Positions 1-49,941 of a stretch of 49,941 nucleotides of DNA are shown one piece after another (the first letter of the stretch is position 1; each line of letters begins with the position of its first letter). The notes under the pieces are model-generated. The model saw only the letters and a program-made list of their open reading frames with translations. It did not search any database and was not told where the DNA came from. Source of the DNA: a bacterium (GTDB lineage Bacteria; Armatimonadota; Zipacnadia; Zipacnadales; UBA11051); contig JAUVVY010000031.1 of assembly GCA_030604405.1 (NCBI GenBank), positions 1 through 49,941 on the forward strand. Reading direction: 5' to 3'. The translations under genes and the position numbers were made by a program.

Positions 1-64
1 CATCGGCGGCATCCTTGGCGAGCTCGGCATTGAATGTTGCTGCATTTAAGCCTGTGTTCGCCAT
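1..64 (-). CDS. 5' end of an unidentified gene, cut by window edge
   Basis: An ATG reading leftward from position 64 opens a frame (MANTGLNAATFNAELAKDAA...) that stays open to the window edge. A purine-rich AGAGGGGG tract sits just upstream of it and fits a ribosome binding site. The gene would be divergent from the amidohydrolase at 145, with an 80-bp shared control region. Only 21 residues are visible and they match no family I recognise, so no function is offered. Confidence 0.4.
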   Translation of the reverse strand, partial: MANTGLNAATFNAELAKDAAD

Positions 65-144
65 ATGCCCCCTCTTATCTTGCTTCTACCAACAATTTTT
101 TGCATAACTACAGTTCCAGCCCGACACCTTAAAAGAGGAGAGAG

Positions 145-960
145 ATGATGACTGACACCACACTTGTCGAAAAGCTCAAATCCGGCATCCGCCTCGATGA
201 TGAAGTCGTCATAGATGACCACGCTCACATGGGGCCGTGGTACAACTTCCATATCTCGGGGGATGGCACACCTGGGTCAATGATCGCAAACATGGACCTG
301 ATCGGGGTAGATGTGGCCGTCTTTTCGCCGCATATCGGCATCGGCCCGGACATCAAGGAGGGCAACCGGCAGGCGGCGGAAGCTGCGCAGAAGTATCCGG
401 ATCGCCTGGTGCCCTACATCACGATCAACCCGCGCTACCCGCTGGCGCAGATCGAGGCCGAAATAGCGTACTATCACGATCTGCTGGGCGGCATCAAGGG
501 CTTCAAGTTCCATTCCATGTGTCACGAGGTTGACTGCTCGCATGTCGGCTACGGACCGGCGTACGAGTACGCCAACGAGCATGGGCTGCCGATTCTGTCC
601 CATGCCTGGGACGGCCCGGAAAAGGACGGCAAGAGCTTCCTGACCAGACAGGCCGCTGCATATCCCAACATAGCTTTCTTGCACGCTCATTCGGGAAACG
701 GTTGGGAAGTAATCAAGAAACTGGTCCCTGAGGCGAAACTGAACTCGAACGTATATCTCGATTTGGCCGGCTCAGGGCGTCCCTACGGCGGCCTCGAATA
801 CATGGTCAAGGAAGTGGGCGCCGACAGGATCCTATTCGGCAGCGACCTTCCGTTCATTGACATTCGCTGCCAGCTTCCGAGAGTATTGGCAGCCCGCATT
901 ACGGATGAGGAAAAGCGCCTGATCATCGGCCTGAATGCCAAGCGCATTTTCAATCTGTGA
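145..960 (+). CDS. Amidohydrolase-family (amidohydrolase_2) metal-dependent hydrolase
   Basis: A 271-residue cytosolic TIM-barrel hydrolase. The N-terminal IDDHAHMG carries the HxH metal-binding signature of the amidohydrolase superfamily. ILSHAW and LHAHSG provide further barrel histidines, and ILFGSDLPF near residue 235 provides the late metal- or proton-transfer Asp. This pattern matches the amidohydrolase_2 group (ACMSD, uronate and lactone hydrolases), but the substrate cannot be read from sequence. The start is well supported: GAGGAGAG lies immediately before the ATG. A second, distant member of the same superfamily is at 35470-36249. The gene stands alone, with a GTAGG hairpin repeat just downstream. 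Confidence 0.85.
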   Translation: MMTDTTLVEKLKSGIRLDDEVVIDDHAHMGPWYNFHISGDGTPGSMIANMDLIGVDVAVFSPHIGIGPDIKEGNRQAAEAAQKYPDRLVPYITINPRYPLAQIEAEIAYYHDLLGGIKGFKFHSMCHEVDCSHVGYGPAYEYANEHGLPILSHAWDGPEKDGKSFLTRQAAAYPNIAFLHAHSGNGWEVIKKLVPEAKLNSNVYLDLAGSGRPYGGLEYMVKEVGADRILFGSDLPFIDIRCQLPRVLAARITDEEKRLIIGLNAKRIFNL

Positions 961-985
961 GGCCGCATCCATTTCCCGCGTAGCC

Positions 986-1009
986 GTAGGTCGGGCTTTC
1001 CAGCCCGAC
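986..1009. repeat. GTAGG-hairpin interspersed repeat (TCGGGCT/AGCCCGA arms)
   Basis: GTAGG is followed by a short palindrome with arms TCGGGCT and AGCCCGA around a small loop. The same unit, with the same following ACNCCGTTGCT-like bases, occurs at 12522-12545. It lies between the convergent amidohydrolase and flavin reductase genes, where it could also act as an RNA hairpin. It is one member of the family described at 12435-12600. Confidence 0.7.
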
Positions 1010-1075
1010 AACCGTTGCTGTCAGGTACACCCGACAATTCGAACGCCGGTCCCGCGCGATAATCAATCATGCGGG

Positions 1076-1612
1076 TCAGACTGAGAAGCGCTCTTCAAGA
1101 TCCTCGTCGGCGATGCAGCGCTGCACCAGACCGTAATAGACGCGGTGGTAGTCGCCGCCGGCGTAGGCGGAATTGTCTATCTCTGCGGCGAGTGTCTCAG
1201 CCTTAACGTCGCTGGTGTAGATGGTGCGGCACTCCCAGATCGCCCCGCACTCCTCGATGCCGGGCGACTGAACCGTCTCAGACGCCAGCGCGGTGAGGTT
1301 GCATTCGGCGAACTTATCGTAGTCGCGTCCGGAGCGCGTTCCGCAAAAGTCCGCCACATCGCGCATCTCCGGGTACGGAACGCACACGGTGAAATCGCCG
1401 GTGGCATTGATGCAGCCATAGGTATAACGCGACGGGCGCACCAGCACGGTGCAGATCGGCTGCGACCAGACGACGCCAAGCGTCGCCCAGCCGATGGTCA
1501 TTGCGTTCGGCCTGTTGTCTTGATCAAGCGACACCAGCAGCGCCCCGCTCGAACCCAGTGACTCATGCAACTGCGCAAAGTACTTGGTGTAATCAACTTT
1601 CACCTTGGGCAT
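1076..1612 (-). CDS. Flavin reductase-like FMN-binding protein
   Basis: About 178 residues with the split-barrel flavin reductase fold. The SSGALLVSLDQDNRPNAMTI stretch, the WATLGVVWSQPICTVLVRP segment and the RYTYGCINATGDFTVCVP segment match the conserved FMN-binding core of the flavin_reduct family. Members bind FMN and either reduce it with NAD(P)H or serve as stand-alone flavoproteins. I chose the inner ATG at 1612 (MPKVKVDY) because AGGGAG sits about 8 nt upstream, while the ATG at 1630 has no such site. It is a single gene with no partner monooxygenase visible, so the physiological acceptor is unknown. Confidence 0.8.
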   Translation of the reverse strand: MPKVKVDYTKYFAQLHESLGSSGALLVSLDQDNRPNAMTIGWATLGVVWSQPICTVLVRPSRYTYGCINATGDFTVCVPYPEMRDVADFCGTRSGRDYDKFAECNLTALASETVQSPGIEECGAIWECRTIYTSDVKAETLAAEIDNSAYAGGDYHRVYYGLVQRCIADEDLEERFSV

Positions 1613-1719
1613 AGGGCCACTCCCTTTCATTGAACGATCGTGGCAAGCGCAAACCGACTCGTCCTGCTGCTCTGCCCGAGTGGGCCGGCGTTTGTCGGCG
1701 GGCCGTGTGGATCTGACTG

Positions 1720-2016
1720 CTACTTGGCTTTGACGATTTCGGTGCCGCCGTCGGCACGGACCAGAATCAGTGTGCTCACTTCGGTCTCAGTCGAGCGGAC
1801 GCGGTCGCGCTCGAACGGGTCCATGTCGTATTCGGTCTTGGTCTGATAGGGCACCGCGGCGACGACCGGTGCGGGCTTGAGGTCAAGCGGCTGCGTCACG
1901 TTTGTGTCGGCGTCGCCTTGGGCCAGAGCCGGCGCGCGAAACAGGTCACCGCACAATGCTCCGGCAGCGAATACCAGCGCGATAAATACGCCGTACAGCA
2001 GATTCCTGGTGTTCAT
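1720..2016 (-). CDS. Small secreted or membrane-anchored protein of unknown function
   Basis: A 98-residue protein. The N-terminus (NLLYGVFIALVFAAGALCGDL) is a signal peptide or signal anchor, and the rest is a short hydrophilic domain ending in STLILVRADGGTEIVKAK. I recognise no family. AGGAGG lies 8 nt from the ATG at 2016, which decides that start over the GTG at 2019. The gene is divergent from the large secreted LamG protein, with about 180 bp between them, so the two may share a control region. Confidence 0.6.
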   Translation of the reverse strand: MNTRNLLYGVFIALVFAAGALCGDLFRAPALAQGDADTNVTQPLDLKPAPVVAAVPYQTKTEYDMDPFERDRVRSTETEVSTLILVRADGGTEIVKAK

Positions 2017-2194
2017 CACAAGGGCCTCCTGAAGTGATTAGTACAATTCGTCCGACGGGCTTTCGCCATGATGTTGTTAGACGCCGTGGCTGCTGTTTAC
2101 GTTCCATAATACTGATGGCGCGCATAGAAGGAATCGGCCCGCGCGGGTCGAAATCTATTATAACACACACCTTATGTTAGAAGGGAATGTCGGT

Positions 2195-5100
2195 ATGCGA
2201 AAGTTGGCGGCTTTGCTACTCCTTGGGGCAGTGGCGTCTATTGCGATGGCCGGGTCACCGGGACTGACTTTTCATGCGCCGTATGACGGCACAGTAGCGG
2301 CCTCACCTGGGCCGGCCTCGCAGATGATGCACGGCGAGGTTTCCTACATAAGCGCACCGGACGGGCAGGGAGCGCTGCTGGTCAGTGGCAGCTATCTCTT
2401 GTACTCCAGTGGCGGCTATTTCGCCAAGTCGGCGGGCACGCTCTCGCTATGGATTCAGCCGCAATGGCATGGCAGCGACGGCAAGCGCTACGCGATATTC
2501 TCCGATACGGCCCCCACGCACAAGTCTGCATACAATTCCTTCTACCTTTTCAAGACGCCCTCCTCTACGCTGCAGTTCAGTGTCGGGAATATCCCCGAGC
2601 AGAGTCTGAGTACCACGATCGCCGACTGGGCGGCTGGCGAATGGCACCATGTGGCGGTGGCGTGGGACTCTACATTGGGGATAACGCTGTATGTTGACGG
2701 CGCACTGGCAGGCGAAAAGCGCTTCGCCTACGAGCCGCAGCAGTGGCCCGCATTTAACATCGGGGCCGACTACGACGGCTCACTGACGGCGGCTGCCGCC
2801 TTCTCTGACGTGCGGGTATTCGACCGGATGCTGCGCCCGGACCAGGTCGCTACGGTTGCCCAGCGGTTGCCGCTGGAGGTGGCCGAGCTCATCGAGATGA
2901 CGGCCCCGGCCAGTGTCAGGGCGGGCGAGGAATTCACCGTACATTTGCGGGCCCTGGCTGACGAGCCGCTGACAAGGCCACACGCGGTACTGATAACACT
3001 GGCCGACATTCCGCTCGCCTCGGTGATGCCGCACCCCGCGGCCGCGACATGGCAGCCGGGCCAACCTGTGGAGTTGGCGCCAATCACCGTGAAGATGCCC
3101 GACTACATCCAACTCGCGCGCGGGCAGTATTCATTGGCTGCGATCCTTGAAGGCACCGCCACTTCATCGCCTACAGCAGGGGCAGCGGCGCTGGTGTCGC
3201 TAGTGGCACCGGCGCGGGCGGCTGAGGTGCCCGTGTACGAGCTTCGTGGCGAGCAGGTTCATTACAAAGGCGCGCCGTGGCTGCCCAGCCAGCCAGGTAG
3301 CGGCTTCTTATATGAGGGCCGCTTTTACCGGGATAACGAAGACGGCCGGGCAACGGCGCTGAAGCTGTATCAGAGCGGCAGGATCCGCGATGCCTTGCGC
3401 TGCATGGCTGTTGACGAGGTGCGGGTAGCCGGCGATGACGCCGCCGCCAGTCACATATTGAGAAACAGCGCTGATCCACAAGACGGCGCGGCCAGCCCCC
3501 ATCTGCTTGTGGTCGAGATGGACCCTAATATCGCCTACAGCTTCGGTCTGGAGGTGCTGGCGGCCGGCGGCCAGCAGCTTGAGGACCATTTCCTGGTCTG
3601 GGCGGCGCTGAACCCGACGCAGACACGGACTGCCAGGGCTCGCGAATCGTTCTTGTTCTATCCCCAGGCGGAGGCCTGCGAGGTGCGCTTTACGCGACTG
3701 GCAGCGATGGTAGAGCCACGCGAGAGTGTTGTCGCGCCGGTGCGGTGGCTGGGGGTCTATAAGCTGCTGGATTATCCGGTTGGGAATGTGAATGCGGCCG
3801 AACTGCCCGATAGGTCGTTGCGCAGAAGCCTCGCGCTGCTGCCGGCCCATAGCGAGCTGATATACGACGGCTTCGGCTCCAGCGGCAAGGACCGCATGCA
3901 GCGCCAGTATTCGCTGCGGCACCTGCTCCACTACATGCACTTCGTCGGCTTCGACCGGCTGCAACTTTACGCGGCAGGCAACGACATGCAGAGCTTCTAC
4001 GACGGCGGCATACTCCCGAATGCCTGGCGCTGGGATCTCTTCGAAGACATTCTGCCACTGGCGGTGCCGGCTGGCATCGAGATCGTGCCCCTGCTGCCGT
4101 CGCTCTCGAACTTTGACCGGCTCTTCACGTTTAGCGCGCCCGACAGCTTCCAGGTGGACATCAACGGCAAGCTGATACTCGACGCCGCGGGTCACAGGTG
4201 CCCGGACCCGTTGCGGCGCGAGGTTGAAAAACAGCTCTTGGTATTCCTCGACGAGCTTTGCGCCAAGACAGATGGCTACGGTTGCGTGCCGGCCATCGGC
4301 CTGAGCGTGGATGGCGCGAGCGGCACCTGCTTCGCCACGGTCAACGACGAGCAGACGGCGGACAAGGTGGGCTACTCGGCATCTGACCTGCAGCGGTTCC
4401 AGGTCGCCAGCGGAATAGCTGTGCCATCGCGGACAGGAACTCCGCTGGAGGCCTACTACTGGCTGAAGAGCAGCCCGCAGGTATGGCAGCGCTGGCTCGA
4501 CTTCCGCTGCGCGCACATGCACAGCCTCTGGACCAAGTGCCGAGACTTGGTGGTATCGCGAAATCCCCGCCGCTACCTGCTGGTGGATACGGCGCTGCCA
4601 GTGCCGACACAGCGCGACGATCACTCGCAACTCGAGCTGCTGCGCCACCACGGCTATGATCCGAGGCTGTTCGCCGAAGAGCACGGGATACGCATAGCCG
4701 CCAGCGCCGATTCCCGCGGACAAGACCGGCCGGATTATGCGACCGCCGACGGCATGGAGGTACAGATTGAGTGCTCGCAGCTTGGCGCCGGACGCGAGTT
4801 GTTGGCTCCGCTGCTGCAGGCCATAGTGTTGGACAACCCGTACTGCCTGACGCTGCGCAGCAGCCTGGACGCCAAGGCGGGCCATGAGTGGATGCTGCGC
4901 GGCTTTGCACGGGCCTTCAGGGCGCTGCCCGCAGTGCCCCCGCAAGACTTCGACGGCAAGATATGGCCAGTGCGTGAGGGTATCCGGGTGCAGTGGTTTG
5001 ATGACTGCTTGGCGGTGATCAATTCAACCGATCAACCTCAGCAGGTGCGGGTGACCCTCAAAGAACCCCTCCCGTTCAACACGCAGGTTATAGACATGGC

Positions 5101-5251
5101 GACCGGGCAACGGGTGAAGCTGCTGCGCGGCCGTGCCACGCTGCGCTTGATCGTAAACACCGACTCTTACGACCTGCGCACCTTGAAGGTGAAGAAGCCG
5201 ATTGCCCGCACGCGCGGTGGTATCCTGCGCACGCCGGGGCCTCAGCGATAG
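2195..5251 (+). CDS. Large secreted LamG/concanavalin-like and TIM-barrel-like protein
   Basis: A protein of 1,018 residues. It begins with a signal peptide (MRKLAALLLLGAVASIAMAG), followed at about 20-230 by a LamG/concanavalin A-like jelly roll (GTLSLWIQP, WHHVAVAWDS, LYVDGALAGEKRF, the typical laminin-G_3 pattern). Beta-rich segments of unknown type come next. From about 550 to 890 a region resembles a glycosidase-type TIM barrel (LHYMHFVGFDRLQLYA, AGIEIVPLLPSLSNF), and a short beta C-terminus follows. The likely role is binding and processing of an extracellular glycan, which is an inference. I chose the second ATG because AAGGGA precedes it at normal distance and the signal peptide starts there. 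Confidence 0.75.
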   Translation: MRKLAALLLLGAVASIAMAGSPGLTFHAPYDGTVAASPGPASQMMHGEVSYISAPDGQGALLVSGSYLLYSSGGYFAKSAGTLSLWIQPQWHGSDGKRYAIFSDTAPTHKSAYNSFYLFKTPSSTLQFSVGNIPEQSLSTTIADWAAGEWHHVAVAWDSTLGITLYVDGALAGEKRFAYEPQQWPAFNIGADYDGSLTAAAAFSDVRVFDRMLRPDQVATVAQRLPLEVAELIEMTAPASVRAGEEFTVHLRALADEPLTRPHAVLITLADIPLASVMPHPAAATWQPGQPVELAPITVKMPDYIQLARGQYSLAAILEGTATSSPTAGAAALVSLVAPARAAEVPVYELRGEQVHYKGAPWLPSQPGSGFLYEGRFYRDNEDGRATALKLYQSGRIRDALRCMAVDEVRVAGDDAAASHILRNSADPQDGAASPHLLVVEMDPNIAYSFGLEVLAAGGQQLEDHFLVWAALNPTQTRTARARESFLFYPQAEACEVRFTRLAAMVEPRESVVAPVRWLGVYKLLDYPVGNVNAAELPDRSLRRSLALLPAHSELIYDGFGSSGKDRMQRQYSLRHLLHYMHFVGFDRLQLYAAGNDMQSFYDGGILPNAWRWDLFEDILPLAVPAGIEIVPLLPSLSNFDRLFTFSAPDSFQVDINGKLILDAAGHRCPDPLRREVEKQLLVFLDELCAKTDGYGCVPAIGLSVDGASGTCFATVNDEQTADKVGYSASDLQRFQVASGIAVPSRTGTPLEAYYWLKSSPQVWQRWLDFRCAHMHSLWTKCRDLVVSRNPRRYLLVDTALPVPTQRDDHSQLELLRHHGYDPRLFAEEHGIRIAASADSRGQDRPDYATADGMEVQIECSQLGAGRELLAPLLQAIVLDNPYCLTLRSSLDAKAGHEWMLRGFARAFRALPAVPPQDFDGKIWPVREGIRVQWFDDCLAVINSTDQPQQVRVTLKEPLPFNTQVIDMATGQRVKLLRGRATLRLIVNTDSYDLRTLKVKKPIARTRGGILRTPGPQR

Positions 5252-5320
5252 TAGCAGGCAACGAGGGTATCTTAGCGCGTACTACTTACGAGCGCGTGGC
5301 TCGGCCTGAGCTTTCTGCTT

Positions 5321-5360
5321 CCCGTTCGACAAGCTCACGGCCCTGAGCAACTTCGAAGGG
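5321..5360. repeat. Interspersed palindromic repeat (TTCGAC...GAAGGG type)
   Basis: A 40-bp imperfect palindrome containing GTTCGACAAGCTCA, CGGCC and TGAGC...TTCGAAGGG. This resembles a dispersed repeat found in many environmental bacterial genomes. It lies in the 222-bp gap between the convergent LamG and stalk-domain genes. No other copy was seen in this window. Confidence 0.45.
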
Positions 5361-5408
5361 CAGCCCGAGGTCGTCAACGCAGTTACAACAAGATGCGACA
5401 CAAGCGCC

Positions 5409-5443
5409 AGAGGCCGCAACCGATGTACTGGTTGGCGGCCTCT
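5409..5443 (-). terminator. Stem-loop downstream of the stalk-domain gene
   Basis: AGAGGCCG and CGGCCTCT pair, with an inner CAACC/GGTTG stem and an 8-nt loop. It lies 30 bp beyond the stop of the minus-strand gene at 5474. There is no clean T-run on the minus side, so it may be a weak terminator or a transcript-end stabiliser. Confidence 0.35.
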
Positions 5444-5473
5444 GCTATTCTCCCCGACGACGTACTTGGCCGG

Positions 5474-7351
5474 CTATTTGCCCTTCACGGTAAGTTTCGC
5501 CGTCGCTATGACTGTGTCTTCCTGTCCTGCTACGGCTGGGGCCAGCAGCTCGGCCTTGATGTCGTAGGTATCGGCCTTGTCGAACAGCGCGTGCTCCATC
5601 TCAAAGGGCGCGGTCTCCCATTTACCGTCTGCGCCGGCGGTCACAATCTGTTGTGGCAGATCGTGTGACATGTCCAATAAGCGTTTCTTGTTGAATTTCA
5701 CATTGACCCGCACCCGGTAGCCGGCCGTCGCGGTACCGGACACGACCATCTCTTTGCCGACGGTTGCATTCGCTTTTGGTTTCGTTACCTTCAGCGTAGG
5801 CACCACGCCGCCATCAATAACCGCGTCAGCTTGGGAGTAAGCGACCACCGGCTGCCCCTGCGGCGGCGTATATGTCACCTTGATCCTTGCGGTGACCTTG
5901 TTGCCCGCCCGCACCTTGTAGCTGTGGGTATAGGTGTTGCTTTGGCCGACCTGCCGCATCGCCAGGCCTTCTTTGAAGGTGCCGATGGCGCACGTTATGG
6001 TGCCACCGGGCCGGGCGACCTTAGCTGTCACCTTCAGCACTGCTCCCGCTCCCAGAGTCTGCTCGCCGTTATGAGAGACTATGAGAATCTGTTTGTCAGC
6101 CGGGGCCTGTACGGTGAAGGCCCACTGATTGCGGCTGGTGTTGCCCGCATTGTCGGTGATGTTGACGTCCACTTGGTGCAGGCCGTCGGCGAGGTGTACG
6201 GCCTGGCAGCGGATGTAGTCGTCCCCGACCTCACACTGCGCGGTGACATCCTGGCCGTCGAAGGTCATCGTAGTCGCGGCCTTGTTGATACCCGAGTGGT
6301 CATCAGCGAAGCGCGTTTCGACGATCGGGCTGCTGTTTTGGATTGTGGCATTGAGCGTCGGTGTGAGCGCGACGAATCTCGGCGGCGCGGTATCGGCCGC
6401 TGGAGGACCGGCCGAGGCCTCTCGGGTGATGCTGAGCGCAGTATTCTGGACCGTGTCAAAGATAACTACAACCTGGTCCTGAGGACGTAGGGCATTAAGA
6501 GCAATGGCCTGCCCATTCTCGTCGAGTATGCTGGCGTTGTCCGCCACCAGCAAGCTCTTGCCATCCGGCAGCAGCAGGTACTTGCCGGCGACACCGACGA
6601 TTTGCACGCGCATATGCTGCAACTGCTGGCCGCTGCCGGGAGCCGTAGCAATGATACGCACGGCCAGGCCCCCGGTAACCGTCACCTGCACCTGATCGCC
6701 AGTCCTCAGGTCACCGGGCTGGGCCACTGTGGGCACTTGCCCCGCCGCGCCTCTCAGGATCTGGCATTGCGCAGCCAGCGCAATCAGGCTCGTGGCGTTG
6801 GTGGTCGCGTCCCGGATCATCAGCGATGTAGTCACGCCGAGATACACTTGTAAGACCTCGCCCTGCAGTGTCACGGTCTGACCTGGTGGCTGAGTCGGGC
6901 CGCCCGGGCCCGGTACCTGGGCGATGTTGACGTAAGCGATCCCACTGACCGGGTCATACTGGACGCTGCCGCCGAACGATTGCACCGCCACACGCAGCGG
7001 GACGTAGATTGTAAGCCCTACCATCGTAGGCGAGACATCTGCGGTCACCGGTTTGCCGTTGACCGTCGCCATTGTGCTGCCCAGCCACAGATTGAGCGTA
7101 TCGTTGCCACGGGTCAAGATGATCTTGTGCTGTTCGTTGGCTCGATAGTCGCTCTGAGCGCCGAGAGCATTGGCGACAGTCTGCATCGGCAGCAGCATCG
7201 CGTTTTCGATAACGACGAGCTTGTCGCCACCGGCAAGCGCCTGGCCGTTAACCATGACTGTCGGCGCGGAGAACCCGGCTGCAGCCAGCACGCCCACCAG
7301 TGCCAGGCTCAGACCTACGGCCCAAATTGTTCGTTGTATTCTGCGTACCAT
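5474..7351 (-). CDS. Secreted stalk-domain (copper amine oxidase N-terminal-like) protein with Ig-like domains
   Basis: 625 residues. A signal peptide (about 1-29) is followed by a copper-amine-oxidase N-terminal stalk domain at about 30-145: VMVNGQALAGGDKLVVIENAM, LLPMQTVANALGA and IYVPLRVAVQSFGGSVQYD. It then has a beta-rich middle, an Ig/cadherin-like domain at about 330-420 (FADDHSGINKAATTMTFDG, DNAGNTSRNQWAFTV), another beta domain, and a C-terminal Ig-like domain (TLKVTKPKANATVGKEMVVSG). Stalk domains are extracellular structural modules and do not by themselves imply amine oxidase activity. A surface or wall-associated role is an inference. GGAG lies about 10 nt before the ATG. A small relative is at 49041-49478. 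Confidence 0.8.
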   Translation of the reverse strand: MVRRIQRTIWAVGLSLALVGVLAAAGFSAPTVMVNGQALAGGDKLVVIENAMLLPMQTVANALGAQSDYRANEQHKIILTRGNDTLNLWLGSTMATVNGKPVTADVSPTMVGLTIYVPLRVAVQSFGGSVQYDPVSGIAYVNIAQVPGPGGPTQPPGQTVTLQGEVLQVYLGVTTSLMIRDATTNATSLIALAAQCQILRGAAGQVPTVAQPGDLRTGDQVQVTVTGGLAVRIIATAPGSGQQLQHMRVQIVGVAGKYLLLPDGKSLLVADNASILDENGQAIALNALRPQDQVVVIFDTVQNTALSITREASAGPPAADTAPPRFVALTPTLNATIQNSSPIVETRFADDHSGINKAATTMTFDGQDVTAQCEVGDDYIRCQAVHLADGLHQVDVNITDNAGNTSRNQWAFTVQAPADKQILIVSHNGEQTLGAGAVLKVTAKVARPGGTITCAIGTFKEGLAMRQVGQSNTYTHSYKVRAGNKVTARIKVTYTPPQGQPVVAYSQADAVIDGGVVPTLKVTKPKANATVGKEMVVSGTATAGYRVRVNVKFNKKRLLDMSHDLPQQIVTAGADGKWETAPFEMEHALFDKADTYDIKAELLAPAVAGQEDTVIATAKLTVKGK

Positions 7352-7491
7352 TCGATCACCACTCCATCACGCATTATGTACCGGCGACACTACTGCACCT
7401 TAAAGGCAGCCGGCTCATACCTTTGGATTCAAGCTCTACTACAATTTCCCCGTCCTGTTCGACGATACCTGCGTTGGTTTGTTCCAGATCG

Positions 7492-7557
7492 CGGCCTACG
7501 AGCGCCTGGGAATACGTCCGGCGACCGCCTTCAGAGTCTGCTCTTCGCCACCGCGAT
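7492..7557. repeat. 66-bp direct repeat, displaced copy of the htrA 3' end
   Basis: Identical over 66 bp to 9138-9203, which encodes the C-terminus of HtrA. On the minus strand this copy reads ...RGGEEQTLKAVAGRIPRRS-stop in an orphan frame, about 60 bp beyond the stop of the trypsin/TPR gene. After one mismatch (7558 versus 9204) five more bases match, and then the copies diverge. The pair brackets the trypsin/TPR gene exactly. Confidence 0.9.
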
Positions 7558-7616
7558 TGATGAACATCCCGCTCAGCACTCCGGCTCTGATCTTACCAGC
7601 AGTTATCAGAGTTGAT

Positions 7617-9077
7617 TTAGTCTTTGGCCTCCGGATTGTCGGCCTTTTTCTTCACTTTGTCCAGGGCCTTCTGGAAACGCTCATTCTCCGGCATTAACTC
7701 GACCGCTCGGGCAAAGCAACTGGCTGCGGGGACATAGTCCATTTGCTCAGCGTACATCCCACCAAGCTGGTACCACAGCCACGCATTATCTGGTTCGTCT
7801 TTCAGCGCTTCTGTCAATAAGTCGGCACAGCGGGCGTATTCACCACGATCCGAGAGAATGTTGACCATCAGTGTTGTGACCGTGGACCGGTGCTTGCCGG
7901 CTTGCCACAGTGCGTCCAGCTCTTCGAGTGCCCTGTCGTGCTCGTCTCGCTTCGAAAGATGGCTCGCGTAGAACAGACGTGTTGCGGCGCCTTCAGTGTC
8001 TACGCTCAGGGCATCCTGCCACAATGTCTCTGCCAAATCATCTTTCTTCGATCTTGCAGCGGCGTCGGCACCGATCCGGTATGCAAAACCGCACCCCGGG
8101 CGCAACTCGATCAACGCCTGGGCCTTCTCCAGAGCTTCCTGGGGCTGCTTTCTCCCCCAGGCGGACAAGATCTCCAGCCAGAGTGACCAGGCCTCCATTG
8201 CGTCTGGCGGCTGCGGCAACTGTTGCTCAGCGGCGTTCAAGGATTCGGCTTGGCCGGCCTTCGCCAGCAGCTCCCTGACTTGCGCGCTTGCGGGGCCCTT
8301 TGCTGCGATGACTTCCCCGGTCTCCCCTTCCTTGCGACCCACCACCGAAGTGAAACATCCGACCGCCGCTGGCCTCTCGGGCAGCAGCATAGGGGTGCCA
8401 CTTGCGCCCGGGCCCAGACTTCCGACCGCAGCGGTTTGGATAAAGCGTGGGGTGTCCTGCCTGACGGCAACAAAATCAACCGGCAGAGTCTGGCTCTCGA
8501 TGCCTTTCCACTCGATCAGGGATTCTTCAGCCCGCGAACTAAGAGCCAGGAGTACGTACGTCATGCCTGCAACTGTAACGCGTTCGGCGAGGCGAACGCT
8601 GTCATCATCCGCCAGCCCGAAAGCGGGATGGCCTTTCCAGGGGGTCCGCAGCACCGCCAGGTCGAGCTCGGGATCAGACGCCACTATCTCCGCATCGCAT
8701 GAGGCGCCCAGGTACGGACTGAGCACCGTGACCACCCCCGCCATCCAGTGGGACCCCTCAGGGCTGCGCACAAACAGGTCTACACCCTTGTCCTTGCCAG
8801 AGGTTTCGTGGACTACGTGATGCGCTGTGACCACCAGAGTGCCATCACCAACCACGAAGCCCTGACCCAAACGAGGCACCCCCAGTGTTTCCGTCCACAC
8901 AAGCACAATGGGGTCATAGCTCTCCTGTGGCTCTGCAGGACTAGCCTGCGCGAAGCCAACCCAAGGAAGCAAGAATAGGAGAGCTGTCGCTGCTGCGGAT
9001 CTGATGCAATACACAATTATGCCGCCCAACGATTTTTGCAGGCTTTTGCCCGTGTGCTCTCGCAATCGCGCAAGCAT
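7617..9077 (-). CDS. Exported trypsin-like serine protease with TPR repeats
   Basis: About 486 residues from the ATG at 9077; a TTG at 9134 and a GTG at 9014 are alternative starts. A hydrophobic signal segment (AAATALLFLLPWVGFAQA) precedes an S1C/trypsin-like domain with a full triad by motif: His86 in TAHHVV, Asp139 in DLDLAVL and Ser226 in GPGASGTP (numbered from 9077). The C-terminal half holds several TPR-type helices (CGFAYRIGADAAARSKKDD, NAWLWYQLGGMYAEQMDY, AASCFARAVELMPEN). There is no PDZ domain, unlike the HtrA protease encoded just upstream. The likely role is envelope protein quality control or processing with TPR-mediated partner binding. A 66-bp copy of the htrA 3' end flanks it on both sides, which suggests arrival as a cassette. 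Confidence 0.8.
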   Translation of the reverse strand: MLARLREHTGKSLQKSLGGIIVYCIRSAAATALLFLLPWVGFAQASPAEPQESYDPIVLVWTETLGVPRLGQGFVVGDGTLVVTAHHVVHETSGKDKGVDLFVRSPEGSHWMAGVVTVLSPYLGASCDAEIVASDPELDLAVLRTPWKGHPAFGLADDDSVRLAERVTVAGMTYVLLALSSRAEESLIEWKGIESQTLPVDFVAVRQDTPRFIQTAAVGSLGPGASGTPMLLPERPAAVGCFTSVVGRKEGETGEVIAAKGPASAQVRELLAKAGQAESLNAAEQQLPQPPDAMEAWSLWLEILSAWGRKQPQEALEKAQALIELRPGCGFAYRIGADAAARSKKDDLAETLWQDALSVDTEGAATRLFYASHLSKRDEHDRALEELDALWQAGKHRSTVTTLMVNILSDRGEYARCADLLTEALKDEPDNAWLWYQLGGMYAEQMDYVPAASCFARAVELMPENERFQKALDKVKKKADNPEAKD

Positions 9078-9137
9078 ATCCACGCTTACGACCCTGGCGC
9101 CCTGCTGGCCGTCGGGATCTATGTGGCTGAACAATCC

Positions 9138-9203
9138 CGGCCTACGAGCGCCTGGGAATACGTCCGGCGACCGCCTTCAGAGTCTGCTCTTCGCCACCGC
9201 GAT
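9138..9203. repeat. 66-bp direct repeat, resident copy at the htrA 3' end
   Basis: The partner of 7492-7557. It covers the stop codon and the last roughly 20 codons of htrA, plus 4 bp beyond. The two copies are identical over 66 bp and are separated by 1,580 bp holding the trypsin/TPR gene. Confidence 0.9.
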
Positions 9204-10272
9204 CGATGACGAGCTCCAACTCGTCGTCGATGTTACGCTTAAGGATAGCTTGCCGCAACTCTTCACCGTTACCAATCTTGTCGTCATCAATGGACAGGAT
9301 GACATCAAAGCGGCGCAATCCGGCACGATGTGCCGGCCCGCCTTCGAACACGTGCATCACTACTACGCCCGCGTCGGTGGCCAGGCCGATCCAGTGCGCA
9401 AGGCCGGAGCTATTGGGCGTAATATCGCCGATACCGAGCCACGGCCCGCCGTGGACCAGGAAATGCGCCATCATCTTCGCCTCGTTGATCGGTATGGCAA
9501 AGCTGATGCCGATAGTGGTGGCCTCGCGGTTTGGCGAGAATATGGCGTAGTTGATGCCGATGGCCTGGCCGGCGAGGTTGAGCAGTGGCCCGCCACTGTT
9601 GCCCCGGTTGATGGCAGCATCGGTCTGGATCACATTGCGCTGGCGATCGGGGCCGACGGGACGGTAGCCCTTGGCGCTGACCACACCGACGGTGACAGTG
9701 CCGGTGTAGCCGAAGGGATTGCCCATGGCGACCACCCATTCACCGACCTTCACGCCGTCGCTGTCACCCAGCTCAAGGGCGGTCAGATCATCAGGCGCGT
9801 CCACAGGCTCCACGACGGCCAGGTCGGAGGCAATTTCTGCGCCGATCAGCTTCCCCTGGAATCTGCGCCCGTCAATGAGCTCGATTGTGATCTCCTGGGC
9901 ACCGGCCACGACATGGGCGTTGGTGAGGACCAGAAAGCGGTCCTCGTACTTGAATATGAAGCCGGACCCCAGCCCCGGCTGAGGCTGGGGACCCTGCAGG
10001 TATTCCCACATATTGCGCGGCTGGCTGGTGCTGATGGTCTCGATCCTGACCACAGCGGCCTCGGCCCGCGACACTGCCTCTACGATGGCGTTCTTTTCGG
10101 TCTTGATTTCCACTGTCGGACGAAGCGGGGGATAACTCAACTCGCCATCGTCGCCGGGGGCAGGGGTGCATAGCTGGCGGTAAAACGACGCACCCAGAAA
10201 GCCGCCGGCCAAGCCGACAATCAGTGCCATAATGAGCAAGGCCACCGGGCTAATTATCCTGTTGGATTGCAT
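9142..10272 (-). CDS. htrA: HtrA/DegQ-type serine protease with one PDZ domain
   Basis: 376 residues. An N-terminal membrane anchor (about 6-30) is followed by a trypsin-like domain with the complete catalytic triad: His120 (LTNAHVV), Asp150 (SDLAVVE) and Ser226 (RGNSGGPL). GNPFGYTGTVTVGVVSA is the usual core strand. A single PDZ domain occupies about 275-365 (GVVVMHVFEGGPAHRAGLRR). It is a periplasmic or extracytoplasmic, membrane-tethered protease that degrades misfolded proteins. GGGAGG precedes the ATG. It lies downstream of ribH on the same strand. Its 3' end is the duplicated segment, so this copy may have had its end rebuilt by the event that placed the trypsin/TPR gene. Confidence 0.92.
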   Translation of the reverse strand: MQSNRIISPVALLIMALIVGLAGGFLGASFYRQLCTPAPGDDGELSYPPLRPTVEIKTEKNAIVEAVSRAEAAVVRIETISTSQPRNMWEYLQGPQPQPGLGSGFIFKYEDRFLVLTNAHVVAGAQEITIELIDGRRFQGKLIGAEIASDLAVVEPVDAPDDLTALELGDSDGVKVGEWVVAMGNPFGYTGTVTVGVVSAKGYRPVGPDRQRNVIQTDAAINRGNSGGPLLNLAGQAIGINYAIFSPNREATTIGISFAIPINEAKMMAHFLVHGGPWLGIGDITPNSSGLAHWIGLATDAGVVVMHVFEGGPAHRAGLRRFDVILSIDDDKIGNGEELRQAILKRNIDDELELVIDRGGEEQTLKAVAGRIPRRS

Positions 10273-10337
10273 ATCCGCATCCTCCCCAAATCATTGCCGC
10301 GTGGCTTGCGCCTCATGGCAGAGCTTTGCACTGCGGC

Positions 10338-10802
10338 CTAGAGCTGTTTCATCACATTGGCTATCTCGATGGCGGTCACGGCCGCCTCGAAGCCACGGTT
10401 CGGCAAGCGAATGCCTGCCCGCTCGATAGCATCCTCCAGAGTCTCTGCGGTGACGACGCCGAAGATGACCGGAACACCGGTGTCCATGCCCGCCCTCGCC
10501 AGGCCCTTGGCGGCTTCGCCTGCCACGAAGTCGAAATGGGGTGTCGAGCCCCGGATCACCGCACCGATTGCGATCACCGCATCATAGTCGCCGCTTTCGG
10601 CCATTTTCCTGGCCGCCAGGGGCAGTTCGAAGCTACCCGGCACCCAGACCATAGTGATGTCGTCTTCATCGGCTCCGTGGCGGATCAGGGCGTCGATCGC
10701 GCCGTCCTTCAGCTTGCCGGTGATGAACTCATTGAAGCGGCTCACCAGCACACCGAATTTGAGACCCTTGGCTGCAAGATCACCAGCAATTTCCTGTCCC
10801 AT
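10338..10802 (-). CDS. ribH: 6,7-dimethyl-8-ribityllumazine synthase
   Basis: 154 residues, normal length. RibH condenses 5-amino-6-ribitylaminouracil with 3,4-dihydroxy-2-butanone 4-phosphate to form the lumazine precursor of riboflavin. Family marks are [52 protein letters not shown] with its active-site His, and [26 protein letters not shown] lies upstream of the ATG. It is encoded 28 bp after ribBA on the same strand and completes the riboflavin set. Confidence 0.95.
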
Positions 10803-10829
10803 GCCTCTTACCTCATTTCTGTGTTTAGT

Positions 10830-12401
10830 TCAATCAAAGAATCGTATCCTTGAGCCCTCGACCCTCTCCGCACACCCCTCAGATACCAGAATGGCTCCCA
10901 CGTACGATGCGATAGCAGCTCTGGTGACATTGTGTTGTAACCACTCGCCCACGCTGCCAGTCGGGGGCTTCTCACGCGAAGTCCCAATGCTGACGGTACG
11001 CCCTGCGAACAGCCCGAGTAGCGCGGCGTACTGCTCGGCAGACACCTTAGCCGTGAAGCAGTAATCATGCCCGTAGTGAATTATCGTCCCCTCTGCGACG
11101 GAGCCGCTGTACTGGAAAGCGCTTCGCTTGGCCCAGGTTTCCAGGGTTGTCCTATCGTCGCCTGAGCAGGGCTGTCGCTCGCCCAGCAGGTGCCCCATTT
11201 TTTCTCTCTTGGTACGCAGATACTCGGCGTTATAGGGCGTCGGCGGGGCCTCGAGCGGAATCCGCTCCACAACCTCCAACCCGTAGCCGTCCATCGCCGT
11301 GTACTTGGCCGGGTTATTGGTCATCAGCCGCATCTTGGTAATGCCCAAATCCGCCAACACCTGCGCCCCGAGGCCGTAGTCGCGCATATCGGCCGGGAAG
11401 CCCAGCGCCTCGTTGGCCTCCACGGTATCGTAGCCGTTCTCCTGCAGGTGGTAGGCCTTGATCTTGTTAGCCAGGCCGATGCCGCGGCCCTCGTGGCTCG
11501 GGATATATATGACCACCCCGCAGCCGGCCTCTTCAATCGCCTTCAGGGCCGCATGTAGTTGCCAGCCGCAATCGCACTTCAGCGATCCCAGCACATCGCC
11601 GGTGACGCAGCCGGAATGAACCCGCACCAGCGGCGCCTCGCAGCTTCTCAGGTCGCCCTTGGTGATTGCTATATAGACGCCTTCGCCGAGTTTTGAAGTG
11701 TAGATTATGGCCTCGAAATCGCCGTGGATCGTGGGTAGATGAGCCGCGGCCTCGCGCGCCACCAACCGCTCGGTACGGCGTCGCAGTCTGATAATGTCGG
11801 CGATGGTGACGATCTGCAGGCCATCCGCTTCGGCGAATTCCTGCAGCGCCTCCATATCGGCCACGGTACCATCCGGGCTGAGAATCTGGCACAGGACACC
11901 GGCGGGATAAAGCCCGGCCAGTCGCGCCAGATCAACGGCGGCTTCGGTGTGCCTGACGCGGGCCAGCGTGCCGCCTTCGGCCGCGCGGATGGGGAAGACG
12001 TGCCCGGGACGGACCACGTCAGCGGGCCGAGTATCCTCACAGATAAGCAACTGGATGGTCCTTGCCCGGTCGCCGGCCGTGTCCCCGGACACGATGCCCT
12101 CGGCGGCGTCAACAGATACGGTGAAGGCGGGGCCGGAGCGGCCCTGCTCCGTGATGCGTCCGCGCGGATCGCCGCCGGCCATTGGCGGAATATCCAGCTC
12201 ATCGAGGCGCTGGCCGGTCAGAGCCACGCACAGCATCCCGCGGCCCTTAGTCATCATGTAGTTGATGGCCGCCGCGTAGGCGAATTCCGCCCCGATGATC
12301 AGGTCGCCGGTGTTGTAGTCATCGGCCTCGTCAACAACGATGACGAATTTGCCCTGTTCGATGTCCTGTAATGCTTCCTGTATGTTTCCAGGCATATACA
12401 T
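10830..12401 (-). CDS. ribBA: RibBA-type protein: degenerate DHBP synthase half, intact GTP cyclohydrolase II, extra C-terminal domain
   Basis: 523 residues, whereas RibBA is usually about 400. The N-terminal half (1-205) has the RibB fold, but the canonical RENEGD acid cluster reads DYNTGD (residues 28-33). The GGHTEA motif reads VRHTEA, the CEL glutamate is Gln in CQIL, and the MAR segment is VAD. The Cys (MLCVAL) and the GHVFP histidine remain. The RibA half (about 210-405) looks intact, with the zinc cysteines in SGCVTGDVLGSLKCDCG, then EGRGIGLANKIKAYHLQ and RLMTNNPAKY. Residues about 407-523 form an added tail (HYGHDYCFTAKVSAEQY, GSVGEWLQHNVTRAAIASYV) of a type I do not recognise. GTP cyclohydrolase II activity is likely; DHBP synthase activity is doubtful. 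Confidence 0.88.
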   Translation of the reverse strand: MYMPGNIQEALQDIEQGKFVIVVDEADDYNTGDLIIGAEFAYAAAINYMMTKGRGMLCVALTGQRLDELDIPPMAGGDPRGRITEQGRSGPAFTVSVDAAEGIVSGDTAGDRARTIQLLICEDTRPADVVRPGHVFPIRAAEGGTLARVRHTEAAVDLARLAGLYPAGVLCQILSPDGTVADMEALQEFAEADGLQIVTIADIIRLRRRTERLVAREAAAHLPTIHGDFEAIIYTSKLGEGVYIAITKGDLRSCEAPLVRVHSGCVTGDVLGSLKCDCGWQLHAALKAIEEAGCGVVIYIPSHEGRGIGLANKIKAYHLQENGYDTVEANEALGFPADMRDYGLGAQVLADLGITKMRLMTNNPAKYTAMDGYGLEVVERIPLEAPPTPYNAEYLRTKREKMGHLLGERQPCSGDDRTTLETWAKRSAFQYSGSVAEGTIIHYGHDYCFTAKVSAEQYAALLGLFAGRTVSIGTSREKPPTGSVGEWLQHNVTRAAIASYVGAILVSEGCAERVEGSRIRFFD

Positions 12402-12434
12402 TCACTCAAACTAAGAATCCGTCCACACCAGGAA

Positions 12435-12600
12435 CCCGTAGGTCGGGCTTGCTCATTACTATCCCGTAGGTCGGGCATCGCCATTAGTATTCCGTAGGTC
12501 GGGCATCGCTATTAGTATTCCGTAGGTCGGGCTTTCCAGCCCGACACCCGTTGCTTCCAGGAGTGCTGGATGCCGGACGGGCTAGAAAGCCCGTCCTACG
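12435..12600. repeat. Cluster of GTAGG-hairpin repeats: tandem 28-29-bp units then an inverted pair
   Basis: Three tandem units start at 12435, 12463 and 12492. Each has (C)CCGTAGGTCGGGC followed by a divergent tail; the second and third tails are nearly identical (ATCGC[CT]ATTAGTATT). A full hairpin copy follows (12522-12545, arms TCGGGCT/AGCCCGA). An inverted copy at 12576-12599 reads, on the minus strand, GTAGG then ACGGGCT/AGCCCGT. The forward-plus-inverted pairing resembles the BIME arrangement of REP sequences. It fills most of the 257-bp gap between ribE and ribBA. Confidence 0.8.
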
Positions 12601-12658
12601 CGGCAGTTCGGTATCTTTTCGATCTCAAGAGATGCTAGTGGCTGCCAGCCCGACATCG

Positions 12659-13318
12659 TCAACTGATAAATCCATTCTCCCGCAGGAACTGCTCGGTAAT
12701 GCCACCACCGGGCTGGGCCGTTGCAGCATCGGCGCTGGCCAGGCTTCTGCGGACGTACTTGGCCAGGATGTCGAGCTCGACATTGACCTCATCGCCGGCC
12801 TTGATCCGGGGCAAAGTCGTTTTGGCCATGGTGTGCGGGATAATGGCTACGGAAAAGCCGCTATCTGTTGCTGCCGTGACGGTCAGGCTGATGCCGTCAA
12901 CAGCGATGCTGCCCTTTTCCACCACGTAGATCATCTGCTCGGCCCGGATGTCAAAGCTGTAATGGACAGTCTCGCCCTCGGGACGGCGGCTGGTGCAGAT
13001 ACCGACGCAGTCAACGTGGCCTTGAACGAAGTGCCCGCCCAGCCGGTCAGATGGCCTCAGCGCCGTCTCCAGGTTGATGAGTTGTCCGCTCCGCCAACTC
13101 TGCAGCGTGGTGTGGCGCATTGTTTCGGCTCCGGCATGGGTCTCAAAGCTGTCGCTGGTGAGCCGCTCGATGGTCAGACACACTCCGTTGCAGGCGATGC
13201 TGTCGCCGACATCTGAATCAGCGACGATCCCCGGAGCGTGGATGCGCAACTGCACTCCGGACGAGCGAGCGCTTGCCTGCAGCAGTTTGCCGGTCTCCTG
13301 GATCAGTCCTGTGAACAT
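12659..13318 (-). CDS. ribE: Riboflavin synthase, alpha chain
   Basis: 219 residues made of two lumazine-binding barrels. The N-terminus MFTGLIQETGKLL is diagnostic, and SIACNGVCLTIERL and DGISLTVT are the conserved barrel motifs of the two halves. The enzyme dismutates two 6,7-dimethyl-8-ribityllumazine molecules into riboflavin and 5-amino-6-ribitylaminouracil. Its ATG lies 16 nt inside the 3' end of ribD, so translation is probably coupled. The gene name follows the common usage ribE for riboflavin synthase (ribC in E. coli). Confidence 0.95.
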   Translation of the reverse strand: MFTGLIQETGKLLQASARSSGVQLRIHAPGIVADSDVGDSIACNGVCLTIERLTSDSFETHAGAETMRHTTLQSWRSGQLINLETALRPSDRLGGHFVQGHVDCVGICTSRRPEGETVHYSFDIRAEQMIYVVEKGSIAVDGISLTVTAATDSGFSVAIIPHTMAKTTLPRIKAGDEVNVELDILAKYVRRSLASADAATAQPGGGITEQFLRENGFIS

Positions 13319-14433
13319 ATCCGGCCTCTAATCATCAAGTCAGGTCCCACCCGGCGCGTCTCGACGATCTCCAGCCTGGCGGCGTCGGCAAGCTCGCCTA
13401 TTTCCAGGTCGGCTACCGGTCCCGGTCCCTGGCCAAGCAGCTTGGGCGCTACGAAAAATACCACCTCATCCGCCAGCGCCTCTCTTATCAAAGCTGCGGC
13501 CAGCGTCGGCCCGCCCTCGCACAGAATGCTGATGACATCGCTGGCGCCCAGTTGTCTCATCAAAGCGCCGAGGTCCACCCGGCCATCTTTTTCAGGCACA
13601 GTCAGGACCTTGGCTCCTGCTTGCCGCAGGGCCTCGATTCTGCCAGCGTCGGCCCCTTCGCAGCAGGCCACCAGACATTCCGTTCCATCCGCCCGCTGCC
13701 CCTCCGCGTGGCTCGGGCTTCCAGCCCGAGTCCTTGACAGAGCCTTGGCCGTTGGCGGCGTACGGGCACTGCTGTCAACTATCAGCGCGCCAGAGCAATG
13801 ACACCCCTCGCCGAGTCGCGTGGTGAGGCTGGGGTCATCGGCCAGCACGGTCCCTACGCCGACCATGACAAGTTGCACTTGGCTGCGCATTTCGTGAACG
13901 GCCCTGCGCGCCTCCGGCCCGGTAATCCACTGCGAGCTGCCGTCGGCCATGGCGACTCTGCCGTCCAGCGTCATAGCCATCTTGAGTGTTACGTATGGCA
14001 GGCCGGTGGCCTTGTGTTTGAAATAGGCCCGGTTCAGTTGCTTAGCGCTATTGCCCAGCGGGCCCTGGAAGACCTCGCAGCCCGCGGCGACCAGTGCACT
14101 GTGCCCGCCGCCTGCGACCTGGGGATTAGGGTCCTCGCACGCGTAAAAGACTCTCCTTATCCCTGCTGCAACGACCGCCTCTGTGCAGGGAGGTGTGCGC
14201 CCGTGGTGACAGCACGGTTCGAGTGTCACGTAGATGTCTGCGCCGCGGGCCGCATCCCCGGCCTCCTGCAGCGCCAGCACCTCGGCATGCGGCTGACCGG
14301 CGGCTGAGTGGTAGCCCTCGCCGATGATTTTCGTGTCTTTGACGACAACCGCACCGACGGCGGGATTAGGCGCAGTTCTGCCCAGGCCCATGGCCGCCAG
14401 CGTCAAAGCCCTGCGCATATAAGAGCGGTGCAT
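13303..14433 (-). CDS. ribD: Bifunctional deaminase/reductase of riboflavin synthesis
   Basis: About 376 residues from the ATG at 14433 (MHRSYMRRALTLA); an upstream frame start at 14487 would add 18 atypical residues. The N-terminal deaminase holds the zinc site HAEV and PCCHHGRTPPC. The C-terminal reductase begins at YVTLKMAMTLDGRVA and includes SILCEGGPTLAAALI. RibD deaminates the pyrimidine product of GTP cyclohydrolase II and reduces its ribosyl side chain. Between ALSR and TECLVAC the reductase carries an extra stretch of about 15 residues (TRAGSPSHAEGQRADG). This stretch contains a GTGG-type hairpin repeat at DNA level (13708-13730). The gene overlaps ribE by 16 nt. Confidence 0.93.
   Translation of the reverse strand: MHRSYMRRALTLAAMGLGRTAPNPAVGAVVVKDTKIIGEGYHSAAGQPHAEVLALQEAGDAARGADIYVTLEPCCHHGRTPPCTEAVVAAGIRRVFYACEDPNPQVAGGGHSALVAAGCEVFQGPLGNSAKQLNRAYFKHKATGLPYVTLKMAMTLDGRVAMADGSSQWITGPEARRAVHEMRSQVQLVMVGVGTVLADDPSLTTRLGEGCHCSGALIVDSSARTPPTAKALSRTRAGSPSHAEGQRADGTECLVACCEGADAGRIEALRQAGAKVLTVPEKDGRVDLGALMRQLGASDVISILCEGGPTLAAALIREALADEVVFFVAPKLLGQGPGPVADLEIGELADAARLEIVETRRVGPDLMIRGRICSQD
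13708..13730. repeat. Hairpin repeat inside the ribD coding sequence
   Basis: GTGG is followed by CTCGGGCT, a 3-nt loop and AGCCCGAG. The arms match the interspersed GTAGG-hairpin family in sequence and design. It is translated in frame as part of TRAGSPSH and falls in a loop between reductase core strands, which a short insertion is likely to tolerate. Confidence 0.65.
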
Positions 14434-14437
14434 CTGC

Positions 14438-14824
14438 CTAATTATCCTCTTCCGGCTGCTCCTGGTCCTTGCGGACCTCCTGTTCATCCCGAAGAACGCC
14501 GGTGTAGAGCCTGGCTTGTCTCAGCTCGCCGATCACCTGGGTCTCTTTGAGGTCAATGTAGGCCACAACGATGACCATCAGCGGCAGCAGAGTCAATACG
14601 GCCCAGAAGATGAGCTCGTGCAGCGGGTCGCTCCACTCGTGCGCCAGGCCGTAGTAGATCATCCCGACGATAATCAAGAGTAGCGCGCCGCAGACGATGC
14701 GCAGTCCCAACTGCCGAGGGCTGATGATGCTACGCCCGCGTGTGAAGGCATTGATCTGCAGGGCCATGGCGATGCCGATGACCACGGCCATCACAAGCAG
14801 GATTACGCCGACCGCATACGTCAT
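14438..14824 (-). CDS. Small multi-pass membrane protein of unknown function
   Basis: 128 residues with three predicted membrane segments: about 3-25 (YAVGVILLVMAVVIGIAMAL), about 42-62 (IVCGALLLIIVGMIYYGL) and about 72-95 (ELIFWAVLTLLPLMVIVVAYI). A charged cytosolic tail is rich in Glu, Asp and Gln (VLRDEQEVRKDQEQPEEDN). I do not recognise a family. GGAGG lies 7 nt before the ATG at 14824, which rules out longer frames. It sits between mutL and ribD on the same strand; its stop is 4 bp from the ribD start, so it is probably co-transcribed with ribD. Confidence 0.7.
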   Translation of the reverse strand: MTYAVGVILLVMAVVIGIAMALQINAFTRGRSIISPRQLGLRIVCGALLLIIVGMIYYGLAHEWSDPLHELIFWAVLTLLPLMVIVVAYIDLKETQVIGELRQARLYTGVLRDEQEVRKDQEQPEEDN

Positions 14825-14903
14825 CACAAGCCTCCGATATCGGGGAAATGATAGCACGAAACACGGTGGAGAGCAAACTCTGCAGGACCCGAAGCGGCGA
14901 GGT

Positions 14904-16715
14904 TCAACTGCGCTTGAACTTGCTGTCAAGCTGGCTGGCGGTGATCGCGATTATGATGGGGTCGCCGTGCGGGCAGACGGCCGGAGCATCGGTCGCCGCC
15001 AGGTCTTCAACGAGCCGCTGCATCTCCGCGTGTGTAAGCTGTGTGCCGGCCTTGATCGCGCCGTGGCAGGCGACGAGTGCGGCCAGCTCGTCCCGCGCGC
15101 GCTCCAGAGATGACGGGGCCTGCCACTGCGCCAGATCGCGGATAAGGTCGCCGACCGCCGTTTCATAGTCCCGACCCACCAGCGCCGCCGGGATCGAGCG
15201 CAACAGATACGCGCTGGGGCCGAATTCCTCGAACTCGAAGCCAAGTTCCAGTAGGCTTTCCGCATTGTCCTCGACCGCGGCGGCCTCGGAGGGCGTCAGC
15301 TCCAGATTGAGCGGCACGGCGAGCAGTTGGCGTGCAACCGGCGTGGTCTTATCCCCCATCTGGTGCAGCAGCACGCGCTCGGCGGCACGGTGCTGGTCAA
15401 TCAGCAGCAGGTCAGTCCCGGCCTGGGCGATAATATACCGCCCGCTGAGCTGTCCGAGCACCTGCGGAGCCTGCGCGGCTTCGGCCTGCAGCGCGGATTG
15501 GTCGGCCTCCTGCTGATCGGCGGCATCGGGCGGAGCATCCGCGAAGACCTCCAGGCCGTCGTCGCGAGCGTCTATCGAATCGACGAACGGGTTGACACGC
15601 AGGCGGACGGCGCGGCGTGACATGTCGGGCAGTGGCCCGTCCCAGCGGCCGGCGGCAGGTTGTGGCGGCGCGCCTGTGGCATCGGTCCGGCTCAGTCCCG
15701 GGCGGCTGGTGCTCAGCGAGCGCAGCCCGGCCTCGGCCAAACCGGCCTCGACAGCCTGCTGGCACAGGCCATGGATACGCCCCTGATTGCCGAAGCGCAC
15801 CTCGATCTTGGTCGGGTGGACATTGGGGTCCACTGCATTGGGCCCGATGGTGATATGGATTACGCAAAGCGGCTGGCGTCCACTCGGCAGTAGCATCCCA
15901 TAGGCCGCGGTCACGGCGTGGCTCAGGGAGCTGCTGCGCACGAAGCGGTTGTTGACGAAAAAAAGTTGAGCCCGGCGATTGGCGCGGGTCAGGCGCGGCG
16001 AGCTGATAAAGCCGCTGATGGTAATGTCCTCGGTCTCCAGGCGCATGGGCAAAAAGAGACGGGCGTCATTGCTCCCATGGATGGCGGCGATGACTGCCTG
16101 CAGGCCGCCTTGGCCCGCCGTGGTCAATACCGTCTGGTTATCGTGGAGTACCTTGAAAGCGATGTCGGGCCTGCCAAGCGCCAGCCGCTGACACCATTCG
16201 ATGCAGTGGCCGCGCTCGGTGGCGGTAGTGGCGAGGAATTTCTCGCGGGCCGGCGTATTGTAGAACAGGTGTGTCACCTCGACATCGGTGCCGACAGGGG
16301 CGGCGACGGTCTCCTCTCCGGCAACTTCGCCGCCGCGCACGGTAATCCGGTGCGCCTCCGCAGAATCCTGCTGTCGGGTGCTAATCTGTAGCTGTGCCAC
16401 CGCCCCGATACTGGGCAGCGCCTCACCACGAAAGCCCATCGTCACGATGCTGTCGAGGTCCTCGGCTGCGCTGATCTTGCTGGTGGCGAACCGCTGCACG
16501 GCCAGCCGCAGGTCCTCGGCGCTCATACCGGAGCCGTCGTCAATGACACGGATTAGTTCCTTGCCGCCGGCGGCGAGTTGAATCTCGATGCGCGAGGCGC
16601 CGGCGTCAATGGCGTTCTCAATAAGCTCTTTGACCACGCTGGCCGGCCGCTCTACGACCTCGCCGGCGGCGATACGGTTGGCCACACTTTCGGGAAGCAC
16701 CTGGATATTGCTCAT
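14904..16715 (-). CDS. mutL: DNA mismatch repair protein MutL
   Basis: 603 residues. The GHKL ATPase N-terminus shows NRIAAGEVVERPASVVKELI, ENAIDAGAS, DDGSGM and GFRGEALPSI, which are diagnostic for MutL. A linker of about 330-420 precedes a C-terminal dimerisation domain. That domain carries a motif like the endonuclease site of non-E. coli MutL (DQHRAAER, ACHGAIKAG, CPHGDP, KFKR). Two usual residues differ: the last Glu of DQHA-x2-E-x4-E is His, and the Arg of CPHGRP is Asp. Nicking activity is therefore uncertain. No mutS lies in the window. AGGTG precedes the ATG. Confidence 0.95.
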   Translation of the reverse strand: MSNIQVLPESVANRIAAGEVVERPASVVKELIENAIDAGASRIEIQLAAGGKELIRVIDDGSGMSAEDLRLAVQRFATSKISAAEDLDSIVTMGFRGEALPSIGAVAQLQISTRQQDSAEAHRITVRGGEVAGEETVAAPVGTDVEVTHLFYNTPAREKFLATTATERGHCIEWCQRLALGRPDIAFKVLHDNQTVLTTAGQGGLQAVIAAIHGSNDARLFLPMRLETEDITISGFISSPRLTRANRRAQLFFVNNRFVRSSSLSHAVTAAYGMLLPSGRQPLCVIHITIGPNAVDPNVHPTKIEVRFGNQGRIHGLCQQAVEAGLAEAGLRSLSTSRPGLSRTDATGAPPQPAAGRWDGPLPDMSRRAVRLRVNPFVDSIDARDDGLEVFADAPPDAADQQEADQSALQAEAAQAPQVLGQLSGRYIIAQAGTDLLLIDQHRAAERVLLHQMGDKTTPVARQLLAVPLNLELTPSEAAAVEDNAESLLELGFEFEEFGPSAYLLRSIPAALVGRDYETAVGDLIRDLAQWQAPSSLERARDELAALVACHGAIKAGTQLTHAEMQRLVEDLAATDAPAVCPHGDPIIIAITASQLDSKFKRS

Positions 16716-16821
16716 ATCTGCACCTCAGCGTATGCCCGACACAATCACAATTCGCCCCCCAGGCCCGGAGTCCTTGCTCTGCAGATTAATCGTCGGGCCA
16801 AAGTTACGCGCGCATGAAGGT

Positions 16822-16850
16822 TTGCAGCCGCGTAGCAATGAATCTATATT
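16822..16850 (+). promoter_or_regulatory. Predicted sigma70-type promoter for the aldolase operon
   Basis: TTGCAG and TATATT are separated by 17 bp and lie 51 bp upstream of the start at 16901. The region is the divergent gap between mutL and the aldolase gene. Confidence 0.55.
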
Positions 16851-16900
16851 GAGGTGAGGTTAGCCAGTTGCGGCTGGATTTCATTTGAAAGGCGAAAAGA

Positions 16901-17788
16901 ATGACTGAACGATATCAGGGCGTTTTTCCCGCCATTGTGACAGCCTATGACAGCAATGGCGACGTGAATCCTGAGGTGCAGAAGCAGGTCGCGCGCTGGC
17001 TCATTGAGCAGGACTGCAAGGGCCTGTTCGTGTGCGGCGGCACCGGCGAGGGCCTGCTGATGAGCGACGAAGAGCGCGAGGCGGTCCTTGAGGCCGTCAT
17101 GGAAGAGGTAGGGCAGGAGGCCACGATCATCGCCCACGTCGGCTCGGCCAGCCCGCTGCAGGCGTACAGGCTGGCAGAGCATGCCGCGGGACTTGGTGTT
17201 GACGCGATCGCCGCGATCCCGGGCACATATTTCCGGCCTGAGCCGGACGAGTTGGTGGCGCACTATACAACTCTCGCTGACATTGCCCAGCGACCGACCT
17301 TGCTTTACCATATTCCACGGATGACCGGGGTCGGCCTGACGCTGGAACTTATTGACAGGCTGGCGCAGATTCCGCATGTCGCCGGTCTGAAGTACACCGA
17401 CTCGGACCTGTATATGCTCCAACAGATGCGCGCGGATCAGGGCGAGGACTTCATAATTCTGTCCGGCTATGACGAGATGATGGTTCCGGCGCGGCTGATG
17501 GGGTCCACGGGCGCGGTCGGAACCTGGTACAATGTAATACCTGATGTTTGCGTGAGAGCCTATGATGCGGCCACTCGCGGCGACTGGGACGAGGCCGTAC
17601 AGAACCAGAAGATTGCCAATCGGCTGATTCGTACCGCGCAAGGTCTTGGCGGCTCGGGGCTGTGCAAGCTCGGTGTGGAGGTGCTTGGCTTTCCGGTCGG
17701 GCCACCGCGCATGCCCTTGGCGCAGGTGGATGCTGAGACCAGAAAGCGCTTCACCGAGTTCCTGAAATTCGAAGGCTTCGTCAAGTAG
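16901..17788 (+). CDS. DapA/NanA-family class I aldolase (sialic-acid-lyase-like)
   Basis: 295 residues, the family's usual length. It contains the substrate-carboxylate loop GGTGEG (near residue 46), the Tyr of YHIPRMTGV and the Schiff-base Lys in GLKYTDSDLY. The KYT context and YxIPxxxGV are closer to N-acetylneuraminate lyase and related sugar-acid aldolases than to dihydrodipicolinate synthase. It is a cytosolic enzyme that cleaves or condenses pyruvate with an aldehyde. It starts an apparent operon: a secreted protein of unknown function begins 41 bp downstream. That pairing suggests catabolism of a sugar acid released outside the cell, which is an inference. Its exact substrate is open. 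Confidence 0.85.
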   Translation: MTERYQGVFPAIVTAYDSNGDVNPEVQKQVARWLIEQDCKGLFVCGGTGEGLLMSDEEREAVLEAVMEEVGQEATIIAHVGSASPLQAYRLAEHAAGLGVDAIAAIPGTYFRPEPDELVAHYTTLADIAQRPTLLYHIPRMTGVGLTLELIDRLAQIPHVAGLKYTDSDLYMLQQMRADQGEDFIILSGYDEMMVPARLMGSTGAVGTWYNVIPDVCVRAYDAATRGDWDEAVQNQKIANRLIRTAQGLGGSGLCKLGVEVLGFPVGPPRMPLAQVDAETRKRFTEFLKFEGFVK

Positions 17789-17829
17789 CAAATCCGTAAG
17801 ACACAGACTGGACTTAGGGAGGCTATCTC

Positions 17830-20022
17830 GTGCGTAAGTTGATAATTGTGATGGTGGTATTGACGCTGAGTCTGGGAACGGCTGTGGCCGCAACCGTGGG
17901 CTATGTAACCTACGGCGGGCTTGAGAACCCGGCCGTGAACGATGAGGACGGGTGGGTCAGGGCGATGCGCGAGGCGGGGCTGACCGTCGAGCTGGTCAAG
18001 ACCACTGACCTTCCCGACCCCGAAACGCTGGCCCACTGTAACGCCCTGTATGTCCCCGGAACCATCGCATTTACCGAAGCCGGATTCGCCGCCCTCCAGA
18101 AGTACGTCCAGTGTGGCGGCTGGCTGTTGCTGCAAGGCTTCTACAGCGCCACGTCTCTCGACAAGAGTGGCAAGGACATCTTCATAAAAGACAAACATGC
18201 CTGGAAGATAATCCGCCTCGAAAAAGGCGCCTGCCGCACCGGGATCCTACCGGCGACCGGAGCAGGTGCCCGGGCCAGTGGCCTGACCATTGCCAAGCTA
18301 CGATTGGCCGACGGCTTTGCCCTCACCGAAGGCACTGAGACAGGCACGGTACTGGATATGGCGAAGCGGCCCAACGCAAAGCCGTACCTGTGTGCGGCGC
18401 TGCACTACTTCCCGGTGATCGGCGCGCGGCCGCTGATTTCGGGCGTCCCGGAGGCCACCGAAGACAACCAGCAGCCGGAGACGCTGTCGCTGGCCGTCTA
18501 TAACGAATACGGCTCCGGCAAGTGCCTGTGGCTGACGCTGCCCCTGGTGGAGATGGCCGCAGACGGAGTGGAGTTTGCCCAGACGATAACCCAAAACATA
18601 ATCAGCGCCATCGCCGCCAATCCGCCGCCACAAGCCGAAGAGCTCGCGGGGATGATCCCTACCGTAGAGGAAGCGATGGCCGACCTGAAGGCCTACGACA
18701 TTGCCTTCCGCAGCGGCAAAGGCTACTCAGACAGCCCCGATTCGGGCATGCTCGGTTGGGCTGAGGCATCGCGGCTGTTGATGTACATCGAGTGCTACCG
18801 CGTGTCGGACGACGCCTACTGGCTGGATAAGATAGTGGATCATTTCGACCGGATGATAGCCAATCTTTCCGACCCCGACGGCGACGGCTATCTGGGCTGG
18901 CAGACGATTACATATTCAGATGCCCTGGGTTGGCCGAAAGCCGACGAGAATAACAAGGGCGAGGCCGAGATCGCACCGGAGCTGGTCCGCGTCCGCAACA
19001 ACACCGATGTCACCGGCCACACCTACACCATCGAATTTGTCGAGGCGGACAGCTTCAACGTCATTGACACTGATGCGGTGATGCTGGTCGCGCGGGAAGA
19101 GACGTATAAGTCCGGCGCGGCGATCACGGCAATCCCCGGCATCAAGGTCACGATCGCCGGCACTCCCGCCAAGGGCGACAAGTTCGAAGTGCGCACCGAA
19201 GCCGTCATACCGCTGGAATGGGCTGTGCACGACGGCACCGTCACCTACGCGATAGCGCTGTTCGTCGAGGCGGTAGAGAAGAACGCGGCGCTCCACGAGA
19301 ACTACGGCGAGAAGGCTGACGAATACGCCAAACTGCTGACGGAGAATTTCCTGAAAAAGTGGGACTATGTGTGGGTGGAGCCGGCCGAGGGGATGGGTTT
19401 TCTGAAATGGGAGCCGATAGTCGCCAACCCGTACCTGCGCAGCATTGCTCCCCAGGACATACCGAATACGATAAGAGCGATACCGCATAACCAGTACCTG
19501 GCCCTCGGCCGGACCTACCTCGTGATGGCCGATGTCGTTGACGAGCCACTGGCGAGCCAGTGGCGCGACAAGGCCGCCAAGATGGCTCGCTACTTCAAGA
19601 GCAAGCTGCGGAAGACCGGCGACGCCTACACCTTCGCGTACTGGGATCCCGTCGAAGAGCTTTCCGAAGGCGCCGATGATTTTGGCCACGGCGCGCTGTC
19701 GCTGAGCTTCGCCATTGAGGCGGCCAATCGCGGCGTAGTGTTCAGCGAAGAGGACATGACCCGCTTTGCCCACACGCTGTTCGACCAGATCTGGGACGGC
19801 TCGGTGGCGGAGCCGAGGTTCGCCGGCCGCGTTGATGGTGAGGGCGAGATGCGAGATGCGGGGATGGGCGGCCACTGGGCCGGTCTATGCAGGTATAGCG
19901 ACGAGGTCTGGAGGCTGTTCTGGGCGATACTGCGCCAGAAGCCCGGCGCCAATGGCTTCCTGAATCTATGGTACGCACGCCCGGAAGTGGCCGAGGCTCC
20001 ACCGGCAGCCCGAAATGAGTAG
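17830..20022 (+). CDS. Large secreted protein: GATase-like N-domain plus alpha-barrel-like domain
   Basis: 730 residues starting at GTG 17830, with GGGAGG about 8 nt upstream. A signal peptide (about 1-20) is followed by a Rossmann-like domain at about 22-265 (VGYVTYGGLENPAVNDEDG, ALYVPGTIAFTEAGFAAL, GGWLLLQGFYS) resembling the ThuA/GATase-like modules of secreted Planctomycete-type proteins. Residues about 280-700 resemble an alpha/alpha toroid such as those of glycuronyl epimerases and lyases (WAEASRLLMYIECYRVSDDAYW, HNQYLALGRTYLVMADV, DFGHGALSLSFAIEAANRG). They are interrupted at about 385-455 by a beta insertion. Sugar-polymer binding or modification is likely but unproven. It is probably co-transcribed with the aldolase upstream. 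Confidence 0.7.
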   Translation: MRKLIIVMVVLTLSLGTAVAATVGYVTYGGLENPAVNDEDGWVRAMREAGLTVELVKTTDLPDPETLAHCNALYVPGTIAFTEAGFAALQKYVQCGGWLLLQGFYSATSLDKSGKDIFIKDKHAWKIIRLEKGACRTGILPATGAGARASGLTIAKLRLADGFALTEGTETGTVLDMAKRPNAKPYLCAALHYFPVIGARPLISGVPEATEDNQQPETLSLAVYNEYGSGKCLWLTLPLVEMAADGVEFAQTITQNIISAIAANPPPQAEELAGMIPTVEEAMADLKAYDIAFRSGKGYSDSPDSGMLGWAEASRLLMYIECYRVSDDAYWLDKIVDHFDRMIANLSDPDGDGYLGWQTITYSDALGWPKADENNKGEAEIAPELVRVRNNTDVTGHTYTIEFVEADSFNVIDTDAVMLVAREETYKSGAAITAIPGIKVTIAGTPAKGDKFEVRTEAVIPLEWAVHDGTVTYAIALFVEAVEKNAALHENYGEKADEYAKLLTENFLKKWDYVWVEPAEGMGFLKWEPIVANPYLRSIAPQDIPNTIRAIPHNQYLALGRTYLVMADVVDEPLASQWRDKAAKMARYFKSKLRKTGDAYTFAYWDPVEELSEGADDFGHGALSLSFAIEAANRGVVFSEEDMTRFAHTLFDQIWDGSVAEPRFAGRVDGEGEMRDAGMGGHWAGLCRYSDEVWRLFWAILRQKPGANGFLNLWYARPEVAEAPPAARNE

Positions 20023-20137
20023 ATTAGATACCGGCCCACGCGTTGTGCAGGAATACTTGGTCTGTCCAACGAAACCTAAGATTGAGTGGTCTCCGTCAGG
20101 CACATGGTGCAGTTTCAGGTGTACTCAGGGAACCTCC

Positions 20138-20731
20138 ATGGACATCTCGGACTTGACTGAACTTCACTACATTGCCCCAATAAGCAATCTGCCTTCAGTA
20201 ATGAAGCACGGCATCTTGTCGCATGAGCGCGCAAGCCGACTTGACCACGAATCCGTCGCCAACGCAACAGTCCAAGCCAGGCGCAAAGACAAGAGAATTC
20301 CGGCGGGCCGACACCTCCACGAATATGCCAACCTGTATATTCACGCCCGCAATCCGATGCTCTTCAGGCTTCTCAGATCAACTGATCAAGAGCTGTGCGT
20401 TGTATGCGTTAGAACCGATATATTGTACTTGGAGGGAGTGATCATCACTGACGGCAACGCATCGAGTGATTACACGGGCTTCTGGCCCTCTCCCGAGGGA
20501 CTGAGCAACGTGGACGCTGAACTGAGCTTTGCCGAGTGGTGGGCTATTGGTGTAGAATTCGAACGTTACGAACGCATACGCAGAAAGTGCGCTGAGGTTC
20601 TGGTTCCGGACCGAGTTGGTCCAGAGCACATTGCTGGCGTCTATGTCTCGTGTGAAGCGGCGAAGCAAGCCGTAGAAGCGGAGGGCATAGACATCGCCAT
20701 AACACTGGACGCACACCTGTTCTTCTTGTAG
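20138..20731 (+). CDS. darT: DarT-type ssDNA thymidine ADP-ribosyltransferase toxin
   Basis: 197 residues from the ATG at 20138, where AGGGA stands upstream; a longer frame from 20015 adds 41 atypical residues. It shows the DarT pattern: ELHYIAPISNLPSVMKHGIL at the N-terminus, the ANLYIHARNPMLFRL segment of the NAD-binding region, and CAEVLVPDRV with the likely catalytic Glu153. DarT ADP-ribosylates thymine bases in single-stranded DNA and blocks replication. The family acts in phage defence. Its antitoxin gene starts 12 bp downstream, which strongly supports the call. Confidence 0.9.
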   Translation: MDISDLTELHYIAPISNLPSVMKHGILSHERASRLDHESVANATVQARRKDKRIPAGRHLHEYANLYIHARNPMLFRLLRSTDQELCVVCVRTDILYLEGVIITDGNASSDYTGFWPSPEGLSNVDAELSFAEWWAIGVEFERYERIRRKCAEVLVPDRVGPEHIAGVYVSCEAAKQAVEAEGIDIAITLDAHLFFL

Positions 20732-20743
20732 GGGGGCAGCGCG

Positions 20744-21874
20744 ATGACCATTGAGGTGCGCGTAGGGGACTTGTTCGAGTCAAGTGCACAGACTCTTGTC
20801 AACACGGTGAACTGCGTTGGTGTCATGGGCAAGGGCATCGCCCTGCAGTTCAAAGAACGATTCCCCGACATGTACAAGGACTACGAGCAACGCTGTCGTC
20901 GTGGCGAAGTCAAGCTGGGCACTCCATACCTGTACAGAACCCTCATTCCCCCGTGGGTGGTCAACTTCCCGACGAAGGATCACTGGCGCTCGGTGTCACG
21001 GATTGCGGATATCATCGCAGGGCTGGAATACCTACTGGGGCACCACAAGGAGTGGGGCATCGAATCGCTTGCCGTGCCGCCGCTGGGGTGTGGTGAGGGC
21101 CAACTGGAATGGGCGATTGTCGGTCCGACATTGCACAAATACTTGAGGCGAATGGATATCCCCGTAGAGCTTTACGCACCTCACGGCACACCCAGGGCGC
21201 AGCTTCAGCATGACTTCTTGCAACGGGAACCACGCGGCACAGCAGCACCCCTCTCCTCCCCAGACCCTCGTGGCATCGCGGCCGCATGGGTTGGTGTTGC
21301 TGCCATCCTGGACCGGATCGAGAAACAGCCCTATCACTGGCCAGTGGGCCGCACCGCCTTCCAGAAGATAGTGTACGTCGCTAGCACCGAGGGTTTGCCT
21401 ACGGGCCTACACTTTGAAAAGGGGAGCTACGGACCCTTTGCCAAGGAGCTCAAAAGAATTCAGACTGAGCTTGTCAACAACGGCCTCGTCCGCGAGCAAC
21501 GTGTCGGAAGAATGTTTGTTATTAGTCCAGGCCCCACCTTCGAAGATGCTCAACGGACTTATGCCCAACAATTGCAGGCCTGGGAGCCCATCATCCACAA
21601 AGTGTCAGACCTGTTTATGAGAATACCGACCAAAGAGGCTGAAGTTGTCGCCACAGTCATTTTCTCGGCTCAAAGCCTAGCCGAGAGCAAGGGCGGCCCG
21701 CCGACGGAAATGGCCCTCCTGTCGGAGGTCATGGCCTGGAAGCAAAAGCGTGACCCTCCCTTGAATGAGAATCAAGTCGCCTACACGATTCGCAATCTGG
21801 CCGCCCACGGCTGGCTGAATGTCACCGCAAGTAGCGACCTGCCCTTGCCCCAAGATGAGCTGGTGGATGTTTAA
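20744..21874 (+). CDS. darG: DarG-type macrodomain antitoxin
   Basis: 376 residues. Residues 1-155 form a macrodomain (TLVNTVNCVGVMGKGIALQFK, VPPLGCGEGQLEW) that removes ADP-ribose from thymine. The C-terminal part (about 185-376) matches the DarT-binding, Panacea-like region of DarG (FQKIVYVASTEGLPT, FEKGSYGPFAKELKRIQTEL). The antitoxin thus has both the DNA-repair and the toxin-sequestering halves. GGGGG lies shortly before the ATG. It pairs with darT at 20138 and is read in the same transcript. Confidence 0.92.
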   Translation: MTIEVRVGDLFESSAQTLVNTVNCVGVMGKGIALQFKERFPDMYKDYEQRCRRGEVKLGTPYLYRTLIPPWVVNFPTKDHWRSVSRIADIIAGLEYLLGHHKEWGIESLAVPPLGCGEGQLEWAIVGPTLHKYLRRMDIPVELYAPHGTPRAQLQHDFLQREPRGTAAPLSSPDPRGIAAAWVGVAAILDRIEKQPYHWPVGRTAFQKIVYVASTEGLPTGLHFEKGSYGPFAKELKRIQTELVNNGLVREQRVGRMFVISPGPTFEDAQRTYAQQLQAWEPIIHKVSDLFMRIPTKEAEVVATVIFSAQSLAESKGGPPTEMALLSEVMAWKQKRDPPLNENQVAYTIRNLAAHGWLNVTASSDLPLPQDELVDV

Positions 21875-21883
21875 GCGTTAGCC

Positions 21884-21903
21884 GCGTTGATCTCGCTCAA
21901 CGC
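21884..21903. terminator. Hairpin between convergent darG and trpF
   Basis: GCGTTGA and TCAACGC form a 7-bp stem around a 6-nt loop, 10 bp past the darG stop. There is no T-run on either side, so this is a weak candidate for bidirectional termination. Confidence 0.3.
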
Positions 21904-21920
21904 TTGCAGCACTGCATTCT

Positions 21921-22625
21921 TCAGATGGCGTCCTGCAACCTGGCCGCCAGCTCCGCCACTTTCTTCGGGTCCTTGACGCCCGGAGCGCGTTCCACGCCAC
22001 TCGAAACATCAATTCCCTGCGGCGACACTGTGACCACAGCCCTCGCGACATTGTCCGGATTGATGCCTCCTGCCAGCATGATCGGCAACGACGACTGCTG
22101 CACTATCTCCGCAGCGGCTTGCCAGTCGCTGACCTTTCCGGTGCCGCCGGTGCCTGCGGAGGTGGCCGTATCCAGGACGATGCGGGCCACACCGGCCTCA
22201 GCAGCTTCGTTGATGCGCTGCAGTGTTTCGGCGACAGGAATCTGCCCGGCTTCGGCCCGCGGCGGCAGGCCAACGGCAAGCCACAGTTCGATTTCGCACG
22301 CAAGCTCTGACCTGATCGCAGCAATGGCGGAGGCCTCCGCATCGGAGTGAAGCTGTACTGCAGCGGGCCGACAGGTGGCGACGATGTCGCTGATTGCCGC
22401 CGGATTCTCGGTTTCGACCACGCACACGTGTGGGATCTTGGCAGCCCGGCCCAGCATGGCCGCACGCTGGACCGAGACGCTGCGGGGCGAGCGCGGTATC
22501 GCCACGATGGTCCCGAAGAAGGCCGCGCCGACCCGCGCTGCGAGCCGCAGGTCGGCGATCCTTGTTATCCCGCAGATCTTCAAGTCAATTTGCGTGACTT
22601 TGTCGCCACAATCGGGTGCGCTCAT
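21921..22625 (-). CDS. trpF: Phosphoribosylanthranilate isomerase
   Basis: 234 residues, a single TIM barrel. It has the catalytic Cys in LKICGITR, AVQLHSD, the catalytic Asp in VLDTATSAGTGGTGKVSDW, and the phosphate-binding end LAGGINPDNV and DVSSGVERAPGVKD. It converts N-(5'-phosphoribosyl)anthranilate to CdRP in tryptophan synthesis. Its start overlaps the leuA stop by 4 nt (ATGA), so it should be translated together with leuA and fall under the same T-box. No other trp gene is in the window. Confidence 0.95.
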   Translation of the reverse strand: MSAPDCGDKVTQIDLKICGITRIADLRLAARVGAAFFGTIVAIPRSPRSVSVQRAAMLGRAAKIPHVCVVETENPAAISDIVATCRPAAVQLHSDAEASAIAAIRSELACEIELWLAVGLPPRAEAGQIPVAETLQRINEAAEAGVARIVLDTATSAGTGGTGKVSDWQAAAEIVQQSSLPIMLAGGINPDNVARAVVTVSPQGIDVSSGVERAPGVKDPKKVAELAARLQDAI

Positions 22626-24163
22626 GGCGTGTCCTGTGCGTCCTGCTTGCCCAGCTCAGAACGGATCAGCAGGCGGTTGAGGGCATTCAGATACGCCGCA
22701 GCGCTGGCCTCTATGACATCGGTGCTGGCGGCCCGGCCAATGGCACTCTCGCCGTCGGTGGCAATGCGAACCGTTGCCTCGCCGAGGGCGTCTTTGCCAC
22801 GGGTCACGCTGCGAATCGAGTAGTCGTCCAGCGTCGTCTGCACTTCCGTTATGAGGTTTATCGCGGCATACACGGCATCCACCGGGCCGTTGCCCACTGC
22901 CTCTTTCTCATATTCTGCGTCTTCTTTCCGCAGCCTGACGGTAGCCTGCGATCGGGCCCCGGTGGTGGAATTGACCTGCAGATACGCCAGCGACCAGGTC
23001 TCCGCCATCTCGGTAGTGGCCTCGCGCATCAGGATTTCGAGGTCTTCATCGTAAATCTGGTTCTTCTTATCGGCCATCTCGATGAAGCGGGCATAGATGT
23101 CCTCCATCTGCGCATCTGTCACCTGGTAGCCCAGGTCCTTGAGGCGCTGGCGCACGCCGTGCTTGCCGGAGCGCGGGCCCAGCGTCAACTCGCTCTCGAC
23201 CCAGCCGACATCCTGCGGCTCCATGATTTCGTACGTCTCGCGGTCCATTATCACACCGTGCTGGTGAATCCCGGCCTCGTGGCGGAAGGCATTCTCGCCG
23301 ACGATGGCCTTGTTCGGCTGCACTGGGAAGCCGGTAAAGCTGGAGACCATCTTTGAGGTCTTGACAATCTCCTTGGTATTGACCTCAGTGTAGGCGTCGA
23401 ACTCGTCCGAGCGCGTTCTAATGCTCATCACGATCTCTTCAAGCGAGGCGTTGCCCGCCCGCTCGCCCATCCCGTTGACCGTACATTCGACCTGGCCGGC
23501 GCCTGCCTTAACTGCCGCCAGCGAATTGGCTACCGACAGGCCCAGGTCATCGTGACAGTGCACGCTGATGACCGCCTGGTCTATGTTCGGCACGTTTTCG
23601 AACAGCTCTCTGATCGTCTCCTCCATAATCCACGGCGTGGTGTAGCCGACGGTGTCGGGGATGTTGATGGTGGTGGCGCCGGCCTCAATGGTCGCCTCCA
23701 CGATGTCGCGCAGGTATCCCAAGTCGGTGCGCATCGCGTCTTCTGGCGAGAACTCGACATCTGCCGTCAGGCTGGCGGCGTGCTGCACGTTCTCAACCGC
23801 CATCGCCAGTACTTCGTCTGCGGTTTTGCGCAGCCTTTTCTCCAGATGGACCTTGGAGGTGCCCACGAAGGTGTGGATGCGCGGCTTGGCGGCGTGCCTT
23901 ATCGCATTGTAGCAGGACTCGATGTCCTCGGCCTTGGTGCGCGCCAGGCCACAGATAGTCGGCCCGCTCACCTCCTGGGCGATCCGCGAAACCGACTCGA
24001 AGTCCTCAGGCGACGAGAACGGAAAGCCGGCCTCAATCACGTCAACATTGAGGTGAGCCAACTGCTGCGCCAGAGCCAGCTTCTCCGACATAGTCATGCT
24101 GGCGCCCGGCGACTGCTCGCCATCGCGCAGCGTAGTGTCAAATATCACGATTTTTCGTGCCAT
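22622..24163 (-). CDS. leuA: 2-isopropylmalate synthase
   Basis: 513 residues from the ATG at 24163, with GGAGG 7 nt upstream. The frame is open further up through the leader but is not translated there. It has [17 protein letters not shown], the HMGL-like barrel with the metal-binding HCHDD and [11 protein letters not shown], and a C-terminal LeuA regulatory domain that normally binds leucine. It condenses acetyl-CoA with 2-ketoisovalerate in the first committed step of leucine synthesis. Control is by the T-box leader at 24238-24567 and a strong promoter upstream. It overlaps trpF by 4 nt. Confidence 0.96.
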
Positions 24164-24237
24164 CGTTGCTACCTCCGCCTCACCGGCCAACAATCGGACC
24201 GGCGGTCTCTGATTGAAAACCTGCTGTGACGGAGAAC

Positions 24238-24272
24238 AAAAAAGCCCTCCGTCTCGATGAAGAGACGCAGGG
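24238..24272 (-). terminator. Intrinsic terminator of the leuA T-box leader
   Basis: On the minus strand, CCCTGCGTCTC pairs with GAGACGGAGGG with one mismatch across a 6-nt loop. It is followed by CTTTTTTG. This is the terminator half of the T-box switch, 75 bp before the leuA start. Confidence 0.88.
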
Positions 24273-24567
24273 ACAATGTTCCCACGCGGTACCACTCTTC
24301 TTAACGAACCTTTACGGTTCGCCCACTTTGTGGATGCGGGAGCAAAGCCAATCTCCGACACCCTCTTCGGATAACGGTGAAGTGCCGTCGGTACCTACTC
24401 GGCGGGAAATTCGTGCAACTGCCCGCGTTTCAGCCCGCAACTCCGGGGCGAGATTCGGCAGTGCTGCGATAGTCGTCTTCCAGCCAGGGGCCTTCTGACC
24501 CTCGGGACGACCTCTCTATATCGCGCGAACCGCCTACTACTCCCTTTCACAGTCTTTGTGCGACTAG
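24238..24567 (-). promoter_or_regulatory. T-box leader controlling leuA-trpF
   Basis: Read on the minus strand, the 330-nt leader has a stem I region with AGTAG near its start and an AGAGAGG loop near 24508-24520. The hallmark T-box sequence GTGGTACCGCG is at 24285-24295, in the antiterminator. An intrinsic terminator that excludes the antiterminator follows. A CTC leucine triplet at 24450-24452, in GAATCTCGCC, lies where a specifier loop is expected. That fits sensing of uncharged tRNA-Leu, although I could not fold the RNA to prove it. The leader explains most of the 500-bp gap between leuA and the GNAT gene. Confidence 0.9.
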
Positions 24568-24573
24568 GCCGTA

Positions 24574-24602
24574 ACTATACCGACTCTGCGCCAATTTGTC
24601 AA
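24574..24602 (-). promoter_or_regulatory. Strong sigma70-type promoter for leuA-trpF
   Basis: On the minus strand, a perfect TTGACA and TATAGT are separated by exactly 17 bp and placed immediately before the T-box leader. Transcription should start near 24567. Confidence 0.85.
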
Positions 24603-24666
24603 GCCAAATGCGGTCGGGACATCGGCCGGGTACTACAAGTCCGGCTGTTGCCAGGACATACGGCGG

Positions 24667-25857
24667 CTAGGTATAGTCAATAGTTGGATAGGCCCAGGCG
24701 TTATACGGCAGGGCATTGCTGATTCGCTCGATGATGTCAGGCGTGGCGTTGAGCACGCTGACAATGTCGCTCTTCACCGCACCCGCGAAATCCAGCCGCC
24801 GGCATAGCAGCCGATCTATCGCCCAGTCCTTGGCCTCAATCGTGACTTCAGTGTTCGCCTCCGGGCCTTCGTAGAGGGTGTAATCCCTCGTCGGCGTCCA
24901 CACATTGACCTTGAGGTCTGCCACCAGGTCCAGGTCGGTGCAGACCTTGCGAAAGAGCCGCTGTGGGGCCAGCACCTGGCCCATGATCATCGTGTAACGC
25001 AAGTCCGGCTTGAAGCCGGTGTCCATGGCGATCTGGCGGCAGGGGTGCTCGCTGGATAGTAGCCATGTGACCGGCTTGCCCTTTTCAACCGCCATGTTAG
25101 CCAGCGTCTGGAGGCAGTGCTGGAGGGCCTCGGCGTCGGTCGCCGCTGCGTCCTGGATCTGCAACGGCTGGTCGGCGCGGTCGCCGGTCTTCTCGCCGAC
25201 GATCATATAGGCCTGCAACGGCCCGCCTGCCGGGTAGCGGATGTAGTAAGTGTCCTGCGGCACCACCATGTAGATGCCGCGTTTCATCGCCAGCTCCCAG
25301 TAGCCAGGCCCATCGCGATACGGAAAGCCGCCGTAGTCGCCGAACATTGCCGTGAAGACGGAGAAGATTTGCTCGGAATCGGCATACAACTCATCCAGGC
25401 CGCCGAGGGCGCAGTCGCCTTGCGGGACCTGCTCCGGCTCCCATGTGGCGGCGCGCAAGTAGATGAGGTCCACGTGGCCGGTCTTCTCATAGAAACGATA
25501 CCCACGGCTGCGTTCTGCACCGCGATAGACCATCAGCATCTCGGCGCGATCCTGCAGGAACTCCCTGGCCGCAGCGATCATACCAGAGCCAATGCCCCTG
25601 GAGCGCATGTCCTCGCGTGTGCCGACCGCGTGCTCGAAGGCGGTGTCAATTATCGCACCCGGGGCGACCTGAAACGGTCGGAATTCCAGCGGGATCGCGC
25701 CCACCAGCTCGTCGCCGATACAGGCCATGGCAGCGGTGTTGACAGGCTCCAGCTTACGCCACTGCTCCAGCGTCAACGGGGGAAAGATAGCATTGCGCAA
25801 GGTCAGCAAGTCTTCGGCATCGTCCGGCGTGTACTCGCGAAAAGTAACTTCAGACAT
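24667..25857 (-). CDS. GNAT-family N-acetyltransferase with C-terminal extension
   Basis: 396 residues. Residues 1-150 form a GNAT fold with the acetyl-CoA loop in HAVGTREDMRSRGIGSGMI and SRGYRFYEKTGHV after it. About 240 further residues follow, including a second possible GNAT-like half and a C-terminal segment (DFAGAVKSDIVSVLNAT) reminiscent of the sterol-carrier-like domain in Eis-type enzymes. The acceptor is unknown. GGAGGGG precedes the ATG. It stands alone upstream of the leuA promoter on the same strand. Confidence 0.75.
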   Translation of the reverse strand: MSEVTFREYTPDDAEDLLTLRNAIFPPLTLEQWRKLEPVNTAAMACIGDELVGAIPLEFRPFQVAPGAIIDTAFEHAVGTREDMRSRGIGSGMIAAAREFLQDRAEMLMVYRGAERSRGYRFYEKTGHVDLIYLRAATWEPEQVPQGDCALGGLDELYADSEQIFSVFTAMFGDYGGFPYRDGPGYWELAMKRGIYMVVPQDTYYIRYPAGGPLQAYMIVGEKTGDRADQPLQIQDAAATDAEALQHCLQTLANMAVEKGKPVTWLLSSEHPCRQIAMDTGFKPDLRYTMIMGQVLAPQRLFRKVCTDLDLVADLKVNVWTPTRDYTLYEGPEANTEVTIEAKDWAIDRLLCRRLDFAGAVKSDIVSVLNATPDIIERISNALPYNAWAYPTIDYT

Positions 25858-25936
25858 AACGCCCCTCCATAGCTATACCGCTTTGGTCAGATAGACGATT
25901 CGCCGGCCGGAAGGAGGTCTCCTGCTCTGGGAAACT

Positions 25937-26008
25937 GGGGACAGTCACCTATTCCAGAGGAATAGGAGTGGGACTTAGAGAAGTAGCAATAAACAGGTGA
26001 CTGTCCCC
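25937..26008. repeat. Short inverted-repeat element (GGGGACAGTCACCT arms)
   Basis: Perfect 14-bp arms (25937-25950 and 25995-26008) flank 44 bp that contain a smaller CTATTCC/GGAATAG hairpin. The outer flanks also match imperfectly. This GACTGTCCCC type resembles small palindromic elements mobilised by REP-associated IS200-like transposases. No transposase is nearby. A partial arm recurs at 42021-42031. Confidence 0.6.
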
Positions 26009-26086
26009 AATCTCCCCATGACGAGGCAATACTGATGCAGAATGCAGGAACTGACGCAGACAAGGGACCGTTTAGCAGCCATCGCA

Positions 26087-26108
26087 CAGGTCGGGATTGC
26101 AGCCCGAC
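26087..26108. repeat. Diverged GTAGG-hairpin repeat
   Basis: CAGG followed by TCGGG...CCCGA arms around ATTGCAG. It lies just upstream of the HAD phosphatase start and within a longer open frame, so it argues against starting that gene at 26035. Confidence 0.55.
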
Positions 26109-26133
26109 ATCGTATCTGGCCAGGAACGATCTG

Positions 26134-26805
26134 ATGTTCATAGACTTCGACGGCACCATCAGCGTCAAAGATACCGGCATCGCGGTGATTGATGCCCTGG
26201 ACCTGGACGAGGCGTGGGAGGTCGAGCACCAATGGCGGCGCGGAGAGATCGACTCGATGGAATGTCTGCGCCGGCAGTGGGGGATGGTGGACCTGCCACC
26301 AGCGGCGATCTACCGGATGATAGATAGCTTTGAACTGGACGAAGGCTTCAACGAGCTGGCGGAGGCGGCGATTGAAATCAGTGCGGGGCTGGTGGTGGTC
26401 AGCGACGGATTGGACTTTTATGTGGATAGGATGCTGGGTCGGCTGGGCTGGGAGACGTGCCCGGGCGAAACGGTGCTGCAGCGCCCGCGCCGCTGCATCC
26501 CCCGCTATGCAAACCACGCGCAGGTCACTGACCACGGGGTTAAGATAACATTTCCACACAGGAGTCCCGACTGCGAGCAGTGTGGCAACTGCAAAACCGC
26601 GCGCCTGATGCGCCTGCGGCCTCATTTTTCCCGCACCATCTACATCGGCGACGGCCATTCCGACCTGTGCGCGGCTCGGTTCGCCGACGTTGTGTTCGCC
26701 AAAGACGCGCTGGCCGAGGATTTTGCCCGGGCGGGCCGTCAGTTTGTCAGATTCGACAGGCTTGCAGAGGTCAACGATGTGCTGCTTGCGCCCTACAAAG
26801 CCTGA
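26134..26805 (+). CDS. MtnX-like HAD-superfamily phosphatase
   Basis: 223 residues from the ATG at 26134 (MFIDFDGTI), where AGGAACGA gives a binding site. HAD motif I is FIDFDGTISVKDTG, motif II is VVVSDGLDF, and IYIGDGHSDLCAARFADVVFAK is the motif III/IV region. This arrangement matches the MtnX/PSP-like group (2-hydroxy-3-keto-5-methylthiopentenyl-1-phosphate phosphatase and phosphoserine phosphatase relatives). A CEQCGNCK cysteine cluster in the cap is typical of the MtnX-like subgroup. The substrate is uncertain. A longer frame upstream runs through repeats and is rejected as coding. Confidence 0.8.
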   Translation: MFIDFDGTISVKDTGIAVIDALDLDEAWEVEHQWRRGEIDSMECLRRQWGMVDLPPAAIYRMIDSFELDEGFNELAEAAIEISAGLVVVSDGLDFYVDRMLGRLGWETCPGETVLQRPRRCIPRYANHAQVTDHGVKITFPHRSPDCEQCGNCKTARLMRLRPHFSRTIYIGDGHSDLCAARFADVVFAKDALAEDFARAGRQFVRFDRLAEVNDVLLAPYKA

Positions 26806-26806
26806 T

Positions 26807-26839
26807 GCCGACAGCCGCTGTCGGCGCTTGCGAAAGCGC
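26807..26839. terminator. Double hairpin after the HAD phosphatase gene
   Basis: GCCGACAGC/GCTGTCGGC is directly followed by GCGCTT/AAGCGC closed by a GCGA tetraloop. The pair starts 2 bp past the stop codon. There is no T-run, so it may stabilise the transcript end rather than terminate. Confidence 0.4.
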
Positions 26840-26942
26840 ATGTTATGCAGTAGAATTTGGACGCGTTGCAGTATAGCCTCTTTTTGCAGGCCAGTTTGAT
26901 TACCGGTTGGCGTGCTTAAGAATATCTGGAGTTGATTGGAAC

Positions 26943-27740
26943 ATGGATAGAGCCCCGTTGAGTGAACCCAAGATCACCTCGCTCATCGTCGAGAGCTTTG
27001 CGAAAGATTTCGGCGAGTGCATGGAGATGGATGCGGCGATAGTCGGGGCCGGCCCGGCCGGGCTGACCGCCGCGCGAATACTTGCCGCCGAAGGCTACAA
27101 CGTCTCGGTATTCGAGCGCAAGCTGGCCGTCGGTGGCGGCATCTGGGGCGGAGGAATGCTCTTTCCCCGCATAGTGGTGCAGGAGTCCGCCAAGGGCATC
27201 ATGGATGATGTGGGTATCAAGCTCGCCCCGCACGATGACTACTATGTGGCCGACTCGGTGGAGACGGTCGCAAAATGCACCGCCGCCGCGATTGACGCCG
27301 GTGCGCGGATATGGGTCGGCGTGGCCGTCGAAGATGTCATGATCCGCGACAACGACGAGATATGCGGCGTGGTGATCAACTGGGGCGCGGTGGAAGCCGC
27401 CGGCCTGCACGTTGACCCGCTGGCGCTGTCGGCCAAGTGCGTTATTGACGCCACCGGGCACGATGCCGAAATCGCACGCGGCGTGCTCAGGAAAATTCCT
27501 GGCGCGCGGTTCAATACCGACGATGGCACTGTGCCCGGCGAGCGGCCGATGCACGCCGAGGTCGGGGAGGCCGCGCTGGTCGGCAACACCCAGGAGGTCT
27601 ATCCGGGGCTGATCGTAGCCGGCATGGCTGCCAACGCTGTATTCGCCTCACCACGGATGGGGCCGATCTTCGGCGGGATGTTCTTGTCCGGCGAACGGGC
27701 GGCTGCGGTGGCTAAAGACATCATCGAACGGTGCAGTTAG
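26943..27740 (+). CDS. thi4: Thi4-type thiazole synthase, histidine (sulfide-using) form
   Basis: 265 residues. The FAD/NAD-binding N-terminus is AAIVGAGPAGLTAARILA, and GGGIWGGGMLFP and AGMAANAVFASPRMGPIFGGM are diagnostic for Thi4. Thi4 makes the thiazole precursor of thiamine from NAD and glycine. The sulfur position is His156 (GLHVDPL), where yeast and plant enzymes have the sacrificial Cys (CMDPN). His forms are known from anaerobic archaea and bacteria and use free sulfide with iron. No TPP riboswitch is visible in the 137-bp gap upstream. The ATG at 26943 is preferred over the earlier TTG. Confidence 0.93.
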   Translation: MDRAPLSEPKITSLIVESFAKDFGECMEMDAAIVGAGPAGLTAARILAAEGYNVSVFERKLAVGGGIWGGGMLFPRIVVQESAKGIMDDVGIKLAPHDDYYVADSVETVAKCTAAAIDAGARIWVGVAVEDVMIRDNDEICGVVINWGAVEAAGLHVDPLALSAKCVIDATGHDAEIARGVLRKIPGARFNTDDGTVPGERPMHAEVGEAALVGNTQEVYPGLIVAGMAANAVFASPRMGPIFGGMFLSGERAAAVAKDIIERCS

Positions 27741-27755
27741 CTGGGGCGAGGGACC

Positions 27756-29825
27756 ATGCATGCAGGCAAACTTACGGTCACATTGTTCGCGCTTGCTATA
27801 ATACTAATGGTCGCGGTGCTCCCGCTGCGCACTATGGTTGTTTGGTGCGGCAAAGGTGCCCTGGAGTACCCCACCAAAGCGGAGCTTGAGAAGCTTGTCC
27901 GCGACCATCCCCAGGACGTCGAAATCTGGTTAGGTCTCGCTGAGTGTGCCAGGGGGGGAGAATCGGTGCCGGAAGGGCATCCCTTCTTTGACGAATTATT
28001 GTCTCCGGGCCAAGCTTATGAGCAAGCGATTTCTCTGCAGCCCGCTTCAGCGACACCGTATGTCCTCTACGCATCGTATCTTCTTGCGCATAGCGGGGAG
28101 GTGGGGCGGGATGAAGAATATGATGAGGAGTCGCAAGCACCGATCCAGCGTACCGCTGCAGAAATCGAAAACCTCCACCACGCAGAACGACTGCTCAAGC
28201 AGGCACGAGGGCTGGCCCCGCAGAACGCCGCCTCTGACTACTTGCTGGCCTCTATTTACCTTGCAGAGCATAAAGATGAGCAGGCCCTGAGCGCTTTGCA
28301 AACCGCCATGAAACGGCCTCGTTTGAATATACATGGCCGCGAGGCGGCTAAGGCAGTCCTCCGCCTCTTGGAGGGTACCGATATGCCTGCTCTCATGGTG
28401 CCGACGGCAACACAGACAATACACGCTCTCGGCCACCGGGGTTTGTATAGCCGATTACGTTCGCTGGCCCGCACTGTGGTCGCTCTCGGAGACAAGCTTA
28501 GAGCCGAGGGCAAGCACCAGGAAGCTATTGTTCACTACGAGGCCACGTTGCATTTGGGGCACGTGATGCGAGCCGACGCGTATTCGCTAATAGAGGGCCT
28601 CGTTGGTGTCGCCATCACGGGCATCACTTCGTGGCCTTTCCTTTCGCAGGAGCAACAGCAGCAGATAGAAAAGGAAACGCCGATAACGGAGGATGCCGCG
28701 GAGCGTGACCGAGCTTCGCAGGCTTTTGGGGAGGCTCTGTTTGCCCATGTGGAGCATCCAAACCGCGGAGAGATGCAGAAGTTCTTTCGTGAAGAGGCCA
28801 AACGGGAGGCCAAACGGGAGGCCTCCCTCTCCGAAAGCGAACGGGAGCAGAAGGAGCGCGTTATTCGGCAGCGGGAACAACGCTCGAAGCGCATGTATGA
28901 GGCTCACGCCGCCAACTTCACCGCCTACCTCAGGCAGCATGGGCGCACTGACCTGGCTCAGGCCTACCAGAAGGATGTCCAAGCTGTTGCGCAGTGGCGA
29001 AACAGAAGCGACGACCTTTTAGAGCGGATGATAGGCCAGTTGCTGGCAGCTTTCCATGACGGCCCTATGCGCCACACATGGGTCGTATGGATTCAGGCGG
29101 CGGTCTTGATAGCCCTGTGGTTTCTGGCGGGAGTAGTCTCCGTCGCAGCCCGATATTGGCGAGAGGCGCTGGGCCGCCTCGAGTGGAGCTACGGAGAGTG
29201 GCTGTTGCTACTGGGAATCGGCCTCATTGCAGGACAGATCTTCGCCACTATGACCAAAGTCCAGATAGTGTGGGGCATAATATCCGTCACCGACCCCCTT
29301 TACTTGGTGACCCCCCTCATATCAGCAAGCATTGGCATCGCCGTCTGGTTGGGCGTGGTGTTGCTTCTGGGCCTGCGAAAACGGGCGAGGCAAGCACCCG
29401 ACCAGCGCCGCACCAGGGCCCGAAGCTATCTCGCCAGCCTGCGCATGCTACTGCCACCGACCTTCGCAGCCTTCTTCCTGTTCTCCGTCATCGGGCTGTG
29501 GCCGTTCCACCGGAGCCTGCAGTGGCTGGCGAGTGAGCGACGTATTATGATTGACCAGGGCGAGCCGCAATACTGGGAGATCGATTCTGCCAGTGACCAG
29601 ACCACAGACTCGCTGTCGGTAAGCTTTCTCGCAAGTAACAACTCAGGCGTCTCAAGCTGTGACAAGACTCCCCTGCGATGTCCGGATTTGCCAATAGCCG
29701 CATCACAAATCTACGTGACACTCCCAGAGGTATCCCGAGCGGTGGGGATTGTCCGTTTCGGCAATGTAGAACACGTTGCGGTCATCCACGGCAATGTCAT
29801 GGGTGCGGTAGCAAGTCTCATCTAA
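27756..29825 (+). CDS. TPR-containing multi-pass membrane protein of unknown function
   Basis: 689 residues, GAGGGACC before the ATG, 15 bp after thi4. An N-terminal membrane segment (about 6-30) is followed by TPR-like helices at about 40-290 (VEIWLGLAECARGGE, SDYLLASIYLAEHKDEQAL). A charged coiled coil comes at about 330-400, including three tandem copies of EAKR-like coding units. Three or four membrane helices follow at about 445-595, then a soluble C-terminus. The last 123 bp overlap the convergent gene at 29703 on the opposite strand, so the tail residues after about 650 are antisense-encoded and may be a read-through end. No function assigned. Confidence 0.7.
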   Translation: MHAGKLTVTLFALAIILMVAVLPLRTMVVWCGKGALEYPTKAELEKLVRDHPQDVEIWLGLAECARGGESVPEGHPFFDELLSPGQAYEQAISLQPASATPYVLYASYLLAHSGEVGRDEEYDEESQAPIQRTAAEIENLHHAERLLKQARGLAPQNAASDYLLASIYLAEHKDEQALSALQTAMKRPRLNIHGREAAKAVLRLLEGTDMPALMVPTATQTIHALGHRGLYSRLRSLARTVVALGDKLRAEGKHQEAIVHYEATLHLGHVMRADAYSLIEGLVGVAITGITSWPFLSQEQQQQIEKETPITEDAAERDRASQAFGEALFAHVEHPNRGEMQKFFREEAKREAKREASLSESEREQKERVIRQREQRSKRMYEAHAANFTAYLRQHGRTDLAQAYQKDVQAVAQWRNRSDDLLERMIGQLLAAFHDGPMRHTWVVWIQAAVLIALWFLAGVVSVAARYWREALGRLEWSYGEWLLLLGIGLIAGQIFATMTKVQIVWGIISVTDPLYLVTPLISASIGIAVWLGVVLLLGLRKRARQAPDQRRTRARSYLASLRMLLPPTFAAFFLFSVIGLWPFHRSLQWLASERRIMIDQGEPQYWEIDSASDQTTDSLSVSFLASNNSGVSSCDKTPLRCPDLPIAASQIYVTLPEVSRAVGIVRFGNVEHVAVIHGNVMGAVASLI

Positions 29826-30809
29826 ATCAGGATCATACATAGCGCCGAGGTTATGGAACGCGGCGCTTTCCCGGTCATAGCAGAAAAGCTGCCCCCCACC
29901 GCCGTCTCCTCCGCAGCCGTAAATCAACCCGTCCTCGCCGACCATCAGCCCCGGCATGCGGCGCGAATCATAGGCCTTGCCCAGGTACTCGCACTCGGCG
30001 GTGTTCGGGTCCAGGCGGATCAGCTCGCCCAGCGTAGAGCCGATGTACAAGTAGCCGTCGCCACCGTTGATCATGCAGTCCACCGGCCCAGCGCCCGGAT
30101 ACATGATGTCCTTGCCCTCAGGACCATTCGGAATGCTGTGATCGAGCCAGGTAATCTCGTCGGTTTCGGGGTCGTAGCAAAACAGGTTGTGCAGCGTCCA
30201 GTGCCAGGTGCCCCAGAAGCGGCCCCTGTCATCCAGCGCCGAAATATGCGTTATCGAGCCGATGAAATCAAAATCGGTGACCTCGTCGGCGTCAATGTCA
30301 TACTTGAAGAACTTGAACACCGGATAGGTCAGGCCATAAATGAGGCGCCGCTGGGTGTCGAATGTGATCGTCTGGATGTAGTCGTGCTTCACCGGCGTGC
30401 ACACGACCTCGTACTGCCCCGTGTCGGGCTTGTAAGTGAAGATCTTGCCGCCGGGCGCCTCCAGTCGCCGCGACACATCGTGCAAACATGCCGTAGCCCC
30501 GTAAATGGTGCCATCAGTATCGAACTCCAGCGAGCGGTGGATCTTCACGTCAAACTCTTCGCCCACGTCCGCCCAGCCAAGACTGGTCCACTGGAGGGTC
30601 TGGAGGTCGAACTTGTAGAAGATGTCCGCATCATAGGCGGTGATGCCACAATAAAGCATCCCGTCGTCCTCGCTAAAGAGCAGACAGGTGAATGCGACAT
30701 AGTTACGGCGGCGCTCCGCGTCCAGATCGGCACCGAATTCGTCCGATTCCATCGGCGCGTGCTTCATGCTGAAGTCTCGCAGGATGTGGGCCTTGCATTT
30801 CAGAGGCAT
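29703..30809 (-). CDS. Cytosolic beta-propeller-like protein, paralogue 1
   Basis: 368 residues without signal peptide. It consists of repeated four-strand blades, each with a D/G turn and aromatic end, such as DGMLYCGITAYDADIFYKFD, GTIYGATACLHDV, RRLIYGLTYPVFKFFKYD and GYLYIGSTLGELIRLDP, as in SMP-30/NHL or YncE-type propellers. The C-terminal ETDNPHRSGYLWEC is identical in paralogue 2. The ligand is unknown. GGAGGAATC precedes the ATG. The gene ends antisense to the 3' end of the TPR protein gene. Confidence 0.75.
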   Translation of the reverse strand: MPLKCKAHILRDFSMKHAPMESDEFGADLDAERRRNYVAFTCLLFSEDDGMLYCGITAYDADIFYKFDLQTLQWTSLGWADVGEEFDVKIHRSLEFDTDGTIYGATACLHDVSRRLEAPGGKIFTYKPDTGQYEVVCTPVKHDYIQTITFDTQRRLIYGLTYPVFKFFKYDIDADEVTDFDFIGSITHISALDDRGRFWGTWHWTLHNLFCYDPETDEITWLDHSIPNGPEGKDIMYPGAGPVDCMINGGDGYLYIGSTLGELIRLDPNTAECEYLGKAYDSRRMPGLMVGEDGLIYGCGGDGGGGQLFCYDRESAAFHNLGAMYDPDLDETCYRTHDIAVDDRNVFYIAETDNPHRSGYLWECHVDL

Positions 30810-30906
30810 TGCTGATTCCTCCAGTACGGGGCGTTGTGAGCCGTCAAAACGGCACTTTCGCCGTGGCCCGCCACGGCTCCTGCGTCGGGGGTAGATAACT
30901 TATGGA

Positions 30907-31989
30907 TCAGAGGTCCACGCGACACTCCCACAGATAACCCGAGCGATGGGGATTGTCGGTTTCGGCGACGTAGAAAGTGTTAGCGTCGGTGGCCGTAATG
31001 TCATGGGCGTAGTAGCATCCTGTGTCCAGTTCAGGATCGTAGAGGTTGCCGAGATTGGTAAAGGCGCGCTTCTCGCGGTCGTAGCAGAAGAGCTTCGCTA
31101 CGTCGGCTTCGCGGGCATTGCCGGCACAGCCGTAGATGAGGCCGTCCTCGCCGACCATCAGCCCCGGCATGCGGCCTTCAGGATAGGGCTTGCCCAGGTA
31201 CTCACATTTGGCAGTCTCGGGATCGAGGCGGATTAGCTCGCCGCCTGTGGAGCCGACGTAAATATAGCCATCGCCGCCGTTGGTCATGCCGTCCACCGCA
31301 GCGTCGTTGGGAAGACCATGATCGAACCAGGTGATGTCATCACTGTCGGGGTCGTAGCACAACAGGTTATTGCCGCGCGAGCGGTAGCTGCCCCAGAAGC
31401 GCCCCCTGTCATCAAGCACGGATATGTGGGTGCCGGAGCCGATGTAGCTGAAGTTGGTGACTTGATCTTTGGCGATGTCGTACTTGAACAAATTGGGCAC
31501 CGGATAGGTCTGGCCGTAGAGCAGCATCCGCTCGGGGTCTAGGGTGATGGTCTGGATGTAGTCATGCTCGATTGGGGTACACAGGACCTTCAGCTCGCCG
31601 GTCTTTGGATCATAGGAGAATACCTTGCCGCCGGGTGCCTTCAGACGCTGCGTGACATCGTGGAGGCAGGCAGTGGCCCCGTAGAGGATGCCATCGTTGT
31701 CCATGCACAGCGAGCGGTGAACCTTCACGTCACATCTCTCGCCCACATCGGCCCAGCCGAGGCTGGTGAACTCCAAGGTCTGCGGGTTGAAGGTATAGAA
31801 GATATCCGAATCGTAGGCAGTAATGCCGCAATAGACCAATCCGTCGGCTTGGTTATACAGCAGGGAAGTAAAGGCGACGGCGTTGTGGAGCCGCTCTTCG
31901 TCAACGCCCTCTTCGCCGAACTGATCTGTCTCCGGTGCGCGCTGCTTGTCGTAGTCTCGCAAGACGTGGGCCTTGGCCGTCATAGCCAT
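30907..31989 (-). CDS. Cytosolic beta-propeller-like protein, paralogue 2
   Basis: 360 residues, collinear with the protein at 29703 over its whole length and identical at most positions by eye. Shared stretches include THIS-LDDRGRFWG, RMPGLMVGEDGLIYGC and AETDNPHRSGYLWEC. It is separated from it by about 97 bp, a tandem duplication. Both lack export signals and probably act on a cytosolic ligand or partner. Differences cluster in blade surface loops (KDIMYPGAGPVD is missing here), which could mark divergence in ligand binding. GGAGGGATC precedes the ATG at 31989. Confidence 0.75.
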   Translation of the reverse strand: MAMTAKAHVLRDYDKQRAPETDQFGEEGVDEERLHNAVAFTSLLYNQADGLVYCGITAYDSDIFYTFNPQTLEFTSLGWADVGERCDVKVHRSLCMDNDGILYGATACLHDVTQRLKAPGGKVFSYDPKTGELKVLCTPIEHDYIQTITLDPERMLLYGQTYPVPNLFKYDIAKDQVTNFSYIGSGTHISVLDDRGRFWGSYRSRGNNLLCYDPDSDDITWFDHGLPNDAAVDGMTNGGDGYIYVGSTGGELIRLDPETAKCEYLGKPYPEGRMPGLMVGEDGLIYGCAGNAREADVAKLFCYDREKRAFTNLGNLYDPELDTGCYYAHDITATDANTFYVAETDNPHRSGYLWECRVDL

Positions 31990-32108
31990 TGCTGATCCCT
32001 CCGGCGATTGATGTTTTGGTCAGCCGTATCCGCTTCGCCCTCAGTGTGCTTCGTGCGATATTCACAGGATATGACAGCAAGACCTTCCCGCGATCTCAAA
32101 TTAGCCAA

Positions 32109-32130
32109 GAAAAAGCCGCTTCCCAGCGGC
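32109..32130 (-). terminator. Intrinsic terminator downstream of the exported paralogue pair
   Basis: On the minus strand, GCCGCT-GGGA-AGCGGC is followed by TTTTTC, about 28 bp beyond the stop at 32158. It separates the exported paralogue genes from the propeller genes. Confidence 0.7.
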
Positions 32131-32157
32131 ATTTCTTTCTCTCCGGCTGGGCTGTCC

Positions 32158-33288
32158 TTACTCTTCACACCGCGTTATGCCGCTGATGCGCCAGCGCCAT
32201 TTGGAGAGCTTCACCAGGTCTATGCGATGCGTGTCCTCCCCTATCGTCGCTATTGCGTACGGGTCGGGGACATTGTCGTACAAGTGCCAGACATACCAGC
32301 GCAAGCCCGCGGCCCAATCCGGGCCAAGGCCGAGAGCTTTTGCCTGCTTGACCACCGATGGCGAAGTGGCGAGGCTGCGGGCCGTAGCCTCGTCACCGTG
32401 GGCGAGGGCCTCACCAAAGCGTGTCAGTACCGCCGGCAGAGTCGCCAAATCCGCGTGCCATACCTTCACATAGCTGTTCCCCACGAGCTTGTAGATCAAG
32501 TAATCAGTGTGCTCCTCAACGAACGGTTGCACGTCCGCTGTGGCGAAGTGGCCGACAATCTCCGGTATTCCGTCGTCGTTGACATCGTCCAGCTTGAAGC
32601 CGTCGCGGTGCCAGCCCCCCAGTTCAACGCGATCCGTGGTGCGCCATGTGTTTCCCTCGCTACGCAGGAGGACTGCCAAGGGATAACGGGCGCGGCAGAG
32701 GTCGTGTCTCCCATGGCCCGCCAGCACCGCCCATACTCGGCCCCCGAACACCCAAGCTCCCCATGCCTCGACCCATCCCTGCCAAAGGAATGCAAGGTCG
32801 TCATCATCGGGCGCCTTCAACCCGCGCACAGACGAGGCAATCATTTTGTCGCCCCGCTTGGCGATAAGCATTCGAGTGGCTGGGGCGATCGGGAGGCCGA
32901 GCCTGAGGGCTGCTTGGGTATAATCTATGCTCACCAGGACTGCATCGCGAGCACCCCACTCGTCGCACTGCACGTCTGTAAGGCGGCTCCCCAGAGATAT
33001 CTGATAGTCAACAGACAGGCTGGCAGCCTGCCCACACATATCGAGAAACCAGTCAATATCGGCGGTGAGCGTGCCTTCGTCTTCCTCCCACTTGTCGGGG
33101 AGAGAAAGCAGTACGCCGAGGCCCTGAGCTACCAGGTCCCAGCCGCAGTCCTTCTGGGCCTGGGTCGCGCCCTCCCGCGCAACCATCTTCATCCCGCGGA
33201 CGGCCAGCTCGCGGCCGCGATACTCCCCCCTGGCCCAGCACGAAGATGCTAACAAGAGGATGCACAGCAACAGCACTGTCGTCCGCAC
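32158..33288 (-). CDS. Exported protein of unknown function, paralogue A
   Basis: About 376 residues starting at GTG 33288, where AAGGAGGT stands 6 nt upstream; a longer frame from 33354 lacks such a site. A signal peptide (TTVLLLCILLLASSCWARG) leads into EYRGRELAVRGMKMVAREGATQAQKD, which is nearly identical in paralogue B. The middle diverges strongly. A calcium-loop-like VCBS/FG-GAP motif LDDVNDDGIPEIV lies about two-thirds along. The C-terminal RIDLVKLSKWRWRISGITRC is identical in B. No family recognised; a surface or periplasmic sensor or binding role is possible. Confidence 0.75.
   Translation of the reverse strand: MRTTVLLLCILLLASSCWARGEYRGRELAVRGMKMVAREGATQAQKDCGWDLVAQGLGVLLSLPDKWEEDEGTLTADIDWFLDMCGQAASLSVDYQISLGSRLTDVQCDEWGARDAVLVSIDYTQAALRLGLPIAPATRMLIAKRGDKMIASSVRGLKAPDDDDLAFLWQGWVEAWGAWVFGGRVWAVLAGHGRHDLCRARYPLAVLLRSEGNTWRTTDRVELGGWHRDGFKLDDVNDDGIPEIVGHFATADVQPFVEEHTDYLIYKLVGNSYVKVWHADLATLPAVLTRFGEALAHGDEATARSLATSPSVVKQAKALGLGPDWAAGLRWYVWHLYDNVPDPYAIATIGEDTHRIDLVKLSKWRWRISGITRCEE
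32162..32226. repeat. 65-bp direct repeat, 3' end of paralogue A
   Basis: Identical base for base to 33348-33412. It encodes the last 21 or so codons and the stop region of the exported paralogues. Synonymous positions are identical too, which the divergent middle of the genes does not show. Confidence 0.9.
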
Positions 33289-33343
33289 AGCCGCACCTCC
33301 TTGCACCGCCCGCGGCGCCAGGCGGGGACGGGTTGTGCTGTTC

Positions 33344-34492
33344 TCATTCTTCACACCGCGTTATGCCGCTGATGCGCCAGCGCCATTTGGAGAGCTTCAC
33401 CAGGTCTATGCGGTAGAGCTTATTATCGATTCTGCCGATGGCGTAGGGCTGTGGGACGGCATCGTGCAGTTGCTCAATATACCACTGCAGGCCGCCTTCC
33501 CAGTACCTGTCCTCCTCCGACCATGAAGCACGGCCCCACCAGCCAAAGCTCTTTGCCCGCTGGACCGGCAAGCGTGATGTGGTGACGCAAAGAGCTTCCG
33601 CCTCGTCCCCTCGGTTAAATGCGTTGCACAAGCGCGTCAGGGACGCTTCCAACGTCTCCAGCGGCGCGTGCCAGACCTTCCTGTATCTTCCCTTCACCAG
33701 CTTGTACACGACGTAATCCATACTTGTCCGAACGTAGGGCGATATGCAGTACTCCAGGAAGTTAGCAACTATCTCCGGTACTCCGTCATCGTTCACGTCA
33801 TCCAAGCGAAAGCCGGCGCGCTCGCGTTGGTGCCAATTAACGCGATCCACTATCCGCCAACTGGCTCCCTGGTTTCTTAAGAGGAGTGCCGAAGGCTGCG
33901 AAGCATTTCCGCCCGTGACCTTCGCCCCTGCGAGTATCGTCCAGAGGCGCCCGCGCGACATCCACGCGCCCATCTCCCAAACCCCCAGGGCCCAGGGCAT
34001 TGGGTTAACTCTGTCAGGGCGCCCTGTGACCTCCCGCACCGCCGAGGCGATCATTGTATCACCCAACTTGCCAATAACCATCAGGCAGGTAGGGAGACAT
34101 GGGCCATCCTGTATTCTGTCCCAGTAGCGGATCACCACAAGTATCGCGTCACACGGGCCGAACCTGTCGCGCATCGGTTGGCCGCTATCGCTAAGGTCTT
34201 CAATCCTGTACGCTTCCGGCAGGCCTGCCGCCCACGCGCATCTCTGCAGAAACCAACTGATGTCGCCGGTGAGCGTGCCTTCGTCTTCCTCCCACTTGCC
34301 GGGGAGAGAAAGTAGTACGCCGAGGCCCTTTGCTACCAAGTCCCAGCCGCGGTCCTTTTGGGCCTGGGTCGCGCCCTCGCGCGCAACCATCTTCATGCCG
34401 CGGATGGCCAACTCACGGCCGCGATACTCGCCCCTGGCCCAGCACGAAGATGCCGAAAAGAGGATGCACAGCACCAGCACTGTCCTACGCAT
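33344..34492 (-). CDS. Exported protein of unknown function, paralogue B
   Basis: 382 residues, GAGGGG 7 nt before the ATG. Its signal peptide (RRTVLVLCILFSASSCWARG), the following 55 residues and the last 23 residues are almost the same as in paralogue A. The core between (about residues 75-355) matches only loosely, at roughly 40 per cent by eye. It keeps LDDVNDDGVPEIV. The gene lies 56 bp upstream of paralogue A on the same strand. No family recognised. An exchangeable core between constant ends is one reading. Confidence 0.75.
   Translation of the reverse strand: MRRTVLVLCILFSASSCWARGEYRGRELAIRGMKMVAREGATQAQKDRGWDLVAKGLGVLLSLPGKWEEDEGTLTGDISWFLQRCAWAAGLPEAYRIEDLSDSGQPMRDRFGPCDAILVVIRYWDRIQDGPCLPTCLMVIGKLGDTMIASAVREVTGRPDRVNPMPWALGVWEMGAWMSRGRLWTILAGAKVTGGNASQPSALLLRNQGASWRIVDRVNWHQRERAGFRLDDVNDDGVPEIVANFLEYCISPYVRTSMDYVVYKLVKGRYRKVWHAPLETLEASLTRLCNAFNRGDEAEALCVTTSRLPVQRAKSFGWWGRASWSEEDRYWEGGLQWYIEQLHDAVPQPYAIGRIDNKLYRIDLVKLSKWRWRISGITRCEE
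33348..33412. repeat. 65-bp direct repeat, 3' end of paralogue B
   Basis: The partner of 32162-32226; perfect identity over 65 bp at a distance of 1,186 bp. Recombination between the two would delete or duplicate one paralogue. Confidence 0.9.
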
Positions 34493-34553
34493 GACGGCCC
34501 CTCTGTGGGGTACATTTGAACGCTATTCGACGGCACTCGTCCCAATGAGCGGC

Positions 34554-35432
34554 TTAATCTTCGCCAGGCGGATTCCACTCGCCAAACAGGCGCTTAATGA
34601 CCTCACCTTTCGGCGAATTGGGACTCTGATGGCAATAGACATGCACGCCGTCGGCATGCTCGTGCCCGCAATTCATGACCTCTTCACAATACTCCGGGGT
34701 CGTCTGGCCGAGGCGAGAATGGCCGGTGGCGTAAAAGCCCAGAATGATCGCCATGTCCGGGCCCATAATCTCGCGGACCTTGGCGAGCTCTTCTTCGCAC
34801 AGGCTCGGGTCGCTGAGGTTGGCGCCGGCAGACTCATGGCGGTAGTAGAACAGAAGCCCGTCCAGCAGATCGCTGTAATTCTCGGCCAGGTGGGCGGTCA
34901 CCCTCGGGAAATACGTGCAAGGCACGAAGGCCAGGTGCGGGTTCTCCGCATGGGCGGCATCCATCATCTGCCCGAGGTAGTCAGGGTTGTAGAAGCTGAG
35001 AGCATGGGTGAAGTCGTCAATGCTCCAGGCCACAAGGTTGGGGTATTCGGTGCTCAGATGGCCGATGGCTCGCGCCCAGGCGACATAGTCAAGGCCGAAT
35101 GGCTCCGACTTCATGGTTTTCGCCTCCGCAGGCGGCACCAGCGACACCCAGACCTTCAGATCGCTCTCCTTCGTCGCCTCCAGGAAGTCCTTGAGGTCGG
35201 CCCAATCAGTCTCGGCATGCCAGATCAGGAAGTCATAAGTGTTGCAATGCAGTTCCTCGAGCTCCGCGACGAGCCGTGGGATGTCCACTCTTTTCTCGGC
35301 GTTTCGCGGCTCGCCGTCGTACGTAGCCAGCGTGCCTCGGATGGCCGCTCGGCGGGCGTCCTGCGCCTCGTCGGCATGGGCGGCCGCCATCATCAGCAAT
35401 AGTAGTAGCGTAGCTGTAAGATTTCGCAACAT
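34554..35432 (-). CDS. Secreted TIM-barrel glycosidase-like protein
   Basis: 292 residues with a signal peptide (MLRNLTATLLLLLMMAAAHA). The rest looks like a (beta/alpha)8 barrel of putative glycosidase type: ELEELHCNTYDFLIWHAE, DLKVWVSLVPPAE, NLVAWSIDDFTHAL with an acidic DD at a strand end, HLAFVPCTYFPR, and HADGVHVYCHQSPN. SIDDF is a candidate active-site acid pair. The substrate is unknown. AGAGGTG precedes the ATG. It follows the amidohydrolase at 35470 by 37 bp on the same strand and may be co-transcribed with it. Confidence 0.7.
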   Translation of the reverse strand: MLRNLTATLLLLLMMAAAHADEAQDARRAAIRGTLATYDGEPRNAEKRVDIPRLVAELEELHCNTYDFLIWHAETDWADLKDFLEATKESDLKVWVSLVPPAEAKTMKSEPFGLDYVAWARAIGHLSTEYPNLVAWSIDDFTHALSFYNPDYLGQMMDAAHAENPHLAFVPCTYFPRVTAHLAENYSDLLDGLLFYYRHESAGANLSDPSLCEEELAKVREIMGPDMAIILGFYATGHSRLGQTTPEYCEEVMNCGHEHADGVHVYCHQSPNSPKGEVIKRLFGEWNPPGED

Positions 35433-35469
35433 GGTAAATTCACCTCTCTCAGATCGTTGTGAACCGCGT

Positions 35470-36249
35470 TCACTCGACCCCGAATATCTCGGCTGCGGTG
35501 GCCCAGTAGATGCGCTGTTTCTGCTCCTCGGTCGCGCCCATCAGGTCGAGAATTTCCTCATAGCGGTCAATTAACCTCTGCGGCGGATGGGTATCTGAGG
35601 CCCAGACCAGCCGCTCCAACATGCCCTGCCAGACCTCCTCGCCCTGCCGCAAAAAGTGCTCTTTGAGCCATTGTGTATCGAGGCGCAAAAGCCAACCGCC
35701 GGTCAGGTCCCAGTAGATGTTTTTCCAGGTGGCGATGACCGCGCAGGCTTCTTCGACCCACGGGAAACCGAGGTGAGGCATCAGGATCTTGAGGTCCGGG
35801 AAGCTGCGCGCGATGGCGTCGAGGCAGACAGGCCGTTGATAGCGCGCCGAAGTATGGTGCCCGCGGTCATTGCTCAGCCGGCCGAGCATCCCACAGTGGA
35901 AGTTGATCATCATGCCGAGCGCCTCGGCCCGGGCATAGATCGGCCACAGGCTCTGATCGTCGTAGAAGGTAGCGGGGATGATGACCTTCAGCGCCTCGAA
36001 GCCCAGGGCATACAGCTCGTCCACCTTCTGCGGCCCATCAAGGCCGAGGCGGACATAGCCAAAGCCGATGATCGTGTCGGGGTAAAGCTCTTTGGCGCGG
36101 ATTACGCCCTCGTTGTCATACTGGTTGAACAGCGGCCCGCAAGTGGACATGCCGATTTTTTCGACGCCGGCCGCTTTGGCCTGAGCGATATACTCTTCAA
36201 GCTCGCCTTCGGGGACGTGGTAGTGCCTGTGGATGTCGAAATAGCGCAT
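35470..36249 (-). CDS. Amidohydrolase-family (amidohydrolase_2) hydrolase
   Basis: 259 residues from the ATG at 36249; GGAGG lies 8 nt from it but only 2 nt from the ATG at 36255. The N-terminal YFDIHRHYHVPEG provides an HxH metal site. MINFHCGM, ILMPHLGFPW and LVWASDTHPP supply the remaining metal- and proton-shuttle residues of the amidohydrolase_2 barrel. It acts in the cytosol on an unknown substrate. It is a distant relative of the protein at 145. It may form an operon with the secreted barrel protein downstream, suggesting joint breakdown of an external compound, an inference. Confidence 0.82.
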   Translation of the reverse strand: MRYFDIHRHYHVPEGELEEYIAQAKAAGVEKIGMSTCGPLFNQYDNEGVIRAKELYPDTIIGFGYVRLGLDGPQKVDELYALGFEALKVIIPATFYDDQSLWPIYARAEALGMMINFHCGMLGRLSNDRGHHTSARYQRPVCLDAIARSFPDLKILMPHLGFPWVEEACAVIATWKNIYWDLTGGWLLRLDTQWLKEHFLRQGEEVWQGMLERLVWASDTHPPQRLIDRYEEILDLMGATEEQKQRIYWATAAEIFGVE

Positions 36250-36308
36250 TTGCATTGCCTCCGGTGCCGGGGTAATTTGGGCTGTCTCATTGCGCCTTGT
36301 TTGTTGGC

Positions 36309-37250
36309 TTACTGCTCGGTGGTGGGCCCTGAGGGCGGCTGTTGGTCGGAGATCGGGTACGGCCCCAGCTTCACGATCCCTTCGATTTTCGCAGACTGCA
36401 TAATTTGCAGCTTTTTCTCAGCGACCAGGCGCCCCAGGCGGTCGCGCTCCAGGCTGCGCTTCAGCGCTTCCTGAAGCTCCTCAAACGGCGGGAGGCCTTC
36501 GGGCCTTCTTTCAAGCCGCTTGATTATATGATAGCCCATCCTTGTCGGCACCACCGAACTGATTTCACCATCTTTGGTGAGCGCGAACGCCGCTTGCTGG
36601 AACGGGTCCTCGCCTTTGGCGATCCAGCCCCACTCTCCGCTGTTGTCCTTGGTCCACGGGTCAATGGAGTTTGCCTTGGCGGCATCGGCGAAGCTGATGG
36701 TGCCGGCCAGTATTTGGCCGCGGAGCTCTTCGGCTTTTTCCTTGTCCGAGACGCAGATGTGAGCGACATTGACCTTATCCGGCTGTCGCAACTTCTCGTG
36801 ATTGCGGTTGTAGTACTCAGCCACCATCTGGTCGGTGATATTGACCCGGTCTGCGACCATCTTTTCCAGCAGCATGGTCAAGTAGGCGTTGTGGCGGAAG
36901 AAGTCGGGGGTCATTTGGCCGAGCTGCAGCCATCTGGCGAAGTTGACGCCGGTGAGAGGCGCATTGACCTCGATTTGGCGTTCAGTGGCCACGCAGCGGG
37001 CGTCCAGCTCTTCTTTGGAGACACTAACGCCGGCTCTTGCCGCGGCCTGCTCGATCGCTGCAGCAGTAATCACGTTTTCGAGCACCTCCACGCCAAAGCG
37101 GGCCAGGCAAGCCTGAACAAGGCGGCTGTAGGGGATATTCTCGCGGTTGACAGTTGCGGCAAATTCGGGGGCATCCGTCTGGCTCCAGACAGCTCCAGTC
37201 AGTGTCCCCGCCAGAATCAGTGCTACTAACAGTGTCTTAGAGCGGTTCAT
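36309..37250 (-). CDS. Exported parvulin-type peptidyl-prolyl isomerase (SurA/PrsA-like)
   Basis: 313 residues. A signal peptide (LLVALILAGTLTGAVWSQ) is followed by a SurA-N-like helical region at about 30-150. A PpiC rotamase domain lies at about 160-255 (VNVAHICVSDKEKAEELRGQI, SFADAAKANS, GEWGWIAKGE, PTRMGYHIIKRLERR). It is a foldase for exported proteins, fitting a region rich in secreted products. Its ATG lies 14 nt inside the 3' end of the CapA-type gene, with GAGGAG upstream, so the two should be translationally coupled. Confidence 0.88.
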   Translation of the reverse strand: MNRSKTLLVALILAGTLTGAVWSQTDAPEFAATVNRENIPYSRLVQACLARFGVEVLENVITAAAIEQAAARAGVSVSKEELDARCVATERQIEVNAPLTGVNFARWLQLGQMTPDFFRHNAYLTMLLEKMVADRVNITDQMVAEYYNRNHEKLRQPDKVNVAHICVSDKEKAEELRGQILAGTISFADAAKANSIDPWTKDNSGEWGWIAKGEDPFQQAAFALTKDGEISSVVPTRMGYHIIKRLERRPEGLPPFEELQEALKRSLERDRLGRLVAEKKLQIMQSAKIEGIVKLGPYPISDQQPPSGPTTEQ

Positions 37251-38400
37251 TGTTTTGCTCCTCTGTCGGCGTAATCTGGTCAGTCTTAGCTTCCCTGTTC
37301 TCTCGTGGCCGCCGGATGTTTATCCAGACTTTGCTGTTCTTCTCAGATGCCTCGGTGCCGAGGTCGGCGGACAGTTCGGCCAGGCGAGCCGCGATCTTGT
37401 GTGCCCGGGCCGCCTCAGGATAGACCGGCCCCATGCGGCTGCGCGGTATCCAGATGGGCTTGGCAAAGATGTTCCAGCCATAGTTCTCGGTATACTTGAG
37501 ATGAAAGATCGCGCTTTCCATCCGCTCGCCCTCGCGCTGGTCGAAGACAAAGTTGCCCATCGAGTAGAGGATCGGACAGCCGTTATAAACCTCCACGCCC
37601 TGCAGCATGTGGGGGTGATGGCCCAATACAACGTCGGCACCGTTGTCCACCAAGTAATGAGCCAGTTTTCTCTGCCGATCGCTAGGGGTCTTGTGGTACT
37701 CGTCGCCCCAGTGCACGGAGACGAACAGAAGGTTACATTCGGCCTTGGCGCTGGCAAGCTGCCTGGCCAGCTCATCGTAGTCTTCAATCTTGGCATACGA
37801 GCCGTGCTCGAAGCTCAAGTCGGTGTAAGCCATGAAGCCGAGGACATAGTCGTTGACAGCGAAGTAGGTCGGCTGCCAGGCGTCTTCCTTTTCGTCTGGA
37901 TGCCGGCACCCGCAATAGGCCACTCCGTACTTTTCAAGCGTGTCGAGGGTGTTCTCTACGCCTTTCTTCCCGGCATTGAGCGTGTGGTTGTTGGCCAGTG
38001 AGACGATGTCGAAGCCGCCGTCAACCAGGACCTGTGCGGTCTCTGGCGGTGCGCGGAAGAGCAGATACTTGCTCGGTGAATGTGGCCCCTCGTCCGAAAG
38101 CGGACATTCGAGATTGGCAAAGGCAATGTCGGCGGAGCGGGTCAGATCACGCACTTTGGCCAAAATGCTTTCGTAGCCGCTATTGCGGATGGCGCGCCAT
38201 ACATTGCGGTCGAGCATGATGTCGCCGACGGCAACGATGGTGAAGGAGCGTCTTGGCAGGGCCTCGGGGGCTGTTTCAGCGATCTGCAGCGCCTGGTCGG
38301 CGGCCCCGGCTGATTGCTCGCGGCAGCCGGTCCCTATCAGCAGCAGCACAGCGATTGCCGCAATGACGATTACTGGTGTACGCCCGAATCGGATTTTCAT
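37237..38400 (-). CDS. CapA-family (poly-gamma-glutamate-type) metallophosphatase lipoprotein
   Basis: 387 residues. A lipoprotein signal with lipobox LIGTGC (Cys at about 26) precedes a CapA/PGA_cap domain: IVAVGDIMLDRNV, IAFANLECPLSDEG, IVSLANNHTLNAGKKG, VHWGDEYH, VVLGHHPHMLQGVEVY and ILYSMGNFVFDQ. These are the metal-ligand motifs of the calcineurin-like CapA family. Some members help anchor or make poly-gamma-glutamate; many have no known substrate. No capBC genes lie nearby, so capsule synthesis is not supported here. It overlaps the PPIase gene by 14 nt. Confidence 0.87.
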   Translation of the reverse strand: MKIRFGRTPVIVIAAIAVLLLIGTGCREQSAGAADQALQIAETAPEALPRRSFTIVAVGDIMLDRNVWRAIRNSGYESILAKVRDLTRSADIAFANLECPLSDEGPHSPSKYLLFRAPPETAQVLVDGGFDIVSLANNHTLNAGKKGVENTLDTLEKYGVAYCGCRHPDEKEDAWQPTYFAVNDYVLGFMAYTDLSFEHGSYAKIEDYDELARQLASAKAECNLLFVSVHWGDEYHKTPSDRQRKLAHYLVDNGADVVLGHHPHMLQGVEVYNGCPILYSMGNFVFDQREGERMESAIFHLKYTENYGWNIFAKPIWIPRSRMGPVYPEAARAHKIAARLAELSADLGTEASEKNSKVWINIRRPRENREAKTDQITPTEEQNNEPL

Positions 38401-38635
38401 GAGTTCAGCTTACTCCACGGACGGCAGACGATGGCGATTTGCACTGATGATAGATTATCTGCACGGCAGCGTCAACCGGATGCCGACTTAGTTGACAGTG
38501 TCTCACACGACCTATTATACTCTCTCTGACTGCGCGCAAACCAGTCTGGCGGGCGGGCGCCGTCACCCATTCAGGTCGCGCCGAAAAGCCGGATCGGATA
38601 CTGTCAGCACAACAGCAGGGATCGGACAAAGCTTG

Positions 38636-40033
38636 ATGTCACGCAGGGGCGGTGGCCTTGCAATTCGCAATTGCTTCGCAATTGCCACAATGGTTGTCGC
38701 GCTGAATTGTCAGCGCGCCGAGGGCGCAACAGGCGCGCTGGCCCCCTACGAGCCGGAATCGGGCTGCTACGTCGGGGCCTACATTGAGCTAGACAGTCGC
38801 ATCAATGGCGATGTTGAAGCTTTTCAGGAGCTTGTTGGCAAAGATCACGCGACTTTTTTCCGCTACATCGGCTACGGCCAGCCATTTCCGTTCCAGTGGG
38901 TCAAGATGTTAAGGGCCGCCGGAGTGGTCGCTCATATCGCCTGGGAGCCGAACCACGGTCTCAGCCTGGTGCGGGATGATGAGTACCTGCGCGGCTGGGC
39001 CGAAGCGGCCAGACACGCCGGTGTGCCGATATTCTTGCGCTACGCCTCGGAGATGAATGGCACGTGGCAGGCATATTCAGGTAACCCCGCAGAGTACATC
39101 AAGAAATGGCGGCTGGTCTATCGTGTGATGAAGCAGACAGCGCCCAATGTGGTGATGATATGGTGCCCGTTTGCCACGCCGCGTCCCAACATCCCCAGTT
39201 ACTACCCGGGAGATGATTACGTTGACTGGGTCGGTGTCAATATCTACAGCGTGGTGCATCAGGATGGCGATGTGACCAAGCCCCCGACCGAGGACCCGGT
39301 TTCGCTGTTGAGCTATGTTTACAACCTTTACGCGGACCGCAAGCCAATAGCGATCTGCGAATATGGGGCAACACACTACTGCCGCGCCGAGCAGAAGGAT
39401 GTGACGGCTTTTGGCACCGCACAGATGTCGCGGCTGTACACGGCGCTGGTGGAGCAGTTCCCTCGGGTGCGGATGATCAATTGGTTTTCAGTTGATACAA
39501 TAAGCGACGACCTGGCCGACAACAACTACTCGCTGACGGCGAACGAGCGCGTCCTGGAGCTGTACCGGAGCCTGGTAGCCGAGCCGCATTTCTTGTCGGC
39601 GGTGGTTGACAGCACCGGGCAGGTTGCTGTGACAGGCGAGGCCGCTGCGACGGCGATTGGCCCGGTCACGACTACGCCCGGAGTGATTGCTGTGCTCCCC
39701 GAAACGAGCTGCCCGCTGGCTGCCGATGATATCGGGCCGGTGGACCTCGACGAGATCTGGGTGGCGATCCTCGGCGCTCCCCCCCATGCGGTCTCCGGGA
39801 CGGTTGAGATCGCCGTAGATGTGCCGGCTGAGATAAAAGCCGCAACGGTGGCCATTTCCATAGATGGGCAGTTTCGCTGCATCACCAACGTAGCGCCATA
39901 CCGTTATCGCTGGGATGCGCGCCGTTGGCAGCCGGGCGAACACAAGATAGACGTGGAAGTGACCGATAATCTGGGCCGTGTTGCCGGTCGCAAGCAGGTT
40001 TGTGCAATCGTTACGCAGGAATCGGAGCAATAG
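38636..40033 (+). CDS. Secreted GH26-like glycoside hydrolase with C-terminal Ig-like domain
   Basis: About 465 residues from the ATG at 38636; a frame from 38492 adds an atypical Arg-rich leader. A signal sequence is followed by a GH26/mannanase-like TIM barrel with both catalytic acids by motif: acid/base Glu139 in RYASEMNGTW and nucleophile Glu242 in AICEYGATH. GVNIYS and INWFSVD are further strand ends. The C-terminal 90 residues form an Ig-like domain (GTVEIAVDVPAEIKAATVAIS, VTDNLGRVAG). GH26 enzymes cleave beta-mannans and some mixed glucans; exact substrate not known. It is divergent from the CapA gene. Confidence 0.82.
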   Translation: MSRRGGGLAIRNCFAIATMVVALNCQRAEGATGALAPYEPESGCYVGAYIELDSRINGDVEAFQELVGKDHATFFRYIGYGQPFPFQWVKMLRAAGVVAHIAWEPNHGLSLVRDDEYLRGWAEAARHAGVPIFLRYASEMNGTWQAYSGNPAEYIKKWRLVYRVMKQTAPNVVMIWCPFATPRPNIPSYYPGDDYVDWVGVNIYSVVHQDGDVTKPPTEDPVSLLSYVYNLYADRKPIAICEYGATHYCRAEQKDVTAFGTAQMSRLYTALVEQFPRVRMINWFSVDTISDDLADNNYSLTANERVLELYRSLVAEPHFLSAVVDSTGQVAVTGEAAATAIGPVTTTPGVIAVLPETSCPLAADDIGPVDLDEIWVAILGAPPHAVSGTVEIAVDVPAEIKAATVAISIDGQFRCITNVAPYRYRWDARRWQPGEHKIDVEVTDNLGRVAGRKQVCAIVTQESEQ

Positions 40034-40113
40034 ACGGCGAACGAAGATATACGCATGATTGTGCATGAGGCTGCAACAGCCTACTGCCCCGATGAATTAG
40101 GAGAACAGGTAAG

Positions 40114-40761
40114 ATGAAAAGATGTCAGAGCGGCTTCACGCTGATTGAGCTCTTGGTCGTAATCGCCATTATTGCGATATTGGCGGCGGTCCTGTTTCCG
40201 GTGTTTGCCAAGGCACAGGAACGGGCTCGCGTCGCCAACTGCATAAACAACCTCAAACAGCTCGCCACCGCAGCCTCGATGTATGCAACCGATTACGATG
40301 AGGCACTCAGTATCGGGCAACGGCCTTCCACGCCTGGCACACAGGATGGAACGTGGCACTGGCGCTGGTACACGTACACGACCAACATCCAGGTTTATGT
40401 GTGCCAGTCGGGCGCGCAGGAGACGATAGCGACCTTCCCGAGCAATGAGCGGGGGGAGATCAGCTATGCGACAATCTGCGAAGACTGCTTTCCGAACCGG
40501 GTCTGCGTGCTCGGAAGGGTTATGCGCCCGGCCAACACGATGCTGCTAAGCGACAACCCCTGGTCGGCGAGATCCACGTGCCCCAAATCGCACGCCGGTC
40601 GCGCCGGTCACATGCCGCTGGTGGATATGGAACAGGCCTACGATGACTTCCCGTGGCACGACCCGTCCATTAACATCTGCTTCATGGACGGTCACGCCAA
40701 GAGCATCCAGTGGAGCAAGACCGCGGGCGGGCCCCAGGACCCGCTGTTCTTGAACCAATAG
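40114..40761 (+). CDS. Type II pseudopilin-like protein, H-X9-DG type
   Basis: 215 residues. The prepilin leader and helix [20 protein letters not shown] is textbook, with cleavage before Phe and Glu5 present. It runs into [20 protein letters not shown] and a C-terminal globular domain ending in [14 protein letters not shown], which matches the H-X9-DG group. This family is greatly expanded in Planctomycetes, Lentisphaerae and Armatimonadota. It is processed by a prepilin peptidase not found here. GGAGAACAGG precedes the ATG. An intrinsic terminator follows, so it is a single-gene unit. Confidence 0.9.
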
Positions 40762-40830
40762 ACACTAACGGCTGACGCCCGGGCTTCAGCCCGATAGTCA
40801 GATAGGCAGACGAGTAATACGCAACGAACC

Positions 40831-40879
40831 GGTCGCCGCAGACAGTGAGATTAACACTCACGTGGCGGCGGCCTTTTTT
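40831..40879 (+). terminator. Intrinsic terminator after the pseudopilin gene
   Basis: GGTCGCCGC pairs with GCGGCGGCC (one G-T pair), and an inner GTGAG/CTCAC stem lies across a small internal loop. It is followed by TTTTTT. It ends 30 bp before the ABC ATPase gene. Confidence 0.9.
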
Positions 40880-40908
40880 CAGCACAGACGCGGAGTGTGA
40901 CGACAGCC

Positions 40909-42015
40909 ATGGCGGCTGTAAGGCTGGTGAGCCTCACCAAGCTCTATGGCGAGGTCACCGCGCTGGAGAATGTGAGTCTGGAGATCGCCGACCGTGAGTT
41001 CCTGGTGTTGGTGGGCCCTTCGGGCTGCGGCAAGACCACCTGCCTGCGTATCATCGCCGGGCTCGAAGAAGCTACCTCGGGCCAAGTGTGGATTGGCGAG
41101 CGCCTGGTCAACGAGGTGTCGCCCAAGCACCGCGACATTGCAATGGTCTTCCAGAATTATGCCCTGTATCCGCACATGAGCGTTTTCGATAACATGGCGT
41201 TCGGGCTGAAGCTGCGCGGCCTGGGTAGGGATGCAATTGCACAAGAAGTACAGACCGCTGCGGAGATGCTGGGCATAGACGCATTGCTCGATCGCCGGCC
41301 CAGAGCGCTTTCCGGCGGCCAGCGTCAACGGGTGGCGCTGGGCCGGGCCGTGGTGCGCCAGCCGGCCTGTTTCCTGATGGATGAGCCGCTTTCCAACCTC
41401 GACGCCAGACTGCGCATTGAGACCCGGGCCGAGCTCATCAGGCTGCACCGGCGTCTCGGAATTACCACCATTTACGTCACCCACGACCAGATCGAGGCGA
41501 TGACCATGGGTGACAGGATCGCGGTGATGAAAGACGGCGTGATTCACCAGTGCGACGAGCCGCTGGGGCTCTACAACCGGCCGGCGAACCGGTTCGTGGC
41601 CGGCTTCATCGGCAGCCCGCCGATGAACTTCCTTGACGCCGAAGTGGAGGATGTCGGCGGGCAACTGTGGGTGGCCGGAGAGGGCTTTCGCGCGCAGGCT
41701 GACACGGCCCATCAAGACCGCCTCCGCGAATATGTCGGGCAGCGGGTGACGTTCGGTATCCGGCCGACGGATATCCATGATAAGGCCCTCGCGGCAGCCT
41801 CGGCCCTAAGTCAGGATAGCTGCCTGGAGGCGGGTGTGGAGGTAATCGAGCCAACGGGGGCCCACACGCTGGTCTATTTGACCCTTCGCGGGCAAAGTCT
41901 GATCGCCAGCCTCGACAGCACAACCCGGGCAATCGAGGGCGAAAAGCTTGATATCTGCCTCGATATGTCCAGGGCCCATTTCTTTGATGCAGCTACCGAC
42001 CTGAGTATCCTATAG
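40909..42015 (+). CDS. ABC sugar-importer ATPase, MsmX/UgpC/MalK type
   Basis: About 368 residues (ATG at 40909; GTG at 40897 is an alternative). Walker A is GPSGCGKTT, the Q-loop FQNYALYPHMSV, the signature LSGGQRQRVALGRA, Walker B FLMDEPLSNLD, and the H-loop YVTHDQ. The C-terminal 130 residues form the TOBE/MalK-type regulatory domain. This subgroup energises importers for sugars and glycerol phosphate. No permease or binding protein is encoded nearby, so it is an orphan ATPase that may serve several importers, as MsmX does in B. subtilis. The gene starts straight after a terminator. Confidence 0.92.
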   Translation: MAAVRLVSLTKLYGEVTALENVSLEIADREFLVLVGPSGCGKTTCLRIIAGLEEATSGQVWIGERLVNEVSPKHRDIAMVFQNYALYPHMSVFDNMAFGLKLRGLGRDAIAQEVQTAAEMLGIDALLDRRPRALSGGQRQRVALGRAVVRQPACFLMDEPLSNLDARLRIETRAELIRLHRRLGITTIYVTHDQIEAMTMGDRIAVMKDGVIHQCDEPLGLYNRPANRFVAGFIGSPPMNFLDAEVEDVGGQLWVAGEGFRAQADTAHQDRLREYVGQRVTFGIRPTDIHDKALAAASALSQDSCLEAGVEVIEPTGAHTLVYLTLRGQSLIASLDSTTRAIEGEKLDICLDMSRAHFFDAATDLSIL

Positions 42016-42248
42016 CAAATAGGTGACTGTCGCCCTTGGTGAAGTTGTGGGCGAATGGTGTGGCGCCGTTGGCCGTTTGGGTGTGAAAACCTCGCGAGGA
42101 TAGCGTTGTGCGTGGGCCGGCCCCTCCAACGACAGCTCCTTCTAGCATTAGGAATCTGCATGAGTACAGTGGAAAGTCCGACGCGGATCTGGATGTAACG
42201 TCAATTCCAGACAGGCGTCAACGGCAGCCGCCCGGTGGATGGTACAAC
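42016..42248. other. Intergenic region before tatC with a repeat fragment
   Basis: A 233-bp gap. At 42021-42031 it holds AGGTGACTGTC, part of the arm of the inverted-repeat element at 25937. Otherwise I see no clear promoter or hairpin. A frame open from 42108 into tatC has no family similarity and is taken as leader. Confidence 0.4.
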
Positions 42249-43229
42249 ATGGCCGATCCGAGAAGCCTGAGCCTGGCAGAGCATATCGAAGAGTTTCGCG
42301 GGGGACTCATACGCTGCGTGATAGCCGTTGTTGTTGGGATGGCGATATGCTGGGGGTTGCGCAACACTCTGATGGGCTGGCTGGAGTACCCGGCGCTTGA
42401 GGGCGCACGTCGGGCCGGGCTGGAGGACTTCAGCTTCCACATCTTTGAGCCGGCGGGCGGCATCCTGCTGATGATGCAGGTGGCACTGCTGGGCGGCGTT
42501 GTGATGGCGTCCTTCTTTATTGCCTGGGAAGGCTGGAAGTTCCTCGAGAAGGCGCTGCAGCCCGACGAACGCCGCTACGTCTATTTCGTGGTGCCAATGG
42601 CAGTGCTGCTGTTTGCCGGCGGCATCGGGTTCTGCTATCTGGTCACACCCGCGGCCTTCGCTTTTCTCATAAGGTTTAACACCCAGCTCGGGGTCGAGCC
42701 CCAGCTCATACTCGTCTCGTATCTACGCTTCTTCATGCGCTTGCTGCTGGTGTTTGGCCTGACCTTTGAGATGCCGCTGGTGATGTGGTTTCTCGCTCGC
42801 GTGGGGCTGGTCTCCAGCGCAACATTTATCGGGAGCTGGCGCTGGGCTATTGTCATCATCATGGTGATCGCGGCGATGGTCACACCCACCCCGGACCCTT
42901 TCAATATGATGCTGTTGGCGGGGCCGATGGTGGCACTGTACTTCCTGAGCCTGGCTCTGACTGTGTTGGCGCAGAGGCAACGCCGCAGGCAGCAAGAAGA
43001 GACCGGGCCTGCTACCGATGCCGCAAAGCCTGAGCAGCAGCCCCAACAGTCGCCAAGCAGTGAGCCCCATGCGATGGATATTGGCCGCCACCTGCGGCAG
43101 TCAGAGCAGGCGGAGGCCGACCTGGCAGCCCTGGATAAGGAGACCGAGCGGTCCTACGCTGAGGCGGATGCGCAGTTGCAGCCCGACGAGCAGGCGGGCG
43201 ATGATGACGGCACGGACAGTGAGAGCTGA
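42249..43229 (+). CDS. tatC: Sec-independent translocase component TatC
   Basis: About 326 residues from the ATG at 42249 (MADPRSLSLAEHIEEFRGGL). The N-terminal HIEEFRGGLIR is the TatC signature that binds twin-arginine signals. Six membrane segments follow, with FGLTFEMPLVMWFLARVGLVS and MVIAAMVTPTPDPFNMMLL typical of the family. The C-terminus carries a 75-residue Gln/Glu-rich cytosolic tail not usual for TatC. It transports folded proteins across the membrane together with TatA, which is not in the window. It is joined to the helicase gene by a TGATG overlap. Confidence 0.93.
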   Translation: MADPRSLSLAEHIEEFRGGLIRCVIAVVVGMAICWGLRNTLMGWLEYPALEGARRAGLEDFSFHIFEPAGGILLMMQVALLGGVVMASFFIAWEGWKFLEKALQPDERRYVYFVVPMAVLLFAGGIGFCYLVTPAAFAFLIRFNTQLGVEPQLILVSYLRFFMRLLLVFGLTFEMPLVMWFLARVGLVSSATFIGSWRWAIVIIMVIAAMVTPTPDPFNMMLLAGPMVALYFLSLALTVLAQRQRRRQQEETGPATDAAKPEQQPQQSPSSEPHAMDIGRHLRQSEQAEADLAALDKETERSYAEADAQLQPDEQAGDDDGTDSES

Positions 43230-45541
43230 TGGACCTGCTGCAGGTACTCAATGCGATAACTGAACGCCGCGACTACCGCGACCAGCTTGTGCACACGGCG
43301 GCAATCCCGCCACGGCGGGCGCGGTACGGCAAACTCAAGGCGGAGCTGGCCCCGCGCGTGCAGCAGATCCTGGCCGATCTCAAGATCAAGCGCCTTTACA
43401 GCCACCAGGCCGAGGCGATAGATGCGGCACTGGCCGGCGCAAACACCGCAGTGGTCACCGCCACGGCCAGCGGCAAGACGCTCTGCTACCTGGCGCCGAT
43501 AGCGCAGAGACTTTCCGAGAGAGCCTCGAGCCGCGCGCTGCTTATCTATCCCACCAAGGCTCTGGCCCAGGACCAGTTGCGCAAGCTGGCGGATTTCGGC
43601 GCCGGCGAGGCTTTCACGGCTGCCACCTACGACGGCGACACCCCCAGCGCGGCACGGCGGCAGATAAAGAAACAAGCCCAGGTCGTGCTGACCAACCCCG
43701 ACATGCTGCATGTGGGGATATTGCCCTACCACCACACCTGGGCCGGCTTTTTCCGCAATCTTGAGTATGTGGTCATAGACGAGGTTCACACCTACCGGGG
43801 CATATTCGGCTCCCACACGGCAAATGTGATTCGTCGGCTGCGGCGGATCGCGGCCCATTACGGTGCCAACCCTCGGTTCATCTGCTGCTCGGCCACCATC
43901 GGCAATCCCCTGCAACTGGTGCGTGAGCTTACCGGCGTGGATTTTCATCTTATTGACGAAGACGGCGCTCCGAGTGGGCGGCGTATCATCGGCTGGTGGA
44001 ATCCGCCGCTGGCTGACGCGGCTAGCGGCCAGCGACTGAGCCCAAACCTTGAGGCCGCGCGGCTGCTGTCTGAGCTGGCCCGCCGCCAGGTCCGCAATAT
44101 CACCTTCACCCTCGCTCGCAGCACCGCCGAGCTTATCTTGCGCTATGCCCGTGACATGCTGAAGAAGGCAGGGCTGGCCGACAGGGTGATGGCTTACCGC
44201 GGCGGGTATCTTCCGAAGGAGCGGCGCAAGATCGAAAAGCAGCTTTTCGACGGCGAGCTTCTGGCGGTGACCTCGACCACGGCGCTGGAGCTGGGGGTGG
44301 ACATCGGCGGCATAGATGCGGTGATCATGGTCGGCTATCCGGGCAGCATCGCCAGCGTCTGGCAGCAGTCAGGCCGGGCCGGACGCAGCGGGGACGACGC
44401 CCTGGCGATCCTGATAGCCGTCGGCGGCGGCATCCACCAGTACCTGATGCAGCACCCGGAGTACCTGCTGGAGGCAAGCACTGAACATGCGACTCTGGAC
44501 CCACGCAACGAGTTCATCCTGGCTTCGCACCTGCTGTGCGCCGCATACGAGCTGCCCATAGAAAACGCTGACGCGAAGTTGTTCGGCCCCGATATGGAAC
44601 AACTCCTGGAGCTCTTGATGCAGGAAGGCTTCCTGACTCGCCGGCAAAGAGCATGGTACTGGATCCACCCGGAACTCTATCCCGCCGCAGAGGTCAGCAT
44701 CAGGTCAATTGCAGGGCAGCCCTATGACATCATCGAGCAGGAAAGCGATACGCTCCTGGGCACGGTTGATGCCGAGTCGGCTTTCAGGATGATTCATCAA
44801 GGCGCGATTTATTTGCACGCGGGCGAGACCTACCGGGTGGAGGAACTCGACCTGCAAGAGCGCCGGGCGCTGGTGGCGGCAGTGGACGTGGATTACTACA
44901 CCCAGCCGATGACCGCCTCGCAGGTGCAGCCGGAGCAGCCGACCGAGAGCCTGCAAGCGGGCCATTTGAGCGTGCGTTACGGGCCGGTGAATATCAAGTC
45001 GCAGGTCATCGGTTACCGAAGAATCGGCCAGACACACGAACGGGAACTCGGTGTCGAGGACCTGGACTTGCCGACCGAAGAATTCGAAACCTACGGCCTA
45101 TGGCTGAGCGGGTCGGATGCGGCGGAGTTGTGCGCTGCAGATGGCTTTGATCTTGCCGGCAGCCTGCACGGACTCGAGCACGTAATGATCAGTCTGTTGC
45201 CGCTTTTTGCGCTGTGCGACCGGCGCGATGTGGGCGGGGCGTCGGAGCCGGCCCATGCCGACACCGGCGCGCCGACGGTGTTCATCTATGACGGCTACCC
45301 GGGTGGTGTTGGGATCGCGCGGGCGGTCTATTTCCGCCTGGGCGAATTGCTGGCAGCGGCTGCGGAGACGATCGAGAATTGCCCGTGCGAAAGCGGCTGC
45401 CCGGCGTGTGTGCAGTCGCCTTTCTGCGGTAGCGGCAACGACCCTCTCGATAAGGCGGGCGCCGCGGCGCTGGCCCGGCACTGGGCCGAGGTCCTGCAAA
45501 CGCACGCACCGCAGTCCGACGAGGCGGAAGGAAAGTGCTGA
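43229..45541 (+). CDS. mrfA: MrfA-like DEAD/DEAH-box helicase with DUF1998 zinc domain
   Basis: 770 residues. Helicase motifs are ATASGKTL (I), YPTKALAQDQ (Ia), VVIDEVHTYRG (II, DEVH), CSATIGNP (III) and QQSGRAGRSGD (VI). The C-terminus holds the four-Cys zinc signature CPCESGCPACVQSPFCG of DUF1998. MrfA-family proteins are 3'-5' DNA helicases in mitomycin-type DNA damage repair. It is translationally linked to tatC by a 1-nt overlap and lies 34 bp before a PHP-domain gene. The last pairing recalls the MrfA-MrfB exonuclease pair of B. subtilis, though MrfB is not a PHP protein. Confidence 0.9.
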   Translation: MDLLQVLNAITERRDYRDQLVHTAAIPPRRARYGKLKAELAPRVQQILADLKIKRLYSHQAEAIDAALAGANTAVVTATASGKTLCYLAPIAQRLSERASSRALLIYPTKALAQDQLRKLADFGAGEAFTAATYDGDTPSAARRQIKKQAQVVLTNPDMLHVGILPYHHTWAGFFRNLEYVVIDEVHTYRGIFGSHTANVIRRLRRIAAHYGANPRFICCSATIGNPLQLVRELTGVDFHLIDEDGAPSGRRIIGWWNPPLADAASGQRLSPNLEAARLLSELARRQVRNITFTLARSTAELILRYARDMLKKAGLADRVMAYRGGYLPKERRKIEKQLFDGELLAVTSTTALELGVDIGGIDAVIMVGYPGSIASVWQQSGRAGRSGDDALAILIAVGGGIHQYLMQHPEYLLEASTEHATLDPRNEFILASHLLCAAYELPIENADAKLFGPDMEQLLELLMQEGFLTRRQRAWYWIHPELYPAAEVSIRSIAGQPYDIIEQESDTLLGTVDAESAFRMIHQGAIYLHAGETYRVEELDLQERRALVAAVDVDYYTQPMTASQVQPEQPTESLQAGHLSVRYGPVNIKSQVIGYRRIGQTHERELGVEDLDLPTEEFETYGLWLSGSDAAELCAADGFDLAGSLHGLEHVMISLLPLFALCDRRDVGGASEPAHADTGAPTVFIYDGYPGGVGIARAVYFRLGELLAAAAETIENCPCESGCPACVQSPFCGSGNDPLDKAGAAALARHWAEVLQTHAPQSDEAEGKC

Positions 45542-45575
45542 GGGCTTGGAGAAGGTAGTTTAGCAGGGCGGTCTT

Positions 45576-46418
45576 ATGGCAGTAGATTTGCACATACATT
45601 CCACCGTATCTGACGGCACACGGACGCCCGAAGAGATCGTGGCAACAGCCGTACAGCGTGGGCTGTATGCCATCAGCATCACCGACCACGACCATGTGGC
45701 CGGGGTTGCGCCAGCGCAACGGGCCGCCGGGGGCGACCTGCTGGTGCTGCCGGGGGTGGAGGTCAGTACTGACCTGCGCGACGCCGAGGTGCATATTCTC
45801 GGCTATCTGGTAGATTGCCACAACGAGCCGCTACTGGCAAAGCTGGCCGAAGTGCGTGCCAGGCGCGTGCGGCGCGCCCGAGAGATGGTCAAGCGCCTCA
45901 ACAGCCTGGGAGTGAGCTTGGACTACGCCCGGGTGGCGCAGATCGCCGGAGAGGGCAGCGTCGGCCGGCCGCATCTGGCCAGGGCGCTGCTCGACCAGGG
46001 GGTGGTCGGCAGCCAGGCGGAGGCCTTTCGGCGTTTCTTGCGCAGGGGCGGCCCGGCATACGTGCCGCGATACAAACTGTCGCCTGCCGAAGCGATCGCC
46101 CTGATTGGGCAAGCCAGCGGAGTAGCGGTGCTGGCACACCCGGGGCTGTGCCGGGATGACGAAGCGGTTAGAGAGGTGCTGCAACTGGGGATCGGCGGCC
46201 TGGAGGCATACCACACCGATCATACTGACTTTCAGACGGAGAAGTACCTGCGCATGGCCGATGAGCGCGGTCTGCTGGTGACCGGCGGCAGTGACAGTCA
46301 CGGCCCCGGCGGACCGATACCGGTGGGCGTCGGCAGCGTGGATGTACCTGACGCAGCCGCTGATGCCCTGGTGATGTGGGCAAAGGACAACGGCGGACAC
46401 ATTATGGCAATTGGGTGA
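45576..46418 (+). CDS. PHP-domain phosphoesterase (RNase AM/YciV-like)
   Basis: 280 residues. The PHP metal site is complete: DLHIHSTVSDGTRTPEE, SITDHDHVAG, LPGVEVST, HILGYLVD, VAVLAHPGL and VTGGSDSHGPGGPIPVG. This order and length match the YciV/TrpH group, which are 5'-3' exoribonucleases and 3',5'-nucleoside bisphosphate phosphatases. It acts in the cytosol. It probably shares a transcript with the helicase upstream and the STAS gene that begins 4 bp downstream. Confidence 0.88.
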   Translation: MAVDLHIHSTVSDGTRTPEEIVATAVQRGLYAISITDHDHVAGVAPAQRAAGGDLLVLPGVEVSTDLRDAEVHILGYLVDCHNEPLLAKLAEVRARRVRRAREMVKRLNSLGVSLDYARVAQIAGEGSVGRPHLARALLDQGVVGSQAEAFRRFLRRGGPAYVPRYKLSPAEAIALIGQASGVAVLAHPGLCRDDEAVREVLQLGIGGLEAYHTDHTDFQTEKYLRMADERGLLVTGGSDSHGPGGPIPVGVGSVDVPDAAADALVMWAKDNGGHIMAIG

Positions 46419-46422
46419 GATT

Positions 46423-46776
46423 ATGGAAACGATCGTTTGCGTAGCGCCACAAGCTCCGGACGTGACCATTCTTAGCATCGAGGGTGAGGCGACTGACTGT
46501 TCGCGGGATCTGGACCGACTGGAACCGTTGCTGCAAAATCTGCTCGCTTCAGAGATCAAGTACCTGGTGGTCAATCTGTCGGGTCTGGTTTCAATCGGCT
46601 GCGAGGCGCTGGCGAGTTTTATGTTGGCGGCAATGCTTTTGCGCGCCGAGGGGGGCGATATGGCCTTTGCTGCAGCTACCCCCGAAGTCGCCGCAATTCT
46701 TGCCAAACTCGGCGTGGACCGCATGGTGCAGCAATACGCCACGGTGGACGAAGCGGTCGCCGCCGTCCGCGGTTGA
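46423..46776 (+). CDS. STAS-domain protein, anti-sigma-factor-antagonist-like, altered phosphosite
   Basis: 117 residues, a complete STAS fold: VTILSIEGEATD, KYLVVNLSGLVSIG, ALASFMLAAMLLRAEGGDMAFAA and ILAKLGVDRMVQQYATVDEA. In SpoIIAA-type antagonists the loop reads DSSG with a phosphorylated Ser. Here it is Gly59-Cys60-Glu61-Ala, so no Ser or Thr is available at that point. It may therefore be non-phosphorylatable or mimic the phosphorylated state. No serine-kinase anti-sigma partner is encoded here. The start follows GGGTGA and nearly abuts the PHP gene. Confidence 0.82.
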   Translation: METIVCVAPQAPDVTILSIEGEATDCSRDLDRLEPLLQNLLASEIKYLVVNLSGLVSIGCEALASFMLAAMLLRAEGGDMAFAAATPEVAAILAKLGVDRMVQQYATVDEAVAAVRG

Positions 46777-46836
46777 TAAGGCAGGCCCGCCAGAGATGCA
46801 GCCCGCGAGTATTCGCTCACGAAGGGCACGATCACT

Positions 46837-47523
46837 GTGGATGAGTTGACGATAGTCTGTTTTGGCGACTCGGTAACGCTGGGGACGCCGCACGTGCCGG
46901 AGCATGACGCCTTCCCGTGTCTGCTGGAGCGGCGGCTGAATTACCTCCTCGGAGACGCCGGTCCGCGGCTGGAGGTAGTCAACTCGGGTGCGGGCGGAGA
47001 GAATACCGCTGAGGGGCTGGCCCGTTTTGATACCGATGTAGCGGCACACCGGCCTTTTCTGGTAATCGTCGAATTCGGCTTAAATGACCTGCGCCCCGAG
47101 CCGGGCAAACTGATCGAACGCGACGATTTCGCCGTCAACCTACGTGACATATACGACCGCTGCAAGGCGCTCGGGGCTGAGGTAGTTCTAATGACCCCAA
47201 ACCCGGTGATTGACCGCATGCACAGCTCATGGGGCACTCACGCCTACGACGACTATGGCGGCTGCAATGGCGCGATCAGCGCCTATGCCGAAGTGGTCAG
47301 GGAGGTGGCTCAGGGGACCGGCGCGGTGCTTTGTGATATTTATGCCACATTTATCGAAATTGCGATTGAAAAGCAGTTTGCCGGGGAATGCTATGATTAC
47401 AGCGATCTGACCTGCCTGGCCGATTATATCAGCCGAAATGACGGCGTTCACCCGACGATTGCCGGCCAACAAGTCATGGCACTAGAGCTTTATAAGACGG
47501 TGCTACTGTATCGGCTGTTGTGA
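46837..47523 (+). CDS. SGNH/GDSL-type hydrolase
   Basis: 228 residues without signal peptide, starting at GTG 46837. Block I is CFGDSVTLG with the nucleophile Ser12, block II Gly is in NSGAGGENT, block III Asn is in FGLNDLRPE, and block V is DGVHPTIAG with the catalytic Asp and His. This is a complete SGNH set. Members are esterases, deacetylases or lipases; the acyl substrate is not known. It lies 60 bp after the STAS gene on the same strand and may end that operon. Confidence 0.86.
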   Translation: MDELTIVCFGDSVTLGTPHVPEHDAFPCLLERRLNYLLGDAGPRLEVVNSGAGGENTAEGLARFDTDVAAHRPFLVIVEFGLNDLRPEPGKLIERDDFAVNLRDIYDRCKALGAEVVLMTPNPVIDRMHSSWGTHAYDDYGGCNGAISAYAEVVREVAQGTGAVLCDIYATFIEIAIEKQFAGECYDYSDLTCLADYISRNDGVHPTIAGQQVMALELYKTVLLYRLL

Positions 47524-47546
47524 AAGCCGGCCAGAAGCCAAGCTGG

Positions 47547-47576
47547 TTGACAATCGGCTCGCATATAGGGCATAAT
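47547..47576 (+). promoter_or_regulatory. Predicted promoter for the sigma/anti-sigma operon
   Basis: TTGACA and CATAAT are separated by 18 bp, about 69 bp upstream of the sigma factor start. Confidence 0.55.
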
Positions 47577-47644
47577 TTCACAGTGGTGGCAAGTCCGGCT
47601 GTATCGTACTTATTTCATCGGCCCCAGGTGGTACAACGAAGCCT

Positions 47645-48334
47645 ATGCGCAGCGACCAGCAAATGGACAAACAGGCGGGAGCACGGAGTGTAGCGGCGGC
47701 ACTGAGCGCCGGACACGGCCTCGAGCTCGTGTCCGACAGCGAGTTAGTGCTTGGCGCCCAGCAGGGGCTTGAGCGAGCGTTTTCGACAATTGTTGACAGG
47801 TATCATGCTAGAATCTACAGCCTGGTGTACCGCATGTGCGGGCCCAAGGAAGCCGAGGACCTCACGCAGGACGTTTTCCTGCGGGCATTGAGCCGCCTGC
47901 ACAACTTTGAACTCCGTAACGAGGCCTCTCTGCGCACCTGGTTGTATCGCATCGCAATGAATGTCAGCATCAACGAGTTGCGCCGCATGAAACGCCGTCG
48001 CCAGCTCGAGGGGCCGTCGCTGGATGCAGTGGTGCAGACTCAGGAGGGCGAAATACAACGCGGTGTGCCGGATCTCTCGCTTATGCCGCACAAGATTGCA
48101 GAGCGGGAAGAGACCAGGGAGTTGGTCCACGCAATCATCCGCCAAATGCCCCCAAAGAGTCAGCAAGTGCTGGTACTAATAGACCTCGAGGGTATGGAGT
48201 ATGAGGAGGCTGCTGCTGTAATCGGCTGCCGCGTCGGGACCGTCAAGTCGCGGCTCTCGCGCGCCCGTGAGGCTTTTGCCATCAAGCTAAAGGCCTGCAC
48301 GAAGTCTCCTGACAGGCAACAACAGCAATCATGA
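47645..48334 (+). CDS. ECF-type RNA polymerase sigma factor
   Basis: 229 residues. Region 2 reads FSTIVDRYHARIYSLVYRM, EAEDLTQDVFLRAL and LRTWLYRIAMNVSINELRR. Region 4 reads IIRQMPPKSQQVLVLIDLEGMEYEEAAAVIGC and VGTVKSRLSRAREAF. A 40-residue N-terminal tail precedes region 2. It belongs to the RpoE-like ECF group. The anti-sigma gene overlaps its stop by 4 nt (ATGA), the usual layout. The trigger is probably an envelope signal. Confidence 0.93.
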   Translation: MRSDQQMDKQAGARSVAAALSAGHGLELVSDSELVLGAQQGLERAFSTIVDRYHARIYSLVYRMCGPKEAEDLTQDVFLRALSRLHNFELRNEASLRTWLYRIAMNVSINELRRMKRRRQLEGPSLDAVVQTQEGEIQRGVPDLSLMPHKIAEREETRELVHAIIRQMPPKSQQVLVLIDLEGMEYEEAAAVIGCRVGTVKSRLSRAREAFAIKLKACTKSPDRQQQQS

Positions 48335-48957
48335 GAACGCCCGTCAAGGCCGAGGAAACTCAACTGACTTGTGAAGAGGTCAGCGACCTGCAGGACGCCT
48401 ATCTGACCGGTGCGCTTTCGGCCGAACAGAAGGCGACCGTTGACGACCATTGCGCCCACTGCAAGCCCTGTCGCGACCTGCTTTCGGAAGCGGCCGGCCC
48501 GCAGCCGCTGCAAAGCCCACCAGAGCCACCCACGCCGCCGCGATATTTGGCCGCCCAGATCAAAAGCGAAGCCAGGCAGCGCAGGTCGCCCGAGCGCGCC
48601 GCCGCTCGCAAGCGGATGATCGGCTCGCCATCGTTTCTGGCCGTCTGCGCCGTGATCGCCGCCGGCGTGATCGCAACACTCGCCGTCACCTATCACATGA
48701 ACAACGTCCGGCTCCGCGAAGACACCTCGGCCCCGGCCTTTGTGGTCACCTCGGGCGGCGGTGTGATTATGTTGACCGACCCCGAAGACCCCATGCGCGA
48801 GCAGACAGCCGATGAACTGCTGGAGAAGCTCCGCCGCGGAAAACAGGATCTAGAGAAAGCGCAGCCCGAATCTCAGGGGGTACAGGTGCAGCCTGGGATC
48901 GATATCTTCTCCGAAGCACCGGACACCACGAAAGACGAGGCTGCCCCGGGGGGCTGA
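48331..48957 (+). CDS. Membrane anti-sigma factor with HxxxCxxC zinc site
   Basis: 208 residues. The cytosolic N-terminus is a zinc-finger anti-sigma domain: Cys14 in TCEEVSDLQ and His40-x3-Cys44-x2-Cys47 in DHCAHCKPC. A Pro-rich linker (about 55-75), a single membrane helix at about 101-120 (SFLAVCAVIAAGVIATLAVT) and an extracytoplasmic part follow. It should hold the sigma factor encoded upstream at the membrane until a signal releases it. The 4-nt overlap supports coupling. Confidence 0.88.
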   Translation: MRTPVKAEETQLTCEEVSDLQDAYLTGALSAEQKATVDDHCAHCKPCRDLLSEAAGPQPLQSPPEPPTPPRYLAAQIKSEARQRRSPERAAARKRMIGSPSFLAVCAVIAAGVIATLAVTYHMNNVRLREDTSAPAFVVTSGGGVIMLTDPEDPMREQTADELLEKLRRGKQDLEKAQPESQGVQVQPGIDIFSEAPDTTKDEAAPGG

Positions 48958-49040
48958 TAGACAAGCTGCCCAGTGCCACGCAGTGGTATTTAGTAATCCT
49001 AACCGTCGCCCCAGGACATGGTGGGCGGCTTTGTTGTGGC

Positions 49041-49478
49041 CTATGGCACCCCTGTGAAAACAGTTGCTTCGATATATAGTCGGAGCGTCTCGGAACCGGG
49101 CCGGATAATGTCCATGTAGCGACCGCGATAGTCAATCTTGGCCCCCAAAGCCTCGGCGACAAAGCGCAGCGGAACTCTCAGTCGCCCGGCCACCAGGCGA
49201 GGCGGGACCTCCAGAGCCTGCGCCCGCCCATTGACCCAGGCAGTCGGGTAGTCAACCTGCAGAATGATGAGAGCGCCACGCTGACTGATCGCCGCACTGC
49301 GCGTCGGCGCTGACCACTTGACCTCAGCACCGAGCCATTCGGCTATATCGCGCACCGGAACCAGCAGGCGGCCGTTTTCCATTACACGGGCAACCGGCGG
49401 ACGCTCCGCTGCACCGACGCCGGCGAGGATGCAAAGCAATCCGGCCCAGATGAGCAAAGCGCGCATGGTCCTGGTCAT
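49041..49478 (-). CDS. Exported stalk-domain (copper amine oxidase N-terminal-like) protein
   Basis: 145 residues: a signal peptide (LLIWAGLLCILAGVGAAE) plus one stalk domain with two repeats of the LLVPVRDIAEWLGAEVKW and LRVPLRFVAEALGAKIDY type. It is a secreted structural module, alone without other domains. The first ATG at 49478 or the one at 49466 could start it. It converges on the sigma/anti-sigma operon. A larger protein with the same domain is at 5474-7351. Confidence 0.8.
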   Translation of the reverse strand: MTRTMRALLIWAGLLCILAGVGAAERPPVARVMENGRLLVPVRDIAEWLGAEVKWSAPTRSAAISQRGALIILQVDYPTAWVNGRAQALEVPPRLVAGRLRVPLRFVAEALGAKIDYRGRYMDIIRPGSETLRLYIEATVFTGVP

Positions 49479-49941
49479 GGCAGCATTATAGCACTAAGCT
49501 GCATTGTTCACGAACGCGTAGCGGGTGCGTGTCGAATCCTCGGTAGGACAGGAAGGACCCTCCCGAGAAACCCGGAGGACAAGCTTGCGCGCCATCCTGT
49601 CCGCCATAGCCTTGGCGAAGGCGGAAGCTTTAGCGAAGGCGGGGCATCCCTGTTGTTTGCCGTAGGCTCGTAACGGCGAATTTCGTCATTAGACAATAAG
49701 TGTATTGAAGGTCTGGTCGTGAATTCCGGAATTAGGAATCAAGTATCTGCTTGTTGTAGGGCGCGGGCTTGTACCGCGCCGGTCGTGTGGCGCAATATCT
49801 TTGCAGCGCACAACCTATTCGATGTCACTTTCTAGCCTGTCAATGCCGTTGCCGTTGTAGGGGCGCAATTGATTGCGCCCACTCAGCGGGAGCGTGGAGG
49901 GAGTAGGGCCGGCGCGGTACAAGCCCGCGCCCTACAACAAG
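49479..49941. repeat. Gene-free repeat region with a 33-bp perfect inverted repeat
   Basis: No gene is supported here. Around 49608-49642 short GCGAAGGCGG direct and inverted motifs occur. From 49750 three GTAGG-hairpin units follow: a forward copy (49756-49780, arms GCGCGG/CCGCGC), a second type (49857-49880, arms GGGCGCAAT/ATTGCGCCC) and an inverted copy of the first (49911-49935). The outer pair forms perfect 33-bp arms at 49750-49782 and 49909-49941. The right arm ends at the window edge, so the repeat may be longer. Confidence 0.75.

Follow-up and report, generated by a model that had tools for sequence, protein, structure and literature searches.

A bacterial RibBA with a degenerate RibB half and a private C-terminal extension: a candidate monofunctional GTP cyclohydrolase II in Armatimonadota

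Introduction

The 49,941-nucleotide stretch of DNA analyzed here (hereafter, the window) encodes a RibBA-type fusion of dihydroxybutanone phosphate (DHBP) synthase (RibB) and GTP cyclohydrolase II (GCHII) in which canonical residues of the RibB half are replaced. This raises the question of whether the protein still makes DHBP and, if it does not, where DHBP comes from and why the inactive half is kept. Annotation pipelines would call such a protein bifunctional. In the literature that we searched, which takes in a minority of subscription papers, no bacterial RibBA was reported whose RibB half is dead, and the paper describing this bacterial group makes no mention of riboflavin. The closest relatives that bear a name are Armatimonadota listed as Candidatus Zipacnadia or as candidate division WS1, and the order is accordingly taken as Zipacnadales.

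Gene, Domains, and Riboflavin Cluster

The RibBA gene (positions 10830..12401) lies on the minus strand, which the earlier note on this DNA had left unstated, and encodes 523 amino acids. These comprise a degenerate RibB domain (residues 6-205; 11787..12386, minus), a GCHII domain (residues 216-406; 11184..11756, minus), and a C-terminal extension (residues 407-523; 10833..11183, minus). Pfam models matched far over their cut-offs to the two known domains (PF00926 at residues 8-205, with 213 bits, and PF00925 at 217-382) and did not match the extension. A RibB domain followed by a GCHII domain in one chain is the order of bifunctional RibBA. By sequence, the nearest solved structure is PDB 4i14, which we take to be Mycobacterium tuberculosis RibBA (Rv1415), with a full-length alignment of 392.7 bits.

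RibBA is flanked by ribD (deaminase/reductase; 13303..14487) and ribE (riboflavin synthase; 12659..13318) upstream and by ribH (lumazine synthase; 10338..10802) as the next gene downstream, all assigned from sequence and position and all on the minus strand. The genome further contains a gene for a ribF-type FAD synthetase. An FMN riboswitch was detected neither at the RibBA locus nor in any of the seven genomes searched, and a mir-3160 match at 12520-12601 scored under its gathering threshold and was rejected as chance. The gap between ribE and RibBA contains a 28-bp unit in 3.5 copies (12435-12532); its core, GCCCGACCTACGGRWTA, is absent elsewhere in the genome, and a related 22-mer has one further occurrence, at 984-1005. 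Downstream of ribH is a gene for an HtrA-like serine protease (9142-10272), and the gene family to which it belongs also adjoins the rib clusters of genomes G041 and G066.

Residues Lost and Kept in the Two Halves

Alignment of the RibB half to Escherichia coli RibB revealed the replacements that the earlier note had read by eye in the RENEGD, CEL, and MAR motifs. The loop-1 catalytic motif DDEDRENEGD is DEADDYNTGD (residues 24-33; 12303..12332, minus), which corresponds to R37D, E38Y, and E40T with Asp42 kept; CEL is CQI (E174Q), with Q172 of the window protein (codon at 11886..11888, minus) at the position of catalytic E174; and MAR is VAD (R184D). Loop-2 Asn87 is also gone. The substitution of the GHTEA glycine by arginine (RHTEA; G152R) is present as claimed, but it is outside the common pattern, since only 2 of 30 relatives carry it. 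Thus, among the DHBP synthase residues R37, E38, E40, D42, H153, and E174, only D42 and H153 are kept. In Vibrio cholerae RibB, the equivalents of E38, E40, and H153 are catalytic and their mutation abolishes activity, and Arg37 ion-pairs with the phosphate of ribulose 5-phosphate (Ru5P) (PMC5228156). The claim that this RibBA no longer synthesizes DHBP is strongly supported at the level of sequence.

The GCHII half is intact, as had been proposed. Cys54, Cys65, and Cys67, which bind zinc, and the catalytic Tyr105 and Arg128 of E. coli RibA are kept as C265, C276, C278, Y317, and R340, as in bifunctional RibBA. A search of the genome identified no GCHII other than the one in RibBA.

Distribution of Degenerate RibBA

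RibBA was identified in 33 of 41 genomes of the order and is degenerate wherever the motif could be read. Among readable RibBAs of the main group, R37, E40, and E174 are each kept in 0/29, R184 in 0%, and E38 in 3%. In contrast, R37, E38, E40, and E174 are all kept in 83/83 canonical RibBAs and in 38/38 readable stand-alone RibBs of the order, and canonical RibBAs elsewhere in the phylum retain these residues with few scattered exceptions. Chance is excluded as an explanation for the motif loss, since 29-30 readable main-group RibBAs have lost these same positions, as against 0/83 canonical ones; a sequencing error is likewise ruled out by the recurrence of the loss in about 30 relatives. The replacements at positions 37, 38, 40, and 174 differ among relatives (e.g., E38 is Q, G, H, P, R, or T), as would be expected of positions released from constraint.

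Other positions are fixed. D42, H136, R150, H153, T154, and E155 do not vary within the main group, and R133 is either R or K. At position 109, in the loop-4 lid, Asp occurs in 30/30 main-group proteins but in 0/83 canonical RibBAs and 0/39 stand-alone RibBs; canonical enzymes have Ile or Val, rarely Ala.

Several RibBAs depart from the main group. Those of family f4 (G009 and G014) are also degenerate, with other replacements, and co-occur with a different stand-alone RibB. G041, from the same class and another family, encodes a degenerate RibBA with the motifs DEENRSRQGD and CQI in its rib cluster (C35:159901-160473; L158, L229), and no credible second RibB was matched at E up to 10 in this 95%-complete, 90-contig draft. 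Partly degenerate cases were also identified in G066 and in the second copy of G061. The exceptions in G041, G066, and the second copy of G061 could be independent losses. The RibBA of G031 (C72:198007-199156; L195) is split over three frames, through either real frameshifts or assembly error.

In a tree computed without plant sequences, the closest relatives of the window RibBA were other Armatimonadota. Phylogenetic reconstruction of the RibB domain joined the degenerate RibBAs (SH-aLRT 93), except for the second copy of G061, with long branches involved. The GCHII tree, which is distorted by one stray RibB-MqnC row, separated G041, G066, and family f4 from the main group. Both a single origin and several origins of the degenerate RibBAs are compatible with the trees.

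A Second, Stand-Alone RibB

The earlier note had predicted a further RibB in the genome, and a genome search recovered one. It is a 210-residue stand-alone protein (contig C56, 9730-10302; L002, L216) with intact REGEAD and CEI motifs. The protein is atypical in that REGEAD replaces RENEGD, about four residues are missing before loop 4, and its score is under the TIGR00506 cut-off. A stand-alone RibB locus accompanies the degenerate RibBA in 33/33 genomes of the order, a few of them represented only by fragments at contig ends; the remaining genomes, mostly incomplete drafts, have the stand-alone gene alone or neither. Outside the order, only 3 of 232 RibB-bearing genomes of the phylum encode two RibBs. 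The stand-alone RibBs group in a single clade (SH-aLRT 99) that is not nested in the degenerate RibBAs and, therefore, they did not arise from these by recent copying.

A gene for an EamA-family permease was identified near the stand-alone RibB in 12 of 14 sampled neighborhoods and is directly adjacent in 11; NCBIfam gave it only generic exporter matches, below cut-off. RibN-family riboflavin importers are of the same general kind as EamA permeases. On C56, the permease gene is adjacent to RibB, with a gene for a flavin-reductase-like protein at a distance of about 1.6 kb. In G066, a stand-alone-type RibB and MqnC (cyclic dehypoxanthinyl futalosine synthase; TIGR03699, 467.6 bits, over cut-off) are fused in one 599-residue frame (C264:5064-6860; L228). 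The fusion gene adjoins MqnE, and the same genome holds a degenerate RibBA.

Role of the Retained RibB Domain

The degenerate domain has its full length in all complete relatives, which span six families, and its structure was predicted with a pLDDT of mostly 85-96 outside a loop at residues 75-93. Its dN/dS in close pairs is 0.06-0.21, and of the 50 columns that are invariant in canonical enzymes, 28 remain conserved at 90% or more. Over all pairs, the ratio of non-synonymous divergence between the RibB and GCHII domains (pN ratio) is 1.62 here versus 1.09 in canonical RibBAs. The domain is under relaxed constraint, yet purifying selection clearly maintains it, and it retains part of the Ru5P pocket.

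We consider it very probable that this RibBA acts as a GCHII only, that its RibB domain is a pseudoenzyme, and that RibB activity is supplied in trans. The N-terminal domain would keep the RibB fold and part of the Ru5P pocket and would be unable to make DHBP because the metal and catalytic acid residues are lost. DHBP would instead be supplied by the intact RibB from a different locus of the genome. Because a separate gene carries an intact RibB, the dead head would be kept for another job. The domain may be retained because the GCHII half evolved to fold and dimerize on it, and it probably serves as such a scaffold. Counting against the GCHII-only reading are the persistence of H153, D42, R150, T154, and E155, with which some residual or altered activity would be compatible, the exception in the 95%-complete draft of G041, and the atypical nature of the second RibB itself.

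A role as scaffold is the most likely reason for retention; a less likely one, which we regard as a real but minority possibility, is that the pseudo-RibB domain binds Ru5P (or DHBP) and allosterically regulates GCHII, thereby matching the GTP and pentose branches of the pathway. The invariance of D42, H136, R150, H153, T154, and E155 while metal and acid residues are gone is consistent with a binding function, as is the new invariant Asp109 in the loop-4 lid, and RibBX offers a precedent for a dead half regulating a live one (PMC10012899). Yet Arg37, the partner of the Ru5P phosphate (PMC5228156), and loop-2 Asn87 are both lost, the conserved pocket residues may be structural, and the domain evolves 1.6x faster than GCHII, against 1.1x in canonical RibBAs. 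The more specific proposal, that the domain is an order-wide sugar-phosphate sensor regulating GCHII, a mirror image of RibBX marked by the lid Asp109, is slightly more doubtful again.

The same data bear on two further readings. Were the domain merely decaying toward loss, the elevated non-synonymous rate relative to GCHII would be accounted for, but its full length in all complete relatives of six families, a close-pair dN/dS far below 1, and the emergence of a new invariant residue make this quite improbable. Least probable of all is that the RibB half is still active through a changed mechanism, with His153 and Asp42 acting with a different metal or base. The invariance of H153, D42, and E155 under purifying selection, along with the persistence of R150 and T154, would fit such an activity, as would the degenerate RibBA of G041, for which another RibB was not found in the 95%-complete draft. 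The variability of the replacements at positions 37, 38, 40, and 174 is, however, unlike an active site, and a second RibB co-occurs in every genome of the order with a degenerate RibBA.

Origin of the C-Terminal Extension

The earlier note had placed an extra domain at residues of about 407-523; this domain is real, and it continues the reading frame of RibBA. In the sister genome G001, RibBA (93% identical over residues 62-410) stops seven residues past the last shared residue, and the sequence just before ribH is common to G001 and the window; the tail is therefore a clean insertion, unique to this genome, that separates RibBA from ribH. It is missing from all other RibBAs of the order, including that of G001, and so the death of the RibB half and the gain of the tail are unrelated events. 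The earlier suggestion that the tail regulates the cyclohydrolase found no support, given that the tail is private to this genome. A role as regulator of the dead-RibB system is ruled out by its absence from every other member of the order.

Relatives of the tail among 291 genomes of the phylum are limited to three free-standing genes from family f6 of the same order, which are 39-47% identical to it. These encode proteins of about 105 residues (L035, L036, L037) whose neighbors are unrelated to riboflavin; they have a PmoA-like gene on one side and a gene similar to glycoside hydrolases on the other, both read by eye. The three relatives scored 13-15 bits against a DUF6855 cut-off of 27, and the window tail did not score; an hhalign probability of 60% over the last 55 columns makes this a very weak link. 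Folded alone, the tail was predicted with a pLDDT of 90, whereas in the full-length model it has low confidence and the joining stretch looks flexible. A Foldseek search of the tail model against the PDB returned no significant match. Its weak matches included several winged-helix proteins (regulators), and the resemblance of the predicted fold to these is only a hint. Viral contigs, phages, and plasmids yielded zero matches, and an origin as phage or plasmid cargo was rejected.

The G+C content of the tail is 59%, versus 63% in the rest of the gene. The tail is a recent addition by gene fusion. Misassembly is a formal possibility, but it would require two breaks that both keep the frame.

Comparison With Known Systems

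The window protein shares its domain order and a full-length alignment with M. tuberculosis RibBA (Rv1415, 4i14) but lacks the catalytic RibB residues and has the extra C-terminal domain. The RibBA-type chain of PDB 6mnz has the same fusion architecture with one half diverged; there, in contrast, it is the GCHII half that lacks the zinc cysteines in the alignment, and RibB keeps DDEDRENEGD.

The protein also parallels plant RIBA3. In Arabidopsis RIBA3, GCHII is active and DHBP synthase inactive by both assay and complementation (PMC3509567). The window protein is similarly bipartite, with substitutions confined to the DHBP synthase half and the GCHII residues intact, a likeness of state and not of descent. 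Unlike plants, where the bifunctional RIBA1 persists, this genome has no intact RibBA, and its RibB is a separate paralogue.

RibBX has been described from Shewanella, Aeromonas, and Bradyrhizobium (Brutinel et al., 2013, as cited in PMC10012899), and PMC10012899 reports that the dead X domain of the Shewanella protein regulates its RibB partner. As in proteobacterial RibBX, a RibBA-type fusion in a rib operon has one half degenerate and the missing activity is encoded elsewhere. The halves are reversed, however: RibBX has a dead RibA half and an active RibB, while here RibB is dead and RibA intact. Our findings point to the stand-alone RibB, an atypical protein whose gene has a conserved permease neighbor, as the enzyme that actually provides DHBP in these uncultured bacteria. 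They also make the reason that RibBA fusions persist, whether activity coupling, scaffolding, or regulation, a testable matter. The order provides a natural experiment, the mirror of RibBX, in that a fused enzyme had one of its halves inactivated and yet kept that half.
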